64,000 bases of DNA. It comes from Methanofollis ethanolicus (lineage in GTDB: Archaea; Halobacteriota; Methanomicrobia; Methanomicrobiales; Methanofollaceae). This document shows, in pieces, positions 1 through 64,000 of the stretch; within the stretch, counting starts at the first letter, position 1, and every line of letters starts with the position of its first letter. The position numbers and the translations under genes were made by a program. The stretch lies in assembly GCF_001571385.1 (NCBI RefSeq), contig NZ_BCNW01000001.1, forward strand, positions 682,001 through 746,000, given 5' to 3'. The notes below the pieces were generated by a model. That model was not told where the DNA came from, did no database searches, and was given only the letters and a program-made list of their open reading frames with translations.

Positions 1-1230
1 GCCGGTGTTGTCACGGGAGCCTGCACAGAGGATGAAGGCGACCTTCATCGGGGTCTTGCCGTCGGACGGGCGGATCAGGTGGCCGCCGGTCGGGCCGGAC
101 GCGCAGATGAGCCGTTCAAACTCGAGCGAGGTGATGACGTTTTCGAACTGCTGGTAGCCCCACTCGCGCTTCTTCTCGATCGGGAAGGCGTCATAGCCGG
201 TGGCGAGGATGATGGTGCCGACCTTGACGGTCTCGAAGGTGTCCTGCATCTCGAGGTCGATGGCCTTCTTCTCACCGCATGCCTCGACACAGAGGCCGCA
301 CTTCACACACGCGTCGAAGTCGACCGTGTAGATCAGAGGGACGACCTGCGGGTGGTAGATGTAGATGGCCTTTCTCGGCTTCATGCCGAACTCGAAGGGG
401 TTCGGCTTGATGACCGGACAGACGGCGTCACAGTCGCCGCAGCCGTTGCAGCCGCCGCCGATGATGCCTTTTGCCGCGGCCTCGGTCGGGCTCATAACAC
501 CGCGGGCCTTCTTCCTGAGGGTGATGTCGAAGTTGCCGATGTAGCCGTCGACCGCCTCGACCTCGGTGTAGGTGTGGAGCTCGATGTTCGGGTGACGCCC
601 GACGTCCACCATCTTCGGAGTGAGGATGCACTGGGAGCAGTCGAGGGTCGGGAAGGTCTTGTCGAGCTGGGACATGCGCCCGCCGACTGTCGGCTGCTTT
701 TCGATGAGGTAGGTCTTGATCCCGGCGTTTGCAAGGTCGAGTGCGGCCTGGATGCCGCCGACACCTGCGCCGACGACCATGGCGGCGTGCTCGACGGGCA
801 CGCTCTTCGGGTAGAGGTCCTCGAGGAGTCTCGCCTTGGCGACGGCAATGTTGATGGCGTCCTTTGCCTTGGCGGTGGCCCCCTCATGGTCGTGCATGTG
901 AACCCACGAGTTCTGGTCACGGATGTTTGCCATCTCGAACCTGAACGGGTTCAGGCCGCCTTCCTTTGTGGCCGTCCTGAAGGTCGGCTCGTGGAGACGG
1001 GGCGTGCATGCGGCGACGACGATGCCGGTGAGGTCGTGCTCCTTGATGGCGTCGATGATCTTCGACTGGCCTGGCGTCGAGCACATGTACTGGTAGTCAT
1101 CCGCGACGATGACGCCCGGGAGGGTCTTTGCGTATTCCTTGACGGCCCCCACGTCGATAGTTCCCGCGATGTTGGTGCCGCAGTGGCACACGAATACACC
1201 TATTCTTGGCTGTTTTTTCTCTTCTGCCAT
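1..1230 (-). CDS. hdrA: CoB-CoM heterodisulfide reductase subunit A, 3' end cut by window edge
   Basis: HdrA is the flavin- and iron-sulfur-bearing subunit where electron bifurcation occurs in the cytoplasmic HdrABC complex, which reduces CoM-S-S-CoB together with ferredoxin. The 410 visible residues start at an ATG with GGGAGG-type sequence upstream. They show the N-terminal VFVCHCGTNIAG segment (C15, C17), a Rossmann FAD-binding motif at about residues 151-161 (MVVGAGVGGIQ), the HdrA-specific DCSQC (C198, C201), and two ferredoxin-type clusters (C261/C264/C267/C271 and C308/C311/C314/C318). The remaining C-terminal part lies outside the window. It is the last visible gene of a leftward fwdG-fwdF-hdrC-hdrB-hdrA operon, 13 bases after hdrB. 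Identification is secure; only the end is unseen. Confidence 0.96.
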   Translation of the reverse strand, partial: MAEEKKQPRIGVFVCHCGTNIAGTIDVGAVKEYAKTLPGVIVADDYQYMCSTPGQSKIIDAIKEHDLTGIVVAACTPRLHEPTFRTATKEGGLNPFRFEMANIRDQNSWVHMHDHEGATAKAKDAINIAVAKARLLEDLYPKSVPVEHAAMVVGAGVGGIQAALDLANAGIKTYLIEKQPTVGGRMSQLDKTFPTLDCSQCILTPKMVDVGRHPNIELHTYTEVEAVDGYIGNFDITLRKKARGVMSPTEAAAKGIIGGGCNGCGDCDAVCPVIKPNPFEFGMKPRKAIYIYHPQVVPLIYTVDFDACVKCGLCVEACGEKKAIDLEMQDTFETVKVGTIILATGYDAFPIEKKREWGYQQFENVITSLEFERLICASGPTGGHLIRPSDGKTPMKVAFILCAGSRDNTG

Positions 1231-1243
1231 GTATTTCCCTCCC

Positions 1244-2134
1244 TTACAGGATCTTGTCCAGGAATGGCTTACAGTCGATGCCGTGGAGGTCAAGCGCCAG
1301 TTCCTGCGGACTCATTCCCTGGGCAAGGCCCAGCAGTTCGTTGTAGTGGAGCACAGGGATCTGCCACTCGATACCGAACTTCTCTTTGATCTCGATCTGG
1401 CCGCGGTCGAACTGGAGCTGGCAGAAGGGGCAGACTTCGGTGATTGCGTCCGCGCCGACTTCGTTGATGTTGGTCAGCTTCTCGTTCGTGATGTCCAGGG
1501 AGTGGGCAAGGTCGAAGCCGCGGACACCGCCGCCTGCACCGCAGCACTGCATCTTGTTGCGGTACTGAACCGGTTCCGCACCGAGGGCGGCGACGAGTTC
1601 CTCGATCCACATCGGGTTCTCGGAGTCGGTAAAGCGGCGCTCCTTGATGGGCTTGAGAAGGTGGCAGCCGTAGTGGACGGCAATCTTCGTGCCGTCGAGG
1701 GGCCTGACGACTGACTCACGGATCTTGTCGGGTCCGCAGATCTTGCTGTCATAGTAGAGCTCGGCGAGGTGGTACACGTCGATCGAGCCCTTGAATTCCA
1801 TGTCGATCTCGGAGAGGACTTCGTTAACGCCGTCGCGGAGTTCGTCGTCTTCCTTGAGGCGCTCGTTGACCTCGTAGATCGACTTGTAGCAGCCGTTGCA
1901 GATGAGGGCGATGTCCTTGTTCATCTGCTCGGCGAGGACGATGTTTCTGGCTGCCATCGCATACCAGACGTTCAGGTCGACAGCGCCGAACGCGCCCGGT
2001 GCCGGGCAGCAGCTCGCACCCTTCAGGGGGAGGAGCTCGATGCCGAGGTTCTTGCTCGTCTTGATGGCGGCGGCCTCACAACCGGGATAACGGTTCGGTG
2101 CGATACAACCCAGGAAAAAGGCATACTGCTGCAT
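1244..2134 (-). CDS. hdrB: CoB-CoM heterodisulfide reductase subunit B
   Basis: HdrB carries the catalytic site that cleaves the CoM-S-S-CoB disulfide, using two noncubane [4Fe-4S] clusters. The 296-residue protein has both CCG domains: the first with C10, C42-C43 and C79/C82, the second with C157, C197-C198 and C235/C238. This is the expected spacing for the family, and the length is normal. Its ATG overlaps the last base of the hdrC stop codon, so translation is probably coupled. There is no transmembrane segment, consistent with the soluble HdrABC type rather than the membrane-bound HdrDE type. All cluster ligands are present, so the product should be active. Confidence 0.97.
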   Translation of the reverse strand: MQQYAFFLGCIAPNRYPGCEAAAIKTSKNLGIELLPLKGASCCPAPGAFGAVDLNVWYAMAARNIVLAEQMNKDIALICNGCYKSIYEVNERLKEDDELRDGVNEVLSEIDMEFKGSIDVYHLAELYYDSKICGPDKIRESVVRPLDGTKIAVHYGCHLLKPIKERRFTDSENPMWIEELVAALGAEPVQYRNKMQCCGAGGGVRGFDLAHSLDITNEKLTNINEVGADAITEVCPFCQLQFDRGQIEIKEKFGIEWQIPVLHYNELLGLAQGMSPQELALDLHGIDCKPFLDKIL

Positions 2135-2712
2135 CAGTGTTCACCCTCTGAGAGGATCCTGTCTGCATTCTCTTTCATGTGGTAATGGTCCATGATCTTC
2201 CTGATACCCGGCAGGTACTCGGGGTACTTGTGGGTGGTTTCGGGTTCGGCCTCAAGGCCTAACTTGACCCGGGCTGCCCGGTTCACGTCGTTGTTCGGCA
2301 CGCCGTGGCCGGTGTTGTAGATGAGCTGGATCGTCTTGAGGAAGTTCCTCGGGACGATGTCCCACTTGAATGCAAGGTTCCGCATTGCCATGATGACGTC
2401 GGTCGGAGCAATGTCGCGCGGGCAGCGGTCAGTGCAGCTGTAGCAGGTGGTGCAGAGCCACAGGTCGGGGTCGGTCAGCGACTCTTTCTCAAGTCCGAGA
2501 ACGGCGCGGCGGACGAACTTCCGGATCCGGTAACTCGAACGAGGGGCCGAGGGGCAGGAGCCCGTGCAGGTGCCGCACTGGAAACACATGTGCGGGATCG
2601 AGCGGGAGAGCTTCTCCACGTCCTTGAGGAATTCAGGATTGCTGTCCGTTGTGTGGAAATACCTGTCCTGGAATTTGTCTTCCATTGCAGGGTCAGAATA
2701 TCCTTTTACCAT
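2134..2712 (-). CDS. hdrC: CoB-CoM heterodisulfide reductase subunit C
   Basis: HdrC is the small iron-sulfur subunit relaying electrons from HdrA to the HdrB active site. The 192-residue sequence contains two classical [4Fe-4S] motifs, C43-C46-C49-C53 and C87-C90-C93-C97, each followed by Pro as in bacterial-type ferredoxins. The family signature around CFQCGTCTGSCPSAPRSSYR is intact. It sits between fwdF (9 bases upstream) and hdrB (1-base overlap), so the three Hdr genes are cotranscribed in the order C-B-A behind the two formylmethanofuran dehydrogenase ferredoxin genes. No anomalies are seen. Confidence 0.96.
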   Translation of the reverse strand: MVKGYSDPAMEDKFQDRYFHTTDSNPEFLKDVEKLSRSIPHMCFQCGTCTGSCPSAPRSSYRIRKFVRRAVLGLEKESLTDPDLWLCTTCYSCTDRCPRDIAPTDVIMAMRNLAFKWDIVPRNFLKTIQLIYNTGHGVPNNDVNRAARVKLGLEAEPETTHKYPEYLPGIRKIMDHYHMKENADRILSEGEH

Positions 2713-2721
2713 GTCACTACC

Positions 2722-3888
2722 TCACGCGTTTTCAAGGGCCTTGAGCTCCACTTCTCCTGGCTTTACGTCCTCTTTAACCCTGGAGGTCCGTGGGGTGAAG
2801 AGCTTTGCCTTGATCCTGTTGAAGAGGTCGGTTTCCTTGCCCTTCATCCGGATGCCTGTTCTCTTCAGGACGATGATGTCCTCACCGGGGCAGGCGTTGA
2901 CACATGCGCCGCAGAGGATACAGAGGTCCTTGTTGACGGCGATGTTTGCCTCCTTCTGGCCCTTCATCTGGGCCGCGGGGGACGGGGACGGGAGATATAT
3001 TGCATGGGCCGGGCAGATCTCAGCACAGGTCGAGCAGCCGCCGGGGCACTTCTCGGCGTGGAATTCGATGTCGCCGGTGAAGATCTTCTCGACGGTGATC
3101 GCTTCGGTCGGACAGTTCGTTGCGCACCAGCGGCAGGTGCAGCAGTCGTCCTCGATGATGTTGACTTTGCCCGGGAGCTTCTTCGCCTCAACCTCGCGGT
3201 TGACGGTGATGGCCTCCTCGGGGCAGGCTTCGACGCAGACCTTGCAGCCGTCGCAGAGTTTCTCGTCCCAGAGGACGTCGCCCTCGACCTTGCCGGTCTC
3301 GGCGGTGAAGTCCTTGCGCTTGACGTCGATGGCCGGGCAGAGTGATCCGCAGATGCCGCAGACCGTGCACTTCTCGGTGTCGACCTCGAACGTGGTCTTG
3401 GCGGTCAGTGCAGTCTGGCGCTCGCGGCCGTCCTCGACGGTGCCCTCGAATGCCGGGACGTCGCGGTTGATCGCGTCACGCGGGCAGACGTCCTCGCAGG
3501 TCGTGCACCGCACGCACTTCTCGTCGTCGATCGTGGCGAGCATGTCGTACTCGGGGAAGCCCTCCTTCTCGATGATGGGGAGCCGCTCTTCGCCGTTGAT
3601 CTTCAATGTCAGAGAGTTGAACGGACACATAACGACGCAGACGCCACAGTACGAGCACTTGACCTCGTCAATGTTCACCGGGCTTGCGTAGTCGATTGCG
3701 TTCTTTCTCTTGGTCGCTCCAACCATGCTGACGGTAATGGCGTCCTCGGGGCAGGACTCGGCACAGATACCGCAGCCTGTGCACCTCTGGCTGTCAAGGA
3801 TCAGGTGGTTGACTGCCTGAAGGAGCCGCTGTTCATTGATGATGTTGACACCATCTCTCTTTTTGGAGAATTTTGGAAATATCGCCAT
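2722..3888 (-). CDS. fwdF: Polyferredoxin with eight [4Fe-4S] sites, FwdF-type
   Basis: This 388-residue protein is built almost entirely of ferredoxin repeats. I count eight CxxCxxCxxxCP-type motifs along its length, beginning with CTGCGICAESCP near residue 37 and ending with CILCGACVNACP near residue 324. Two repeats deviate slightly, with an extra Cys or Gly before the motif (CCTCRWCATNCP and CPGGCSTCAEICP). Eight clusters and about 350-390 residues match FwdF, the electron-wire subunit of tungsten or molybdenum formylmethanofuran dehydrogenase. The adjacent two-cluster FwdG-like gene supports this. It lies directly upstream of hdrC, which suggests it feeds low-potential electrons between Hdr and Fwd. 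An alternative is a stand-alone MvhB-like polyferredoxin; the catalytic fwdABCD genes are not in this window. Confidence 0.8.
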   Translation of the reverse strand: MAIFPKFSKKRDGVNIINEQRLLQAVNHLILDSQRCTGCGICAESCPEDAITVSMVGATKRKNAIDYASPVNIDEVKCSYCGVCVVMCPFNSLTLKINGEERLPIIEKEGFPEYDMLATIDDEKCVRCTTCEDVCPRDAINRDVPAFEGTVEDGRERQTALTAKTTFEVDTEKCTVCGICGSLCPAIDVKRKDFTAETGKVEGDVLWDEKLCDGCKVCVEACPEEAITVNREVEAKKLPGKVNIIEDDCCTCRWCATNCPTEAITVEKIFTGDIEFHAEKCPGGCSTCAEICPAHAIYLPSPSPAAQMKGQKEANIAVNKDLCILCGACVNACPGEDIIVLKRTGIRMKGKETDLFNRIKAKLFTPRTSRVKEDVKPGEVELKALENA

Positions 3889-3905
3889 GAATAACCCTCA
3901 CTCCT

Positions 3906-4178
3906 TTAACCTTGTGTCTGGGCACCGGGCCCGGACTGCATTGGTCCTACGACCAGTCGTATCACATTGTATGGGCATGCCTCGACGCAAACGCCGCATC
4001 CGGCACAGAGCTCGTGATCAACGTCAAGGACGGTTGCCTTGCCGTTCATCACCTTGTAGATCTTGTCGGTGGTGACAGGATCCACGGTGCTGAGCTCCAG
4101 TGCGTCTACGGGGCACGCGACCACACAATTGTTACAACCGGTACAACGTTCCATGTTTACGTGCACTGCAAATGCCAT
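3906..4178 (-). CDS. fwdG: Two-cluster ferredoxin, FwdG-type
   Basis: This small 90-residue ferredoxin has two [4Fe-4S] motifs, CTGCNNCVVACPVDALEL and CAGCGVCVEACPYNVIRL, separated by a longer linker than in 2[4Fe-4S] clostridial ferredoxins. That arrangement is typical of the FwdG subunit of formylmethanofuran dehydrogenase. I chose the ATG at 4178, giving MAFAVHVNMERC, which has a GGTG ribosome-binding sequence about 9 bases upstream. An in-frame GTG at 4190 would add four residues. It heads the leftward operon with fwdF 17 bases downstream. A general-purpose ferredoxin cannot be excluded, but position and length favour FwdG. Confidence 0.75.
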   Translation of the reverse strand: MAFAVHVNMERCTGCNNCVVACPVDALELSTVDPVTTDKIYKVMNGKATVLDVDHELCAGCGVCVEACPYNVIRLVVGPMQSGPGAQTQG

Positions 4179-4524
4179 GGTTTCACGCACCAGCTATCTC
4201 GATTAAAATCGATTATGAAAGAGTTGTCAAATAATATAGATAAACTTTCTGAAAGAAGGCACCCGAAAAAATCCGTATCCTGCATCGGACAATGGTAATA
4301 TGTTAATTTGTAACCCTGATTAAACGCATCCCTGCTGCACTCCCGCCAGATCGCCGGCGCGTGGTGTTTCATAGGAAGGCGCGCTCCTTCCTGTCGACCC
4401 GCGAAGGCGGGGGCGGGGTGAGGGGCAGGAGAATTAGAAATCTTCTTCTATTCCCCTGTTGCATTCTGTAACAGAGTAGAGAAGGCAGGAAATTGTCCTG
4501 TGACTCTGCATATGAGGTGCAAAC
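4179..4524. promoter_or_regulatory. Divergent promoter region between fwdG and ftr, with leader hairpin
   Basis: This 346-base gap separates the leftward fwdGF-hdrCBA operon from rightward ftr. An AT-rich core at about 4225-4250 (containing AATAATATAGATAAAC) could supply TATA elements for the leftward operon. A second AT-rich stretch around 4297-4313 (TAATATGTTAATTTG) could serve ftr. If so, ftr has a leader of roughly 200 bases that includes a perfect 7-bp hairpin, AGGAAGG-N6-CCTTCCT, at 4373-4392. A GAGGTG ribosome-binding site ends 5 bases before the ftr ATG. No gene is seen in the gap. Confidence 0.5.
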
Positions 4525-5409
4525 ATGGATTTAAATGGTGTGACCATCGACGATACGTACGCAGAGGCGTTTCCGACCTGGGTCTCCCGGGTCATCATCA
4601 CTGCAGTCACCGAGGACTATGCATACAAGGCTGCCATCGAGGCGACTGGTTTTGCGACCTCGGCTATCGGCTGCCCCTGTGAGGCAGGGGTCGAGGGCTT
4701 TGTCCCGGCAGAGGAGACTCCGGACGGAAGGCCGGGCTATGCGATCCTGATCTGTGCAGGCAAGAAGAAGCTGAAGGAGCAGGTTGTCGAGAGGCTTGCC
4801 GAGTGCGTCCTCACCGCCCCGACGACCGCGGTCTTCGACGGTCTGCCCGAGGCCGAGGAGCGGATACCGGTGAAGCTCCACTTCTTCGGCGACGGCTACG
4901 AGTACCAGAAGGAAGTCGGCGGCCGGAAGTGCTGGGCGATCCCGATCATGAACGGTGAATACGTCGGCGAGGAGGATTTCGGCATCGTCAAGGGCGTTGC
5001 CGGCGGGAACTTCTTTGTGATGGGCGAGAACCAGATGGCCGCCCTCATGGGCGCCCAGGCTGCGGTCGACGCGATCGCCGGTGTCTTCGGTGTCATCACC
5101 TCCTTCCCTGGCGGCATTGTGGCGTCAGGCTCGAAGGTCGGCTCGAAGAAGTACAAGTTCATGGCCGCGAGCACCAATGAGAAGTACTGCCCGACTCTCA
5201 GGGAGACGGTCGAGGATTCCCTGGTGCCCGAGGGCGTCAAGGCGATCTACGAGCTCGTCATCGACGGCCTTGACGAGGACTGTGTGAAGGAAGCGATGGC
5301 CGAGGGCATCAGGGCCGCGACCATGGTGCCGGGCGTCGTCTTCATCAGCGCCGGCAACTTCGGCGGCAACCTCGGTCCCTTCAAGATCGAGCTGAAGGAC
5401 CTCATCTAA
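4525..5409 (+). CDS. ftr: Formylmethanofuran:tetrahydromethanopterin formyltransferase
   Basis: Ftr transfers the formyl group from formylmethanofuran to tetrahydromethanopterin, the second step of CO2 reduction to methane, in the cytoplasm. The 294-residue sequence begins MDLNGVTIDDTYAEAF, the conserved family N-terminus. It contains the Gly/Ala-rich FPGGIVASGSKVGSKKYKF stretch and the terminal NFGGNLGPFKIELKDL typical of Ftr, and its length is normal (about 297). The ATG is preceded by GAGGTG at 5-base spacing. It is divergent from the fwdGF-hdrCBA operon, so genes for steps one, two and seven of methanogenesis are clustered. It looks monocistronic, ending in a T-run. Confidence 0.97.
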   Translation: MDLNGVTIDDTYAEAFPTWVSRVIITAVTEDYAYKAAIEATGFATSAIGCPCEAGVEGFVPAEETPDGRPGYAILICAGKKKLKEQVVERLAECVLTAPTTAVFDGLPEAEERIPVKLHFFGDGYEYQKEVGGRKCWAIPIMNGEYVGEEDFGIVKGVAGGNFFVMGENQMAALMGAQAAVDAIAGVFGVITSFPGGIVASGSKVGSKKYKFMAASTNEKYCPTLRETVEDSLVPEGVKAIYELVIDGLDEDCVKEAMAEGIRAATMVPGVVFISAGNFGGNLGPFKIELKDLI

Positions 5410-5410
5410 T

Positions 5411-5420
5411 TCTTTTTTTT
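5411..5420 (+). terminator. T-run terminator after ftr
   Basis: Eight consecutive T residues follow directly after the ftr stop codon. Oligo-T on the coding strand is the known intrinsic termination signal in archaea; no strong hairpin is needed or seen. Confidence 0.6.
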
Positions 5421-6080
5421 GCTCCGGTTTTCCCGTCGCCCCGGCGTGGTCTTCTCGCGTGCGGGATGTGCCGGTTGTCGGGACAACCAACAGGGCCGTG
5501 TGGTATCCGGTCGATCCATGTCTGTGTACGGGAATGGAGGCGGACCCGGGCGCGCAGGTGCGGAGCGTGCGAGATCTGTTTTTGTTTGGTCTTTGTCCGA
5601 TCGGAATTGTCGTTCCTTATCATTTCGGCGTCGTCGTGGATGTTTGTCCTGTGTGGGTGCAGTTCTCTCCTCTGGAAGGTATGTTGGTAGGCCGACGAAG
5701 TCGGGCATGTGCAACGGACGGGAAGATTAGTTGTCTTGAATCTGGCCAATCTTCTTTAGACCGGACTAAACCGGTCGGTTTGTGTCCCGGCGTTTTATTG
5801 TGGGATGTTCTGCTGTACGTATTTGGTGCGGTAGTTGCAGGCATTTCTCGATTGGTCTGTAATTATTGGTCTCTTCTGCCTTTTGTCTTCTATTTAATTT
5901 TCAATTTGGCATTCGATGCATTCGATAAATATATATGTCGGGCGCCTATCATTGAAGTGTGTTGACAGAAGCCAAATGTTAATTGATAAATATTATCTCA
6001 TGTCGCCCGGACTTCTGTCGGCAGGATCCCGGTATCAGACAAAGGTGTCGGGATAGTATGGACTGAAGAGAGGATTTCAA
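5421..6080. other. Noncoding spacer of about 660 bases
   Basis: Open frames here lack homology-like features, ribosome sites and codon bias, and I do not accept them as genes. The right third (about 5880-6010) is strongly AT-rich and includes TTGATAAATATTATCTC near 5981, a plausible TATA region for the downstream secreted-protein gene. That gene's ATG is preceded by GAGAGGATTTCAA. Nothing else is recognisable. Confidence 0.5.
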
Positions 6081-6899
6081 ATGAAAAACGGAAAGAAAGC
6101 AACGGTACTGAAGGTGGCGATGGCACTGGCAGTTCTGCTGATGCTCGCCGCATGTATTGCGCCGGTTTCTGCGGTTTTATTTGCAGACAACAATCAGACA
6201 TACATCGAGATGGCAAATGGGGCGTTCTATGATCCTCATGGCAATGACACCTACTACTTCAACTTCTCAAAGGCCGGCGGTGGTCTCAAGGCAATTCATA
6301 TCACAAACAGTACGACGAACAGTGCTGGAGCAGTCTACACCAATCAAGGCCTGAACGGGACATTCTACATCTCGGACACCAGTAAGGATCCGGGGTGCAG
6401 CGACTCCGCCATTCTCATGTTCGGTGTTCCGGGTGGGGCCGATACTACGAACCTTGCATTGAACATCACGGCTTCGGGATACAACTGGACTCTGACGCCG
6501 ACGATCATGTACCCGCCATCGGTCACGTACTATAGCAATGTCGATATCGGCACGTTTGGTAACAGTGAGTTCCTTACGGATGATGATGATTATCTTATTG
6601 ACTGCACATGGCGCCCCTATTTCGATGAGAACTACCCCATGTACTACGGCCAGAACATGACGAACACGTCGGATACGTACAAAGTCATGTTCCTCGACAC
6701 GGGGCTCGGCACCCTGAAGTACAACACCAGCCTTACAAATAATGGCATGATCAAAATCGACTATGGCATTACAGGTTATAACGGCCGTGCATTGTTCGAC
6801 ATCTATACCTGGTGCAACCAGTCGAATCAGGGCAAATCCGTCTCCTGGACAAACCGGGTGACTGATACGGGAAGCAACGGCTGGACTATTGGTTTCTAA
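6081..6899 (+). CDS. Secreted protein, homologous to a domain of the next surface protein
   Basis: This 272-residue protein has an N-terminal Lys-rich start and a hydrophobic signal segment at about residues 10-30 (cleavage probably after VSA), followed by an Asn/Thr-rich extracellular domain with many N-glycosylation sequons (NxS/T). It has no C-terminal anchor. The body aligns by eye with residues about 200-435 of the following 1739-residue protein. Shared elements are the AIHIT/ALHIT strand, GTFYISDT/GTFWVTDT, a Gly-Tyr-x-Trp segment and TWRP...YPMYYGQNMTNTSDTYK versus TWRP...YPLYPGQDVTNTSNTFR. I do not recognise a named family. It is probably a cell-surface or secreted component that works with the neighbouring large protein. 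T-rich sequence follows the stop codon. Confidence 0.75.
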   Translation: MKNGKKATVLKVAMALAVLLMLAACIAPVSAVLFADNNQTYIEMANGAFYDPHGNDTYYFNFSKAGGGLKAIHITNSTTNSAGAVYTNQGLNGTFYISDTSKDPGCSDSAILMFGVPGGADTTNLALNITASGYNWTLTPTIMYPPSVTYYSNVDIGTFGNSEFLTDDDDYLIDCTWRPYFDENYPMYYGQNMTNTSDTYKVMFLDTGLGTLKYNTSLTNNGMIKIDYGITGYNGRALFDIYTWCNQSNQGKSVSWTNRVTDTGSNGWTIGF

Positions 6900-7368
6900 A
6901 CCTCCTCCTTTTTTGTGGCGTCCTTTGTCAAATCGAGGGGAAGTCTCCAGACCGATCGATTCTCTCACTCCCTTATAGGCTGGTAAGTCATCTCAAGGGT
7001 CTATCTCTATCGGGTACGATTGCTTGAATCTGTCATTTTTTGGGTGATTATTTTGGTTTCTGGTTATTCTGGCTTATATCTGGTGTATTTCCCCCGGGTT
7101 TTGTTTATTCCTGGCATTCGGAAATAAATTTGTTTTGGCGAGATTTGTAGGATTCTATCAATTATTACTGTCCTATCTGTCTATTTTATCCGCAATCTTG
7201 GATTGATCCGCGTTCGCACATTTAATTGGAGTATTTATTGAAAATTGTGGTTATGTGTATTTGTTTAACTTTCCTCAAATAGAAATCATTATGTCTGCGC
7301 GGCATTTACCGATCTCAGAGCATGTCCACGTTGGGATGCTCGAATAGTGTTGTTTAAAGGGTTGGATT
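6900..7368. promoter_or_regulatory. AT-rich promoter spacer before the large surface-protein gene
   Basis: This 469-base gap begins with CTCCTCCTTTTTTG, a T-run likely to terminate the preceding gene. It becomes markedly AT-rich from about 7020 to 7300, including ATTTAATTGGAGTATTTATT near 7222, a plausible TATA region. No gene-like frame on either strand is convincing. The long AT-rich leader is shared in style with the other surface-protein genes of the window. Confidence 0.45.
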
Positions 7369-10300
7369 ATGAGTACTCTTGATATTATCTCCTGGTCCGG
7401 TAAGAACTGCCGGAAATCTGTTTTTCCCGTCGTATCGCTGAGCCTCGTGCTTATCATTACAATCGCGCTCTGCGTCGTCCCTGCGTGGGCGGAGAACGTC
7501 TCCGGTGCGAACTTCTCCGGGATGGATGGGGAGGGAATGGACGCGATGTTCTCTCCTTCGAATGCCACGGCGCCTGGTGAAGACAATTCTACTGCGATAC
7601 CGGTCCAGCAAACGGTGGCGTGGGTCAATGTCACGCCGGCATCTGCCGAAATGACGGTGAACGACGTGCTGTCGTTTTCGGCAGCAGCATATGATTCCTC
7701 GGGGACGGTTGTTCCCGATGTTGTCTTCGCCTGGAACAGCAGCGATCCGTCTGTCGGGACGGTAAACCAGACCGGTTTGTTCACAGCGCTTGCTCCGGGA
7801 TCTGCGGTGATCACCGCTTCTGTCGCGAACAGCACCGTGAACGGGGCCGCAAACGTGACGGTGTCGGCACCCTTAATCCAAACTTCGCCGACGCCGGAGA
7901 ACGAAACAATCCCGAAATCCGTTCAATTCTCCTCTGTCGGTGCCAGTCCCGGAGGCGTGATCCCGGATACCAATAACGTATTTCTGAGAGTTTCGAATGA
8001 CGACGGCGCTCGGTTCGATGATTTCGGGAATAACACCTACAACATCAGGTGGACCGGCGATGCGTCCGAAATTCCGGCTAATGACGGAGGGCAAAACGCT
8101 CTGCACATCACCGACGATCTCTCGACCACTCAGAAGGTTACGTTTACGAATAATCTGGCGGGGACGTTCTGGGTCACCGACACGGGAGGACGTTACTACA
8201 AGGACGAGATATTGCTCCTCATTGCCGTCAACGGGACAATCCCGGACAATTTCAGGCTTCACCTGAAAGCCGACGGCTATCAGTGGGTTCCGAATCCGAC
8301 GCCGCATGCACCACCTGCACTGGAAGACATCACCTATGAAGCCGTGACCCTGGACGAATGGTTTACGAAGGACGACCTGATCTACGGTCCGCAGACCTGG
8401 CGACCTGCTGCGCATACGACGTATCCCCTGTACCCCGGACAGGACGTCACCAACACCTCCAACACCTTCCGGATGATGCTCGTTGATCTCAATGCCGGCG
8501 ACCGCTACGGCGTCCAGCCGGTCAGAGTTCAGTACGAGGTCGAGAACCTGAACTCTTTCATGGCTGTGAACGCCTATGCATACTCCAAGAACGCCGATGT
8601 CGGCGTATACAATATCACCTGCTGGACAAACCGCCTTCTTGGAAATCCCGGCGAGTTCAGCGGATATTATGTCTCCGGCGCCCCCCTCCCCCCTGCTGCA
8701 CGGGTAACGATCTCACCTGAATCCGCATCTGTTCCCGTCAACGGCAAGCAGACGTTTTCAGCAAGAGCATATGATGAAAACGGGGATGAGATCGTCGGTG
8801 CCCCCTTCACCTGGTCGAGCAGCGTTCCCGGCGTCGGCACGATCGGTACTGATGGTGTATTCTCACCGGCTTCCGAAGGATCGACGATCATCACCGCCTC
8901 AACAAACGGTGCCTCCGGCGAGGCTCAGGTTACGGTGACAGGACCTGTTGAAAAGGTTCTGACATCGATCACGATGGACCCGGCCTCGGTCGTGATGTAC
9001 ACGGACAATATCGGGAACCAGACTTTTGTTGCCAAAGGATACGACCAGTTCGGAGACGAGATCACTCCGTTGGCGTTCAGGTGGTCGAGCACCAATGAGA
9101 GTGTCGGGACGGTTGATTCGTCGGGCAGATTCTCGGGAATTTCAGCCGGAATTACAGATGTACAGGCACAAAACGGCACCGTAACCGGGACTGCGCAGGT
9201 CTTGATCAAACCGAACCCGGACTGGAACGTGACTCTGATCGGCGCGGTGAACGGAACCCTGAATCGTTCTACCATTATCGACCTGTCCCACGGGGGGCTT
9301 CTCTCCTATACCGACCCCAGCGGAAAACTGTGGGAAGGAGTCAACCTTTCGGCGATCATCGGCCTTGTCGATGACTCCGACCCTGCAACTTTCAACGCGT
9401 CGCTGGCATCCCGGGACTATAATATCACCGTCGTCGGCAAAGCAGCAGGCAATGATAAGACCGTCCTGATTACCGGTCGGGAACTTCTCGATGGTGATAC
9501 AACCTTTATTGCCGCCTATAAAGTGAACGGCTTCGAGATCCCCGAAGGGCCGATTGATGGAAGAACATACTGGCCGTTGAAATTGACGGGGTCGGGAATT
9601 GCACATGTGGGTAAGAATCTCGAAGAGATCACGGAGATCTCGCTTGAGTTCCCCCCTGATATCAGGAAGATAAACATCACACCCGATATTGTGAGGACAT
9701 GGGAAAGTGGTGAGCCTCTCCAGTTTGATGCCCGTGGATATGATGCATCAGGGACTGAGGTTCCTTTTGTTTCGTATACGTGGACGAGCAGCAATACCTC
9801 GGTCGGCACGGTAGATCAAACCGGGTATTTTACTCCCACCGGGTCGGGAACGACGACTGTTTGGGCGGACTTCCACGGGGTCAACGGCTCGGCGACAGTG
9901 TATGTTTATCCCGACAACCTTCCTCCCCATGCATGGATCGTTGATCAGATGGGCAACGGTGATTTCAGGACGATTACTGAAGCTATCGCCTGTGCACGGG
10001 ATGGCGACACTGTCCTTGTCAGGGATGGAGTCTATAATGAACTGTTTAAGCTCGAGAAGGGAATAACACTCAGATCAGAAAACGGCCCCTCGAATACGAC
10101 TATCACAAATGCTAACAGGGCCTTTATGATCGAGGTTCTGGCTGATAATGTCTCTATATCGGGTTTTACACTAAAACAGACCGGTTTTGCAACAATTGCA
10201 AGTAAAAATGCAATTCGAATCACGAAAGGCGACAACTGCACGATCTCAGGAAATATTTTCTCAGATACGCAGTATTGTATCTACGTCTATACAGGTCATG

Positions 10301-12588
10301 TAAGTTATATGACCATCGCCGGGAATAAATTCAACAGTCCGACAACGTCGATATATTTAACTACCTGTGACCATGCTGTTGTTAGAAACAATATCATTGA
10401 AGGAGGAAAAGATAATACAATCCTGGTTTATGGAAATGGAGACTCTCTTGGGAATATTGTGGAAAATAATACCATATCTTCTGATTCCATAGGGGGTGGA
10501 GGAATTGGCTATGCGAATAGTTTCGGAGGAAGAATCTCAAATAACACAATTTATAATGCGGGTCGAGGTCTGTATATTCGTGATGCACCTAACACCGTCG
10601 TCAGGGACAATATCATCGGTGAATGTACGGAATCGAATGTCTACTTAAGAGATTCAATAAAAAACATTACATTCACTGGGAATGAATTAAAAGGTGGCAA
10701 AACGGGAACTTTCTATCTCAATAGCATCAAAGATGGTGATTCTGCCAGCATTTATATGAACGACATCAGCACTCACCCTGCTAAACCCGGTAACTTTTTC
10801 TACTGTAAAAAATCATCTCCCCTCGCATTAAACTCCACGGAGCCGATCAGTTACGTCTACAACGGCACGACATACACCAACTTTGTTGGCAACTACTTTG
10901 CTAGCTATGCCGGCAACGACACCGACGGAGACGGTCTCGGCGACACGCCGTTTGTCGCCAGCGGCGTGAATCACTACCACCCCCTCGTCTCCCCGATCGA
11001 CAACTATCTCGTCCTCACCCCGACGACCATCACCGTCACGCCTGCGGCCGCGACCCTCGAGGCCGGGGAGAGCGTGAACTTCACGGCCGAGGTCTTCGAC
11101 CAGCGTGGGGAGACGATGCCCGGCGCCGTGCCTGTGTGGTCGAGCGGCAACACGACCCTCGGTGTCGTGAACGCCACCACCGGCCTCTTTGATGCCCTTT
11201 CGTCCGGGAACGTGACGGTCTCTGCAGTCTGCGACGGGTGCACGGGCTCTGCGGTCGTCACCGTTGTTCCGGCGACGAAGAAGACGGAGACGCTCTCCTT
11301 CGACGTGCCCAACTGCACCTTCTCTGAAAACAGCAGCGGGCATTCCATCTCGGTCAACGCGAGCGCCGCCAGCATCAACGGCAGCCGTCTCACCGTCCGG
11401 GGCAATGGGTTCAACCTGACCCTCAGGACCACGTCCGACCCCGTCACCGCGGGCGGCCAGGTCAACGCGACCTACGACGGCATGGTCCTGGAGACCGATC
11501 CCCTCGTTGCCGACCTCCCCCTGCCCGGCACAGTCTCGGGCAGCATCCGGGCCAACCTCACCGGCCTCCCTGCAGGGGCGGGCATCACGACCACCCTCAG
11601 CCAGAACATAACCGATGAAGTCATGTCCGCCTTCCAGCTCGCGGCGAGCGAGGACGGCCTGAACGTGGACGGGGTCGCCTTCACGATGAACATCCAGAAG
11701 ACGAACCTGACGAACGGCCAGGACGTCTCCGACGCCACGATCAGGATGACCGCGAGTCCGGCATGGGTCAACGCCCACGGCGGCGTCGGTGCGGTGCGGA
11801 TCATCAGGTGGGCCGAGGACGGCACGAAGGAAGTGCTGACGACGACCTATCTCGGCACCGACACCGGTGGCAACCTGGTCTTCGAGGCATATTCCCCGAA
11901 CGGCCTCTCGCTCTTCGGCCTGGCGGCGACCTCGACGCCGCCGAGCGGTTCGACCGTCTCTTCCCACTCTTCGTCCGGCGGCGGGAGTTCCGACGTCGCC
12001 GCAATCTCGGGCTCCATCCCTGCCGGGGAGACGAAGTCCTTTGCGGTGACGGAGACGGCGGTCACCAGGATCACGGTCGACGCCTATGACGCGATCGACG
12101 ACATGCTGGTGACGGTGCAGAAGGCCTCGCTCCCCAAGGACATAGCCGCACCCACGCAGACGACCTTCCAGGTCATCGAGACCACCCTGTACCGGGCCGA
12201 CCCGTCCGCCATCGACAGGGTGACCCTGGAGTTCGCGGTGCCGACGTCCTGGATCGAGGACCACGATCTTTCCACCGGCAACATCGTTCTCCTCGGCTAC
12301 GAGAACAATGGGTGGAAGGCCCTCACGACGACGTTCCTGAAGGAAGAGAACGGGCAGGCCCTGTATTCGGCCAGGGCCTCCGGCTTCTCGTACTTCGCGA
12401 TCGTTGCGGGCACGACCGCCTCGGCCGCTTCCCCGGTGCAGGCAGAAGAGACGACGATGCCGGCGGGTGAGGCGGTGCAGACCGCGTCCCCGTCACAGTC
12501 CGCCACGACCCTCCCCCAGAAGTCGCCCCTCCCGTGGGGACTCGCGATCCTCGCCTTCGGGGCGGTGTTCATGATGAGAAGACGATAA
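7369..12588 (+). CDS. Giant multidomain cell-surface protein (Ig-like, beta-helix, PGF-pre-PGF, C-terminal anchor)
   Basis: This 1739-residue exported protein has a signal peptide at about 18-42. A bacterial Ig-like (BIG2) domain at about 83-165 (VNVTPASAEMTV...GTVNQTGLFTA) is followed by a domain homologous to the upstream secreted protein (about 200-435). Two more BIG2 domains lie at about 445-615, then a stretch at about 615-755 resembling the sulfite-oxidase-type molybdopterin-binding fold (WEGVNLSAIIG), another BIG2, and a NosD-like parallel beta-helix (about 860-1200) ending in NDTDGDGLGDTPF. A fifth BIG2, a spacer and a PGF-pre-PGF domain (about 1520-1690, ending GFSYFAIV) precede a C-terminal hydrophobic segment followed by MRRR. 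The internal beta-helix part (about 10.0-10.85 kb) is more AT-rich than the rest, hinting at domain shuffling. It is probably an S-layer-associated adhesin or carbohydrate-binding protein; the function is unknown. Confidence 0.85.
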   Translation: MSTLDIISWSGKNCRKSVFPVVSLSLVLIITIALCVVPAWAENVSGANFSGMDGEGMDAMFSPSNATAPGEDNSTAIPVQQTVAWVNVTPASAEMTVNDVLSFSAAAYDSSGTVVPDVVFAWNSSDPSVGTVNQTGLFTALAPGSAVITASVANSTVNGAANVTVSAPLIQTSPTPENETIPKSVQFSSVGASPGGVIPDTNNVFLRVSNDDGARFDDFGNNTYNIRWTGDASEIPANDGGQNALHITDDLSTTQKVTFTNNLAGTFWVTDTGGRYYKDEILLLIAVNGTIPDNFRLHLKADGYQWVPNPTPHAPPALEDITYEAVTLDEWFTKDDLIYGPQTWRPAAHTTYPLYPGQDVTNTSNTFRMMLVDLNAGDRYGVQPVRVQYEVENLNSFMAVNAYAYSKNADVGVYNITCWTNRLLGNPGEFSGYYVSGAPLPPAARVTISPESASVPVNGKQTFSARAYDENGDEIVGAPFTWSSSVPGVGTIGTDGVFSPASEGSTIITASTNGASGEAQVTVTGPVEKVLTSITMDPASVVMYTDNIGNQTFVAKGYDQFGDEITPLAFRWSSTNESVGTVDSSGRFSGISAGITDVQAQNGTVTGTAQVLIKPNPDWNVTLIGAVNGTLNRSTIIDLSHGGLLSYTDPSGKLWEGVNLSAIIGLVDDSDPATFNASLASRDYNITVVGKAAGNDKTVLITGRELLDGDTTFIAAYKVNGFEIPEGPIDGRTYWPLKLTGSGIAHVGKNLEEITEISLEFPPDIRKINITPDIVRTWESGEPLQFDARGYDASGTEVPFVSYTWTSSNTSVGTVDQTGYFTPTGSGTTTVWADFHGVNGSATVYVYPDNLPPHAWIVDQMGNGDFRTITEAIACARDGDTVLVRDGVYNELFKLEKGITLRSENGPSNTTITNANRAFMIEVLADNVSISGFTLKQTGFATIASKNAIRITKGDNCTISGNIFSDTQYCIYVYTGHVSYMTIAGNKFNSPTTSIYLTTCDHAVVRNNIIEGGKDNTILVYGNGDSLGNIVENNTISSDSIGGGGIGYANSFGGRISNNTIYNAGRGLYIRDAPNTVVRDNIIGECTESNVYLRDSIKNITFTGNELKGGKTGTFYLNSIKDGDSASIYMNDISTHPAKPGNFFYCKKSSPLALNSTEPISYVYNGTTYTNFVGNYFASYAGNDTDGDGLGDTPFVASGVNHYHPLVSPIDNYLVLTPTTITVTPAAATLEAGESVNFTAEVFDQRGETMPGAVPVWSSGNTTLGVVNATTGLFDALSSGNVTVSAVCDGCTGSAVVTVVPATKKTETLSFDVPNCTFSENSSGHSISVNASAASINGSRLTVRGNGFNLTLRTTSDPVTAGGQVNATYDGMVLETDPLVADLPLPGTVSGSIRANLTGLPAGAGITTTLSQNITDEVMSAFQLAASEDGLNVDGVAFTMNIQKTNLTNGQDVSDATIRMTASPAWVNAHGGVGAVRIIRWAEDGTKEVLTTTYLGTDTGGNLVFEAYSPNGLSLFGLAATSTPPSGSTVSSHSSSGGGSSDVAAISGSIPAGETKSFAVTETAVTRITVDAYDAIDDMLVTVQKASLPKDIAAPTQTTFQVIETTLYRADPSAIDRVTLEFAVPTSWIEDHDLSTGNIVLLGYENNGWKALTTTFLKEENGQALYSARASGFSYFAIVAGTTASAASPVQAEETTMPAGEAVQTASPSQSATTLPQKSPLPWGLAILAFGAVFMMRRR

Positions 12589-12594
12589 CCCCTC

Positions 12595-12600
12595 TTTTTT
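12595..12600 (+). terminator. T-run after the surface-protein gene
   Basis: Six T residues lie six bases beyond the stop codon in a pyrimidine-rich context (CCCCTCTTTTTT), the usual archaeal terminator style. Confidence 0.5.
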
Positions 12601-12816
12601 GAAACCGATTGTATCATCTCCGGGTCGGCCCTCCCGACCCCTCCATGTTCTTTCATCTATCCGGTGAGGAGCGACCGTCTCCTCTCCTTAACCTGCTCGG
12701 GGAAGGGGATGTCCGGCCGGGCTCCCTGCAGGATGGCATGAGTATTTCCTGCCCGAATCAGATGTTCGGATCACTCCCCTCTTCTCCTGCTCATTCTTGC
12801 TCCCTGAAGGGCGATC

Positions 12817-12856
12817 CTTTTATCTCGGATGATGCCGAATATTTCGTCAACGAAAT
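12817..12856 (+). promoter_or_regulatory. Predicted promoter and operator-like palindrome of the coenzyme B operon
   Basis: CTTTTATC at about 12817-12824 resembles a TATA box. About 25 bases downstream, at the expected start of transcription, lies a perfect inverted repeat ATTTCGT-CA-ACGAAAT (12841-12856). It ends 14 bases before the ATG at 12871. A symmetric site overlapping the transcription start would suit a repressor. The binding protein is unknown and the site is inferred only from sequence. Confidence 0.4.
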
Positions 12857-12870
12857 TTTCGGTGTATATC

Positions 12871-13836
12871 ATGATCACGCTGACTCCCGCAGATGCGAAG
12901 AAACGCTTCGGGCCGCTCTTTGCAGAGAAGTTCATCGTCATGGTGGACGAGCAGGCCGGCATGGCCGAGATCCTGGAGACCTGCCGTCACCGCGGCACGA
13001 TCGAGTGGGACATGATGAACAGGCGGCGCGCCTGCGGCGCCCTCTCCTCCGCGGAGGTGCAGGGGTCTTCGATGACGATGCTCGCCCGCCTCGGGAGGTA
13101 CGAGGCGAACTTCGGAGCGGCCGGCCAGGAGATCGGCGGCCAGGCCCTGGAGGGTGTCGAGGTGCAGGGTGACGAGGTCGTCACCTCCTGGGCAGGGATC
13201 GCCGGTGCCGGTGTCGGCGTCGCCGCCTGCCTCCCGCAGGCGCCCGGCGTGATCAGGGCCGAGTACCCGACCGAGGAGGACCTCCACATCGGCGGGGCGA
13301 GGGTCTGCCGGGTGCGGATCGTCACGCCGAAGTACGAGAAACTGACCATCGGGATCGACGACACCGACACGAAGCAGGAGGGCGCCACCTGGGTGCTCGC
13401 CCTGAAGTGTGCCGAGGCATGCAAAGTTCCGGGAGCAGAGTACCTTAATATGCGCCTCGTGCAGCTCAACCCGAAGGCCCCGAAGAAGACGACGAACTGC
13501 GTCGGTTCGGTGCTGAACTTCGCCGTGAGGCCGGGATCGGTCGAGCCCCTCCTCGCCTTTGTGAAGGAGTACATCGAGGAGCACGCGGTCTCGGGCGACA
13601 CCGGGATCGCCTACTACCGCGGGCTCTGTCTCCCGGGGTCCGACTACGTGAAGAAGATCAAGACCGAACTCATCTCCCGCGAGGAGGTGGAGGCCGAGGC
13701 AAAGCGTATCGGCGTCACCTTCATCGACTCCGCGGCGAGCAAGGGACGGATCGGTGCATTCGGTGCGGTGCTCTGGGGCAACCGCGGCGTGGAGGCAGCA
13801 GGTCTCTATGGAGAACAACCGGGCGGCAGGGTCTGA
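12871..13836 (+). CDS. IDDTDT-motif protein, tandem paralogue of methanogenesis marker 11
   Basis: This 321-residue protein has the IGIDDTDTKQEGATW motif at about 160-174, found in methanogenesis marker 11 proteins and in the kinase domain of the tRNA agmatinylcytidine synthase TiaS. It aligns through its length with the next gene: GDEVVTSWAGIAGAGVGVAAC versus GDEIAVTYLGMGGGGVGASAC, a shared VQLxP...TxNCV strand, a shared SGDTGIAYY/SDETGMAAY and a shared C-terminal G-x-IGA. I chose ATG 12871 (preceded by GGTG at 6 bases) over 12829, whose extra 14 residues look unrelated. It is first gene of the coenzyme B operon and overlaps its paralogue by 29 bases. The exact reaction is unknown. The IDDTD family relation suggests ATP-dependent phosphotransfer (inference). 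Confidence 0.8.
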   Translation: MITLTPADAKKRFGPLFAEKFIVMVDEQAGMAEILETCRHRGTIEWDMMNRRRACGALSSAEVQGSSMTMLARLGRYEANFGAAGQEIGGQALEGVEVQGDEVVTSWAGIAGAGVGVAACLPQAPGVIRAEYPTEEDLHIGGARVCRVRIVTPKYEKLTIGIDDTDTKQEGATWVLALKCAEACKVPGAEYLNMRLVQLNPKAPKKTTNCVGSVLNFAVRPGSVEPLLAFVKEYIEEHAVSGDTGIAYYRGLCLPGSDYVKKIKTELISREEVEAEAKRIGVTFIDSAASKGRIGAFGAVLWGNRGVEAAGLYGEQPGGRV

Positions 13837-14716
13837 GGGGCTCAAAGACCCCTACGTGGTGGCGTACCCCCTGATCGCGGCGGTCGCCGACGGCGAGGGC
13901 AGCCGGATCGAACTGGTCGAGTTCTTCGACTGCCTGGGCGGGGCCCACTGGGTCCGCCGCCACTATGCACAGAGCCCCCTCGTCGTCTCCGCCCGGACAG
14001 TGGGGGCGACGACGCGGTACGTCCTCAGGGCCGGGTGCGTCTCCCTCCCCCTGGAGGGCTCCCGCTTCCCGGCGGGGATCGCGGGCGCCGCGGTGGAGGG
14101 CGACGAGATCGCGGTCACATATCTTGGCATGGGCGGCGGCGGCGTCGGGGCCTCGGCCTGCCGCGCCCGCGGCGGCGGGGTGATCCGGGCGTCGTGCGAC
14201 GAGTCCGGCGGCGGCAGACTGGCCGGGTCGACGGTCTGGCTGCCGAGGCGCGAGCGGGTGGTCATCGGCGTCGACGACACCGACACCCCCGAGGATGGGG
14301 CGACCTGGACCCTCGTCCACAACATTGCGAAGGCGGTCGCCGACGACTCCTCGGTGTACCTCTCCCACACGATCGTCCAGCTCTACCCTGTGCCGGAGAG
14401 GACGAAAAACTGCGTCGCCTGTGCGGTGGAGTTCGCGTCGTCCGACCCGGACGGGCTTATCGAGCGGTTTGCCGCCCTGCTCGGCCGCCACACCCTCTCC
14501 GACGAGACGGGGATGGCGGCGTACGTCGGCTTCGACCCGTCGCCCCTGCGGGCATACGGCGAGGCGGTGAAGAGGGGGAAGGTTGCCTGGGCCGATCTCG
14601 AAGCCGTCCTCGGCGAGGTCAGGGTCGTGATGGGCGGTCACGGCCTCATCGGTGCGGTGGCGGCGATCCCCTTCTACACGGACTACGGGGAGGCGACGTC
14701 CTTATGGACCGGCTGA
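13808..14716 (+). CDS. Methanogenesis marker protein 11 (IDDTDT-motif)
   Basis: The 302-residue protein matches the methanogenesis marker 11 family (TIGR03280 as I recall it): an N-terminal DPYVVAY segment, GSRFPAGI at 85-91, a glycine-rich TYLGMGGGGVGAS stretch around 104-116, and the IGVDDTDTPEDGATW motif at about 153-167. Marker 11 is found across methanogens but has no established reaction. The motif relates it to the Thr/cytidine kinase domain of TiaS. The start at ATG 13808 has GGAGG about 10 bases upstream and overlaps the preceding paralogue by 29 bases; the radical SAM gene overlaps its end by 13 bases. Embedding in a coenzyme B operon suggests a role in that pathway, possibly threonine-hydroxyl phosphorylation (inference). 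Confidence 0.85.
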   Translation: MENNRAAGSEGLKDPYVVAYPLIAAVADGEGSRIELVEFFDCLGGAHWVRRHYAQSPLVVSARTVGATTRYVLRAGCVSLPLEGSRFPAGIAGAAVEGDEIAVTYLGMGGGGVGASACRARGGGVIRASCDESGGGRLAGSTVWLPRRERVVIGVDDTDTPEDGATWTLVHNIAKAVADDSSVYLSHTIVQLYPVPERTKNCVACAVEFASSDPDGLIERFAALLGRHTLSDETGMAAYVGFDPSPLRAYGEAVKRGKVAWADLEAVLGEVRVVMGGHGLIGAVAAIPFYTDYGEATSLWTG

Positions 14717-15669
14717 GGCTGAAGGCCGCACTCCTTGCCGCAGGAAAGGTGAAGGTCGCGGGCGTCCCCCCCGGCCCGTACCTCTCCTCCTCCACCGCGG
14801 GACCCGGCGCCGGCGGCGAGGGTTCTGTCTTTTTTTCTGTCGACGGCATGAGAGTCCGTCTTTCGGTGGACCCCCATGCCGACCTCGTCCTCATCCATGA
14901 GGGGAAGGGGAACGCGACCCTTCCTTTCCACGGGGAGATGGTCAGGGGCGTCCTCGAAGTGCCGGGCTTCCACTGCCCGCGGCAGGCCTTCATCACCCTC
15001 ACCGCGTCCTGTATCTTCTCCTGCCTGTACTGTGCCGTCCCCGGCCGGGTTGGGCGGACGAAGAGCACGGAGGAGGTCGTGGCGATGGTCAGGTCTGTCA
15101 TCGGGAGGATCGACGCGATCTCCCTGACGAGCGGCGTGGCCGGGAGTATCGAGGAGGAGGAGAGACGCGCCCTCGATGCGGTGCGGGCGCTTGTCCCCTT
15201 CGATCTGCCCATCGGTGTCTCCATCTACCCGACGCGTAACTCCCCCCGTCTCCTGAGGGAGGCAGGGGCCGCGGAGGTGAAGTTCAACATCGAGGCGGCG
15301 ACGCCCGGCCTCTTTGCGGAGATGTGCCCAGGCCTCGAGTGGAACCTCGTCTGGGAGGTGCTCGAGGAGTCGGTGCGCCTCTTCGGGAAGAACCACGTCC
15401 AGAGCAACATCATCGTTGGCCTGGGGGAGAGCGATGAGGAGATGGCGGCGGCCGTCAGGAGACTCTGCTCCCTCGGGGTGATCCCTGTCCTCAGGCCCCT
15501 CACCCCGTCGGCGGGCCTCGCGCACTTCCCGCGCCCGTCGGCAGAGCGTCTGCTCAAGCTGCATGCGGTCGCACGGGAGGAGATGGTGGCGGCCGGGCTC
15601 GACGCGAGAGAGGCATTGACGATGTGTGCGGCATGCATGGGCTGCGACCTCGTACCCGGGAGGGACTGA
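14704..15669 (+). CDS. Radical SAM protein of the coenzyme B operon
   Basis: This 321-residue protein carries the radical SAM CxxxCxxC motif at C103-C107-C110 (SCIFSCLYCAVPG), which binds a [4Fe-4S] cluster that cleaves S-adenosylmethionine. About 80 residues precede the motif, more than in minimal radical SAM enzymes. The C-terminus ends with C308-C311-C314 (CAACMGC), likely ligands of a second cluster. It contains YPTRNSPRLLREAGAAEVKFN and a GLGE strand (about 240) typical of the partial TIM barrel. I do not recognise a named subfamily, and it is shorter than Mmp10. It overlaps marker 11 by 13 bases and lies 2 bases before the thiamine-diphosphate gene, so cotranscription is certain. Its reaction is unknown. 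Confidence 0.85.
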   Translation: MDRLRLKAALLAAGKVKVAGVPPGPYLSSSTAGPGAGGEGSVFFSVDGMRVRLSVDPHADLVLIHEGKGNATLPFHGEMVRGVLEVPGFHCPRQAFITLTASCIFSCLYCAVPGRVGRTKSTEEVVAMVRSVIGRIDAISLTSGVAGSIEEEERRALDAVRALVPFDLPIGVSIYPTRNSPRLLREAGAAEVKFNIEAATPGLFAEMCPGLEWNLVWEVLEESVRLFGKNHVQSNIIVGLGESDEEMAAAVRRLCSLGVIPVLRPLTPSAGLAHFPRPSAERLLKLHAVAREEMVAAGLDAREALTMCAACMGCDLVPGRD

Positions 15670-15671
15670 AA

Positions 15672-16817
15672 ATGGACGGGGAGGAGGTGCTGGCTCTCGC
15701 CCTTTCCGGTGCGGCCGACGCCCTGTACACGGTGCCCGGCTATCCCGTGACCGGGTGCGCGACGCGGACCCGCGCGGAGGTCTGCACGAACGAGAAGGTC
15801 GCCCTGGAGTACGCCTTCGGTGACTCCCTCCTCGGCAGGCGGGCCGCGGTGGTCGTGAAGCACGTCGGCATGAACCTCCTCGCCGACCCCCTGGTGCAGG
15901 CGACGGCCCAGGGTATTGTGGGGGGCGTCGTCGTCGTGGCCGGGGACGACCCTCTCGCCCGCGCCTCGCAAGTCGGGGAGGACTCCCGCCATTTCGGACC
16001 CCTGGCGATGGTGCCGGTCGTCGAGGCCGACGGGCCCGAAGCCCTCCCTGCCGCGGTGGAGGAGGCCTTCGCCCTCTCGGAGGCGATGGCGCGGGTGTGC
16101 GTCCTCCGCGTCACTCCCGAGATCCTCGACGCACCGGCAGCGGCCCGACCCGCTCTCCGCGGTGCGAGGGGTGCGGGCACCCTCGCCGACCCCGCGCTGA
16201 CGATGCGGGGCAGGTGGGAGAGGGCCCTCCAGGTAACGGCGGCACATACCGGCCATCAGGCCCCGGAAGGTGTTATGGTCACAATCCCGCAGGTCTCTCC
16301 CCCGGCAGGGGAACCCGAAAGATTCTCCGACCGGGGGTTCTGCCGGACCTTCTGCCGGCACTGCCCGTACCGTCCGCTCGTCTCCCTCCTTGCCGAACGG
16401 GGGATGCGGCCGGTGGTCGATGCCGGGTGTTCCCTCCTTGCGACAAACCCGCCGTACAGGATCGGCGTTGCGAGTTATGGCCTCGGGTCCGCGGTGGCGG
16501 TGGGGGCAAAAAGCACGGGTGTCGCCCTGATAGGGGATTACGGCATCCTGCACTCCGGCATAAATGCACTGATCGACGTCTATGAGAAGGGCCTGCCCCT
16601 CCTCTGTATCGTCCTTGAGAACAGGCGCATGGGCATGGTCGGCGGCCAGGAGGTTGCCGGAGTGGAGAAGTACCTCGACTGGGCCAGACCGGTCATATGC
16701 CGCGCCGACGACCTGGCCGGACTGGCGCGGCTGATCGTGCCTGCCGACAGGCCGACGACGGTGATCGTCACCGGGGCATGCCCCGAAGGAGAGAGTCATG
16801 AAAAAGTGGAATGTTGA
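15672..16817 (+). CDS. IorA-like thiamine-diphosphate enzyme without ferredoxin domain; candidate 2-oxosuberate decarboxylase
   Basis: The 381-residue protein has the two thiamine-diphosphate-enzyme domains of indolepyruvate:ferredoxin oxidoreductase alpha (IorA). The pyrimidine-binding half contains NEKVALEYAFG (40-50) and KHVGMNLLADPL (63-74). The pyrophosphate half contains FCRTFCRHCPYRP (223-234) and the metal/diphosphate motif GDY...N at 288-317 (IGDYGILHSG...VLENRRMGM). IorA normally runs to about 600 residues and ends with a two-cluster ferredoxin domain. That domain is absent here, and no iorB lies nearby. This points to a nonoxidative 2-oxoacid decarboxylase rather than an oxidoreductase. 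It overlaps aksA by 20 bases, so its 2-oxoacid substrate is plausibly 2-oxosuberate, to be decarboxylated to 7-oxoheptanoate for coenzyme B (inference). Confidence 0.85.
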   Translation: MDGEEVLALALSGAADALYTVPGYPVTGCATRTRAEVCTNEKVALEYAFGDSLLGRRAAVVVKHVGMNLLADPLVQATAQGIVGGVVVVAGDDPLARASQVGEDSRHFGPLAMVPVVEADGPEALPAAVEEAFALSEAMARVCVLRVTPEILDAPAAARPALRGARGAGTLADPALTMRGRWERALQVTAAHTGHQAPEGVMVTIPQVSPPAGEPERFSDRGFCRTFCRHCPYRPLVSLLAERGMRPVVDAGCSLLATNPPYRIGVASYGLGSAVAVGAKSTGVALIGDYGILHSGINALIDVYEKGLPLLCIVLENRRMGMVGGQEVAGVEKYLDWARPVICRADDLAGLARLIVPADRPTTVIVTGACPEGESHEKVEC

Positions 16818-17925
16818 GATATGCGACGTCACGCTCCGTGACGGCGAACAGACGCCGGGTGTATCGTTTGCCTGCGACGAGAAGAAGGAGATAGCGGGAA
16901 TCCTCGATGCCACCGGTGTCGAGGTGATCGAGGCCGGTTTCCCTGCCGTCTCGGCGAACGAGAAGAAGGCGGTCAGGGAGATCTGCGGGATGGGCCTCGA
17001 CGCCCGGATCTGCGCACTCGCACGGGCGAAACAGTACGACATCGACGCCGCGCTCGACTGCGGCGTGGAGATGATCGGCGTCTTTGCGGCCACCTCCGAC
17101 CTCCATATCCGGACGAAGTACGGCAAGACCCGCGAGGAAGTCCTTGCCGAGACCTGCGCGATGATCGAGTACGCCCATGACCACGGCGTCACCGTCAGGT
17201 TCGGCGCCGAAGACGCGTCCCGGACTCCTCTCCCCGTCCTTATCGAGGCGTACAGGCAGGCGGCCGATGCCGGCGCCGACCTCGTTACCTTTGCCGACAC
17301 CGTCGGGTGCATGACACCCTCGGAGACCGGGGAGAGGGTGCGCGAGATCGCGGCCGCCATCGACACCCCCCTCTGCATCCACTGCCACGACGACCTCGGG
17401 TGCGCCACCGCAAACACCGTCACCGCCGCCGCGGAAGGCGCTTTTCAACTCCACACCACGGTGAACGGACTCGGCGAGAGGGCCGGGAACGCCGCCCTCG
17501 AGGAGGTGCTCGTCGTCCTGGCCATGAAGGCCGGGATCAGCAGGTACGACCTCTCCCACCTCAAGAGACTCTCCGATCGGGTCGAGAAGGCTTCGGGGAT
17601 CGCGGTCGCAAAGAACAAGGCGGTCGTGGGTGCCCATGCCTTCGCGCACGAGAGCGGCATCCATATCGCCGCGATCCTCAGGGAACCGGAGACCTACGAA
17701 TACGTTCGCCCCTCTCTTGTGGGCGCGTCAAGGACGTTCATTCTCGGCAAACACACCGGGAAACACGCGATCGAGCATGTCGCCGTCTCTCTCGGCTACG
17801 ACCTCGACGATGCCGGGGTCTCCTGGGTGCTCGCCGAGGTGAAGAGGCGGAGCGAGGCGAAGTGCACGGTGACGCCCGAAGTCCTCCAGGAGATCCTCTG
17901 CGCCGCGCGGAAGGGGGCGGTCTGA
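16798..17925 (+). CDS. aksA: (R)-homocitrate/homo2-3citrate synthase family, coenzyme B pathway
   Basis: AksA condenses 2-oxoglutarate and its chain-extended homologues with acetyl-CoA during 2-oxosuberate synthesis. The 375-residue protein has the family signature DVTLRDGEQTPGV at 10-22 (catalytic R14, D15, E17), the metal-binding H195-x-H197 (IHCHDDLGCA), and the GLGERAGNA motif near 225. Sequence alone cannot fully exclude isopropylmalate or citramalate synthase. The short form without a C-terminal leucine-sensing regulatory domain, and the neighbouring homoaconitase and dehydrogenase genes, favour AksA. The ATG lies inside the end of the thiamine-diphosphate gene, and the stop codon overlaps the aksD start (TGATG). 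Confidence 0.9.
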   Translation: MKKWNVEICDVTLRDGEQTPGVSFACDEKKEIAGILDATGVEVIEAGFPAVSANEKKAVREICGMGLDARICALARAKQYDIDAALDCGVEMIGVFAATSDLHIRTKYGKTREEVLAETCAMIEYAHDHGVTVRFGAEDASRTPLPVLIEAYRQAADAGADLVTFADTVGCMTPSETGERVREIAAAIDTPLCIHCHDDLGCATANTVTAAAEGAFQLHTTVNGLGERAGNAALEEVLVVLAMKAGISRYDLSHLKRLSDRVEKASGIAVAKNKAVVGAHAFAHESGIHIAAILREPETYEYVRPSLVGASRTFILGKHTGKHAIEHVAVSLGYDLDDAGVSWVLAEVKRRSEAKCTVTPEVLQEILCAARKGAV

Positions 17926-19136
17926 TGGCCACCCTTGCCGAGGAGATCCTGGGGGCGCCTGCCGGGGAATACGTCGACCGCCGGGTGGACCGGGCCTATG
18001 CCCATGACGGCACCGGCGTCCTTGCACGGGAGGCCTGGCTCTCGATCAGGACCGGGGCCTTCCCCGATCCCGAACGCCGGTATCTCATCTTCGACCACAT
18101 CGTCCCGGCCAACACCTCCTTGACCGCAGACCTCCAGAAGGAACTGCGGACTTTCGCCCGGCAGCGGGGGATGCACCTCTCCGACGTCGGCGGCGGCGTC
18201 TGCCACCAGGTGATGGCCGAGGGGTATGCCCTCCCCGGCGAGGTGATCGTCGGGGCGGACTCGCACTCCTGCACTCTCGGGGCCTTCGGCGCCTTTGCGA
18301 CAGGCGTCGGGGCGACGGACATGGCCGGCATCTGGGCGACAGGCGAGACCTGGTTCAGGGTGCCGGAGACGACCGGCGTCTTCCTTGATGGCGCCCTGAC
18401 CGGTGCGGCCGCGGCAAAGGACGTCGCCCTCGCCTATGTCGCCGCCCTTGGGATGGACGGCGCGACCTACCGCGCCCTGGAGTTTGTCGGTGAGGGGGCG
18501 TCGGGGCTATCGATGGTAGACCGCCTCACCCTCTCCAACATGGCGGTGGAGACAGGAGCGAAGGCTGGAATGTTCTATGCCGATGCGGTGACGCGGGAGT
18601 ACCTCGCCGGTTTTGGCCATGCGGTGGAGGCGCAGACTCCAGCGGCCGGATACCCAGATGAGATCACCCTCGACCTCGGGAATATCGAGCCCCTCCTTGC
18701 CCTGCCACCGCGGGTGGACACGGTCTGCCCGGTGACAGAGAGGGAGGGCCTGACCGTGGACCAGGTCTTCCTGGGCACCTGCACCTGCGGGCGGTACGAG
18801 GACCTGGAGGCCTTCGCCCGTATCGTGCGCGGCAAGAAAGTGGCGGTCAGGACCGTCGTCGTCCCGGCGTCCCGTGCCGTCCTTGCCCGTGCGGCCGCGA
18901 CGGGGGTGCTCTCCACCCTCATCGAGGCCGGGTGCGCCGTCGGGACGCCCGGGTGCGGCCCCTGTCTCGGCGCCCACATGGGCGTGATCGGAGAGGGGGA
19001 GGTCTGCCTCTCGACCGCGAACAGGAACTTCAGGAACAGGATGGGCGTGGGCGGCGAGATCTACCTGGCCTCTCCCCTGACCGCGGCGGCGACCGCTCTT
19101 GCCGGAGAGATCCGGTCTCCGGAGGAATGCCTGTGA
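17925..19136 (+). CDS. aksD: Homoaconitase large subunit
   Basis: This is the aconitase-superfamily large subunit that isomerises homocitrate and its longer homologues with AksE. The 403-residue protein has the substrate motif ADSHSCTLGA at 111-120 and iron-sulfur ligands consistent with the HacA/LeuC2 family: GTCTCGRYEDL (C288) and GTPGCGPCLG (C344, C347). It is a little shorter than the usual 415-420 residues, mainly at the N-terminus. ATG overlaps the aksA stop by one base and its own stop overlaps aksE by 10 bases. Specificity is assigned with the help of AksE, whose YLRT loop marks homoaconitase rather than isopropylmalate isomerase. Confidence 0.9.
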   Translation: MATLAEEILGAPAGEYVDRRVDRAYAHDGTGVLAREAWLSIRTGAFPDPERRYLIFDHIVPANTSLTADLQKELRTFARQRGMHLSDVGGGVCHQVMAEGYALPGEVIVGADSHSCTLGAFGAFATGVGATDMAGIWATGETWFRVPETTGVFLDGALTGAAAAKDVALAYVAALGMDGATYRALEFVGEGASGLSMVDRLTLSNMAVETGAKAGMFYADAVTREYLAGFGHAVEAQTPAAGYPDEITLDLGNIEPLLALPPRVDTVCPVTEREGLTVDQVFLGTCTCGRYEDLEAFARIVRGKKVAVRTVVVPASRAVLARAAATGVLSTLIEAGCAVGTPGCGPCLGAHMGVIGEGEVCLSTANRNFRNRMGVGGEIYLASPLTAAATALAGEIRSPEECL

Positions 19137-19606
19137 AGGGCGACGGGCGTGCCCTCTGCCTCGGGCGGGACATCGATACAGACCTCGTCATAGCGGGGCG
19201 GTACCTGCGGACGAAGGACCGGTCTGTCTGGGCGGCCCATGTCTTCGAGGATCTCGACTCCACCCTTGCCGGGCGCCTTGCCGGTGCGGTGATCGTCGCG
19301 GGCCCGAATTTCGGCTGCGGGTCGTCGCGGGAGCAGGCGGCGGTCGCCCTGAAGGAGGCTGGAGTCGTCGCGGTCGCCGCCCCGACCTTTGCCAGAATCT
19401 TCTTCAGGAACGCCGTCAATATAGGTCTCCTGGTGCTTGAGTGCGAGATCCCCTGCCATGAGGGCGAGGCTATACGCTTCGATCTCGATGAGGGCTGGAT
19501 AGAGGCCGGCGGGACCCGCCGCCCTCTCCGTCCCCTCTCCCCGCGGATGCGGGAGGTCCTCAGGTCGGGAGGTCTTGTCCCCTATCTCAGCGGAGGCCAT
19601 GGATGA
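19127..19606 (+). CDS. aksE: Homoaconitase small subunit
   Basis: The 159-residue swivelling-domain subunit pairs with AksD. It contains CLGRDIDTDLVIAGRYLRT with YLRT at 26-29. In methanogens that loop distinguishes homoaconitase (YLRT) from isopropylmalate isomerase (YLVM-like), the Arg contacting the distal carboxylate of longer substrates. The catalytic NFGCGSSREQA motif follows at 61-71. I chose ATG 19127, seven bases before the aksD stop and preceded by GGAGGA; other frames further upstream are not homologous. It ends overlapping the next gene by 4 bases. Confidence 0.93.
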   Translation: MPVKGDGRALCLGRDIDTDLVIAGRYLRTKDRSVWAAHVFEDLDSTLAGRLAGAVIVAGPNFGCGSSREQAAVALKEAGVVAVAAPTFARIFFRNAVNIGLLVLECEIPCHEGEAIRFDLDEGWIEAGGTRRPLRPLSPRMREVLRSGGLVPYLSGGHG

Positions 19607-20421
19607 TATTTCCTGAAGAGTGCAAATACGTGGGCCTTGCGAATACGAGGCCCCTCGGGGAGAAGGTCTATTTCCTCTCCCGCTGGCTGATCCGGGAGAC
19701 CCCCGAAGGCTACGAGATCCTGTCGGTGAAACTTGCCGATGGAGAGGGACTGATGCGTGATGTCACGGCGACATGGGTGCTTGCGAAGCCCGACGAGACA
19801 TATCTGTATCCCGAACCGGTGAACTTCAATGACAGGTCGCGCCTGATCAGCCTTGCGGCGGCCTCGGGGTATCGGTGCACCATTTTCAGGAGCCCTGACG
19901 AGTCACGGACCTTCGTCCTCGACCCTGACCAGGGGTCGCTCCTGACCGTGCACGTCTACGACATCATTCCGCCGCGCCCCCACCTTGCGGCGATCCTGGA
20001 GGAACTCGAGGGTGTCGGTCTTTTCGGCGACCTCGGCGTCCGTTTCGAGTATCATATCAGGGACATCAGGGAGACGGAGGCGGAGGTCTATCCCTGCCGT
20101 GCCGGCGGCTTTGACCGGACCCTCGATGCCGACCCTCTTGCCGGGAAGGAGCATGTGGCCGGATGCCTCACGGCGCAGCAGTTCTGTGCGGAGAACTACG
20201 GGGACGAGGTGGAGATCGCTGAGATCTGCCCCCTGACGCAGGTCGCGGAGGAGCCTTTTATCGCCCGGTGCTGTCGGGGGGAGCGCGAGGGTGTCGGGGA
20301 GTGGAACGGAAAGTTCGGCGGCGTGGTCCACTGGGGTGCGGCGCCCCACACCATCGACGCGGTCCTCAGGGGTGCGGTGGCCGGGTGGCGGGAGCATGAA
20401 GGTAGCGGTCGTCCCCGGTGA
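19603..20421 (+). CDS. Conserved methanogen protein of unknown function inside the coenzyme B operon
   Basis: This 272-residue soluble protein begins MIFPEECKYVGLANTRPLG. It has no recognised catalytic motif, signal peptide or membrane segment. It contains three cysteines near the C-terminal half in a CPLTQVAEEPFIARCCRG region and a conserved-looking NGKFGGVVHWGA segment near residue 240. It resembles what I recall being listed as DUF7714 in Methanomicrobiales, but I am not sure. It is locked into the operon by a 4-base overlap with aksE and a 26-base overlap with aksF. The context implies a job in 2-oxoacid elongation or in a later coenzyme B step; no function is claimed. Confidence 0.8.
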   Translation: MIFPEECKYVGLANTRPLGEKVYFLSRWLIRETPEGYEILSVKLADGEGLMRDVTATWVLAKPDETYLYPEPVNFNDRSRLISLAAASGYRCTIFRSPDESRTFVLDPDQGSLLTVHVYDIIPPRPHLAAILEELEGVGLFGDLGVRFEYHIRDIRETEAEVYPCRAGGFDRTLDADPLAGKEHVAGCLTAQQFCAENYGDEVEIAEICPLTQVAEEPFIARCCRGEREGVGEWNGKFGGVVHWGAAPHTIDAVLRGAVAGWREHEGSGRPR

Positions 20422-21358
20422 CGGGATCGGGCAGGAGGTGGTCCCGGTGGCCGAGGCGGTTCTCCGCCGCCTCCATCCTGACTGGGACTACTACCCTGTC
20501 GAGGTCGGGTACGGCCGCTGGCAGAGGTGCGGTTCGGCCATCGGTCCCGAGGAGATGCGGGCCCTCGGGGAGGCCGATGCCATCCTCTTCGGTGCGGTGA
20601 CCACGCCTCCCGACCCTGCCTACCGGAGTGTGCTCGTGCAGATGAGGAAGGATCTCGACCTGTATGCGAATGTGCGGCCGGTGAAGGGACCGGGCGTCGA
20701 CCTCACGATCGTGCGGGAGAACACCGAAGGGCTGTACTCAGGGATCGAGTGGGAATTGCCCGGCTCGTACTGCACCCTCCGGGTCGTCACCGAGAAGGGG
20801 AGCCGACGAATTGCACGCTTCGCCGCCGGGCTTGCGAAAGGCAGGCGGTTCACCATCGGGACAAAGGCGAATGTCCTCAAGTCCGACACACTCTTCCGCC
20901 GCTGTGCCGTCGAGGAGGCGGAGGCCGCGGGGGTGGCATGGGAGGAGACGTTCATCGACGCCCTCTGCCTTGACGTGCTGATGCACCCGGCCCGCTACGG
21001 CGTCATCGTGACGACGAACATCTTCGGCGACATCCTTTCCGACGCCGTGGGGGCGCTTGTCGGCGGCCTCGGCACCCTCCCTTCGGCGAACATCGGCGAT
21101 GGCCACGCCCTCTTCGAACCTGTCCACGGTTCGGCCCCTGACATAGCGGGGAAGGGCATCGCAAACCCGGTGGCGGCGATACGGAGCGCCGCGATGCTCC
21201 TCGCCCATGCAGGCGACCGGGAAGGGGCGGCCGCGGTGGATGCGACGGTGGACGCCGTCCTTGCCGCGGGCATCCGGACCCCTGACCTCGGCGGCACGGC
21301 CTCGACCGGGCGGTTCGGTGCAGCGGTGGTCGGTCGGATCAGGGATTGGATGCCCTGA
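20396..21358 (+). CDS. aksF: Isocitrate/homoisocitrate-type dehydrogenase of coenzyme B synthesis
   Basis: AksF oxidatively decarboxylates homoisocitrate and longer homologues with NAD(P)+. The 320-residue protein begins MKVAVVPGDGIGQEVVP (nucleotide and substrate motif) and contains VRENTEGLYSGIEW near 102-115. The Lys-Asn segment GTKANVLKSDTLFRR, a metal-binding DALCLD, TTNIFGDILSDAVGALVGGLG and EPVHGSAPDIAGKGIANP are the full family set. ATG 20396 has GGGAG about 3 bases upstream and lies within the preceding gene. LeuB (isopropylmalate dehydrogenase) belongs to the same family; the operon partners decide for AksF. It is the last gene of the operon, followed by a T-run. Confidence 0.88.
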   Translation: MKVAVVPGDGIGQEVVPVAEAVLRRLHPDWDYYPVEVGYGRWQRCGSAIGPEEMRALGEADAILFGAVTTPPDPAYRSVLVQMRKDLDLYANVRPVKGPGVDLTIVRENTEGLYSGIEWELPGSYCTLRVVTEKGSRRIARFAAGLAKGRRFTIGTKANVLKSDTLFRRCAVEEAEAAGVAWEETFIDALCLDVLMHPARYGVIVTTNIFGDILSDAVGALVGGLGTLPSANIGDGHALFEPVHGSAPDIAGKGIANPVAAIRSAAMLLAHAGDREGAAAVDATVDAVLAAGIRTPDLGGTASTGRFGAAVVGRIRDWMP

Positions 21359-21371
21359 CGCCAGCTCCCCT

Positions 21372-21378
21372 CTTTTTT
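21372..21378 (+). terminator. T-run ending the coenzyme B operon
   Basis: CTCCCCTCTTTTTTATT follows the aksF stop codon by about ten bases. It ends immediately before the 3' end of the opposing VOC gene at 21380. Confidence 0.5.
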
Positions 21379-21379
21379 A

Positions 21380-21751
21380 TTACTCAGCCCCTGCGTCCTC
21401 CTCCCAGAGTCCGAAGGTGTTCCCCTCGGTGTCCTCGCAGACGGCCAGGTACCCGAATTCCGGGACGGCCGTCTTCCCGAGACGCACCTTTCCGCCGAGG
21501 CGGGTCACGTCGGCCTGGCAGGCGTCGATGGATTGGACCCCGATGTAGTTGGTGATTTTTTGATCCGGCGCCCCTCGCTTTCCCATCCCGCCGCCAATGC
21601 CGGGGGATCCGTCTTCGGTGGCGGTGGCGATCAGGTAAAAATCCGTCCAGCCCGGGGCCAGCTCGAACTTCCATCCAAAAAGGCTGGAGTAGAAGGTTTT
21701 CGCTCGTTCGAGATCGTCGGCAGGCAGGTCGAAATGCACGATATTTGCCAT
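21380..21751 (-). CDS. VOC (glyoxalase/bleomycin-resistance) superfamily protein
   Basis: The 123-residue protein has the paired beta-alpha-beta-beta-beta modules of the vicinal oxygen chelate fold: IVHFDLPADDLERAKTFYSSLFGWKFE at the N-terminus and a second module ending YLAVCEDTEGNTFGLWEED. Putative metal-facing residues are His5 and the C-terminal Glu of the FGLWEE strand. It belongs to the single-domain subgroup often annotated as glyoxalase-like; the substrate is unknown. I chose ATG 21751 (MANIVHF), preceded by GGTGA five bases upstream, over an upstream ATG giving a 14-residue unrelated extension. It converges on the coenzyme B operon. Confidence 0.85.
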   Translation of the reverse strand: MANIVHFDLPADDLERAKTFYSSLFGWKFELAPGWTDFYLIATATEDGSPGIGGGMGKRGAPDQKITNYIGVQSIDACQADVTRLGGKVRLGKTAVPEFGYLAVCEDTEGNTFGLWEEDAGAE

Positions 21752-21961
21752 GACTTTCACCGGAAGAGAACTGGTGCGGGCGGTCATTAACATTTTGGTC
21801 GACCCGGTGGGCCGACCTGCCCGCGGGAGCGTTCATTATAGGGCCCCGCTTTTTATTCAACCCCGGTACGTCTGTAATTTGAGAACCTGCATATTCTTTG
21901 CGGCACCAGGTACTCAGTACGAAAGATCTCTCTGCAAAAAAAGGAAAAGTCGCCCTGGTCT

Positions 21962-22819
21962 TTAAGGGCTTGCAACGGAACTGAATGTGGGTTTCCCTTC
22001 CGGTTCAGGCCCTTTTGTGCCGGTGACAAGGTAAAATGTCAGCGAGCTGAAGAACCGCCCGGCGTCACCGGCATGTGCCTGTTCTCCGGCCCAGGATTCC
22101 GCTTCCCGGGAATCAAGGACACCGGCCTGGACCGCTAGCGAGAGGGTTGTCTCAAGATCGAAGACCCTGCGGGCAAGCGGCAGGCTGGTGATGACAAGGC
22201 ATAACGGCGTGACGGTAATGTTGTCAAGGCCGGCTTCGGCACATGCCGCTGGAAGGGATCGCCCGGCCCATCCGCTCGGGATATGGTCGCACCAGAAGTT
22301 CAGGACCTTCCGGGTAACCTCCCGTTCTCCGGGCCAGATGACAAAGGTCTCCCAATCTGGTTCAAACACCACGATTTTTCCGGCATGCCGGGTCACCCGG
22401 GCCATTTCCCGGAGGACTACATAGATGTCTTTTGTATGCTGGAGCACGCGATCCGTACGGACGGCATCAAAAGAGTTGTCTGCAAATGCAAGGTGCGATG
22501 CATCGGACAGCACATAACCGGGGCGGGCACTTCCCGCAGTGTTTTTCGCCTGTGCCGAGGCAAGCATGGTACGGCTTACGTCAATACCAATGACGCACCC
22601 CTCCTCTCCTGCCATGGCTGCAAGTGCTGCTGCATCGACGCCGTTCCCGCAGCCAATCTCAAGGACTGCGGCACCCGGGCGGATCCCGAGTGCCTCGTAA
22701 CTGCGCCGCTTGCAGTCCTTAAAAAACGGCATCGAATGGATGAGGTCGAGGTAGGTTACAAATGAGTTCGCATCTCCCGCCGCATCCACACCGGCAAATC
22801 CTGAAGCAAATGAGTCCAT
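21962..22819 (-). CDS. Class I SAM-dependent methyltransferase
   Basis: The 285-residue protein contains SAM-binding motif I VLEIGCGNGVDAAALA at about 52-67, an acidic motif II GIDVSRTMLASA, LAFADNSFDAVRTDRVLQH as motif IV, and a motif around VVFEPDWETFVIWPGE. This is the UbiE/arsenite-methyltransferase-like class, probably methylating a small molecule; the substrate is not deducible. The N-terminal FASGFAGVDAAGDANSFVTYLDLI is a common lead-in of such enzymes. It appears monocistronic. A 16-bp perfect palindrome lies about 48 bases upstream of the start. Confidence 0.85.
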   Translation of the reverse strand: MDSFASGFAGVDAAGDANSFVTYLDLIHSMPFFKDCKRRSYEALGIRPGAAVLEIGCGNGVDAAALAAMAGEEGCVIGIDVSRTMLASAQAKNTAGSARPGYVLSDASHLAFADNSFDAVRTDRVLQHTKDIYVVLREMARVTRHAGKIVVFEPDWETFVIWPGEREVTRKVLNFWCDHIPSGWAGRSLPAACAEAGLDNITVTPLCLVITSLPLARRVFDLETTLSLAVQAGVLDSREAESWAGEQAHAGDAGRFFSSLTFYLVTGTKGPEPEGKPTFSSVASP

Positions 22820-22866
22820 GGTATTCCTGAAAAATTATTTGTCTGCAAATATTGTCATTTTTGGTA

Positions 22867-22882
22867 TTTCAAAATTTTGAAA
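22867..22882. promoter_or_regulatory. 16-bp perfect palindrome upstream of the methyltransferase gene
   Basis: TTTCAAAATTTTGAAA is a perfect palindrome in an AT-rich stretch 48 bases upstream of the leftward methyltransferase start. It could be an operator or simply part of a TATA-rich promoter. The rest of the gap to the nifH remnant (22883-23137) holds no recognisable gene. Confidence 0.35.
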
Positions 22883-23137
22883 TCCGCTGGTTTTTCCTTA
22901 AACTGTTCGATCCTCTCAAGTGCCTGGGTCGATTTGTTGTGGATGCATTTTTCGACGGTGAAGCAGGGGCCACGAACCATCGATATGCGCGCGTTCCAAT
23001 TCGATTACTTCATTGTCATAATCCGGGAAGCGATCCGGGCATCGGCGGGGCTGGCGAAAAAAAATTCCTGTCCTGCGGCAACCGGTTCTGAGAAAGGAGG
23101 ATGGAGAGACGGGGAATTATATGAGGGAGGGAAGAAG

Positions 23138-25354
<2,217 letters not shown>

Positions 25355-25359
25355 GGTGC

Positions 25360-26286
25360 TCAGAAGATCTCCACGCCCTCGTCCATGGGCGTGGTGAGGA
25401 TCTCGCCGGTATAGGCATTAACCTCGACGATCCTGTTCTTCCCCTCGATCTCCCAGACCGGGACATAGACGAGGGTGATCTCGGTCGATATGTTCCTCCT
25501 GTCCGGTTTCAGCGTCTCTTCCTGGTAGAATACGGCGTCGCCCTCTTCCTTCCTGAACCTGACCTTCTGGGTCAGTTCGGCGATGAGATTGATAACTGTC
25601 TGGTTTTCCGCCTCTTCCTTTGCGATCTTCGGCTGGAGCACTTCGCAGTCCTCAGGCATGGCCGAGTCCACCGCATCGGAGAGTGTCATCTCCATCTTCG
25701 AACCATTGATGGCGTTCAGACCGCCCCAGCGGTCGGCGTCGAAGGAGACCTTGCGGGAAAGGACGGTCTGCGAACCACTGCTCGTGCAGTGGTAACACCA
25801 ATACGGGACGAAACGGCAGCGCACTTCTCCCCGTGTCCCCGAGATGATCGCGGCGTTCCGGTCGCTGACCTTGACCGGGAGGTGGAAGATCCCGCCGCCG
25901 CTCATGGCACGTTGCGCCGGGGAGGATGGCGTGCTCCTGCCGAGGGAGAGAGTTCTCCTGAAGATCCGCGCAAGGGCCGCTTCTCCGGCATATCTGGCAA
26001 TCTCGTCCTCCCCCCAGACGGTGCAGTTGTCGGCCCGTGCCGCGGGGCTGAAGGTCACCAGGATCTTCCGGCACTCCTCGATCTCCTCGCCCTGCCTGAT
26101 ACGGAACCTCCTTCCGTCAAAGTGCCCGATCTCGTCGGCGTCGTCGGATATGAGGACGACATAACTTTCCCTGTCGCCGACGGCCGAGAGGTCGAAGGGT
26201 TCGTCGGCGCATTCGACGCCGTAACCGGCGGACTCCAGGATCGTTGCCACAATATCCTGCGTCCGTTCCCGCATTTCTCCTTCCAT
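25360..26286 (-). CDS. Hypothetical protein cotranscribed with the flavin disulfide reductase
   Basis: This 308-residue soluble protein has two apparent parts. The N-terminal about 115 residues (RTQDIVATILESAGYGVEC...ILVTFSPAARADNC) resemble nuclease-fold or sensor-like domains without clear catalytic residues. The C-terminal half contains a CYHC metal-binding-like pair near 163-166, an acidic helical region, and the ending ITLVYVPVWEIEGKNRIVEVNAYTGEIL, similar to PepSY-like or YycI-type modules. I do not recognise the family. ATG 26286 directly abuts AGGAG; an internal ATG at 26274 preceded by GGAG is an equally good start. It is divergent from the NrpR-like gene, sharing a 109-base promoter region. 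Confidence 0.7.
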   Translation of the reverse strand: MEGEMRERTQDIVATILESAGYGVECADEPFDLSAVGDRESYVVLISDDADEIGHFDGRRFRIRQGEEIEECRKILVTFSPAARADNCTVWGEDEIARYAGEAALARIFRRTLSLGRSTPSSPAQRAMSGGGIFHLPVKVSDRNAAIISGTRGEVRCRFVPYWCYHCTSSGSQTVLSRKVSFDADRWGGLNAINGSKMEMTLSDAVDSAMPEDCEVLQPKIAKEEAENQTVINLIAELTQKVRFRKEEGDAVFYQEETLKPDRRNISTEITLVYVPVWEIEGKNRIVEVNAYTGEILTTPMDEGVEIF

Positions 26287-26309
26287 CTCCTAGAATGTGT
26301 CCCTGAACT

Positions 26310-26327
26310 ATAGAACAATTTTTCTAT
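26310..26327. promoter_or_regulatory. Inverted repeat with GAA-N6-TTC core in divergent promoter
   Basis: ATAGAA-CAATTT-TTCTAT is a perfect 6-bp inverted repeat in the gap between the leftward hypothetical gene and the rightward NrpR-domain gene. Its core GAA-N6-TTC matches the geometry of the known NrpR operator (GGAA-N6-TTCC) except for the outer G/C pair. Assignment as an NrpR-type site is an inference. Confidence 0.4.
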
Positions 26328-26395
26328 TCTCATGGCGAGAGTATGGTGTGTATCCTCCCCTGAAGTTCATCAACCACCTGATCGAGGAAGAGGCC

Positions 26396-27094
26396 ATGAC
26401 AGTGACCTACGACCCTGCGGAGGACGAGGGCCTGGTCATCTACAACCTCTCGATGATCGGTGCCGGGGACTTCGAACCGGTCCTCGCCGTCATGAAAGAG
26501 GTGTTCCGGGCAGGGATCAGCCCGAGCGGCCTTGTCAGATTCTACCCGGCCGGTGAGCGTATCGGTGACTATACCATACCCGATGGGAGGGTCGGGATCT
26601 GCACGGTCTGCTCCACCACCATCGACGGCGTGATGATCCGGCGCGGCGCCCCCATCCACCCGATCGGCGGCGGCGTCGTGGAGATCGAAGGGGGCCTGCC
26701 CAGGCGCTTCACCGACATGATCCTGTACGACGCCACGACCATCGACCCCCTGGAGGTGCTCGTCTCTCAGGAGATCACCGACATCACCGGCGTGATCCGT
26801 CGGGGGCGGGGAAGCGTGCTCGCCAACCTGCGGGAGTGTCATATGGAGGCCGAACCCGTGGTCGCCGCGGTCATCGATGACCTGGAGCAGAGCATGATCG
26901 CCGGCGTCCTTGAGGTCTCGGCGCCGAACGCCCCGATCCTGGGCTTCGGCTGTTCCCCCCAGTACTTCGGGATCTCCATCCTCGGCGGCACCAATGTGAT
27001 GGCCGCGGTGAAGGAGGCCGGGTATGAGGTCGAGATCAACTCCCTGAGCGGTCTCATCGATGTTGGAGACCTTGCGTCGATCTACTCGCTCTGA
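26396..27094 (+). CDS. Stand-alone NrpR regulatory-domain (DUF128) protein
   Basis: The 232-residue protein consists of one NrpR/DUF128 domain, the 2-oxoglutarate-sensing module of the archaeal nitrogen repressor NrpR. Markers are DEGLVIYNLSMI, AGISPSGLVRFYPAGERIGDY, VGICTVCSTTIDGVMIRRGAPIHPIGGGVVE, TTIDPLEVLVSQ and SILGGTNVMAAVKEAG. Full NrpR has an N-terminal winged helix plus one or two such domains. No DNA-binding helix is seen here, although in-frame codons continue upstream to 26297 or a GTG at 26348 (YPPLKFINHLIEEEAM), which could add a short arm. I chose ATG 26396 because of GAGG just upstream. It probably modulates a DNA-binding partner. A broken nifH lies 2.6 kb away. Confidence 0.8.
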   Translation: MTVTYDPAEDEGLVIYNLSMIGAGDFEPVLAVMKEVFRAGISPSGLVRFYPAGERIGDYTIPDGRVGICTVCSTTIDGVMIRRGAPIHPIGGGVVEIEGGLPRRFTDMILYDATTIDPLEVLVSQEITDITGVIRRGRGSVLANLRECHMEAEPVVAAVIDDLEQSMIAGVLEVSAPNAPILGFGCSPQYFGISILGGTNVMAAVKEAGYEVEINSLSGLIDVGDLASIYSL

Positions 27095-27194
27095 AAAAAG
27101 ATATTCCGGCTCTGTAGAAATCCTCATACTTGAGCTGATGTATCTCCAATCCTATGAAGAGGAATACAGATCCACTGCCTTCCTCACGATCTAG

Positions 27195-27431
27195 CCGGGG
27201 GACTACGCCGAAAATCAGAGATTTTCTTGTGCTCACTCCGTTCGCAGCCCCCGGACAGCGAAGACTTAGTCTTCTCGACTCCCTCCGGTCGTCCCCGCTC
27301 ACGATTGGACCTCAAAGGGGCAAACCTGCATTTTGAAGAGGGGACTGCCCTCCACCCCCCTATCCTCATGGCAGGGGGACCGGGGGGCGGCAGCCCCCCG
27401 GACGAGACACTCCAGAAGAGGATTTTTACAG
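27195..27431 (+). repeat. Composite intergenic repeat, copy 1
   Basis: The left module at 27195-27256 is bounded by CCGGGGG/CCCCCGG and contains hairpin GAAAATC-AGA-GATTTTC. About 59 bases are identical to copy 4 at 58945-59003. A second hairpin GAAGACT-T-AGTCTTC follows. The right module (about 27340-27431) has CCCTCCACCCCCCTATCC, then a G-run/C-run stem-loop (GGGGGGCGGCAGCCCCCC) and CACTCCAGAAGAGGATTTTT. It lies in the convergent gap between the NrpR-domain gene and trmB-like gene. No coding role is seen. Confidence 0.85.
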
Positions 27432-27442
27432 CGCCTATATCC

Positions 27443-28207
27443 CTATTTATTCTCACCGAAACCGTGGATGAGGTCCCAGTACCGGGAGAAAAACCGGACG
27501 AAACCTTCAGCCTCGGAGAAGAGGGCGGTCGGCGCCTCTCCCTGCGACCCCATCGCCACCATCACCTTTGTGCCGTCAGCGAAGAGCATCCCTGCCCGGT
27601 CGCCTATCTTTCCTTTTTCATGCCATACGGGTGGCATTGCGGTCGTGACCGCGATGCCCTCAGGAACAGCCCCCTCCCAGCGATCGGCGATCACCTCGAT
27701 CCGCACCTCTCCGGCCCTCTCCCCGAGTGCGTCCCTGAGATCCTTCAGGAGGGTCCAGCTCCCCATGATCCTGATCTCGCGTCCGGCCTGGTAGATGAGG
27801 TCGCGGAGGCGACTGGTGATGTTGGCCTCGCCGAGGATATTCCAGATCAGTTCCTGGTCCCCTCCCTCGATACTGGTCCGGTCCTGCCAGATTTCCCCGA
27901 GGACGTCCTTTGCATAGGCCGCCTTCTCCTCGATCTCACGTATCAGGGTGTTGATGGCGTCGTCCGGTGGCGTGGCCGAGAAGCGTTTGGGCGTGGTGTG
28001 CGAGACCGTGACCATGTTCTTCTGGAGGAGGCGGTCGAGGACGGGATACACGGATGCGCGTGGCACCCCGGAGAGTTCGTGGATCTCGGTCGCCGTCGCC
28101 TTTGTCACCTGGAGGAGGGCGACATAGACGAGCGCTTCGTATTTGGTGAGCCCGAGGGTTTTGAGCGCTTCGGCAACGCTCCGGGCATAATCCGGTGGAG
28201 TGGGCAT
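27443..28207 (-). CDS. TrmB-family transcriptional regulator
   Basis: The 254-residue protein has an N-terminal winged helix typical of TrmB (ALKTLGLTKYEALVYVALLQVTKATATEIHELSGVPRASVYPVLDRL, about 14-60). A coiled linker (about 85-105) and a C-terminal effector domain with phospholipase-D-like strands (AGREIRIMGSWTLLKDL, IRIEVIADRW, MLFADGTKVMVAMGS) follow. TrmB proteins sense sugars or other ligands and repress or activate adjacent genes. It is divergent from a surface-protein gene across a 66-base gap that holds a perfect 13-bp palindrome, the likely operator. The ligand is unknown, but the cupin phosphoglucose isomerase two genes away makes a sugar signal reasonable. Confidence 0.85.
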   Translation of the reverse strand: MPTPPDYARSVAEALKTLGLTKYEALVYVALLQVTKATATEIHELSGVPRASVYPVLDRLLQKNMVTVSHTTPKRFSATPPDDAINTLIREIEEKAAYAKDVLGEIWQDRTSIEGGDQELIWNILGEANITSRLRDLIYQAGREIRIMGSWTLLKDLRDALGERAGEVRIEVIADRWEGAVPEGIAVTTAMPPVWHEKGKIGDRAGMLFADGTKVMVAMGSQGEAPTALFSEAEGFVRFFSRYWDLIHGFGENK

Positions 28208-28239
28208 GACACTATCTATTTATATGGTACGCTGATAAA

Positions 28240-28252
28240 TGTTGTTACAACA
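28240..28252. promoter_or_regulatory. 13-bp palindrome, candidate TrmB operator
   Basis: TGTTGT-T-ACAACA is a perfect inverted repeat in the 66-base divergent gap. A TATA-like TTTATATG at about 28218-28225 would place the rightward transcription start near 28248, inside the palindrome, so binding would block the surface-protein promoter. A leftward TATA could be the overlapping ATTTATC. This is inferred from position only. Confidence 0.45.
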
Positions 28253-28273
28253 AAAACAACACGGTGCATATAC

Positions 28274-29560
28274 ATGGATATCCGGAAATTCTGTATTCTG
28301 GGTCTGGTCCTTGCGGCGCTCACCGTTCCTGCATTTGCGGGAACAGAGTACCTCTACGGCAGCCCTGATATGTCTGCGGCCATCTCGGGCACGAACGAGT
28401 TTGTCCCCGGTACCGAGGTGCCGGTCACGGTGATCATCTCGAACAGCGGTGTGAACCCTGTCATGGTAACCGATCCGAATAAGATCACTCCGCAGGACCC
28501 ACCGAACCTCGCAAAGCTTGTGAATGCCGGACTTTCGGCAGGGGACGCACCTGTTGAGATCAGGTCTGACGCCCAGCAGATCGGGGACATCCAGGGCGGC
28601 GTGAGCAAACCTGTCACCTTCCTGGTGAAGTTCAACAAAGATGCCCCGGCAGGCACCTATGGCATCCCCCTGACCCTGAAGTACCAGTACGTCGACTGGA
28701 CCGACCAGGACGGCAGCACCCTCCTGCGGACCGGGTACCGTGACAAGACGGTGACCCTTCCCCTCACGGTCACGGTCAGGTCCAATGTCAACCTTGAGGT
28801 GGACGAGGTCTCGACCGACCACATCAATGTCGGGACCGAGGGTTACCTCACCCTGAAACTCAGGAACGCGGGCTTCGAGCATGCACAGAAGGCTGTCGCG
28901 AAACTTGCCCGCGACGGTGCAAGCCCCCTGATCCCGACCGACGGGAGCGTCTATATCGGTGACTTCAACCCCGGCGACGTCGTCGAGTGCACTTTCAAGG
29001 TCTCGGCCTCCAACGACGCCGAGGCGCAGTCCTACCCGATCGATGTGATGGTCCAGTACGAGAAGAGCAATGGTGAGAAGGAAACCTCCGACACCGAGAT
29101 CGTCGGCGTGCCCGTCGGCGGAAAGATCGACTTCACCATCGTCTCGTCTGCGGCGACCGTGCACCCCGGCCAGAAGGCGACGATCGACGTCACCTATAAG
29201 AATGTCGGCTCGGCGACCGCCTACAATGCCCAGGCACGGATCAGCGCCGTCGACCCCTTCACCTCCAATGACGACACCGCCTATCTCGGCGACCTCGAAC
29301 CCGGCCAGACCGCTGTCGCCCACTACTCGGTGAGCGTGGACAAGGAGGCGACCGTAAAGCAGTACGGTCTCGACTCCGAGATCCGGTACCGCGACGCTCT
29401 GGACAACAGCCAGATCTCCGACACGATGAAGATGACCGTGTCCGTCGTGAAGCCTGATCCGCTGGCGGGAGCCCTCACGAACCCGATCGTTATCGCGGTC
29501 ATCATTGCCGTCCTGATCGGGGCGGGGTATTATATATACAGACGGCGCACATCCGAGTGA
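28274..29560 (+). CDS. Exported COG1361/CARDB-like surface protein with C-terminal membrane anchor
   Basis: The 428-residue protein starts at ATG 28274 (GGTG eight bases upstream) with a signal peptide MDIRKFCILGLVLAALTVPAFAG. Three extracellular beta-sandwich repeats of the S-layer/CARDB (COG1361) type follow: FVPGTEVPVTVIISNSGVNP, INVGTEGYLTLKLRNAGFEHA and VHPGQKATIDVTYKNVGSATA, each leading to a GDLxPG-type turn. It ends with a transmembrane helix (about 400-421) and a short Arg-rich cytoplasmic tail YIYRRRTSE. Such proteins are often partners of ABC-type or MMPL exporters or S-layer components. It overlaps the phosphoglucose isomerase start by one base (TGATG), so the two genes are cotranscribed, probably under the divergent TrmB-type regulator. 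Confidence 0.85.
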   Translation: MDIRKFCILGLVLAALTVPAFAGTEYLYGSPDMSAAISGTNEFVPGTEVPVTVIISNSGVNPVMVTDPNKITPQDPPNLAKLVNAGLSAGDAPVEIRSDAQQIGDIQGGVSKPVTFLVKFNKDAPAGTYGIPLTLKYQYVDWTDQDGSTLLRTGYRDKTVTLPLTVTVRSNVNLEVDEVSTDHINVGTEGYLTLKLRNAGFEHAQKAVAKLARDGASPLIPTDGSVYIGDFNPGDVVECTFKVSASNDAEAQSYPIDVMVQYEKSNGEKETSDTEIVGVPVGGKIDFTIVSSAATVHPGQKATIDVTYKNVGSATAYNAQARISAVDPFTSNDDTAYLGDLEPGQTAVAHYSVSVDKEATVKQYGLDSEIRYRDALDNSQISDTMKMTVSVVKPDPLAGALTNPIVIAVIIAVLIGAGYYIYRRRTSE

Positions 29561-30306
29561 TGTATTCATGGGACGGACCACTGCCAGAAGCCCATGTCAG
29601 GACTGTCGCCGACATGGCCGGTGTTCTGGCGGCCCCTGAAGCCGCGGGTGAAGACCCCGGTCGCCCTCTCTATTTTATGTACCGGGACCTTGCAAAGACC
29701 CCGGACGAGCATTCATGGCTCGCCGACCATGCCCTGAGGTACGACATGACGGTGATCCCGGCGGGTCATGTCGGCCCTGAGTTCGTCAAGACAAAAGGGC
29801 ACTTCCACCCGGCAAACCCTGCCGGCATCGGCTATCCCGAGGTCTATGAGGTCCTTGCCGGCAAGGCGCACTTCCTCCTCCAGACGCGGGACGCCTCCGA
29901 TGTCGTGCTCGTGGAGGCAGTGGCAGGGGACGTCGTGGTGATCCCCCCCGGATACGGCCATGTGACGATCAACCCGGGTGCTGAAGCGCTCGCCCTTGCA
30001 AATATCGTCTCGACCGCCTTTGAAAGCGACTATACACAATACGTGGCGATGCAGGGCGCCGCCTATTACGAGATGGCAGACGGGTCCCTGGTGAGGAACC
30101 CGCGGTACAGGACGGCGGCACTGCTGCGCCTTGCGGTGCCCGCCCCGGTCGAAGCATTCTGTGTTGCACATGGGGCACCGCTCTCCTCCCTTGTCGGGAA
30201 TGAGTCCTGCCTCGGGTACCTCACCAACCCCGAGGGCTACGCCCCTGAGTTCACCGCGTGCCTGCGAGATTTGGCGGTGCGGACCGTTTGTGCTCGGACG
30301 CCCTGA
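29560..30306 (+). CDS. pgi: Cupin-type glucose-6-phosphate isomerase
   Basis: Archaeal cupin PGI interconverts glucose-6-phosphate and fructose-6-phosphate using a single metal ion. The 248-residue protein has TKGHFH with ligands H81 and H83, Glu94 in YPEVYEVLAGK, and H134 in PPGYGHVTINPG, matching the cupin PGI metal site. It is longer than Pyrococcus PGI (about 190) because of N- and C-terminal extensions. I use ATG 29560, which overlaps the previous stop codon; a GTG three bases earlier would add one residue. Its 3' end overlaps the convergent nadE gene by 56 bases, an unusually long coding overlap. Confidence 0.88.
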   Translation: MYSWDGPLPEAHVRTVADMAGVLAAPEAAGEDPGRPLYFMYRDLAKTPDEHSWLADHALRYDMTVIPAGHVGPEFVKTKGHFHPANPAGIGYPEVYEVLAGKAHFLLQTRDASDVVLVEAVAGDVVVIPPGYGHVTINPGAEALALANIVSTAFESDYTQYVAMQGAAYYEMADGSLVRNPRYRTAALLRLAVPAPVEAFCVAHGAPLSSLVGNESCLGYLTNPEGYAPEFTACLRDLAVRTVCARTP

Positions 30307-31000
30307 CCCTTTTTAAGACCAGTTCCTCGGTCCCGGTTTCGGGGTCTGTCCACCCTTTCGTTTCGAGCGCCCGCAGTGCCGCGTCGATTTCGGCGTAGGT
30401 GGCCCCGAGTTCCCCTTCGTCTGTCTGGCCCGGCCAGAGGCCTGCCGACGGCGCTTTTTCGACGACCTGCTGCGGCAGGTGCATTGCCCTCGCCACCGCG
30501 AAGACCTCGGTCTTGTACAGGTGGAGGATGGGCTGGATGTCCGCGGCTGCGTCGCCGTGTTTGGTGGAGTAACCGAGGAGGTACTCTGTCCTGTTCGAGG
30601 TGCCGCAGACCATCAGGCCCTCCCTGTTCGCGACCGCATAGAGGATCGCCATCCTCGTCCTCGCCATCAGGTTGCCGGTGAGGTATGGCGTCGCGGTGAG
30701 GTCGGGGTACTGCCTGTAGGCCTCCATCACCGGTTCGATCGAGATCACCCGGTGCTCTATCCCGAGAAAACGGCAGAGTTCCGCGGCGTCCGCCAGGTCT
30801 TCGGCTCTCGTCACCGCACTCGGGAGGGCGATCCCGACGACGTGCTCGGGCCCGATTGCACGAGCGGCGAAGGCCGCAGCCACGGCCGAGTCCACGCCTC
30901 CGCTGACGCCGACGACGATTCCCTTTGCTCCGGCACTCCATACCGCGTGGCGGATCATCTGGTCCACCGCTTCCATGACGCATCCAATCTCTTTTTCCAT
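30251..31000 (-). CDS. nadE: NAD+ synthetase (ammonia- or glutamine-dependent)
   Basis: NadE amidates deamido-NAD to NAD+. The 249-residue protein carries the N-type ATP pyrophosphatase loop VGVSGGVDSAVAAAFA (30-45), GTSNRTEYLLGYSTKHGDAAADIQPI (ATP and NaAD binding) and the C-terminal PSAGLWPGQTDEGELGATYAEID. No glutaminase domain is present, so it is the short ammonia-using form, possibly served by a separate glutaminase. I chose ATG 31000 (MEKEIGC) with GGTGA seven bases upstream. The gene's last 56 bases overlap the opposite-strand pgi gene. Confidence 0.93.
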   Translation of the reverse strand: MEKEIGCVMEAVDQMIRHAVWSAGAKGIVVGVSGGVDSAVAAAFAARAIGPEHVVGIALPSAVTRAEDLADAAELCRFLGIEHRVISIEPVMEAYRQYPDLTATPYLTGNLMARTRMAILYAVANREGLMVCGTSNRTEYLLGYSTKHGDAAADIQPILHLYKTEVFAVARAMHLPQQVVEKAPSAGLWPGQTDEGELGATYAEIDAALRALETKGWTDPETGTEELVLKRVRASEHKRSAPPNLAGTR

Positions 31001-31020
31001 GACTTTCACCTGCTCTGTCT

Positions 31021-31224
31021 CTGTAAAATCCCTTTTCTGGAGGCCTGTGCCGGGGGGCTGCCGCCCCCTGGTCCCCCTGCCATTCGGATAGAGGGTGGAT
31101 GGCACTTGCCCTCCTCTGTATTTTTAATTCGGTTTTCCCGAGTCAATTCTACGTCCCGGGATCCGGGGGCAACGAGCGATAGTGAGTTCGAGAAAACCGT
31201 ACTGTGTTCGAGGTAGTTCCCCGG
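31021..31224 (-). repeat. Composite intergenic repeat, copy 2 (inverted)
   Basis: Read on the minus strand this is the same left-to-right order as copy 1. CCGGGG-ACTAC then CTCGAACTCACT...CCCCCGG (31163-31224) is followed by CCACCCTCTATCC, GGCAGGGGGACC, the stem-loop GGGGGCGGCAGCCCCC and CCAGAAAAGGGATTTTACAG. It sits between the 5' end of nadE and the small downstream gene of the TtuA-like operon. Confidence 0.75.
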
Positions 31225-31320
31225 TGGACTGTATGGGGAAGGCAGTGGATCCGCCTATCCCTCCATTGGACCAGAGGGATATCCCGCGACTGGCGCATGA
31301 GGATTTCTATGGAGCCCAGA

Positions 31321-31506
31321 TTATACCGTCCTGAAAAATCGCCGGAGTACCTGTGTGTCGCCCGGTGCGACGACCGCGGTGTCGGCATCCTCGATGCAGG
31401 CGTTCTTCCCGGTGGCGGCCGCGGCGTAATCGTCCCTGATCACCCACGCTTCTTTCCCGAAGCACTCCTGGTCCGGGCCCGCGGCATGGCCGTGACCTGC
31501 CGCCAC
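31321..31506 (-). CDS. Possible small protein downstream of the TtuA-like gene
   Basis: A 61-residue frame starts at GTG 31506 with GGAGG about ten bases upstream, 16 bases after the TtuA-like stop codon. It reads GKEAWVIRDDYAAAATGKNACIEDADTAVVAPGDTQVLRRFF, vaguely reminiscent of the beta-grasp C-terminal half of MoaD/ThiS-like proteins, which often sit beside thiolation genes. There is no C-terminal Gly-Gly, so it cannot be a functional sulfur carrier as it stands. It may be a divergent small gene or noncoding. Confidence 0.3.
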   Translation of the reverse strand: MAAGHGHAAGPDQECFGKEAWVIRDDYAAAATGKNACIEDADTAVVAPGDTQVLRRFFRTV

Positions 31507-31522
31507 AGGGTGCCCGGCCTCC

Positions 31523-32230
31523 TCATCGCATCCCCCCGCTGTCCCGGCAAATCGCGGCGAGTTCGTCCCTGAGATTTTTGAGGGCGAACTTCGTCGCCGG
31601 GTGGCGGCCGGTATAGTCGTCCAGGAGGGCCTGTGCATCGGCCCAGAGGCCTCTGGCGGCAGGTGAGGGAGCCTCCACGGCGTGTTCCAGGGTGAGGCGT
31701 GCATAGAGGGCGACCTCCTCCGCGGGGATGGTCGAGAAGGGTGCGATCCGCGGGAGGGGAGACGTTTCTGTTTCCCTGGACCCTGTCAGGCTGTCGGCGC
31801 CGCCTTCGAGGGCGGTCACCAGCACGTCAAGAGCGATGTCGTCCAGGACTGTCCCGACGGCGATCTTCGTCGCCCCGAGGTCCTGTGCGGCCGTTTCCGG
31901 GTCGCGCCCGACTGTCACCTCGTGGCAGGGGACGCCGAGGTCCCGGGCGGTCTGCCTGGCGGCGTCGTCCCCTCCGTCCGTGGCGAGGGCGAGGACCGAG
32001 ATGTCGGGCCGCCCCCCGAAGGCCGTCACCAGGAAGCGGAGAAGGGCAACCGATGCCGGATCCCGGTGGAGGGGGACGGCGATGACGTCGCCGGTGGCCA
32101 ACCAGCGCTGTCGCCTGATCTCCCGTTTCGCCTTCGCCTCCACGTCGGCGACGAAGTGGTCGCGGCAGAGGCGGAGCCCTGAATAACGCTGGAAGATGAC
32201 GGCTTCTCTCCTGCACTTTGAGCACTTCAT
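31523..32230 (-). CDS. Degenerate TtuA/NcsA-family protein lacking the ATP-binding loop
   Basis: The 235-residue protein starts like archaeal tRNA 2-thiolation enzymes TtuA/NcsA: MKCSKCRREAVIFQRYSGLRLCRDHF gives an N-terminal zinc ribbon (C3, C6, C22, H25). It keeps the general alpha/beta fold order, including GATKIAVGTVLDDIALDVL and PLPRIAPFSTIPAEEVALYA as in the family. However, the PP-loop SGGKDS is replaced by VPLHRDPAS, the catalytic and cluster-binding cysteines are absent, and the C-terminal zinc finger is missing. It is therefore probably not an active thiolase. It could be a regulatory paralogue or a gene in decay, but the frame is intact. Confidence 0.7.
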   Translation of the reverse strand: MKCSKCRREAVIFQRYSGLRLCRDHFVADVEAKAKREIRRQRWLATGDVIAVPLHRDPASVALLRFLVTAFGGRPDISVLALATDGGDDAARQTARDLGVPCHEVTVGRDPETAAQDLGATKIAVGTVLDDIALDVLVTALEGGADSLTGSRETETSPLPRIAPFSTIPAEEVALYARLTLEHAVEAPSPAARGLWADAQALLDDYTGRHPATKFALKNLRDELAAICRDSGGMR

Positions 32231-32283
32231 TGCCCTGACCCAATCAACTTTTATCCCGCCACCTGATATAATCTGTAGTATTC

Positions 32284-33141
32284 ATGCCAGTTTCTCCAGA
32301 GCGCGTCAGGGCGCTTCATAAATACGACCTTCGCGTCCTCTTATCCCTCGAGCGGCTCATGCAGCGATACGAGTGGGTACCCCTGGACGCCCTGAAGGCT
32401 TCGACAAAGTTGTCTGACTCGGAACTCGAATATCGCCTCCTGCGCCTCATCGAGTGGGACATGGTGCGCTATGATGTCGTCCCGTACCCGGGCTATGCCC
32501 TGATCTTCGGGGGGTACGACACCATCGCCCTCCACACCCTCACGAAGAAAGGGGCGGTCGCGGCACTCGGCAGCCTTATTGGCGTCGGCAAGGAGTCGGA
32601 GGTCTACGAGGGCCTCGGCCTCGGCCCGGTCATCCTGAAGTTCCACCATGTGGGCCAGCAGTCCTTCCAGGCGGTGCGGAAAGAGCGGGGCTATATGCCG
32701 GAGTCCGGGCACTGCCCCTGGATCTTCGCCTCGGCGTGCTCGGCCGAGCAGGAGTTCACCGCCCTCCAGCGCCTCTCTCCCGAGGTATCGGTGCCGCTGC
32801 CGATCGAGCGCTCCCGCCATGTCGTCGTGATGTCGCAGATACCGGGGGTGAACCTCAACCGGTGCACCCTTGAGGAGCCGCGGCCTGTCCTCGACAAGAT
32901 CCTGGAGAATGTGAGGCGTGCCTATGCAAAGGGTTTCATCCACGGCGACCTCTCCGAGTACAATGTGATGGTCGATGACAGCGATGTCTGGATCATCGAC
33001 TGGCCTCAGTGGATCGGGACCGACCACCCGAATGCCGACGTGATCCTGCGGCGCGATATCGAAAATGTGCTCAGGTTTTTCAGGAGGAAGTACAGGATAG
33101 ACTATCCCACCGAGGAGGCGGTGGGATTGGTGGTCAGGTGA
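32284..33141 (+). CDS. rio2: RIO2 atypical serine/threonine protein kinase
   Basis: Rio2 is an atypical kinase/ATPase required for small-ribosomal-subunit maturation. The 285-residue protein has the N-terminal winged helix (about 1-90) and then the RIO domain: nucleotide loop GVGKESEVYEG at 100-110, catalytic Lys119 in VILKFH, flexible-loop region, hinge VVMSQIPG, catalytic HGDLSEYN at 220-227 and metal-binding IIDWPQ (D239). All are standard. It begins a rightward operon: its stop overlaps the next gene by four bases (GTGA). Confidence 0.95.
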   Translation: MPVSPERVRALHKYDLRVLLSLERLMQRYEWVPLDALKASTKLSDSELEYRLLRLIEWDMVRYDVVPYPGYALIFGGYDTIALHTLTKKGAVAALGSLIGVGKESEVYEGLGLGPVILKFHHVGQQSFQAVRKERGYMPESGHCPWIFASACSAEQEFTALQRLSPEVSVPLPIERSRHVVVMSQIPGVNLNRCTLEEPRPVLDKILENVRRAYAKGFIHGDLSEYNVMVDDSDVWIIDWPQWIGTDHPNADVILRRDIENVLRFFRRKYRIDYPTEEAVGLVVR

Positions 33142-35105
33142 AGGTCTTCGGGATCGACATCATCAGGGGGTCGGTGCGGTCAAGGACCCAGCGGCCGCTG
33201 TACGCTCTCGTCGTTCTTGAGGACGGGACGGTCGTCTCGACCTCGCAGGTGACGGCGTTCAGGCTCTCCAGGCTCGTCGCCGTGGAGGAGCCCGATATCC
33301 TCGCCACCGATTCGGTTCAGGAACTCGCCACCGACCAGCACGCCCTCGTTGCCTTCATGCAGACCCTCCCGACCCGGACCCTGCTCGTGCAGGTGACAGG
33401 CGGCGAGCGGAAAGAGACCCTCCAGAAGGTGGCGGCCAGGTACAATCTTGCGGTGGAGAAGACCGACCCCTTTGCCGAGGCCGGTGCGGCGGCGCGGATC
33501 GCCTATCTCGGCGGCGGTGCGGAGGTGGTCGCCTTCGAGAACACGACGGGGATCGCCGTCTCCCGCCACCGCTCGCCCGGACGGGGGGGGTGGAGCCAGA
33601 ACAGGTACGTGCGCAAGATGCACGGGGCTGTGCGGGAGAAGGCCCGGGAGGTGGAGGGGCGTCTCGTCGCCGCGGGTCTGCGGTACGAGAAGAGCGAACG
33701 CCTTGCCTTCGGCGGGTTCTCCCGCGTGGACTTCACGGTCTACGCGCCGCGGGGTGAGATCCCGGTCAGGGCCTATACGGGCGCCGACGCGCAGGTGCGG
33801 GTCGAGGGGAAGAAACTTGATCGGATCCGGTACCGGCCCCTCACGAGAAAGAGGCGGTACATTATTGTCGGGATCGACCCCGGCACAACGACCGGCATCG
33901 GGGCGGTGGACCTCGACGGCGAGGTGGTAGACCTCTATTCCTCCCGCCAGATGGGGACGGCCGAGATCATCGAGCACCTCACTGGAGTGGGCAAGCCCCT
34001 GATCGTCGCCTCCGACGTCACGCCGATTCCCGACACCGTGGAAAAGGTGCGGCGAGCCTTCAACGCGATTGCGTACGTGCCCCCGCAGGACAGGAGCGTG
34101 GAGGGTAAACTCGAACTGACGGCCGGGACAGGGTATGCAAACCCCCATGAGAGGGACGCCCTCTCCGCGGCCCTGGACGCCTACAGGTCGAACAAGAACA
34201 AGTTCCTGAATATCGCAAAGAGGGTGCCGCCCGGTTTCGACCTGGACGAGGTGCGGGCCGGTGTCCTGCGGGGGCGGTCGATCGAGGCGGTGCTCGCCGA
34301 GCTCTCAGGCCGCCCGCCCGTGATCGAGGAGAAACCGCCGGCCGAGGAGGTTCCTCCGGTGCCGGAGAAGGGCGAGCGTGAGGAGAGGCTGCTCCAGCTT
34401 GAGCGGACGGCAAAGCGCCTGAAGGAGTTTGTGCAGGAACTGGAGGAAGGACTCTCGGAGAAGGACCGGGAGATTGCACGACTGAATCGGCAGATCAGGA
34501 GGGAACGATCGGATCGTGGCCGTGACCTCCAGAGGGACACCGAGATCACGAAGAGGGACGCGATCATAAAGAGCCTCAAGAAACTTCTCCGGAAGGAGGA
34601 GAAGCGAAACAAGAGCCTGAAGAAGCGGATCGAGCAGATGAAGCGGGTGGAGGAGCTCCAGATCGGCGAGGGGCAGGTGCCGGTGAAGGTGATCACCTCT
34701 CTCACCCACGACGCGGTCGGCGGCCTCGCGGCAGACCTCGGGATCGACGAGGGTGACGTGATCTCGGTCGGGACGACCGGGGGGTGGGGCCGGAGTGTGG
34801 TGCGGGAGGTCGCGGCCCTGCAGGTGGCGGCGGTGGTCGTGCCCGGAGCTTCGGTCGACGAGCAGGACCAGCACCTCGTCGCCGCGGCCCTCACGGCCTC
34901 CCTGCCCCTGGTCCCGGCCTCTGCGATCGGGCTTGTTGTGCAGGGGAAGATCGGGGTCGCGGACGAGGGGCGTTTTGCGGCGGCCCTGGAGAAGTGGAGC
35001 GTCCTTGTCGCGGAGCATGAGAAGAGGAAGAAGGCGGCGATGCTCAATCAGGTCTTCAAGGAGTACAGAACCGAGAGGGAGAAGGAGGTGCGGAAACATG
35101 GATGA
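33138..35105 (+). CDS. COG2433/DUF460 protein, RNase H-like fold plus coiled coil
   Basis: The 655-residue archaeal protein begins at GTG 33138 (VKVFGIDIIRG). Its central RNase H/RuvC-like domain shows GIDPGTTTGIGAVD at 245-258 with conserved downstream acidic positions. A long charged coiled coil runs from about 412 to 515 (REERLLQLERTAKRLKEF...). A C-terminal domain (about 520-655) contains a TTGGWGRSVVREVA segment. The family is conserved in archaea and its role is unknown; nucleic-acid processing has been suggested from the fold. It is tightly coupled to rio2 upstream and thiL downstream (8-base overlap). Both neighbours are enzymes, but only rio2 hints at ribosome or RNA metabolism. Confidence 0.88.
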   Translation: MKVFGIDIIRGSVRSRTQRPLYALVVLEDGTVVSTSQVTAFRLSRLVAVEEPDILATDSVQELATDQHALVAFMQTLPTRTLLVQVTGGERKETLQKVAARYNLAVEKTDPFAEAGAAARIAYLGGGAEVVAFENTTGIAVSRHRSPGRGGWSQNRYVRKMHGAVREKAREVEGRLVAAGLRYEKSERLAFGGFSRVDFTVYAPRGEIPVRAYTGADAQVRVEGKKLDRIRYRPLTRKRRYIIVGIDPGTTTGIGAVDLDGEVVDLYSSRQMGTAEIIEHLTGVGKPLIVASDVTPIPDTVEKVRRAFNAIAYVPPQDRSVEGKLELTAGTGYANPHERDALSAALDAYRSNKNKFLNIAKRVPPGFDLDEVRAGVLRGRSIEAVLAELSGRPPVIEEKPPAEEVPPVPEKGEREERLLQLERTAKRLKEFVQELEEGLSEKDREIARLNRQIRRERSDRGRDLQRDTEITKRDAIIKSLKKLLRKEEKRNKSLKKRIEQMKRVEELQIGEGQVPVKVITSLTHDAVGGLAADLGIDEGDVISVGTTGGWGRSVVREVAALQVAAVVVPGASVDEQDQHLVAAALTASLPLVPASAIGLVVQGKIGVADEGRFAAALEKWSVLVAEHEKRKKAAMLNQVFKEYRTEREKEVRKHG

Positions 35106-35958
35106 ACGTGCTCTGATCCGGGCCGTTTCCTCTCTCCTCCCCGAGGGTGCGACGGCAGACGACTGTGCGGTGCTCCCGCACGGGGGGGAGTGCCTTGTCC
35201 TCTCGACGGACATGCTCCACGAGACGACAGACTTCCCTGTCGGGATGACGGACGCGGATATCGGGTGGATGGTGGCGGCGGTGACGATCTCCGACATCGC
35301 GGGGATGGGGGCGCGGCCTCTCGCCCTCCTCCTTGCCGCCGGCCTCGACCGTCCTGAACGCCTTGCCGGGATCACGGAGGGGGCGGCACGCTGCTGCCGC
35401 ACCTATGGCGCCTCTCTCGTCGGCGGAGACACCGACGCCCACACCGAACTGACGCTCGTCTCCACCGGCCTCGGCACGGCGGAGAAAGTGGTGGGGCGGC
35501 GGGGCGCCGCGCCCGGCGACCTGGTCTGCGTCACCGGGTACCTCGGCGGGGCGCAGGCGGCGCTCTCCGGGTACGACGACTACTGGCAGAGGCTGATCGC
35601 CCCCCAGCCTCGCGTCGCGGAGGGCCTTGCCCTCAATGCCGCGGGGGCGACGGCGATGATGGACATCTCCGACGGCCTTGCGATGTCCCTCCACGACATG
35701 CTCGGGGTGAACGACTGCGGTTTCGCGGTGGAGACGGCCCGCCTCCCCCTCCCTGCGGGCGTGCCGGAGGACAAGGGGAGGGAGTTCGCGCTCTCCGGCG
35801 GCGGTGACTTTGAACTCCTCTTCACCATCCCCGCCGGGAATTTCCCTGTGGCAGGGGTGGAGGCGACGGCCATCGGCCGGGTCGTCGCGGAGCACGGGGT
35901 CTTTGCCGACGGGCGACCGCTGCCGGCGCAGGGCTACATGCACAGGTGGGAGGAATAA
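35098..35958 (+). CDS. thiL: Thiamine-monophosphate kinase
   Basis: ThiL phosphorylates thiamine monophosphate to the diphosphate cofactor. The 286-residue protein has the PurM/ThiL elements: ADDCAV at 20-25, LVLSTDML at 33-40, TISDIAGMGARP at 63-74, GGDT at 109-112, MDISDGLAMSLHDM at 188-201 and SGGGDFELLFT at 233-243. It is the end of the rio2-COG2433-thiL operon. A second, damaged copy of its 3' half occurs at 38275-38616, about 2.7 kb downstream and in the same orientation, on the far side of an AT-rich NTPase gene. Confidence 0.93.
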   Translation: MDERALIRAVSSLLPEGATADDCAVLPHGGECLVLSTDMLHETTDFPVGMTDADIGWMVAAVTISDIAGMGARPLALLLAAGLDRPERLAGITEGAARCCRTYGASLVGGDTDAHTELTLVSTGLGTAEKVVGRRGAAPGDLVCVTGYLGGAQAALSGYDDYWQRLIAPQPRVAEGLALNAAGATAMMDISDGLAMSLHDMLGVNDCGFAVETARLPLPAGVPEDKGREFALSGGGDFELLFTIPAGNFPVAGVEATAIGRVVAEHGVFADGRPLPAQGYMHRWEE

Positions 35959-36009
35959 AGTCTCAATCAAAATGCAATCTTAATAGCCTCTCCCCTCATA
36001 TTGCCGTGT

Positions 36010-38121
36010 ATGGAGATTTTCTATTCTAATGATGCCCCTCTCGAAGATCCAGCCGATGATAGTCTTGATATCGCTCCTTTTGCAAAAAATCTCGCAGATG
36101 CCATACCAAAGATGTTCAATCCTCAGGGTTTTGTTGTTGCAATCTATGGAGAATGGGGATCTGGGAAGACAACTCTCCTTAGTTTTGTAAAATATTACAT
36201 TGAGCAAAGTTGTGAACCGACCAAACCATTGATCATGGATTTTCATCCCTGGTGGTTTTCTGGACGGGAAGATCTCATCAGGAGTTTTTTTAACCAGTTT
36301 ATCGGGAGTGCAAGCAAGTGGTTTGGGGCATCTGCCGATTGTGCAAAATTATTGGCCCAATTTGCGGAGGCACTTTCTCCAATTAAGATCCCCATTGTGC
36401 AGACGGTGAATTATATTGCAGATAAGGCTGATCCTACAAAACGTGATGTCCCTGCTTTGAAAGAAGAGATCAAGAGATCTCTAAAGCAGAAAAATCGGCA
36501 AATTTTGATCATCATCGATGATATTGACCGACTCAGTGCAGAGGAGATCAGGTTACTATTCACGGTCATCAAGGACATTGCCGATTTTCCAAATGTTGTC
36601 TATTTACTTGCATTCGATAAACAAATCGTAAACAGGGCTTTAAATTCGGTCCAAGGTTTTGAAGGGGCAAAGTATCTTGAAAAAATCGTTCAAGCAGGTT
36701 ATGATCTCCCGGATCCTGATAAAACGTTGCTGAGAACCATTTTTTTCAAAAAAATAGATGACGTTCTTGAAGGCACTCCTGAAAATTTATGGGATCAAAC
36801 ATACTGGGAAAATGTTTACTTTGATGGTATAGATCATTTTGTGAACTCTCCCCGGGATGTGCAACGTTTTTTCAACGCATTGTCCCTTACATATCCTGCC
36901 GTGATGGGAGAGGTCAACCCGATTGATTTTATTGCGATAGAATGCCTGAGACTGTTCTGCCCTTCTATGTATTCTTTCATCCAGGGATCTGGAGAAATTA
37001 TCGTAGGGCCTGTTGATATCGGCTTAGATCCTGACCCTGATAAAAGCATACAGAAGAGACTGGATACACAAATCAAGCAAATATCTGAACAGGATCAGGA
37101 GTCTGTGAAAAAGTTGCTCGTCAGAATTTTTCCTAAGATCGGGTATTTATTAGGGGGTCCATCTTATGGGAGCGATTATTTACCCCTCTGGAGAAAAAAT
37201 CTTCGAGTATGTACCTCAGAACATTTTGATACATATTTCAGACTCTCTTTGCACCAAGGTCAGATGTCCCACGCTGAAGTTCAGTCGATCCTTGAGTCTG
37301 TAAATAAACCTGAGATATTTGGACAGGAATTGATAAATCTGACTCATCAAAAACAAAGACTGAGTCCTTCTAAACTATCATATTTTTTGGAATGCCTCTC
37401 TGATCATGCCGCTGACGATATCCCAGAATCTGCGATCCCTTCCATAATTTCCGCTTTTTTTAAGGTTGGTGACGATCTCATCCCCCTGGAAGATGATGTG
37501 CCGCGTATCTTGTATTACAATACTGATATTCTGATACTTCGGGTTATATGGAGACTCTTTGATCGCTTGGATGAGGCAAGCCGCTTTATCCTGCTGAAAG
37601 ATGCGATCTCTCAAGGAAATTCGATCTCTTTAACTGCGAAATTGATCACGATGTATGGCAGAGAGCACGGGAAATATGGTGCGAAAAGGAAACCTGATGA
37701 AGAACAGATCCTAAGCCTTGAACGTTTGACGGTATTTGAAGAATTGGCATTGGAAAAGATTCGGCAGTCTTCTCAGGAGGGTTCTCTTATTGGTACCCCT
37801 CTTCTTGGACGAGTATTGTATTTCTGGAAACAGAATGGACATGATGAAGAAGCCAGATCATGGATCGAGGAAACAATTCATGATGACGATGGGTTGCTGC
37901 TGTTCTTAGATCGATTTATATCGACATCATTCCCCCAGTCTATTGATGACGTAATGCCAGAGATGCATTGGGTTCTTTCTTCAGAGAGTATCAGTGAGTT
38001 CATCAATCCTGGTGAATTAAAGAGTCGAGCTCGCCATCTTGTTGAGTCCAAAATTGATCTTACAGAACGTCAGAGAGAAGCTTTCATGAGTATTATCAAT
38101 GAGACTGAAGAATCTCCCTGA
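36010..38121 (+). CDS. KAP-family P-loop NTPase, foreign-looking
   Basis: The 703-residue protein has Walker A GEWGSGKT at 47-54 and the KAP-typical FHPWWFSGREDLIRSFF shortly after. A Walker B region LIIIDDIDRLSAEEIRLLF lies near 170-188, followed by VVYLLAFDKQIVNRAL and a long helical C-terminal half without clear motifs. KAP NTPases (Kidins220/ARMS and PifA) include phage-exclusion and membrane-associated defence proteins; no transmembrane segments between the motifs are obvious here. ATG 36010 is chosen over TTG 36001. Its base and codon use are far more AT-rich than all neighbours, and it lies between thiL and a broken thiL duplicate, consistent with horizontal acquisition. A defence role is an inference. 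Confidence 0.85.
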   Translation: MEIFYSNDAPLEDPADDSLDIAPFAKNLADAIPKMFNPQGFVVAIYGEWGSGKTTLLSFVKYYIEQSCEPTKPLIMDFHPWWFSGREDLIRSFFNQFIGSASKWFGASADCAKLLAQFAEALSPIKIPIVQTVNYIADKADPTKRDVPALKEEIKRSLKQKNRQILIIIDDIDRLSAEEIRLLFTVIKDIADFPNVVYLLAFDKQIVNRALNSVQGFEGAKYLEKIVQAGYDLPDPDKTLLRTIFFKKIDDVLEGTPENLWDQTYWENVYFDGIDHFVNSPRDVQRFFNALSLTYPAVMGEVNPIDFIAIECLRLFCPSMYSFIQGSGEIIVGPVDIGLDPDPDKSIQKRLDTQIKQISEQDQESVKKLLVRIFPKIGYLLGGPSYGSDYLPLWRKNLRVCTSEHFDTYFRLSLHQGQMSHAEVQSILESVNKPEIFGQELINLTHQKQRLSPSKLSYFLECLSDHAADDIPESAIPSIISAFFKVGDDLIPLEDDVPRILYYNTDILILRVIWRLFDRLDEASRFILLKDAISQGNSISLTAKLITMYGREHGKYGAKRKPDEEQILSLERLTVFEELALEKIRQSSQEGSLIGTPLLGRVLYFWKQNGHDEEARSWIEETIHDDDGLLLFLDRFISTSFPQSIDDVMPEMHWVLSSESISEFINPGELKSRARHLVESKIDLTERQREAFMSIINETEESP

Positions 38122-38263
38122 CGACGTAAATCCCGAGGGCTTTGACGGTGGTATGGTCAGAACCGTTGACTGAGATTACACCTGCGGCGAGCGGGGGGAT
38201 CCGATCCATCATCAAGGCGCGGAAACAGGCCGCAAGGTTGAGGTCGTGAAAGACGCTGAGGGA
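38096..38263 (-). pseudogene. Scrap of an ABC-transporter ATPase C-terminus
   Basis: Minus-strand translation gives FHDLNLAACFRALMMDRI followed by a run ending ALGIYVVREI. This matches the H-loop and C-terminal tail of FecE/BtuD-type import ATPases (usual form HDLNLAARxxDR...GxxxxVVV). Only about 50 residues remain, with no Walker motifs, and it overlaps the last bases of the KAP gene on the other strand. It is a decayed fragment left beside the KAP insertion. Confidence 0.5.
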
Positions 38264-38274
38264 TCGTGATGGAT

Positions 38275-38616
38275 GGGGCGCAGGCGGCGCTCTCCGGCTA
38301 CGAAGGTTTCTGGCAGAGGCTCATCGCCCCGCAACCCCGCGTCGCCGCGGGGATCGCCCTCAACGCCGCCGGGGCGACGGCGATGATGGACATCTCCGAC
38401 GGGCTTTCCCTCTCCCTCCACGACATGCTCGGGGTGAACGAGTGCGGTTTCGCGGTGGAGACAGCCCGTCTCCCCCTCCCCGCCGGGAATTTCCCTGTGG
38501 CCGGGGTGGAGGCGACGGCTATCGGCCGGGTCGTCGCGGAACACGGGGTCTTTGCCGACGGCACGCCCCTCCCGGCGCGGGGCTACATGCACAGGTGGGC
38601 GGAGGAGGGAGAATAG
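38275..38616 (+). pseudogene. thiL: Partial, deleted duplicate of the thiL 3' half
   Basis: This segment corresponds to thiL residues 151-286 (GAQAALSGYEGFWQRLIAPQ onward) at high nucleotide identity with the intact gene. It lacks the first 150 residues including the nucleotide-binding ADD and GGDT motifs. It also has an in-frame deletion of about 26 residues between two PAG-coding repeats, removing SGGGDFELLFT. It cannot be functional. Together with the intact copy it forms a direct repeat flanking the KAP gene. Confidence 0.9.
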
Positions 38617-38665
38617 ATTCTACAACCGGGAAAGGATTATCCTCTCTCTCTCCTATGCTGATTAG

Positions 38666-38860
38666 ATGTACGTCCTCCCGAGAGCGACACTCCTGGCTCT
38701 TTTTGCGGCAGTCCTTGCCGGTCTTGCTGCCGGCACTATTGTACGGGGCATCTGGCACGACCAGGTCCTCGCCGTCCTGGCCTCGGCCGCCGCGATCGTC
38801 CTTGCCGACGCTGCTATCACCCGCCTGATGCGGCGGTTCGGGATCGCGACAGGGGAATGA
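38666..38860 (+). CDS. Small two-helix membrane protein
   Basis: A 64-residue frame starts MYVLPRATLLALFAAVLAGL, has two hydrophobic stretches (about 7-25 and 33-51) and ends RLMRRFGIATGE. No ribosome-binding sequence is evident; a GGATTATCC-type AT element about 30 bases upstream would permit leaderless expression. There is no recognisable family. It is convergent with the TIGR00266-type gene 15 bases away. Confidence 0.5.
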   Translation: MYVLPRATLLALFAAVLAGLAAGTIVRGIWHDQVLAVLASAAAIVLADAAITRLMRRFGIATGE

Positions 38861-38875
38861 AAAAGAGAGAGGTGT

Positions 38876-39589
38876 TCAGATCCCGATCTGGAACCCGCCC
38901 GTGCCGCTCCCCGATGAGTCGTGGGGCAGGAAGGGCATCAGGGAGGAGGCGAGTTTCGCGATGTCCATCGACTGGAGGACGACCTTGCCCGGCCCTGTAA
39001 GGGTGGTCAGGAAGAGGCCTTCGCCGCCGAAGAAGACCGTCTTCACGCCGCCGGCAAGTTCGATGGAATAATCGACGGTCGCGTCGAATCCGACCACGAG
39101 GCCGGTTTCCACCCGCACCGTCTCCCCGGCCGCGAGGTCCATCTCGATGGTGTCGCCGCAGCAGTGGAGGAAGACCCTGCCGTTCCCGTGGAGGCGCTGG
39201 AGGATGAAACCCTCACCGCCGAAGAACCCCGACCGCAACTTCTTCGTGAAGGCGATGTCGAGGTTCACGCCCTCCTCTGAGCAGAGGTAGGCGTCCTTCT
39301 GGGCGATGAACTCCTTCCCGTTCACGTCCACCGGGAAGATCCGACCGGGCACGTTCCCGGCGAAGGAGACGAAGCCTTCCCGGCCCTGGGGGGTGAACTC
39401 GGTCAGGAAGAGGCTCTCATTGGTGAGCATCCTCTTGAGTCCGCCGAAGAGGCCGCCCTTCATGTGGGAGTCCATCTGCATGTTCCCGCTCATGTTCACC
39501 ATGGCGCCGGCCTCGGCATTGATCTTCTCGCCAGGGGAGAGGGTGAGTTTCACCATCTGGAGGTTGTCCCCGATAATCTCGTATCTCAT
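38876..39589 (-). CDS. TIGR00266/AIM24-family protein
   Basis: The 237-residue protein has the all-beta, Gly-rich repeats of the TIGR00266 family: YEIIGDNLQMVKLTLSPGEKINAEAGAMVNMSGNM, GFVSFAGNVPGRIFPVDV, GFFGGEGFILQRLHGNG, GETVRVETGLVVGFDATVDY and VFFGGEGLFLTTLTGPG. AIM24 proteins in mitochondria affect inner-membrane organisation; the prokaryotic role is unknown. There is no signal or membrane segment. It is monocistronic, with an 18-bp inverted repeat (39633-39650) upstream. Confidence 0.92.
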   Translation of the reverse strand: MRYEIIGDNLQMVKLTLSPGEKINAEAGAMVNMSGNMQMDSHMKGGLFGGLKRMLTNESLFLTEFTPQGREGFVSFAGNVPGRIFPVDVNGKEFIAQKDAYLCSEEGVNLDIAFTKKLRSGFFGGEGFILQRLHGNGRVFLHCCGDTIEMDLAAGETVRVETGLVVGFDATVDYSIELAGGVKTVFFGGEGLFLTTLTGPGKVVLQSMDIAKLASSLMPFLPHDSSGSGTGGFQIGI

Positions 39590-39940
39590 GGTCTACCTCA
39601 GATCTTCAGAAGGGGAACATATCAGGTTTCGCATTTTCCGGGCGGAAAATTTCCGTCCTCTCTCTCCATGTGCGACATTGGTCTGTCCCTTCATGACAGA
39701 TGATGGGCATGTCTGCTTTTTCAGCGTCATTGTCCTGTGTATCTACGCACTGCTTTCCTGCTTTTTCATGGACTGAGAGATGGCGGATGATTTTTTTTCT
39801 TTAATGGCGCTTCACATTATATCACTTTTTTTTCTTTTTAATCGAGCTCTATTCTTATTTTATCACATATTCTTTATCGTGCATCATAATGGGCTGTTAT
39901 TTATCCTATTTTATCCTATATTCTGAAAATCGTACTGAAG
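39590..39940. promoter_or_regulatory. Divergent AT-rich promoter region with inverted repeat
   Basis: Near the left end, ATTTTCCG-GG-CGGAAAAT (39633-39650) is a perfect 8-bp inverted repeat 44 bases upstream of the leftward TIGR00266-type gene. The right 150 bases are very AT-rich, with T-runs and the tandem TTATCCTATTTTATCCTAT near 39901-39919, a likely promoter of the protease gene at 39941. No gene is seen. Confidence 0.45.
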
Positions 39941-42900
39941 ATGAGATCCATGACCCCCCGACAACGATATCTTACGATACTGCTCGTCTGTGTGGGGCTT
40001 GCCCTTTCCGGCATACCCTGTGCGGCCGCACTCCCTGATACGGTTCTCCTCCTCTCTCCGGACGAACAGGGACCTTTCCCCGGTGCAGGCGACTCCCTGA
40101 CCGCCGGCGCCGACGTTCGCGTGGAGGCAGCACCCCTGAACCCGGCATTTGTCCGGTATCAGGAGGAGAAGGATGCGGCCCTGGCTGAAAACGGCATTGC
40201 GCTCCTCTGTGCGGCCGTTCCTGAGACTCCGGAGAATGAATCCTTCCCCCCTCTGGACGGACTTATTCCCTCGCCCGTCACCCTTGTCTGGTCTGAAGAT
40301 TCGTTCTCAACTCTCTCCACCCCGCCCTCCGAGTCCTATTTCAACCTCGCCGACGAAGGCCGCCTCACCCCTGTGAAGGACCAGGGGGAGTGCGGGTCCT
40401 GCTGGGCCTTCGCCTCCCTCGGGTCCCTGGAGTCCACGCTCCTCACCGACGGTCTGGGTACGTGGGACCTCTCTGAGAACAACCTGAAGAACACCCATGG
40501 CTTCGACTGGGGGCCCTGCGACGGTGGCAACCCCTTCATGGCGACAGCGTATCTCACCCGGTGGTCGGGACCGGTGGACGAGAGCGATGATCCCTACATC
40601 CTCCCTGTCCCGTCCTCGACATCGCCTTCCGGTCTTGCGCCGGTGATGCATGTCCAGAACGTCACCTTCCTCCCGCCGCGGTCGGGCCCCCTCGACAACG
40701 ACCTGATCAAGGCGACAATCAAGGATGAAGGCGGCCTCTATACGTCTTTCCAGGTGAACCTCTCCTGTTTCGGGCCGAGTGCGATCACCTACTACCTGCC
40801 CGAGAACAGCACCGCAAAGATCGACGGCGGCCACGCCGTCCTCATCGTCGGCTGGGACGACACCTACCCGGCGGCGAACTTCGTCGAGACCCCGCCCGGC
40901 GACGGCGCCTTCATCGCCAAAAACTCATGGAGTACATCGTCGGGGGACAACGGCTACTTCTATATCTCGTACTATGACCGGTATTTCGGGCGCTTCCTGA
41001 ATCGGAGCAAAACGTATATCGGTGATGACCTGGCGGCCGTACTCTTCACCGGCGAATCGGTCGAGACCCACGACCATGTGTACCAGTATGACCCCCTCGG
41101 GTGGACCGCTAGTTTCGGCGACTCGACGACGGCGTACGGTGCGAATGTCTTCATTGCGGAGCGCTACGAAGACCTGAATGCCGTGAGTTTCTACACCCGC
41201 GAACCAGGCACCGACTATGAGGTCATGGTCTATCTCGGGCAGGGAGGTCTCCTCCGCTATGCATCCGTTGCAGACGGGACGATGGCGCTCCCCGGGTACC
41301 ACACCGTCCCCTTCAAAATGTCGTTACCTCTTGCGCCGGGCGACAGTATCCTGGTGACCCTCAAACTCACCGCCCCGACCGACACCCACCCTCTCGCCGT
41401 TGAGATGCCGTTCCGGGGTTATTCGAGCAACGCCACCGCCGGACCCGGCCAGAGTTATGTAAGCGCCGACGGGGTGCACTGGAAAGACCTGACCGCAGAT
41501 TACCCGAACACCAACATCTGCATCAAGGTCTTCACGCGCGACCCCCTCAGGGTGCCTGAGGACTATGCCACCATCCAGGAGGCCATCGATGCTGCCCTGC
41601 CGGGTCAGATGGTCCGTGTCGGAGACGGGGTCTATGTCGAGAATGTCGTCGTCGACCACCCCCTCACCCTTGCCGGGTCCAGCGACGCCGTCATCGACGG
41701 GAACGGCGGGACAGCCCTCACCCTGACCGGGTCGAACATCACCGTCCGGGGCCTCACTCTTACCAATGGTGGCGACGGCGTCAGGATCGCCGGCAATGAC
41801 ACTCTCTTCATGAACCCGACCGTCACCGACTGCAGCGGCGATGGCGTTGTTCTTGAGGGTGTGTCCAGGTCTGTCATTTTCCGGGCAAATATCAGCAGGG
41901 CCAACAGCACCGGCATTCTGATCCATGAAACCAGCGGTGCGGCCCTGTTCCGGTGCGACGTCTCCGGATGTGATGACGACGGGATCGCCGTACGTTCCTC
42001 GGGATCCTTTACGCTGACGGACTGCGTCGCCGCCGGAAATGGCGGGACAGGCCTTGCCCTCGACGGCGTGAGGGATGGTCGGGTGTCCCGGACCGCGATG
42101 ACAGGGAACAGGTGGAATTTCCGCCTCGTCCCTCTGCCGGGCTATGAGGATACCGTCGCGGTGGACGGGACGACCACCGTCGACGGCAGACCTGTCTATG
42201 TCTGGACCGGACGGGAGGACGCGGTCGTGCCCGACGACGCAGGTATGGTCTACCTCTTCGGGTGCCGGAACATCACCGCGGAGGATCTCACCCTCTCCGG
42301 CACATATGTCGGCCTCGTCGTCGCCAACTCGACAGGCGTCACCGTCAGGAATGTCACGGCCACCGGCAATTATGGAGGGGCGATCTGCAGGGTCTCTGAC
42401 GATCTCCTCATCGATGCCTCTGCCTTCGTGGGCAACGATTACGCAGGGCTCTCCTGTTTCGACTGCACGGCAGCCACCGTCACCGGTTCGCTCATCGCCG
42501 ACAATGGGGTGGGTGCGTTCATTTTCGCCGCGACGCCGGGCGATACGGCCCTCTGGCAGAACACCTTCAGGAACAACAGCGGCGGCAACCTCCCCGCCGG
42601 GCACGCGGTCGCCCTGAACTCTCCCGCGCCGGTTTCGTACCGCTATAACGGTACCTACTTCACCCATGCCCTCGGCAACTTCTGGGACGACTATGCCGGC
42701 ACCGACACCGACGGCGACGGCGTCGGCGAGACGCCGTACTCCACCACAGGCCTCAACGACACCTGCCCGCTGGTCGCACCGGCAGACCGGTACGTCCTCT
42801 CCGTACCTCCCCCGCCATCCGATGGGAGCGATTCGGACAGTTCGACCGGCGCCTCGGGAGACCTGAACCCCGGTGATTCCACCACCCTCTCCTTCGACAG

Positions 42901-43486
42901 GACGGCGGTCTCCAGCGTCTCCCTCACGGCCGCAGGGAGGATCGACGGCGTCATGATCACCCTCGAACCTGTGACCGACGGCCCCGAGGGCATCGACGGT
43001 CCCGTCTACCAGTACATCCAGGCCGACCTGACGTACACGACCGACGACGCCATCTCCGAAGCGGTCTTCACCTTCTCCGTGCCGGCGTCCTGGCTGAGGG
43101 AGCAGGGCCTCGCGCCCGGCAGTGTCGCCCTCTGGCGCTACCACAACGGCACCTGGGCGCCTCTCCAGACTGAGATCGTCAGGGAGACTGCCGACAGTGT
43201 CTTTTTCCGTGCTGTCTCGCCGGGCTTCTCGTACTTCGCCATTGCGCCCGGTCCCGACCCTACCGCGGCGGTGACCGCGCCTGTGCCTGCAGAGGTCACT
43301 GCATCAGCCGCGGCGAACGCGACCGCCGTGCACATGACTCCCCTGCCGGCGGAGAATGTGACGGCCATGCACACCGCGACGCCTGCACCGGCGCCGCCCC
43401 TCACCCCGCAGCAGAGCCCTGTCTTCCCTGTCGTACCCCTGGGTGCGGCAGTATGCGTTGCCTTCCTTTTCAGAAGGAGACGCTGA
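39941..43486 (+). CDS. Papain-like cysteine protease fused to beta-helix and PGF-pre-PGF domains, surface-anchored
   Basis: This 1181-residue exported protein has a signal peptide at about 10-30. A C1A papain domain has Gln148, catalytic Cys154 (CGSCWAFAS), His298 (GGHAVLIVGWDDT) and Asn328 (KNSW). A lectin-like domain follows (YQYDPLGWTASFGDSTTAYGANVF, about 385-520). A NosD-type right-handed beta-helix from about 535 to 925 starts YATIQEAIDAALPGQ and ends DTDGDGVGETPY. A PGF-pre-PGF domain lies at about 960-1105 (YQYIQADLTYTTDDAISEAVFTFSVPASW...GFSYFAI), then a Thr/Ala/Pro stalk and a hydrophobic tail with RRRR. It is probably a cell-surface protease with a carbohydrate- or peptide-binding stalk. 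It is closely related to the gene at 44098. Confidence 0.9.
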   Translation: MRSMTPRQRYLTILLVCVGLALSGIPCAAALPDTVLLLSPDEQGPFPGAGDSLTAGADVRVEAAPLNPAFVRYQEEKDAALAENGIALLCAAVPETPENESFPPLDGLIPSPVTLVWSEDSFSTLSTPPSESYFNLADEGRLTPVKDQGECGSCWAFASLGSLESTLLTDGLGTWDLSENNLKNTHGFDWGPCDGGNPFMATAYLTRWSGPVDESDDPYILPVPSSTSPSGLAPVMHVQNVTFLPPRSGPLDNDLIKATIKDEGGLYTSFQVNLSCFGPSAITYYLPENSTAKIDGGHAVLIVGWDDTYPAANFVETPPGDGAFIAKNSWSTSSGDNGYFYISYYDRYFGRFLNRSKTYIGDDLAAVLFTGESVETHDHVYQYDPLGWTASFGDSTTAYGANVFIAERYEDLNAVSFYTREPGTDYEVMVYLGQGGLLRYASVADGTMALPGYHTVPFKMSLPLAPGDSILVTLKLTAPTDTHPLAVEMPFRGYSSNATAGPGQSYVSADGVHWKDLTADYPNTNICIKVFTRDPLRVPEDYATIQEAIDAALPGQMVRVGDGVYVENVVVDHPLTLAGSSDAVIDGNGGTALTLTGSNITVRGLTLTNGGDGVRIAGNDTLFMNPTVTDCSGDGVVLEGVSRSVIFRANISRANSTGILIHETSGAALFRCDVSGCDDDGIAVRSSGSFTLTDCVAAGNGGTGLALDGVRDGRVSRTAMTGNRWNFRLVPLPGYEDTVAVDGTTTVDGRPVYVWTGREDAVVPDDAGMVYLFGCRNITAEDLTLSGTYVGLVVANSTGVTVRNVTATGNYGGAICRVSDDLLIDASAFVGNDYAGLSCFDCTAATVTGSLIADNGVGAFIFAATPGDTALWQNTFRNNSGGNLPAGHAVALNSPAPVSYRYNGTYFTHALGNFWDDYAGTDTDGDGVGETPYSTTGLNDTCPLVAPADRYVLSVPPPPSDGSDSDSSTGASGDLNPGDSTTLSFDRTAVSSVSLTAAGRIDGVMITLEPVTDGPEGIDGPVYQYIQADLTYTTDDAISEAVFTFSVPASWLREQGLAPGSVALWRYHNGTWAPLQTEIVRETADSVFFRAVSPGFSYFAIAPGPDPTAAVTAPVPAEVTASAAANATAVHMTPLPAENVTAMHTATPAPAPPLTPQQSPVFPVVPLGAAVCVAFLFRRRR

Positions 43487-44097
43487 ACTTTTTTTTGGAG
43501 AGCATATCCCAAAACTCTCGTTCATTCCCCTTTCCCCGCATGCTGAACTCGGGAGAAAATTTCATGATCGGGTCGATGTCTTCCCGAATACCATGAAAAA
43601 TCGTGCGAAACCACCGCCTTCCCCTACCTCTCTGCCGGGGGATTGATGCCCCCGGACCCCCGAAACAGGATAGGGCCGGGGAAGAGAGAACAGAGATCCT
43701 GATGAAGGAGATTGCCCTCCACCCCCTCTCGCAATGATGGGGGGATCAGGGGGTGAAACCCCCCGGACAAGACGCCAGAACAGGATTTTTCAGAACCACA
43801 TACCGATCATTCCCTCGACAGGACAGAGGGTATGATCAGTTTTGGGATGACCTCGGATTCTAATCGTTGAATGCCCATTTTCTGAGTGCCCGGGTCGGCG
43901 AGGTTCGCCCTCCGTACTGCGGGGAAAGGTGGTGGCTTCACACCCTCTGAGTGAAGTACGCGAGAGAGTATCGCTCAGAGCATGAGCGTATCTAAAACGT
44001 CGATATATCCGCAAATCGCATGTATTATCGCTGCAATGATCACGATGAGTTAATATGGTAGTTTGATGCCATATCTCTCAGATACATCTCATCTCTG
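43487..44097. other. Intergenic region between the two protease genes, with T-run terminator, repeat copy and hairpin
   Basis: Immediately after the stop codon is a run of nine T (about 43487-43495), a probable terminator. Repeat copy 3 occupies 43635-43793. At 43945-43980 a strong hairpin CTCTGAGTGA...TCGCTCAGAG has 9 of 10 arm bases paired around a 16-base loop. The last 100 bases before the GTG at 44098 are moderately AT-rich. No gene is credible here. Confidence 0.5.
43635..43793 (+). repeat. Composite intergenic repeat, copy 3 (left module reduced)
   Basis: The left module is shortened to CCGGGGGATTGATGCCCCCGG. The right module keeps GATTGCCCTCCACCCCCTC, the G-run/C-run stem GGGGG-TGAAA-CCCCC, and GACGCCAGAACAGGATTTTT. 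The order is the same as in the other copies. Confidence 0.75.
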
Positions 44098-47000
44098 GTG
44101 ATTCTCACGACAACCCTCAGACTTATTCCCCTGCTGACTCTCTGTGCAGTGATCGCCCTGCTTGCCGTGCCGGGCGTGTCCGGAGAGACATTCGAGGCGG
44201 CCCCTCTCAACCCCGCCTTCCTTGAATATGTCGACGACCAGGAGACGACGGAGTACGCTACCGTTCGGGCCTGCACTCTCGCCTCGCTCCCCCCGGATGC
44301 CCCCTATCCCATGACCGGTCTCCGCCCGGCGCCTGCCACGCTCGTCTGGTCGGACCAGATCGCCGGTTCTGTCGGGTCGAACGATCTACCCTCCACCTTC
44401 GACCTCAGGGACGAGGGGCGCCTCACGCCTGTGCGTGACCAGGGAAAGGCCGGGAGTTGCTGGGCCTTCGCCACCTACGCCTCCCTTGAGTCGACCCTGC
44501 TCACCGACACCGGCGTTGCATGGGACTTCTCAGAGAACAACATGAAGGACCTCTGCTCGAACCTCTATCCTGACGGCTTCGACCGCGGCCCCTACGACGG
44601 CGGTCAGGCCTTCATGTCCACCGCCTACCTCTCCCGGTGGTCCGGGCCGTTGAACGAGTCCGACGACCCCTATGATCTTCCCCTGCCACAGAACATCTCG
44701 CCGACCGACCTGCCGCCGGTGATGCATGTCCAGAACGTCACCTTCCTCCCTCCGCGTGACGGACCCCTCGACAACGACCTGATAAAGGAGGCAATCCGCG
44801 ACCGAGGGGCCCTCTGGGTCGGCTTTACGGTGAACTGGACCTGCTTCAAAGACAACTACCTGACCTATTACCGCCCCGACAATGGGACATATAAGATCGA
44901 CGGCGGGCACGCGGTCGCCCTCGTCGGCTGGGACGACACGTTCCCGGCGGCGAACTTCAAGGTCGCCCCGCCCGGCCCCGGCGCCTTCATCGTGAAGAAC
45001 TCGTGGGGCGAGGGTGTCGGCGACGGCGGCTACTTCTATATCTCCTATTACGAGCCCGAACTCGGCGGTTTCAGTGGTGAGTACTCCTCCATCATCAAAC
45101 GTGCCGATTATAGTACGGTCCTCTTCACCGGCGAGGCCGCCGATTCTCCAGACCATGCCTACCAGTACGACCCCCTGGGGTGGACCGAGAGTATCGGCGC
45201 CGGCAGTTTCACGACGCTTTATGGTGCCAATGTCTTCACCGCCGACAGTTATGAAGACCTGCGGTCGGTGAGTTTCTCCACCCGTGAACCTGACACCGAG
45301 TACGTCGTTGCGATCTTCTGCGACATCGACTCCCCGCCGGGCAACGCCTCCGGTCCCGCCACATGGGTCTCGGGCACCGCCGACCTTCCCGGCTACCACA
45401 CCGTCCCCCTCCCCGAATCAGTCGCCCTCACACCGGGCCAGACCTTCTCGGTGGTCCTGAAGGTCGACGCCCCCACCGACACCTATCCCCTTGTCGTGGA
45501 GAAGCCGATCGCGGATTATTCGAGCAATGCCACGGCCAACCCTGGCGAGAGTTATGTGAGCGTCGACGGCGACGCATGGTCTGACCTGACGCAGATAGCT
45601 GGATTCTCCAACACCAACGTCTGCATCAAGGCGTTTTCCACCGACGCCATCGTGGTGCCCCGCGACTATACCACCATCCAGGGGGCCGTCGATGCGGCCA
45701 GGGCGGGCGAGACGGTCTGGGTGGAGAGCGGCACCTATGATGAGCACGTCGTCGTGAACAGAACGATCTCGCTGCTCGGGACCGACACCGGCACCGGCCT
45801 CCCGACGATCGATCCGGGCGACGCCGATTGCGGCGTAACCATTTCGGCAAATAACGCTGTATTCGAGGGTTTCAATGTGGTCAGGGACGGCGAGGACGCG
45901 TACGACGGTACCGGCGTTCTTCTCGAAGGCGACGATCTTACGGTGCATGACGTTGCGGTCACCGGGAGCGAGGTCGGGCTTGAGATCGGGGATGTGACCG
46001 GTCTCACCCTCAGAAACACCTCGATGACCGACAACCTCCGCAACCTCGTATATGCATACGATAACCCCTCGCCCGGCAATGACATCGACACCGGCAACAC
46101 GGTCGACGGCCGCCCGGTCGTCTACCTCGAAGGGGTTTCAGGCGTCACCGTCGGCGCTGACGCCGGGGCGGTGATCTGCGTCAACGCGAGCGATGTCGCG
46201 GTCAGGGATCTCTCCCTGGACCACCTGGCGTACGGCATCCTGGCTCTCGACACGCAGGGCCTCACGGTCGCGAACACCACCTTCGAGAACGTGTCGGCCG
46301 GAGTGTGCGCTATCCGGTCCGAAGACCTGACTATCTCTGAGAACCGGTTCGGACGCAATGTCAACTATGGGATCATGCTGTCGGGATGTCCGCATACGCA
46401 GGTGGAGGGCAACGCCTTCGACGGTGTCGAGCTTTTCGGCGTCTACTCATACCTTGGTCAGGACCAGACGATCTCGGGCAACAGGATCGCAGGATCGCCG
46501 GCAATCGGTATTTTTATGTTCCTCTCTCCAGACAGCGAGGTCCGTGACAATATCGTCAACGCATCTGAATACGGGATCCTTGCTAACGGAATTCCGGACT
46601 ACGGGACGAATCTCAGCGTGACGAACAATACGGTGGCCGGTTCTCCCGTGTTCGGTTTTATAGGTGAGAACCTCGGGAACCTGAACCTCTCGGCGAATGT
46701 CCTGAACGGTAACGACGGTGGGATCAGAATCGGGGGCTGTGCCGCTGCAAATGTAGCGGACAACACGGTAACCTACGGGGACGGAGGTGTTGGAATGTAT
46801 ATCGTCGCCAGTAACGCCACGATCGCCGGGAACAGCGTTGAAGGTGCGGGTGCGATGGCCGTCCTGGACGGAGGCAACACCTCCATGACCAGAAACACCT
46901 TCTCAGGGACATACTATCCGGTGGTCGAAGATGAAGAGGGCTCTGGGTCCTTCTCTGTCTATATGAATTCCTTTATCTGCACGCCCGCACCAGGGGGGCT

Positions 47001-48024
47001 TATGACGGTGCAGGCCAATGATCGGGCCTTTTCTCTCGAAGAATCCCTCGACGACCTGCCGGTCGATCAGGTGCCGGCGGTGCAGAGCGTACTTGCGTCT
47101 CTCCCAGGTGACAGCCTCGCTCTGACCGACACCAGGATGGCCGCTCCTGTCGTCTCCTGGCACTCCCCGTCTGAATTGAACTACTGGTACCACGGGACCG
47201 GGTACAGGAATTTCGCCGGCAACTACTGGAGCACGTATGAGGGAACAGATGCAAACGGCGACGGCATCGGCGATACGCCTTTCTCGATCGCGGAGACTGA
47301 AACCGATCTCTATCCATTGATGGACAGATTTGAGGCATATGCGACCACATCGCCCGATTCCGGCGACTCCTCGTCGGACGGCACGGTCGGGGCCTCAGGC
47401 AACCTGAATGCCGGTGCCACTGCCTCGCTGCACTTCACGGGTTCGGCGGTGACGATGGTCAATGTCACGGCAGGGCAGCGGATCGACGGCATCATGCTGA
47501 CCATCGCCCCGGCGTCCTTCGGGCCTGCCGGCCTGGACGCCCCGGTGTACCAGTACCTGGCTGCAAACCTCACCTACACCACCGACAATGCGATCTCAGA
47601 AGCGGTCTTCACCTTCTCCGTGCCGATGTCCTGGCTGAAGGAGCAGGGCCTCGCGCCCGGCAGTGTCGTCCTCTGGCGCTACCATGACGGAACCTGGACG
47701 GCGCTCCCGACAGAGGTGCTCCGTGAGGAGGGCGGTCGTGTCGTCTATCGCGCCGTCTCGCCGGGTTTCTCGTACTTTGCGGTCGCAGAGGGGAAGGCGG
47801 TGCTGCCCGGACAGACGAAGACACCTCCCGCGGCCGGTTCAGAGGTAAATACGACGCCGGTTGAAGCAACCCCCGTCCCCACGCTGAACCAGAGCGCCGC
47901 CGGTCTGGCGACACTGACGGAAGCACAGGGTGCAATGCCCCCCGCCACCACCCCGCGGCAGAGTCTGCTCCTTTTCACCCCCCTGCTTGCGCTCGGCGCC
48001 CTCCTCCTTCTGCGGCGGAGGTAA
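44098..48024 (+). CDS. Second papain-like protease with beta-helix and PGF-pre-PGF domains, surface-anchored
   Basis: The 1308-residue paralogue of the preceding gene starts at GTG 44098 with signal peptide ILTTTLRLIPLLTLCAVIALLAV. The papain domain has Gln115, Cys121 (AGSCWAFA), His271 (GGHAVALVGW) and Asn301 (KNSWG). The residue three before Cys121 is Ala instead of the usual disulfide Cys. A lectin-like domain (about 360-505), beta-helix (about 520-1060, ending DANGDGIGDTPF), PGF-pre-PGF domain (about 1095-1240) and a stalk ending QSLLLFTPLLALGALLLLRRR follow. The two proteases are highly similar in the N-terminal and PGF-pre-PGF parts but diverge in the beta-helix, suggesting duplication with exchange of the ligand-binding segment. 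Confidence 0.9.
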   Translation: MILTTTLRLIPLLTLCAVIALLAVPGVSGETFEAAPLNPAFLEYVDDQETTEYATVRACTLASLPPDAPYPMTGLRPAPATLVWSDQIAGSVGSNDLPSTFDLRDEGRLTPVRDQGKAGSCWAFATYASLESTLLTDTGVAWDFSENNMKDLCSNLYPDGFDRGPYDGGQAFMSTAYLSRWSGPLNESDDPYDLPLPQNISPTDLPPVMHVQNVTFLPPRDGPLDNDLIKEAIRDRGALWVGFTVNWTCFKDNYLTYYRPDNGTYKIDGGHAVALVGWDDTFPAANFKVAPPGPGAFIVKNSWGEGVGDGGYFYISYYEPELGGFSGEYSSIIKRADYSTVLFTGEAADSPDHAYQYDPLGWTESIGAGSFTTLYGANVFTADSYEDLRSVSFSTREPDTEYVVAIFCDIDSPPGNASGPATWVSGTADLPGYHTVPLPESVALTPGQTFSVVLKVDAPTDTYPLVVEKPIADYSSNATANPGESYVSVDGDAWSDLTQIAGFSNTNVCIKAFSTDAIVVPRDYTTIQGAVDAARAGETVWVESGTYDEHVVVNRTISLLGTDTGTGLPTIDPGDADCGVTISANNAVFEGFNVVRDGEDAYDGTGVLLEGDDLTVHDVAVTGSEVGLEIGDVTGLTLRNTSMTDNLRNLVYAYDNPSPGNDIDTGNTVDGRPVVYLEGVSGVTVGADAGAVICVNASDVAVRDLSLDHLAYGILALDTQGLTVANTTFENVSAGVCAIRSEDLTISENRFGRNVNYGIMLSGCPHTQVEGNAFDGVELFGVYSYLGQDQTISGNRIAGSPAIGIFMFLSPDSEVRDNIVNASEYGILANGIPDYGTNLSVTNNTVAGSPVFGFIGENLGNLNLSANVLNGNDGGIRIGGCAAANVADNTVTYGDGGVGMYIVASNATIAGNSVEGAGAMAVLDGGNTSMTRNTFSGTYYPVVEDEEGSGSFSVYMNSFICTPAPGGLMTVQANDRAFSLEESLDDLPVDQVPAVQSVLASLPGDSLALTDTRMAAPVVSWHSPSELNYWYHGTGYRNFAGNYWSTYEGTDANGDGIGDTPFSIAETETDLYPLMDRFEAYATTSPDSGDSSSDGTVGASGNLNAGATASLHFTGSAVTMVNVTAGQRIDGIMLTIAPASFGPAGLDAPVYQYLAANLTYTTDNAISEAVFTFSVPMSWLKEQGLAPGSVVLWRYHDGTWTALPTEVLREEGGRVVYRAVSPGFSYFAVAEGKAVLPGQTKTPPAAGSEVNTTPVEATPVPTLNQSAAGLATLTEAQGAMPPATTPRQSLLLFTPLLALGALLLLRRR

Positions 48025-48029
48025 CACTC

Positions 48030-48037
48030 TTTTTTTC
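48030..48037 (+). terminator. T-run after the second protease gene
   Basis: CTCTTTTTTTCGG follows the stop codon within ten bases, an archaeal-type oligo-T terminator. Confidence 0.55.
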
Positions 48038-48113
48038 GGTGATCGTCAGGACGACGGGACAGAAAAGAAACGGTACGGGGCGTTGCCTCCTGACAATGAC
48101 GCTTCAAAATGGA

Positions 48114-48185
48114 TGGACCCGGCGGGATTTGAACCCGCGGCCTCATCGTTGCGAACGATGCGATCTTCCCCTGATCTACGAGCCC
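48114..48185 (-). tRNA. tRNA-Ala (anticodon CGC)
   Basis: Minus strand: acceptor 5' GGGCTCG pairs with CGGGTCC. The D-arm is GATCAGGGGAAGATC, the anticodon stem CATCG/CGATG holds loop TTCGCAA (anticodon CGC, reading the Ala codon GCG), and the T-arm is GCGGG-TTCAAAT-CCCGC. The discriminator is A; CCA is not encoded. No intron is seen. It lies between the second protease gene and tfb. Confidence 0.93.
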
Positions 48186-48323
48186 TTATGCCTGATCAGT
48201 GCCTGATCCTGCCCAGTACTTTTGCCTCTGTTCCCTTATATCTGTTCCCATTCCGGCGCCCCGGGCCAGTGCCCGTGACCATCCGGCAGAGCGGGACACG
48301 CACGCGCCCCGAAAAAAAGGAGA

Positions 48324-49334
48324 TCAGAGAATGATCTCGATATCGAGTTTCTCGGCGAGTTCCTTGTACCGGTTCCGGATCGTCATCTCGGTGACACCCG
48401 CTACCTCGGCGACCTCGCGCTGGGTCCGCCTCTCCCCCGAGAGGATCGAGGAGATGTAGATGGCGGCGGCCGCAACACCGGTCGGCCCCCTGCCGCTCGT
48501 CAGTTCACGCTCGCCAGCCTGCCGCAGGATCTCCACGGCGCGGCTCTGCACCTCGCCTTTGAGGGTGAGGCCGGAGCAGAAGCGGGGCACGTAGTCGATC
48601 GGCGAGGTCGGCAGGAGCTTGAGGCCGAGTTCGCGGGAGATGAACCGGTAGGTGCGCCCGATCTCTTTTCTGGAGACACGGGACACCTCGGCGATCTCGT
48701 CGAGCGTACGCGGCACCGAGCACTGGCGGCACGCCGCATACAGCGCGGCCGCGGCCACGCCCTCAATGGACCTGCCCCTGATCAGGTTCTTGTCCACAGC
48801 GTCGCGGTAGATGACCGCAGCGGTCTCCCGCACGTTCCGCGGCAGGCCGAGGGCCGAGGCCATACGGTCCAGTTCGGAGAGCGCGAAGGCGAGGTTCCTC
48901 TCTGTGGCGTTCGAGACCCGGATCCTCCGCTGCCACTTACGAAGACGGTACAGCTGCGCCCTGTTCTTCGAGGAGATGGCACGGCCATAACTGTCGCGGT
49001 TCCGCCAGTCGATCATCGTCGAAAGACCCTTGTCGTGAATGGTAAAGGTCATCGGCGCACCGACACGGGACCGCTTCACCCGCTGGTCATGGTCGAAGGC
49101 ACGCCACTCCGGGCCGCGGTCGATGAACTCCTCGTCGAGGACGAGGCCGCAGTTCTTGCAGACAAGTTCGGCACGCTCATAGTCGTGGACAAGCTGCCGG
49201 CTGCCGCACTCGGGACAGACATTCTCGGTCGTTTCCTCGCGTTTCTTCTCCGTCTCCCGCACTGTCGTCCGTACACGTTTCTTCAGGGCCTCACGCTCGC
49301 TCTGAAGCGCCTTTAATTTCTCGATTTCTGCCAT
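48324..49334 (-). CDS. tfb: Transcription initiation factor TFB
   Basis: TFB bridges TBP-bound promoter DNA and RNA polymerase. The 336-residue protein has the N-terminal zinc ribbon (C40, C43, C59, C62: [20 protein letters not shown]), a B-finger/linker around RGPEWRAFD, and two cyclin-fold repeats (about 130-220 and 225-325), ending in a helix-turn-helix [20 protein letters not shown]. An N-terminal charged helix of about 35 residues before the ribbon is longer than usual. It overlaps gar1 by 22 bases, the common archaeal gar1-tfb pair. A poly-A run at 48312-48318 would act as its terminator on the minus strand. Confidence 0.96.
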
Positions 49335-49567
49335 TTTCCATCACCCTTGGTATACAGTTTCTCTCCCACGTGTCCGCTACAGGCCCCCTTGCAGACGACC
49401 GCAGCATACGGCGAGGCCACATTCCCGAAGATGTCAACAACTTTCCCGGCCGGTCTCGTACGTCTGTCGAAGACATCCCCATAGAGGCGGGGCAGCTGGG
49501 CGGCGTCGCACCTGACGATCATCGTGCGAGAACCGCAAATCTTAACTATCAGCCCCACAAGTTTCAA
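49313..49567 (-). CDS. gar1: H/ACA RNA-protein complex component Gar1
   Basis: Gar1 binds Cbf5 in the pseudouridylation H/ACA RNP and aids substrate turnover. The 84-residue beta-barrel protein contains the family core ...[31 protein letters not shown]. Its start appears to be TTG 49567 with GAGGAATT about six bases upstream; a GTG three codons later is an alternative. Its stop lies inside the beginning of tfb, so the two are translationally coupled. Confidence 0.88.
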
Positions 49568-49661
49568 GAGAATTCCTCATCAAAACTCCTGCAAAAGGGA
49601 GTATTGTATATAAATTGGGTGGTATGGCTATTTAAACATATCGACAAAATATAAATATGGA

Positions 49662-50321
49662 TTAAATCCCGAGTAAATCCGAAACAATATTTATAGACAG
49701 CGATCTCGCGCACTCGTCCTCTGTTAGCCCTGCACCGCGTGCAACCGCCATCTTCGCCTCCCTGGTGAGAAGGTCTGAAGGCGCATGGGCGTCTGAGTCC
49801 ACCACCACCATGCAACCCGCCTCCCGTGCAGTCACTGCCACATATCCATTTGTCCTGTTGTGCCCGTTCCTTGAGGTGATCTCAAGGGCGACACCGTTTT
49901 TCGCGGCAAGATGTGCGTCCTCCAGTGTGATGAAGCCCGGGTGGCCGAGGATATCAACATCCCTCGAAGAACAGGCTGCATGGTTTGTGCCCGGAGCGAC
50001 CGGTTCGACCGGCGACTCCCCGTGGACGACGACGACCTCGGCGCCCTTCTCTTTGGCGTACGCCGCGAGTTCGGGGATCTCCTCGGGCGGCACATGAGTG
50101 ATCTCGACGCCGCAGAGGAGACGGACGCCGAAGTGTCTTGCACTTTTCTTGAGGCACGACGTCGTCGTGATCACCTGATCGATATTCGAGCAGTCGACAT
50201 GGTCGGCGATGGCGACGACCTCGTACCCAAGGACAGCAAGACGGCGGACAAGTTCGATGGGGAGAAGGTCGCCGTCCGTCATCGTGGTGTGGGTGTGCAG
50301 ATCGTAGAGGCCGCCGCTCAC
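49662..50321 (-). CDS. PHP-domain phosphoesterase
   Basis: The 219-residue PHP-fold protein has metal-binding motifs LHTHTTMTDG at 8-17, IADHVD near 38-43, CGVEITHV near 72, VVVHGES near 97, ILGHPG near 124 and VDSDAH near 174. This single-domain archaeal type is close to HisJ-like histidinol phosphatases and to PHP phosphodiesterases; the substrate is not deducible. It overlaps the srp19 stop codon by four bases (ATGA), so both are in one operon. A short AT-rich gap (49568-49661) then precedes gar1 and likely contains a second promoter. Confidence 0.88.
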   Translation of the reverse strand: MSGGLYDLHTHTTMTDGDLLPIELVRRLAVLGYEVVAIADHVDCSNIDQVITTTSCLKKSARHFGVRLLCGVEITHVPPEEIPELAAYAKEKGAEVVVVHGESPVEPVAPGTNHAACSSRDVDILGHPGFITLEDAHLAAKNGVALEITSRNGHNRTNGYVAVTAREAGCMVVVDSDAHAPSDLLTREAKMAVARGAGLTEDECARSLSINIVSDLLGI

Positions 50322-50590
50322 TGCCTCACCTCGATCGTCCCTGCCACCTTCTTAATGAGGGTTCCCTTCGACTCCGTGCACTCGACGACCACCCGCCCTT
50401 CGCGCTTGAACCAGTGGGCCGGGTGGTGTTTTTCCTCGGCCCGGTACGTATAGCCGCATCTCTTCAGGGCCGCCCTGATATCGTCGACTGTCGGATTTTT
50501 GACGGCGCGACCGACAGGGACGCGCCTCCCCTCGGACCGCTTCAGACCGGCAGAAAAATAGCACGGATAAAGGATACAGACACTTTCCAT
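50318..50590 (-). CDS. srp19: Signal recognition particle 19 kDa protein
   Basis: SRP19 binds SRP RNA and helps assemble SRP54 on it. The 90-residue protein shows ILYPCYFSAGLKRSEGRRVPVGRAV, the conserved RNA-binding pattern (Y-P-x-Y...R-x-G-R-x-V), then NPTVDDIRAALKRCGY and a C-terminal basic strand. The length is normal for archaeal SRP19. It is divergent from hypB, with a 53-base AT-rich shared promoter gap. Confidence 0.93.
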   Translation of the reverse strand: MESVCILYPCYFSAGLKRSEGRRVPVGRAVKNPTVDDIRAALKRCGYTYRAEEKHHPAHWFKREGRVVVECTESKGTLIKKVAGTIEVRQ

Positions 50591-50643
50591 TATAGAATGG
50601 TAGATGGTGAACCTATATAGGGGTCACGTTCAATACTCACTGT

Positions 50644-51291
50644 ATGCACCACATCGACGTCCTTATCGAGAAGGATGTATATGCCGCAAACGATAATCTT
50701 GCTGCTGCGAACGCTGCACACCTGAAAGAACACGGAGTCAGGGCATTTGACCTCCTCGGCGCCATCGGGTCGGGAAAGACCTCCTTGATCGAGCGGATGG
50801 TGCCCCTCCTTGCCGAGCGCGGCCTTGCGGCCGGCGCCGTTGCCGGGGACGTCTATGGTGACGATGACTTCAAAAGGATCGTGGGCCTCGGCATCCCGGC
50901 TGTCAATGCCAACACCGGTACCGAGTGCCACCTCGATGCGCACCTCGTCGAGCACGCCATCGATCACCTCCCCCTCGACGATATCGATCTCCTGTTTATC
51001 GAGAACGTGGGCAACATGGTCTGCCCGACCGATTTCGCCCTCGGGGCCGAGAAGCGGGTTGTCGTCGTCTCCTCGACCGAGGGTGACGATGTCGTGAACA
51101 AGCACCCGATGATGTTCCGCGGCTGCTCGATCGGTGTGATCAACAAGGTCGACCTTGCCCCTCTCGTCGGCTGCAACATTGAGCGGATGGAGGCCGACAT
51201 GCGGCGCTACAACCCGGAGATGAAGATCTTCAGGACAAATATGAAGGCCGGTGAGGGTGTCTCCGCCGTGCTCGACGCGATCCTGGAGTGA
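50644..51291 (+). CDS. hypB: Hydrogenase nickel incorporation GTPase HypB
   Basis: HypB is the GTPase that delivers nickel to [NiFe]-hydrogenase precursors with HypA. The 215-residue protein has the P-loop GAIGSGKTS at 39-47, metal-binding TECHLDAH (C95, H96, H100) and NMVCP (C127) that form the dimer metal site, and the G4 motif NKVD at 167-170. It lacks the N-terminal high-affinity CxxCGC and His-rich stretches of bacterial HypB, as is usual in methanogens. hypA is not adjacent. The gene stands alone before S8e, whose own TATA element lies in the gap. Confidence 0.94.
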   Translation: MHHIDVLIEKDVYAANDNLAAANAAHLKEHGVRAFDLLGAIGSGKTSLIERMVPLLAERGLAAGAVAGDVYGDDDFKRIVGLGIPAVNANTGTECHLDAHLVEHAIDHLPLDDIDLLFIENVGNMVCPTDFALGAEKRVVVVSSTEGDDVVNKHPMMFRGCSIGVINKVDLAPLVGCNIERMEADMRRYNPEMKIFRTNMKAGEGVSAVLDAILE

Positions 51292-51314
51292 TCAGAGTTA
51301 AATACCGAGAGCCA

Positions 51315-51327
51315 GAATATATATAGA
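51315..51327 (+). promoter_or_regulatory. TATA element for the S8e gene
   Basis: GAATATATATAGA in the hypB-S8e gap is a near-ideal archaeal TATA box. It places transcription start around 51345-51350 and a leader of about 30 bases carrying a GAGGTGAT ribosome-binding site at 51366-51373. Confidence 0.65.
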
Positions 51328-51376
51328 ACTCTCTATGGGATTCCTGTCTCACAGATTGTAATCCTGAGGTGATACT

Positions 51377-51754
51377 ATACAGTGGCAAGGTAGATCCGTA
51401 CGGCGCCTCACCGGCGGCAGGAACCACCCGGCATGCGGCAAGAGGCGATATGAGCACGGCCGGGCCCCCGCAGAAACTCATATCGGGGAGAATCGGAGCC
51501 GGATTGTCAGGGTACGCGGCGGCAACATGAAGGTTCGGGCACTCCGCCTGAACGTTGCCTCTGTCTCCAACCCTGCGACCGGCGAGACCAAGAAATCTGG
51601 CATCCTGAACGTGGAAGCAAACCCGGCAAACATCAACTATGTCCGCCGGAACCTCCTCACGAAGGGTGCGATCATCACGACCGAACTCGGGCGCGCACGG
51701 ATTGTGAGCCGCCCCGGCCAGGACGGCGTCGTCAACGCCGTGTTGATCCAATAA
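51377..51754 (+). CDS. rps8e: 30S ribosomal protein S8e, apparent AUA start
   Basis: The frame ending at 51754 contains, upstream of its first ATG (51527), a full S8e N-terminus: QWQGRSVRRLTGGRNH, then GKRRYEHGRAPAETHIGENRSR and IVRVRGGN. Conserved S8e proteins start with Met-Gln/Arg-Trp-Gln-Gly. Here the codon before Gln-Trp-Gln-Gly is ATA (51377), an in-frame TGA stop lies 12 bases before it, and GAGGTGAT sits at ribosome-binding distance. No ATG, GTG or TTG occurs in frame before 51527. Starting at ATA gives 125 residues, the normal archaeal length; starting at 51527 would delete the first 50 residues including the conserved basic core. I therefore call an AUA initiation. Confidence 0.88.
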   Translation: MQWQGRSVRRLTGGRNHPACGKRRYEHGRAPAETHIGENRSRIVRVRGGNMKVRALRLNVASVSNPATGETKKSGILNVEANPANINYVRRNLLTKGAIITTELGRARIVSRPGQDGVVNAVLIQ

Positions 51755-51759
51755 ACCCA

Positions 51760-51767
51760 TTTTTTTG
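51760..51767 (+). terminator. T-run after S8e
   Basis: CCCATTTTTTTGTCC lies five bases after the S8e stop codon. Confidence 0.55.
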
Positions 51768-51831
51768 TCCGGAGATCCCCGTGCAGGAGATCTTCGGGTG
51801 TTGCGGCTGTCCCGGACCGGGCGGCCCGCTG

Positions 51832-52173
51832 TCACAGTCTGATATACGCGTACCTTTCGGCCTGCCTCCTCACGATCTCGCTGATGCCCGAGGGCACAAC
51901 CTCGACAGACCGCGGGAAGTCGTCCCTCGCGAAGGTCATCGCCCTGATGCTGTTGGCGCAGACCACAAAACGCACCCCCTGTTTGCTCATGCTCCCGACA
52001 TCGTCCACGTACTGGCCTGTCAGGAGAAAGGCCTTCACGCCGTCGCCGTGTGCGACCACCTCAACCTCCACTCCATCGCCCATATCGGCAAGAAGGTTCC
52101 GGGCTGTTTGCAGGGCCGCACCTGTCTTCCCGGTCTCGGTGAGGTGGAAGAGCGCCCTGTACCTGATCGTCAT
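51832..52173 (-). CDS. DsrE-like sulfur-relay fold protein
   Basis: The 113-residue protein resembles COG1416/DsrE-family proteins: RYRALFHLTETGKTGAALQTARNLLAD, a VEVVAHGDGVKAFL strand-turn, and GVRFVVCANSIRAMTFARDDF, with a single Cys in the position (VVCANS) where the family's reactive Cys usually lies. Such proteins take part in sulfur transfer or as small oligomeric sensors. The role here is unknown. ATG 52173 is preceded by GGAGGAGACG. It is convergent with S8e and divergent from the subtilisin-like gene. Confidence 0.8.
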   Translation of the reverse strand: MTIRYRALFHLTETGKTGAALQTARNLLADMGDGVEVEVVAHGDGVKAFLLTGQYVDDVGSMSKQGVRFVVCANSIRAMTFARDDFPRSVEVVPSGISEIVRRQAERYAYIRL

Positions 52174-52276
52174 CGTCTCCTCCTCCGCGATGCGGGGTCT
52201 GGCGTCCTCTCCCTATCAACCTTGTGCAGGCGCGATCCTCTTATATCTGCCCGGGTCTATTCCGCGACACGTGACG

Positions 52277-55246
52277 ATGCTGCTGCGTACGCGGATGCTG
52301 GTCCTTCTCCTGCTCATCGCCACAGTGCAGGGTGCGGCCGGCGTAGGGCCTGACGTCTGGGAAAAAATACCCGAAAGGCCGCCACCCGGCGACGACATGG
52401 CCAAACTCTCCTCAGACCTCGTCGACCTGGTGGAGATGAATGTATCTGGGGAGAATATCCCCGACAATGCTGCCTTCTCTTCTGGTTATGCCGCCCCTCC
52501 ACCTGTCACAGTCTATGTCTCCCTGTACCCTCCTGCCGCGACCGATTGTGTCGACCCCTTTGCTGTGGAGGTGACGGCGCGGGACGAGGCCCGCCACCTG
52601 GCAGTGGCCCTGGTGCGGGTCGAGGACCTGAAAGGTCTTGCGTCCCTTCCTGAGGTACGGTCTGTGCGGACTGTCCTGCCGCCGTTCTTTGCTGCCGGTT
52701 CGGTGGACACGGAGGGCGATGCCATCCTCAGGGCGGAGGACCTCAGGGACACCACCGGCTACAACGGAACCGGGGTGAAGATCGGCGTCATCTCCGACGG
52801 CGTGGACCACCTTGACGATGCCGTCCTGACCGGCGACCTCCCTCCCGACGTCGAAGTCCTCTCAAACACCCTGGGCGGCGACGAGGGAACGGCGATGCTT
52901 GAGATCGTCCACGACATCGCCCCCGGCGCCTCCCTGTATTTCCATGACTGCGGGGGAGATGTGATCTCCTTCGACGAGGCATTTCAGGATCTTGCCGACG
53001 CGGGGTGCACGATCATCTGCGACGACATTGTCTATCTTGACGAACCCTACTTTGACGAGAGCGCCGACGCCCCTCTCGGCGGCATCAGGCGCCTCGCGGC
53101 TGAAGGGGATGTCCTCCTGGTCTCCTCGGCCGGCAACTTCGGCCTCTCGCACTACCAGGAGGAGTACCGCGACGCGGGGAACAGGTACCACACTCATGAC
53201 TTCGGCGGCGGGAGCGTCCTCCTCCCCTTCAGGGTCTCTGCGGCGTCTCCGGCCTTTGTGGTGCTCCAGTGGGCCGACCCCTGGGTCGCGTCGGCGAACG
53301 ACTACAACCTCTATGTCTGGGACCGCACCGGGTCTCTGGTGGGCATGAGCACCATCGTCCAGAAGGGGAACGGCACCCCTCTGGAGGTGGTCTCCTTCAC
53401 CAACCCCGACCCCTTCATTGCGACCTATTACGCGGGCATCACTCGTGTCCGCGGCTCGCCCCGTCTCCTTGAGGTCTACACTTTCTATGGGGCGGTCTCC
53501 CCTGACTACAACACCCCTTCAGATTCGATCTTCGGCCACCCCGCCTATCCCGGCGTGGTCACGGTCGGTGCGATCGATTTCCTGGACACGCTCAGGCAGT
53601 ACTCCTCGCAGGGGCCGGTGACCATCCTCTTCCCCGCACCCGAAAAAAGGGCGAAGCCGGAGCTTGCGGCGACCGACGGCGTGCAGGTGACGGGGGCGGG
53701 CGGTTTCCCGAACCCCTTCTATGGCACGAGCGCGTCGGCCCCTCATGTGGCCGGTATCGCCGCCCTGCTCATGGGCCAGGATCCTGCCCTGAATGCGTCC
53801 GGGTTTGTGAATACCATCGTCTCCTCCTCCATGGACCCGTACCTGCCCGGCTATGACCCCGGTTACGGATATGGCAAGGCCGACGCCGTCGTCCTCAGGT
53901 CTGTGCTCAGTCCGCCGCTCCTCGCAAACTTCTCGGCCTCTCCGGCCGCGGGTATGGTGCCCCTGACGGTCAGGTTCGCCGATCTCTCCGGAGGGTCGCC
54001 CGATACATGGTCCTGGGCCTTCGGCGACGGTAACGTCTCGTCAGACCCGAACCCTGTTCATGTCTACGAGGTGCCGGGCGTCTATACGGTGAACCTCACG
54101 GTCATGTCAGGGACGTCGACAAACTCCACCGGAAAAACCGGTCTTGTCACCGCGGTGGCGCAGGGCCCTCCTGCGGCGAACTTCTCCGCAGCCCCTCTCT
54201 CCGGCCCCGCGCCGCTCTCGGTGAATTTCACCGACGCCTCTGAGGGTTTCCCGACCTCGTGGTCGTGGGCCTTCGGCGACGGGAATGTCTCGACAGACCC
54301 CGACCCCCGGCATGTCTATGCCATGCCGGGCACGTACGCGGTGAACCTGACCGTCAGAAACCCCCATGGCAACGACACCCTGCGCCGCTCCGACCTCGTC
54401 ACTGTGGAGGCCCCTCTCCTCCGTGCAAACTTCTCCGCGAATGCCACCGCTGGCATGGTTCCCTTTGCGGTGTACTTCGCGGACGAAAGCCTCGGAAATG
54501 TGACCTCATGGTCCTGGGCCTTCGGCGACGGGAATGTCTCGACAGACCCCGACCCCGTCCATGTCTATGAGGTGCCGGGCACGTACATGGTGAACCTCAG
54601 CGTCGCGGACCCGTACTCCCGCGACATGGTATCGAGGGCCGATTTCATCAGGGCCGTTGCGCAGGGCCCGCCTGCCGCGAACTTCTCCGCCGCCCCCCTC
54701 TCCGGCCCCGCGCCCCTGACGGTGAACTTCACCGACACCTCTGAGGGATTCCCGACCTCGTGGTCATGGGCCTTCGGCGACGGGAACCTTTCGACAGACC
54801 CCGATCCCCAGTATATCTATACCCTGCCGGGCACGTACACGGTGAACCTGACCGTCAGAAACCCCCATGGCAACGACACCCTGCGCCACCCTGGCCTTAT
54901 CACAGTGACGCGCCCTCTTCTCCGCGCAAACTTCTCCGCGAATGCCACCACCGGGGTGGTCCCGTTCGCGGTGCGGTTTGCCGACACCTCGGCCGGTTTC
55001 CCGACCTCGTGGTCGTGGGAGTTCGGCGACGGGAACCTCTCGACAGACCGTCATCCGGTCCATGTCTACAGGGTACCCGGGACGTACACGGTGAACCTCA
55101 CCATCTCCCGAGGGCCAGAGGACGCCACATTTGAACGGTCTGACTACGTAGCGGTGACGGCCCCCCTGATCCTCTCTTCTTCGCCTGTACCCTCCGATCG
55201 TGAGGCGGGGATCCGGGATCTGACCTTTCAGGAGCGATCAGCATAG
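52277..55246 (+). CDS. Secreted subtilisin-fold protein with five PKD domains; catalytic His replaced by Glu
   Basis: The 989-residue protein starts at ATG 52277 with signal peptide LRTRMLVLLLLIATVQGAAG. An S8-type peptidase domain spans about 160-515 with Asp174 (VISDGVD), Asn287 (SSAGN) and Ser485 (YGTSASAPHVAG). The usual HGT motif is GDEGTAMLEIVHDIAPGA, putting Glu203 where the catalytic His should be. Five PKD domains follow, each with W-x-FGDGN and PGxYxVNL, to about residue 965. There is no C-terminal anchor, so it is either released or retained noncovalently. The triad change suggests either an altered Ser-Glu-Asp-like mechanism or a binding rather than proteolytic role. Confidence 0.87.
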   Translation: MLLRTRMLVLLLLIATVQGAAGVGPDVWEKIPERPPPGDDMAKLSSDLVDLVEMNVSGENIPDNAAFSSGYAAPPPVTVYVSLYPPAATDCVDPFAVEVTARDEARHLAVALVRVEDLKGLASLPEVRSVRTVLPPFFAAGSVDTEGDAILRAEDLRDTTGYNGTGVKIGVISDGVDHLDDAVLTGDLPPDVEVLSNTLGGDEGTAMLEIVHDIAPGASLYFHDCGGDVISFDEAFQDLADAGCTIICDDIVYLDEPYFDESADAPLGGIRRLAAEGDVLLVSSAGNFGLSHYQEEYRDAGNRYHTHDFGGGSVLLPFRVSAASPAFVVLQWADPWVASANDYNLYVWDRTGSLVGMSTIVQKGNGTPLEVVSFTNPDPFIATYYAGITRVRGSPRLLEVYTFYGAVSPDYNTPSDSIFGHPAYPGVVTVGAIDFLDTLRQYSSQGPVTILFPAPEKRAKPELAATDGVQVTGAGGFPNPFYGTSASAPHVAGIAALLMGQDPALNASGFVNTIVSSSMDPYLPGYDPGYGYGKADAVVLRSVLSPPLLANFSASPAAGMVPLTVRFADLSGGSPDTWSWAFGDGNVSSDPNPVHVYEVPGVYTVNLTVMSGTSTNSTGKTGLVTAVAQGPPAANFSAAPLSGPAPLSVNFTDASEGFPTSWSWAFGDGNVSTDPDPRHVYAMPGTYAVNLTVRNPHGNDTLRRSDLVTVEAPLLRANFSANATAGMVPFAVYFADESLGNVTSWSWAFGDGNVSTDPDPVHVYEVPGTYMVNLSVADPYSRDMVSRADFIRAVAQGPPAANFSAAPLSGPAPLTVNFTDTSEGFPTSWSWAFGDGNLSTDPDPQYIYTLPGTYTVNLTVRNPHGNDTLRHPGLITVTRPLLRANFSANATTGVVPFAVRFADTSAGFPTSWSWEFGDGNLSTDRHPVHVYRVPGTYTVNLTISRGPEDATFERSDYVAVTAPLILSSSPVPSDREAGIRDLTFQERSA
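53925..55165 (+). repeat. Five tandem PKD-coding repeats
   Basis: Five units of about 245 bases each encode PKD domains. Units share long near-identical blocks, for example TTCGGCGACGGGAATGTCTC in units 2 and 3 and the same sequence with AACCT in 4 and 5. Units 2 and 4 also share AACTTCTCCGC and CCTCTCTCCGGCCCCGCG-like stretches, an alternating pattern suggesting duplication of a two-domain block. Confidence 0.8.
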
Positions 55247-55274
55247 ATTATTAGATCCGATCGCCCATACGTCT

Positions 55275-55700
55275 ATGATGCGCAGAGTTTACTACCGCTT
55301 CCCGACGCGCTTTGATCTCAATTTCACCCTGAGTTCGCCATTCGGGCAGGCCCTCGTGTATGTCGCGGCCCTCCACCGCACCCACACCACCTGCCGGCAG
55401 GGTGATGACCTCTACAAGCGCGATATCCTCCTTGAGATTGCCGACGACCGGACGCGGTTCCTCCCCCTCGACCTCATCCCCGCCCTCGCCAGCGAGGTGA
55501 CAGAGTCCGCGGACTTCAGGTTCTCGATCCATGAGACCCTCCTGCGGCCGGAGGGCAGGCGTCCGGTCTCGGAAAATATATTCTTGATGAGAATCGTCGA
55601 CCGCGGCCCGCAGTCTGAGGTCTTCGTTGTCAAGGAGGGAGTGGCCGGTTCGATGGATGCGATGGATATCCGCGAGATCCTCAAGGGTGCCTGCGATTGA
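55275..55700 (+). CDS. Conserved archaeal protein of unknown function
   Basis: The 141-residue soluble protein begins MMRRVYYRFPTRFDLNFTLSSPF (the first or second Met may be the start). It has LYKRDILLEIADDRTRFLPLDLIPALASEV in the middle and ends DAMDIREILKGACD. There are no catalytic motifs, metal sites or membrane segments. It is translationally coupled to the following DUF2240-type gene (TTGA overlap), so both products probably act together. I cannot assign a family with confidence. Confidence 0.7.
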   Translation: MMRRVYYRFPTRFDLNFTLSSPFGQALVYVAALHRTHTTCRQGDDLYKRDILLEIADDRTRFLPLDLIPALASEVTESADFRFSIHETLLRPEGRRPVSENIFLMRIVDRGPQSEVFVVKEGVAGSMDAMDIREILKGACD

Positions 55701-56161
55701 GCCTCCGGATCACCGTCGCGGCCCCCTTCAAGCAGATGCACCTGGGGGAACTCGAAAAGAATCAGTTTGTCTTTTTCCTTGCTCTGGACAGGAAGTGGCT
55801 GAACGTCGAACAGGCGAACACCGTCCTTCGCCTGGGAGAATCCGCCGGACTACTCTGTTTGAAAGGCGGGAAGGTCGTCCCGCTCTTCGACCTCTCCTCA
55901 GTCACGATCCCCCTCGGTTTCAGGCCCGGCCCCGAGGTCTTCGAGGCGCCCGATCCGTTGCGCGACCTCATCGCCAGGATCGCGTCGGCGACCGGCAGGG
56001 ACGCGAGCGAGGTGACTGCCGGGATGAACCGCGTGATCGAGGGGGAGTTCGACGGCAACCTCAGGCCCGAAGCAGCGGCCGTCCTGCTTGCTCGCAGGTA
56101 CGGTGTTGCATGGCAGGATCTCCTGCCCGCTCTCCGTGAAAGTGTTGTCCGGGAAAAATAG
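55697..56161 (+). CDS. DUF2240-family protein
   Basis: The 154-residue protein appears to start at TTG 55697 inside the previous stop codon. It shows the pattern of DUF2240 as I remember it: FKQMHLGELEKNQFVFFLALDRKWLNVEQANTVLRLGESAGLL, which looks like a winged-helix-like fold, a strand GGKVVPLFDLSSVTIPLGF, and a helical C-terminus rich in acidic and Arg residues. The function is unknown. It converges tail-to-tail with S6e. Confidence 0.7.
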   Translation: MSLRITVAAPFKQMHLGELEKNQFVFFLALDRKWLNVEQANTVLRLGESAGLLCLKGGKVVPLFDLSSVTIPLGFRPGPEVFEAPDPLRDLIARIASATGRDASEVTAGMNRVIEGEFDGNLRPEAAAVLLARRYGVAWQDLLPALRESVVREK

Positions 56162-56171
56162 ATTTTTTTTA
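56162..56171. terminator. Shared T-run between converging genes
   Basis: GATTTTTTTTAG directly follows the rightward stop codon and touches the 3' end of the leftward S6e gene; the complementary A-run AAAAATAG precedes it. It may terminate both transcripts. Confidence 0.45.
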
Positions 56172-56573
56172 GTTCTCTGCAGCCTCTTCGCCGCTCTTTC
56201 CGAGGAGCGCATCGATGGGCTGCGCACCATACTGGGCAACGACGGCGTTGATCTGGACGAAGTCAGCGGTGATCTCGTTCCCGCGGACCGATTTTCTCTT
56301 CCTCTGTCCCTCGTGCTCGGGGTGGAAGCCGACGCCCTCGGAGAGGAGGATCCGCCTGCGGCCTGCGCCCGGCAGGTCCTTCCTGGCGGCGATCCCGGTT
56401 CTGTCCGAGCCGCCGGTGATCTGGATGGTGTATCCGGCGAGGCCGAGGGGTGCGCCGTCGACCTCGTTCCCGATCTTCTTCCCGATCAATGCCGATGCAG
56501 CCGCCCCGCTTGCCTGGATATTGTAGGCGCGGCTTGCCTTCCTGTCAGATACGACAACCTTGAAATCAACCAT
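56169..56573 (-). CDS. rps6e: 30S ribosomal protein S6e
   Basis: The 134-residue archaeal S6e has the typical opening MVDFKVVVSDRKASRAYNIQASGAAASALIGKKIGNEVDGAPLGLAGYTIQITGGSDRTG and the basic loop ending GQRKRKSVRGNEI. The length is normal for archaea. It lies downstream of infB in the same orientation, 70 bases away, separated by an AT-rich stretch that may hold its own promoter. Confidence 0.96.
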   Translation of the reverse strand: MVDFKVVVSDRKASRAYNIQASGAAASALIGKKIGNEVDGAPLGLAGYTIQITGGSDRTGIAARKDLPGAGRRRILLSEGVGFHPEHEGQRKRKSVRGNEITADFVQINAVVAQYGAQPIDALLGKSGEEAAEN

Positions 56574-56643
56574 TATCTCTGACTCCTTCTCATCCTGATG
56601 ATATCAGACGTGACTATAAAATTGGATGATATCTATATTAAAA

Positions 56644-58452
56644 CTACTTCCCCCAGAAGGGATTTTCCTTTCTCCGCATCAGGGTGTACTCATCGAGTAC
56701 CTCACGCATACCTGGTTTGAGGCTCCCGAGCATCTCCTTTTCGAGCACCTTGACGTGGTGTTCGGGGATCTCGGCGTATAACTCGTCTTTCTCGCTGATC
56801 TGCCTGCCAACTGTCGCCCCTTCGATCGAGACCGCAACCTCCGCGCCGGCGTCGGCGTCAGGGACGTTCTCCCCTCTGACCTGAATATTTTTCAGCTGGC
56901 CGACCCTCTTGCCGTCCCTGCGCATCAGGTACACGCCGCTCCGCAGTTTTCCCCCGAGCACCCTGACGCCGACGACGGCGGGGTTGCTCTGTCTGAAGAC
57001 GCACCCTTCGAGGATGACGACTTTTGCCGGCAGGATGATGTGCTCGAAGCGGGCCGCTTCGATCTTCCTCTTCTGCTCCTCGACCCACTCGGTGTAGTCT
57101 TCGATGAGCCGGTAGATGACGTTGCCCGTAAAGGCCGTCACCTTGTTTGCCGGGTCTTTGAGGATATCGAGGGCGTCGGGGAGAATGGCGGTGTTGAAGG
57201 CGAGGAGGACGGCGTTGAGGGACTCTTTGACCGTCCCAACCTCAATGAGGTCGTGGCGAGAGACCGGGCCGACCTCGGCCTTCATGATAGGGATATGATG
57301 ATCTTCGAGTTCCTTTGCCAGAGCTTCGAGGGCGCCGATGGTGTCGGCCTTGATGGTGATGCCCTCTTCGGAAAGGGCGACATGGATCTCCTCGACCTCC
57401 CGCCTGACCTCCTCGTTGATACCTTCACGGTCTTCGGCCGCCGGGATCACCCGCAGGGGCGAGCCCGCGATGACCCCTTCGAGGTGGGGTGCGGAGACCT
57501 TGATGCCGGCGGCGGCGGTGACCGACTTCACCCTCTCGAACCTGTCCTCGACGAGGATCTCAGACATCGGCCGCGGCTTGAGAAGGGACCGCACCTTGGG
57601 GTTGATCACGCCGTCTCCTGTTGCAACCGCGATCTCGTCCCCGATCCCGAGGGTACCGTCATAGAGGATGACATCGAGGGTCATGCCGAGGCCACGCTCC
57701 TCCTTCACTTCGAGGACCGTGCCCAGGCCGGGGCCGTTGACCGAGACGGCGAGTTCCTCTGTCATGTAACGCTGGGCAAGCCCGATGAGCATCATGAGAA
57801 GGTCGGGCACGCCCTCGCCTGTGATCCCGGAGACCGGGACGATGGCGATGTTGCGGGCGAAGTCGCTCACCCTGTCGTACCGCTCGCAGTTGAAGCCCTT
57901 CTCGGAGAGTTTGCCGATCAGTTCGTAGGTCTTTGTCTCGAAGATCTGCTTCACGCGGTCGCCCTGCGTTTCGAAGGTCTTTTTGAACGGAGCGTTCTTG
58001 TTCACCCGCCAGCCGTGGATCCTGTCGATCTTCGTCGCCGCAACGACGAAGGGTGTCTTGTAGGTTCTCAGGATCTCGAGTGCCTCGATGGTCTGCGGCT
58101 GGAACCCCTCGTTGATATCCACCACCAGGATCGCCATGTCGGCGAGGGCGCCGCCGCGGGCCCTGAGTGTCGTGAAGGCCTGGTGGCCCGGGGTGTCGAT
58201 GAAGAGCAGGCCGGGGATGTTGACCTGCAACTTCTGGAAGGCCCCGCCTGTCTTTGCAATGGCGTCGAAGGGGACAAGTGTCGCTCCGATATGCTGGGTG
58301 ATTGCGCCGGCCTCGCCGGCGGTGACCGACGATCCCCTGATATAATCGAGGAGCGAGGTCTTGCCGTGGTCGACGTGTCCAAGAACGCAGACGATTGGCG
58401 TCCTGATCCCGGATCCCTCTGTTTCCTGTGATTGTTTCTTTTTCTTGGCCAT
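56644..58452 (-). CDS. infB: Translation initiation factor aIF5B
   Basis: aIF5B is the GTPase promoting ribosomal-subunit joining. The 602-residue protein has G1 GHVDHGKT at 25-32, switch regions including DTPGHQ, and the G4 sequence TKID in ATKIDRIHGW where other homologues often have NKID. Beta-barrel domains II-IV follow to ENPFWGK at the C-terminus. The length is normal for the archaeal short form. The ATG has GGGAG upstream. The gene order infB then S6e is typical of archaea. Confidence 0.96.
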   Translation of the reverse strand: MAKKKKQSQETEGSGIRTPIVCVLGHVDHGKTSLLDYIRGSSVTAGEAGAITQHIGATLVPFDAIAKTGGAFQKLQVNIPGLLFIDTPGHQAFTTLRARGGALADMAILVVDINEGFQPQTIEALEILRTYKTPFVVAATKIDRIHGWRVNKNAPFKKTFETQGDRVKQIFETKTYELIGKLSEKGFNCERYDRVSDFARNIAIVPVSGITGEGVPDLLMMLIGLAQRYMTEELAVSVNGPGLGTVLEVKEERGLGMTLDVILYDGTLGIGDEIAVATGDGVINPKVRSLLKPRPMSEILVEDRFERVKSVTAAAGIKVSAPHLEGVIAGSPLRVIPAAEDREGINEEVRREVEEIHVALSEEGITIKADTIGALEALAKELEDHHIPIMKAEVGPVSRHDLIEVGTVKESLNAVLLAFNTAILPDALDILKDPANKVTAFTGNVIYRLIEDYTEWVEEQKRKIEAARFEHIILPAKVVILEGCVFRQSNPAVVGVRVLGGKLRSGVYLMRRDGKRVGQLKNIQVRGENVPDADAGAEVAVSIEGATVGRQISEKDELYAEIPEHHVKVLEKEMLGSLKPGMREVLDEYTLMRRKENPFWGK

Positions 58453-58734
58453 TTCCCGCTCCCCCGTCTTCCCGGTATGACGCGCCTGACCCGGGTGGTG
58501 CCCCGATATCTGGCCCTGTTCCCGGATCCGGTATTGGTGCGTTGTTGCTTCGGGAAAAAACCTGTCTGCTGTCGATGACAGGTTTTGACTATATTAGGAT
58601 ATCTCACCCTATTAATGCTCTTCCGCCCCCGCGCATGCCCCCTGAGTGGTATGTCGGGGCCGTATCCGGGCGCCCTGCCGCCGGTTTTTACGATAGGTTA
58701 ATCTGTAGTTCCATACAACATAGTAGAGGTATCT

Positions 58735-58807
58735 GCCGGGGTGGGGTAGTTGGTCATCCTAGGGGACTGTGGATCCCCCGACCCGGGTTCGAATCTCGGC
58801 CCCGGCC
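58735..58807 (+). tRNA. tRNA-His (anticodon GTG)
   Basis: Acceptor GCCGGGG pairs with CCCCGGC. The anticodon arm GGGGA-CTGTGGA-TCCCC gives anticodon GTG at 58769-58771, and the T-arm is CCGGG-TTCGAAT-CTCGG. The base at position 73 is C, as expected of tRNA-His, and the 5' G may serve as the G(-1) identity element. No intron; CCA not encoded. It is followed by a T-rich stretch (CTCTTATTTTTG) likely to terminate transcription. Confidence 0.92.
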
Positions 58808-58942
58808 CTCTTATTTTTGAACTGTTTCTCGGGGTTTTTTTGTGTCTTGTTTTCCTGATATCGGCGTTTGATTTCATGGCCGTGGAAAAATTTCGCAGGG
58901 ATATTTCATAGCGCGGCTTTTTAGAAACCATCATACTCTCAC

Positions 58943-59175
58943 CCGGGGACTACGCCGAAAATCAGAGATTTTCTTGTGCTCACTCCGTTCGCAGCCCCCG
59001 GACCTCGAAAATCACAGATTTTCTCGAACTCGCTGGCGCTCGTTCCCTGCTCTGGATTGGGTCGGAAAAGAGCGAAGAAGGGATTTAGAAAAGGGGATTA
59101 CCCTCTCCCCTCTATCCTAACGTGGGGGGATTGGGGGGTGAACCCCCCCGGCCAGGCACTCCAGAACAGGAATAC
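58943..59175 (+). repeat. Composite intergenic repeat, copy 4
   Basis: The left module has the same 59-base core as copy 1 (58945-59003). The second hairpin is GAAAATC-ACA-GATTTTC followed by TCGAACTCGCTGGCGCTCG. The right module has GGGGATTACCCTCTCCCC, a G-run/C-run stem (GGGGGG-TGAA-CCCCCC) and CACTCCAGAACAGGAATACT. It is in the gap between tRNA-His and the 3' end of the RND gene. The remainder of that gap (59176-59320) holds an A-run at 59299-59305 that could terminate the RND gene. Confidence 0.85.
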
Positions 59176-59320
59176 TAAAGAATCCGGAAAATTTAATCCT
59201 TTTTTTCTGGCTCACTTCGGTCGTTCCCGCTCCCATCAGGCCCTTAAACAGAAATTTTCCCGGGCCTTCCATTGTTCAGATCTCTCGCGGGGCGTGCCGT
59301 AAAAAAAGAGACGGGCCTCT

Positions 59321-61633
59321 TCATACCACCTTTGCGGCCGGGGCGCCCTCTGCCGGTCGGCGATGATTGAAGCGGTACATCAGGGAGAGCACGGCCGGCA
59401 TCACCAGGATCGCCCCTATCAGGGAGAACCCAACGGTGATCACCGTCACGATCCCGAAGTTCGCGATGATGTTGAAGGTCGAGAGGGTGAGGGCCGAGAA
59501 ACCGAAGACCGTGGTCATGCCCGAGACCGTGACCGCGGTGCCGATCTTCTGCACGCTCGTCTGGATCGCCTCGTAGATATCGAGGCCCCGTGCGAGTTCC
59601 TCCTCGCACCTCTCCATGATCAGGATCGTGTACTCCGAGGCGACGCCGATGGTCATCGACCCCAGGGTTGCGGTCATCGGCGTGTAGTCGAGGCCGAGGA
59701 GGTACATGATCGCCCCGTTCCACCCGACGATCATGACGATCGGGATGAGCGGGGTGACGGCGTTCACCCGCCTGTACACAAGGAGAAGGAAGAGGAGAAT
59801 AAGCCCGAACCCGGCAAGGACCATCAGCGTCTTCGACGTCGCGATGTCGTCCATCAGGGAGGCGAACATCTCGGTGCCGCCGGTCACCCGCACATGGATT
59901 CCCGGTGGGGCCTCATTCCACCCGACGTCCTTCTCCACGTTCATGATCATCGTCCGTGCAACGTCGAGTTCCATGTCCGTGGTGGAGAACTCCATCACTG
60001 TCTCCATCCTGCCGTTGAGATACCTGTCCTTTGTATCGGCCGGGATGGCGGCGAGCACGTTCTGGACCTCGCTTTCTGTCTCCGGCAGGACACCGCCGTT
60101 GTACCGGGCAAGGAGGGTGGCGATGCTCGTGACGCCGGTGATCTTCTCGTTCGTCCGCAGTTCGTACTCCCCGAAGCTCTGTATCCATTGAAGAGTCTCC
60201 ATGTCCAGAACATTGTCGCCGGTCACGACGACAGGGACCGTGTCTGTCGCTCCCATCGTCCGCGTCACCTTCTTCATATCCTGGAGGGCCGGCATGTCCT
60301 GCGGGACAAAGGTCTCCTCGTCGGCATTGATCGGGACCTCATTGTCCATCTGGAGGCCGATGGCCGCGACCAGGCAAAAGATGAGGAGGATCGGCACCGG
60401 GTTCTTCGCGATCCCGAGGGCGATCCTGCCGAGAAGGCGGTTATACCCCTCGATCAGGGAGCCGCGTGAGCCCTCTCCATGGGCGGGTTCCTCCTTGCAC
60501 CCCTTCCAGTCGAGTTCGCACGCCTCCACGTCGTCGAGTTTTCCGGCAGGTGTCTTCGCCCTGTATTTCAGGATCGTCCCGAAGAGGGGGACGATGACGA
60601 GGGCGGCAAGATAACAGGATGCGACGCCGATCGTGCAGACGATGCCAAAATCGGCGACCATCGGGACCGGCGCGACGAACATGGCGATAAAGCCGAGTGA
60701 AGTCGCCACCATGGCGATGAGGACGGACGGGCCTGCACTGGTCACGGTGGTCTTCACCGCGTCGGCGATGGTCGCATGGTGTACCTCCTCGTCAAGGCGC
60801 GAGTGGAACTGGATCGCATAGTCAATCCCGATGCCGATGAGCACCGGGAAGGCCCCGATCACGGTCATGGAGATCGGGATGCCGACAAGTCCCATGAAGC
60901 CGAAGGTGAGGACGAGGCCGCCGGCCACGATTGCGACAGGCAGGAGGCGGTACCTGACATGGGAGAAGAGGAGGCCGACGGCAAGGACCATCAGGAGCAT
61001 CGCGGCCATGATGAGGACGCCCATCGACTGGCCCATCTCCTGCCCCATCTCCTGCGAGAAGGCCGGGCTTCCGGATACTGTCACCGAGACGCCTGCAGGC
61101 GGTTCGGAGACGGCGATCGACGCCCTGACATTGTCCAGCACCTGTTCCTGCACGCTCGATGCGACGCCCGGTTGAATGGTGATGCCGACGATGGTCATCA
61201 TCATCGAGGGGAGATAGCGGTCGAGTGTCCCTTCCGGAGCCTTCTCGATGACGGCGTTCACTTCGGCCCGTGAGTTGGGCATGGTCCCATTGTTCGCCTC
61301 TTTCATCAGGTCGGGCACGCCGGCGACTGATTCGACGTACTGCTCGTTCCTGATACCGTCCTCGATGCTCCCGATATAGGCGAGGACGTTGGGATCGGTG
61401 ACGTCGTCGCTCTCGAAGATGAGCATGATGGCGTCTGAGCCATAGGTGTCCTTGTAGTGGGCGAGCATCGCCCCTCGGGGCGTGGTCTTGTCGATGTACG
61501 TGTCGTCGCCTGTCGCCATAGTCACCATCGAGAGGCCGAGGAAGGCGAGCATGAACACAGCCGCGACGACTGCCATGACAGCGAACGGACGTGTGGTGAT
61601 GGCCTCTGCAAGGAGGTCGTAGGGTGATCTCAT
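59321..61633 (-). CDS. RND-superfamily exporter, HAE3/MMPL type
   Basis: The 770-residue inner-membrane protein has the duplicated RND layout: a first transmembrane helix at about 15-38, a large extracellular loop, then a five-helix bundle (about 205-360), and the same again in the second half (helix near 405, bundle near 600-760). Characteristic segments are GIGIDYAIQFHSRLDEE in the first half and GVASEYTILIMERCEEE in the second, containing the conserved acidic residues of the proton path. Archaeal HAE3 proteins are implicated in lipid or hydrophobic-compound transport; the substrate is unknown. No adaptor or outer-membrane partner is expected. A hypothetical gene lies 49 bases upstream. Confidence 0.92.
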   Translation of the reverse strand: MRSPYDLLAEAITTRPFAVMAVVAAVFMLAFLGLSMVTMATGDDTYIDKTTPRGAMLAHYKDTYGSDAIMLIFESDDVTDPNVLAYIGSIEDGIRNEQYVESVAGVPDLMKEANNGTMPNSRAEVNAVIEKAPEGTLDRYLPSMMMTIVGITIQPGVASSVQEQVLDNVRASIAVSEPPAGVSVTVSGSPAFSQEMGQEMGQSMGVLIMAAMLLMVLAVGLLFSHVRYRLLPVAIVAGGLVLTFGFMGLVGIPISMTVIGAFPVLIGIGIDYAIQFHSRLDEEVHHATIADAVKTTVTSAGPSVLIAMVATSLGFIAMFVAPVPMVADFGIVCTIGVASCYLAALVIVPLFGTILKYRAKTPAGKLDDVEACELDWKGCKEEPAHGEGSRGSLIEGYNRLLGRIALGIAKNPVPILLIFCLVAAIGLQMDNEVPINADEETFVPQDMPALQDMKKVTRTMGATDTVPVVVTGDNVLDMETLQWIQSFGEYELRTNEKITGVTSIATLLARYNGGVLPETESEVQNVLAAIPADTKDRYLNGRMETVMEFSTTDMELDVARTMIMNVEKDVGWNEAPPGIHVRVTGGTEMFASLMDDIATSKTLMVLAGFGLILLFLLLVYRRVNAVTPLIPIVMIVGWNGAIMYLLGLDYTPMTATLGSMTIGVASEYTILIMERCEEELARGLDIYEAIQTSVQKIGTAVTVSGMTTVFGFSALTLSTFNIIANFGIVTVITVGFSLIGAILVMPAVLSLMYRFNHRRPAEGAPAAKVV

Positions 61634-61682
61634 CAGTGTCTCCTGTCTGTTTTTGTGAGGGTCTGGGTCTATCTGTGTATTC

Positions 61683-62072
61683 TCAGGGCTGGATGCAATA
61701 GTCGGCGATGATCGTGAGGGTCAACAGAGACGCGATCTCCTGGTCGCTCATCCCCGCAACCGGGACGTCCCACTCTCGGGCGGTCTCTCGTAACTGTACG
61801 GGATCGGTGATCACGCACCCGTCCCTGATCTCCCCTGCCTGCAGAAGGAGGTCGCGGGCGAGAAGGGGAAAAATGTCCCTTTCTGTCCCTTCCTCCATAC
61901 CTCTCAGGTGGAGGACCTCGACGACGGTCCGGCAGACGACGGGCGGCATGAACCCTGCCGTCTCCCAGATACGGGAGGTCTCATAACGGCATGCCCGCCC
62001 CCCGGAAGATTCCGTGGAGAGTGTCTCTCCGCATTCCTGGTTTGTTTCCTGTGTGTCCCGCAAAAGGATCAT
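61683..62072 (-). CDS. Hypothetical protein upstream of the RND exporter
   Basis: The 129-residue soluble protein contains two Cys-containing N-terminal stretches and a helical C-terminus DPVQLRETAREWDVPVAGMSDQEIASLLTLTIIADYCIQP. I recognise no family. It is 49 bases upstream of the RND gene on the same strand, so cotranscription and perhaps a regulatory role are possible. A shorter start at an internal Met (about residue 42) cannot be excluded. Confidence 0.55.
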   Translation of the reverse strand: MILLRDTQETNQECGETLSTESSGGRACRYETSRIWETAGFMPPVVCRTVVEVLHLRGMEEGTERDIFPLLARDLLLQAGEIRDGCVITDPVQLRETAREWDVPVAGMSDQEIASLLTLTIIADYCIQP

Positions 62073-62531
62073 CGGCGTCTCCTGATAATCACGCGGGCCG
62101 TTGCTATATCAGTCTGGTGCACCTGACAGGAGTGTCATACACTCCGTCCTTTGTGATCTGTGGATCTTCACATCACGACGGATTGGGTAAAAAAGATTCC
62201 GGATCCCGATAGATCTCGCTATGCACGGGAAGCAGGATCCGGACGGCCTGATGCCTGGTGCCGGGTGCTTCCTGCTGCCCGGACTGTGCGGCGGCCATAT
62301 GATGCGAAGAGGTGGCCGGGAACGTACCCCGTGTCGATAGGTGAATGCTGCAGAATGTTATCCCGGTTCGGTTCTCTGCTGGATTGAAGTTTAGGATGTC
62401 GGGAGTACATTATTCCAGCATTCGGGTGTACGATCCCCGGTGTCGCCTCTCCACGCTTCGATGTGGTACGTGTCGCCATATAATTGTGGTGAAACCAAAA
62501 AGGGTTGCATTTTAGGTGCTTTCGGCGATGT
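62073..62531. other. Noncoding gap between two leftward genes
   Basis: No frame in this 459-base gap has gene-like composition. Mild AT-rich stretches occur near 62150-62210 and 62380-62420. The right edge, ATTTTAGGTGCTTTCGGCG, is simply the 3' flank of the antiporter gene. I see no repeat, tRNA or clear promoter. Confidence 0.4.
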
Positions 62532-63866
62532 TCACATCATGAACATCATCCACAGCATGCCGACACCGACAGCCACCGTCACCAGCAGGGTGACAAGGCC
62601 GACCTTCAGGAAGTCGATGAAACGGATCGAGATGCCCTCTCTCTCCGCGATCCCGAGGACGACGACGTTCGCTGATGCGGCGATGGCCGTCCCGTTCCCG
62701 CCGAGGCACGCCCCCAGGGAGAGTGCCCACCAGATGGGGTAAATGTCGATATCTCCCGCGGTACTCAGTCCGATATCCTGGATAAGCGGGATGAGTGCGG
62801 CCGTGAGGGGGATGTTGTCCACGATCGCGGATGCAAGGGCCGAAAACCACGCGATGAGGAGCATGGCGCTCCCTGTTGTGTGGACACTCCCGATCATCCC
62901 GGAGGCGATCCCTGCGATCACGCCGGTCTCGACGAGGGCGCCGACGAGGACAAAGAGCCCGCCGAAGAAGAAGAGGGCAGGCCACTCGATCTTCTCCAGG
63001 ATCGCCTCGGGTTCCTCCCTGCTCCAGATGAGGAGAAGGGAGGCCCCGATGAGGGCGACCGCGGCGGGCGTCAGTTCCAGCGCCGGGTCGACGAACGGGA
63101 GGATGGGATGCAGGATCGCTCCGATCTGGTCGTGGACGAAGAAGAGGGTGACGACGAGGAGGATCGTGATCACCGATTTTTTGAAGAGGGAACGGTCCCG
63201 GATCGCCGCCTGTTCATCGAGTCCGTTCACTGTCCTGAGGATCTCGTCCCGGTCGTCCTTCTTGACATGGAGGTCGCCCCTGTAGATGAGGATGAACATT
63301 GCGATGACAATGATGAGATCGACGAGGGCAATCGGTCCCATGGTGATGAGGAACTCATTGAATGTGAGACCGGCCGCGGAGGCGATCATGACGTTTGGCG
63401 GGTCGCCGATGAGCGTGGCCATCCCGCCGACATTGGATGCCATGATCTCGGCGAGAAGGAAGGGAACCGGCGGGACCTTCATCACCTTCGTGATGTAGAG
63501 GAGCATCGGCGTGAGAAGGAGGACGGTGGTCACGTTGTCGAGGATGGCCGAGGTCACTGCGGTCACCAGGGAGAAGAGGACCAGCACCGCAAGCGGGTTC
63601 CCTCCGGCGCACTTTGCAGTCCTGATTGCGATATACTCGAAGAGGCCACTGTTTCGTGCGGTGTTGACGATGATCATCATTCCCATCAGGAGGAAGATCG
63701 TGCCGAAGTCGATGTGGTGAAGAAGACTGTCCCAGGGAACGATGCCGAGAAAGACCACGATCGCAGCGCCGGCCATTGCGGCGACTGCACGGTGGATCCT
63801 TTCGTCTATGATGAGGGCGTACGTCACGAGAAAGACGAGGACTGCTATAAGTTCGGTGGTCATCAT
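62532..63866 (-). CDS. NhaD/ArsB-superfamily ion transporter
   Basis: The 444-residue membrane protein has about eleven hydrophobic helices in two related halves. The family motifs are TSAILDNVTTVLLLTP (about 105-120) and ASAIVDNIPLTAALIPLI (about 343-360), where the Asp-Asn pairs bind cations. GDPPNVMIAS in the first half and GGNGTAIAASANVVVLGIAE in the second are the Gly-rich hairpins. This is the NhaD/ArsB/P-protein group; a Na+/H+ antiporter is most likely, though arsenite or other anion export is possible. A cytoplasmic loop lies around 195-225. Two Met codons in a row at 63866 give the start. The remaining 134 bases of the window upstream show no gene. Confidence 0.9.
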   Translation of the reverse strand: MMTTELIAVLVFLVTYALIIDERIHRAVAAMAGAAIVVFLGIVPWDSLLHHIDFGTIFLLMGMMIIVNTARNSGLFEYIAIRTAKCAGGNPLAVLVLFSLVTAVTSAILDNVTTVLLLTPMLLYITKVMKVPPVPFLLAEIMASNVGGMATLIGDPPNVMIASAAGLTFNEFLITMGPIALVDLIIVIAMFILIYRGDLHVKKDDRDEILRTVNGLDEQAAIRDRSLFKKSVITILLVVTLFFVHDQIGAILHPILPFVDPALELTPAAVALIGASLLLIWSREEPEAILEKIEWPALFFFGGLFVLVGALVETGVIAGIASGMIGSVHTTGSAMLLIAWFSALASAIVDNIPLTAALIPLIQDIGLSTAGDIDIYPIWWALSLGACLGGNGTAIAASANVVVLGIAEREGISIRFIDFLKVGLVTLLVTVAVGVGMLWMMFMM

Positions 63867-64000
63867 GGTGTGTTGCTCCCGTATCTACAGGCGAAGGGCC
63901 TGCGGCATGAAAACGTCGGGCCAGGGTTTCAACAGGTCGGGTGTCGTTTTCTGCACATCATTTCTCAAATTTTTGTCCCATCAATATGATGCAACCCGGG

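Follow-up and report, generated by a model that had tools for sequence, protein, structure and literature searches.

How coenzyme B receives its phosphate, and whether the two adjacent genes that open a coenzyme B operon do the same work, are questions raised by a locus in the 2.7 Mb genome of Methanofollis ethanolicus, lying in the window analysed here (a stretch of 64,000 nucleotides, positions 682,001 to 746,000 of contig NZ_BCNW01000001.1). Coenzyme B is consumed for each methane made by methyl-coenzyme M reductase, and the late steps of its synthesis, the final kinase included, are without assigned genes (PMC10384328, PMC12068725). The last reaction, ATP:7-mercaptoheptanoylthreonine 3-phosphotransferase, is present in KEGG with the late enzymes given as unknown (PMC10384328), and a paper from 2025 still calls the pathway unknown (PMC12068725). 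Literature searches on methanogenesis marker 11 and on a coenzyme B kinase gene found nothing.

The two genes, A (12871–13836, + strand, 321 residues) and B (13808–14716, + strand, 302 residues), overlap by 29 bp and encode proteins with 33% identity over 224 aligned columns (BLASTP, E=1e-24); IGIDDTDT is found at residues 160-167 of A and IGVDDTDT in B, the motifs of the DDTD region being IGIDDTDTKQEGATW and IGVDDTDTPEDGATW, respectively. Coordinates, BLASTP and motifs thus all agree with an earlier note on this DNA, which had described adjacent, overlapping homologues both carrying IGxDDTDT. The same note had termed both proteins marker-11 paralogues, which is right for B, a member of TIGR03280 (methanogenesis marker 11) at 317.9 bits against a curated cut-off of 255.8 bits, but not for A, which can be aligned to this profile over almost its full length, as can B, but scores only 203.3 bits and belongs to another clade. 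In a tree of 73 sequences the A clade, the support for which is moderate (68/91), also includes Methanocellales-like, Methanomassiliicoccales and one ANME-1-like sequence, the B clade comprising the remaining sampled methanogens and the Archaeoglobi. Since both clades also hold distant methanogens, the duplication predates the order Methanomicrobiales, and a recent tandem duplication is ruled out. The recognition of A and B as old, separable lineages is new in the present analysis.

Both proteins have an N-terminal domain of ~150 residues followed by a TiaS-type kinase domain, which matches the Pfam family TiaS_TCKD (PF22641) at 59.6 bits in A and 42.7 bits in B (cut-off 27). A phmmer search of the PDB with the single B sequence gave no match, so that profiles were needed; with profiles of A and B, good scores (E 1e-19 to 1e-13) were given by structures of TiaS alone, i.e. 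the tRNA(Ile2) 2-agmatinylcytidine synthetase (PDB 3AMT, 3AMU, 3AU7, 4RVZ, 5XOB and 3U02). The AlphaFold models (pLDDT 92.9 for A and 90.5 for B) match TiaS structures over ~150 residues, the TiaS-ATP complex included (prob 1.00 for the A model), and a comparison with the TiaS kinase domain, which the earlier note had proposed as a check, therefore bears out, together with the profiles, a TiaS-like kinase core. The likeness extends from the fold to the DDTD motif, the K/R-T and G.IGA positions and the residue aligned with TiaS Thr18, which we take to be the autophosphorylated residue of TiaS; it is Thr in B (Thr166 here), and Thr (Thr173 here) or, in many Methanomassiliicoccales, Ser in A. In 97 A and 80 B sequences there is no or almost no variation at the positions DDTD, Q-L, T, N-C, S and G.IGA. 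Given the predicted fold and the genomic context, the earlier suggestion that A and B are kinases appears well founded.

By contrast with the kinase domain, the agmatine- and tRNA-binding domains of TiaS are unaligned, the alignment being limited to the first ~150 TiaS residues (1 to about 151), and in place of those domains A and B carry an N-terminal domain of their own. Neither has the full TiaS architecture represented by the equivalog model NF040849, with which A scores 29.7 bits versus a cut-off of 600 and for which B is not listed. Because the kinase domain alone aligns, and the genome encodes a separate TiaS (L004), a role of A or B as tRNA agmatidine synthetase is ruled out. Because TiaS, which phosphorylates C34 of its tRNA and its own Thr18, acts on a carbonyl oxygen in addition to a hydroxyl, A and B may have an acceptor other than a hydroxyl. 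A dual kinase activity of TiaS, on RNA and protein, is cited in PMC11938285. This genome also encodes two small proteins (L005 and L006, ~234 and ~231 residues) with a DDTDN/DDTN-type motif and a weak or sub-threshold match to the TiaS kinase domain.

The operon comprises nine overlapping or abutting genes in the order A-B-rSAM-TPP-aksA-aksD-aksE-DUF7714-aksF (12871-21358, + strand throughout). B is followed by a radical SAM protein (rSAM, 14704–15669), which is weakly LipS2/MSMEG_0568-like, and by a thiamine-diphosphate (TPP) enzyme (15672–16817), a candidate 2-oxosuberate decarboxylase. Profile matches identify the AksA-type homocitrate synthase family protein (16798–17925), the AksD-type large (17925–19136) and AksE-type small (19127–19606) homoaconitase subunits and, beyond a DUF7714 protein (19603–20421; PF24830, 288.9 bits) with weak likeness to the coenzyme M-related XcbA family, the AksF-type homoisocitrate dehydrogenase (20396–21358). 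The operon proteins are, gene by gene, 85-95% identical to those of an uncultured Methanofollis (L109), and the operon is conserved across the Methanomicrobiales. Linkage to aks genes occurs in more than one order: in Methanocellales-like genomes (f14) B, rSAM, TPP and aks genes are clustered, and in one Methanobacteriaceae genome (L176) ~3 kb lie between B and aksDEF. The view that A and B head a coenzyme B operon is upheld by this conservation, and by the pruning of the operon in a coenzyme-B-requiring species (see below).

Several further features of the region may be mentioned. The rSAM protein is the most widely conserved partner of B (L045, L050-L052, L054, L068 and L069), including in Archaeoglobi-like genomes lacking AksA, where MSMEG_0568 is its highest-scoring family (231 bits; cut-off 303.7). 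The TPP enzyme, the candidate 2-oxosuberate decarboxylase, follows B in the Methanosarcinales and is lost with aks genes in gut genomes. In Methanogenium cariaci JCM 10550 (L128) the entire operon is apparently frameshifted in several genes, probably through sequencing error. Upstream of the operon in the window (7369-12588) is a gene for a 1739-residue protein whose sequence, on visual inspection, suggests secretion, several Ig-like segments in succession and a region of parallel-helix-like repeats.

A connection of the family with threonine, also proposed in the earlier note, finds backing in relatives of A and B that lie in operons for an ACT-domain protein and homoserine dehydrogenase. A third paralogue in this genome (L003, 1447-3538, - strand; TIGR03280 102.9 bits; further loci of this kind are L039, L099, L100 and L101) resembles A and B in its two marker-11 domains and DDTDS motif, but differs in its fusion to a winged-helix domain and in its linkage to homoserine dehydrogenase: the gene is the last of an operon that also encodes homoserine dehydrogenase and an ACT-domain-like protein, and all four genomes compared, that of Methanomicrobium mobile among them, share this operon. 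Another genome (G052) has a cluster ACT-homoserine dehydrogenase-rSAM-B-MtxX, so that the A/B family has two links to threonine or homoserine that do not depend on the aks genes. A canonical homoserine kinase, ThrB, was considered as well and gave no match above cut-off in this genome. The L003-type protein may be a homoserine kinase that carries its own regulatory domain, or else a sensor of threonine.

Natural deletions separate A from B, AksA and A having been searched for in all 232 Methanomicrobiales genomes and the other operon genes in subsets. M. mobile needs exogenous coenzyme B, according to PMC10658910, which cites Kuhner 1991. In M. mobile BP (G376; locus contig NZ_JOMF01000006.1) AksA is absent, and in this and two related rumen genomes the locus is reduced to A and DUF7714, which are adjacent, with B, rSAM, the TPP enzyme and AksA not found anywhere in the three genomes. 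A goat-gut Methanocorpusculum (L121 = G318) and G316 are likewise pruned to A plus DUF7714, while in G317, G312 and G319 DUF7714 is located elsewhere in the genome; altogether ten genomes, i.e. M. mobile and nine others, keep A without B, rSAM, TPP enzyme or AksA. A second gut set (G218, G307, G309, G326 and probably G323 and G325) retains A, B, rSAM and DUF7714, with the TPP enzyme and AksA absent. Every deleted genome at least 79% complete has mcrA, G323 excepted. Homocitrate synthase, homoaconitase and homoisocitrate genes are reported to be more frequent in environmental than in host-associated Methanocorpusculum (PMC10035134). Across 24 genomes B and rSAM occur together without exception (both present in 14, both absent in 10), the presence of rSAM being identical to that of B, and A is kept in all ten of those without B. 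In these ten, A is under strong purifying selection (dN/dS 0.05-0.09 for seven pairs). Retention of A under external coenzyme B supply, with B travelling with rSAM, is new in the present analysis. Since each gene is commonly present without the other, an obligate A/B heterodimer, as the earlier note had entertained, is ruled out; it had also treated the pair as having one function, but the genomes separate them.

The reverse loss also occurs: A is absent from 45 of 135 complete Methanomicrobiales genomes, many of which have B and AksA, and in G213 A is frameshifted, with B and aks present. A is thus dispensable for de novo synthesis and retained where coenzyme B has an external source. On the premise that supply of the product leads first to the loss of upstream steps, we infer an order that begins with Aks and the TPP enzyme, continues with B and rSAM and ends with A and DUF7714. 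This succession is imperfect, in that Methanocorpusculum petauri (G136, L120) has AksA elsewhere in its genome but no TPP enzyme, and A and DUF7714 could have been retained for some other reason. The neighbours of A in M. mobile include no evident transporter and, by eye, resemble formyltransferase and heterodisulfide reductase genes. Six more genomes without AksA, B and A (G308, G324, G339, G304 and G375, 70-86% complete, and G402, 94%) look like gaps or whole-operon losses and are uninformative on A, the families of G304 (g4) and G402 (g3) being without A in general. Many deleted genomes are MAGs. Apparent aks loss may be a contig-end artefact (e.g. G344, G357), and the argument is therefore built on junctions that are closed, on recurrence of the deletions in relatives and on M. 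mobile, which is an isolate.

Outside the Methanomicrobiales, Archaeoglobi-like genomes have B and rSAM, with AksA absent and mcrA mostly absent, so that marker 11 is not strictly methanogen-specific, as had been assumed. ANME-1-like and Methanoliparia-like genomes (labels inferred, as are others of this kind, from gene content) have mcrA, but lack B and AksA and, in nearly all cases, A, one ANME-1-like MAG (L070) having A. Neither A nor B is thus universal alongside methyl-coenzyme M reductase, and a role in modification of this enzyme alone is disfavoured, B being present without mcrA, although B adjoins ycaO-tfuA-type genes in f7 genomes and in G127. B and AksA are both lost in M. mobile and some Methanocorpusculum, and B occurs without AksA in Archaeoglobi and pruned gut genomes; Archaeoglobi-like genomes may have a different route to a coenzyme-B-type cofactor. 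The phosphotransacylase-like methanogenesis marker Mmp4/MtxX adjoins A-type genes in L070, L078, L079, L129 and L152, and a B-type gene in L052.

The explanation that we favour, at about an even chance, is that A and B are both coenzyme B kinases, B being biosynthetic and A late-acting or for salvage. As two ancient and distinct members of the TiaS-kinase-domain family, with homology, fold, conserved catalytic positions and operon linkage established by the analysis, they would be ATP-dependent kinases of coenzyme B metabolism, probably transferring phosphate to a threonine hydroxyl but dividing the substrates between them. B, coupled to the radical SAM protein, would act in de novo synthesis, with either threonine or the 7-mercaptoheptanoyl-threonine amide receiving the phosphate; A would act last and would also be required for salvage, its substrate most likely being N-(7-mercaptoheptanoyl)threonine, the form of coenzyme B that is imported without its phosphate. 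A phosphorylated cofactor usually loses its phosphate for uptake and regains it within the cell, and a late or salvage kinase is thus the simplest function for A; it is proposed that coenzyme-B-requiring methanogens keep A because it phosphorylates the imported dephospho-coenzyme B. The ordered pruning of the operon and the purifying selection on A are observations in support of this proposal. M. mobile could, by contrast, import coenzyme B intact, which would count against a salvage kinase. Other points against the favoured explanation are B and rSAM in AksA-less, mostly mcrA-less Archaeoglobi, the ANME-1-like and Methanoliparia-like genomes that have mcrA but lack B and, nearly all, A, the six genomes without A, B and AksA, and the use by TiaS of a carbonyl oxygen as one of its acceptors.

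It may be that B alone acts in coenzyme B synthesis, A having some other methanogenesis-related function, being merely located in the operon and being kept in auxotrophs since they are still methanogenic. Such a division would fit the location of A beside Mmp4/MtxX, rather than aks genes, in Methanocellales-like genomes, one ANME-1-like genome and two MAGs, the lack of any tested operon gene within reach of the A-type genes of Methanomassiliicoccales, and the resemblance of DUF7714, retained with A, to a coenzyme M-related family. However, most A-containing Methanomicrobiales have A at the head of the coenzyme B operon and one third of complete Methanomicrobiales are methanogenic without it, and we consider this division of roles unlikely.

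The chemistry of TiaS, which activates a carbonyl for attack by an amine, suggests by analogy that A and B might instead be acyl- or carbonyl-activating enzymes, phosphorylating the carboxylate of a 7-mercaptoheptanoate precursor for amide formation with threonine (phosphate), and the location of A or B beside the phosphotransacylase-like (PTA_PTB) MtxX in several genomes would be in keeping with this. That M. mobile, which is supplied with the finished amide, keeps A, and that relatives linked to homoserine dehydrogenase suggest a hydroxy amino acid, make such activation rather improbable. The distribution of B with rSAM in Archaeoglobi that lack AksA and often mcrA, and of mcrA in B-less ANME-1-like and Methanoliparia-like genomes, would also be accommodated if the family makes phosphorylated products outside coenzyme B, e.g. 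another cofactor of the Archaeoglobi, or is no longer a kinase at all, an unrelated kinase phosphorylating coenzyme B; other archaeal threonine kinases do exist, such as the CobD-type enzyme of Methanosarcina mazei. The conserved linkage to the aks operon, the proximity to aks genes in the Methanobacteriaceae genome and the loss of B along with aks genes in a methanogen with a proven requirement for coenzyme B argue against this, and it seems improbable.

Returning to A and B as coenzyme B kinases, the natural deletions split A from B, suggest a step order and leave two small candidate proteins that can be assayed. It is possible, but doubtful, that gut methanogens supplied with coenzyme B by their neighbours keep A as a kinase dedicated to salvage, and that B and rSAM form a late coenzyme B module which, in non-methanogenic Archaeoglobi too, is active in the absence of the Aks route, there for a coenzyme-B-type cofactor. 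If A is a salvage kinase, its presence would aid in recognising methanogens that depend on others for coenzyme B.
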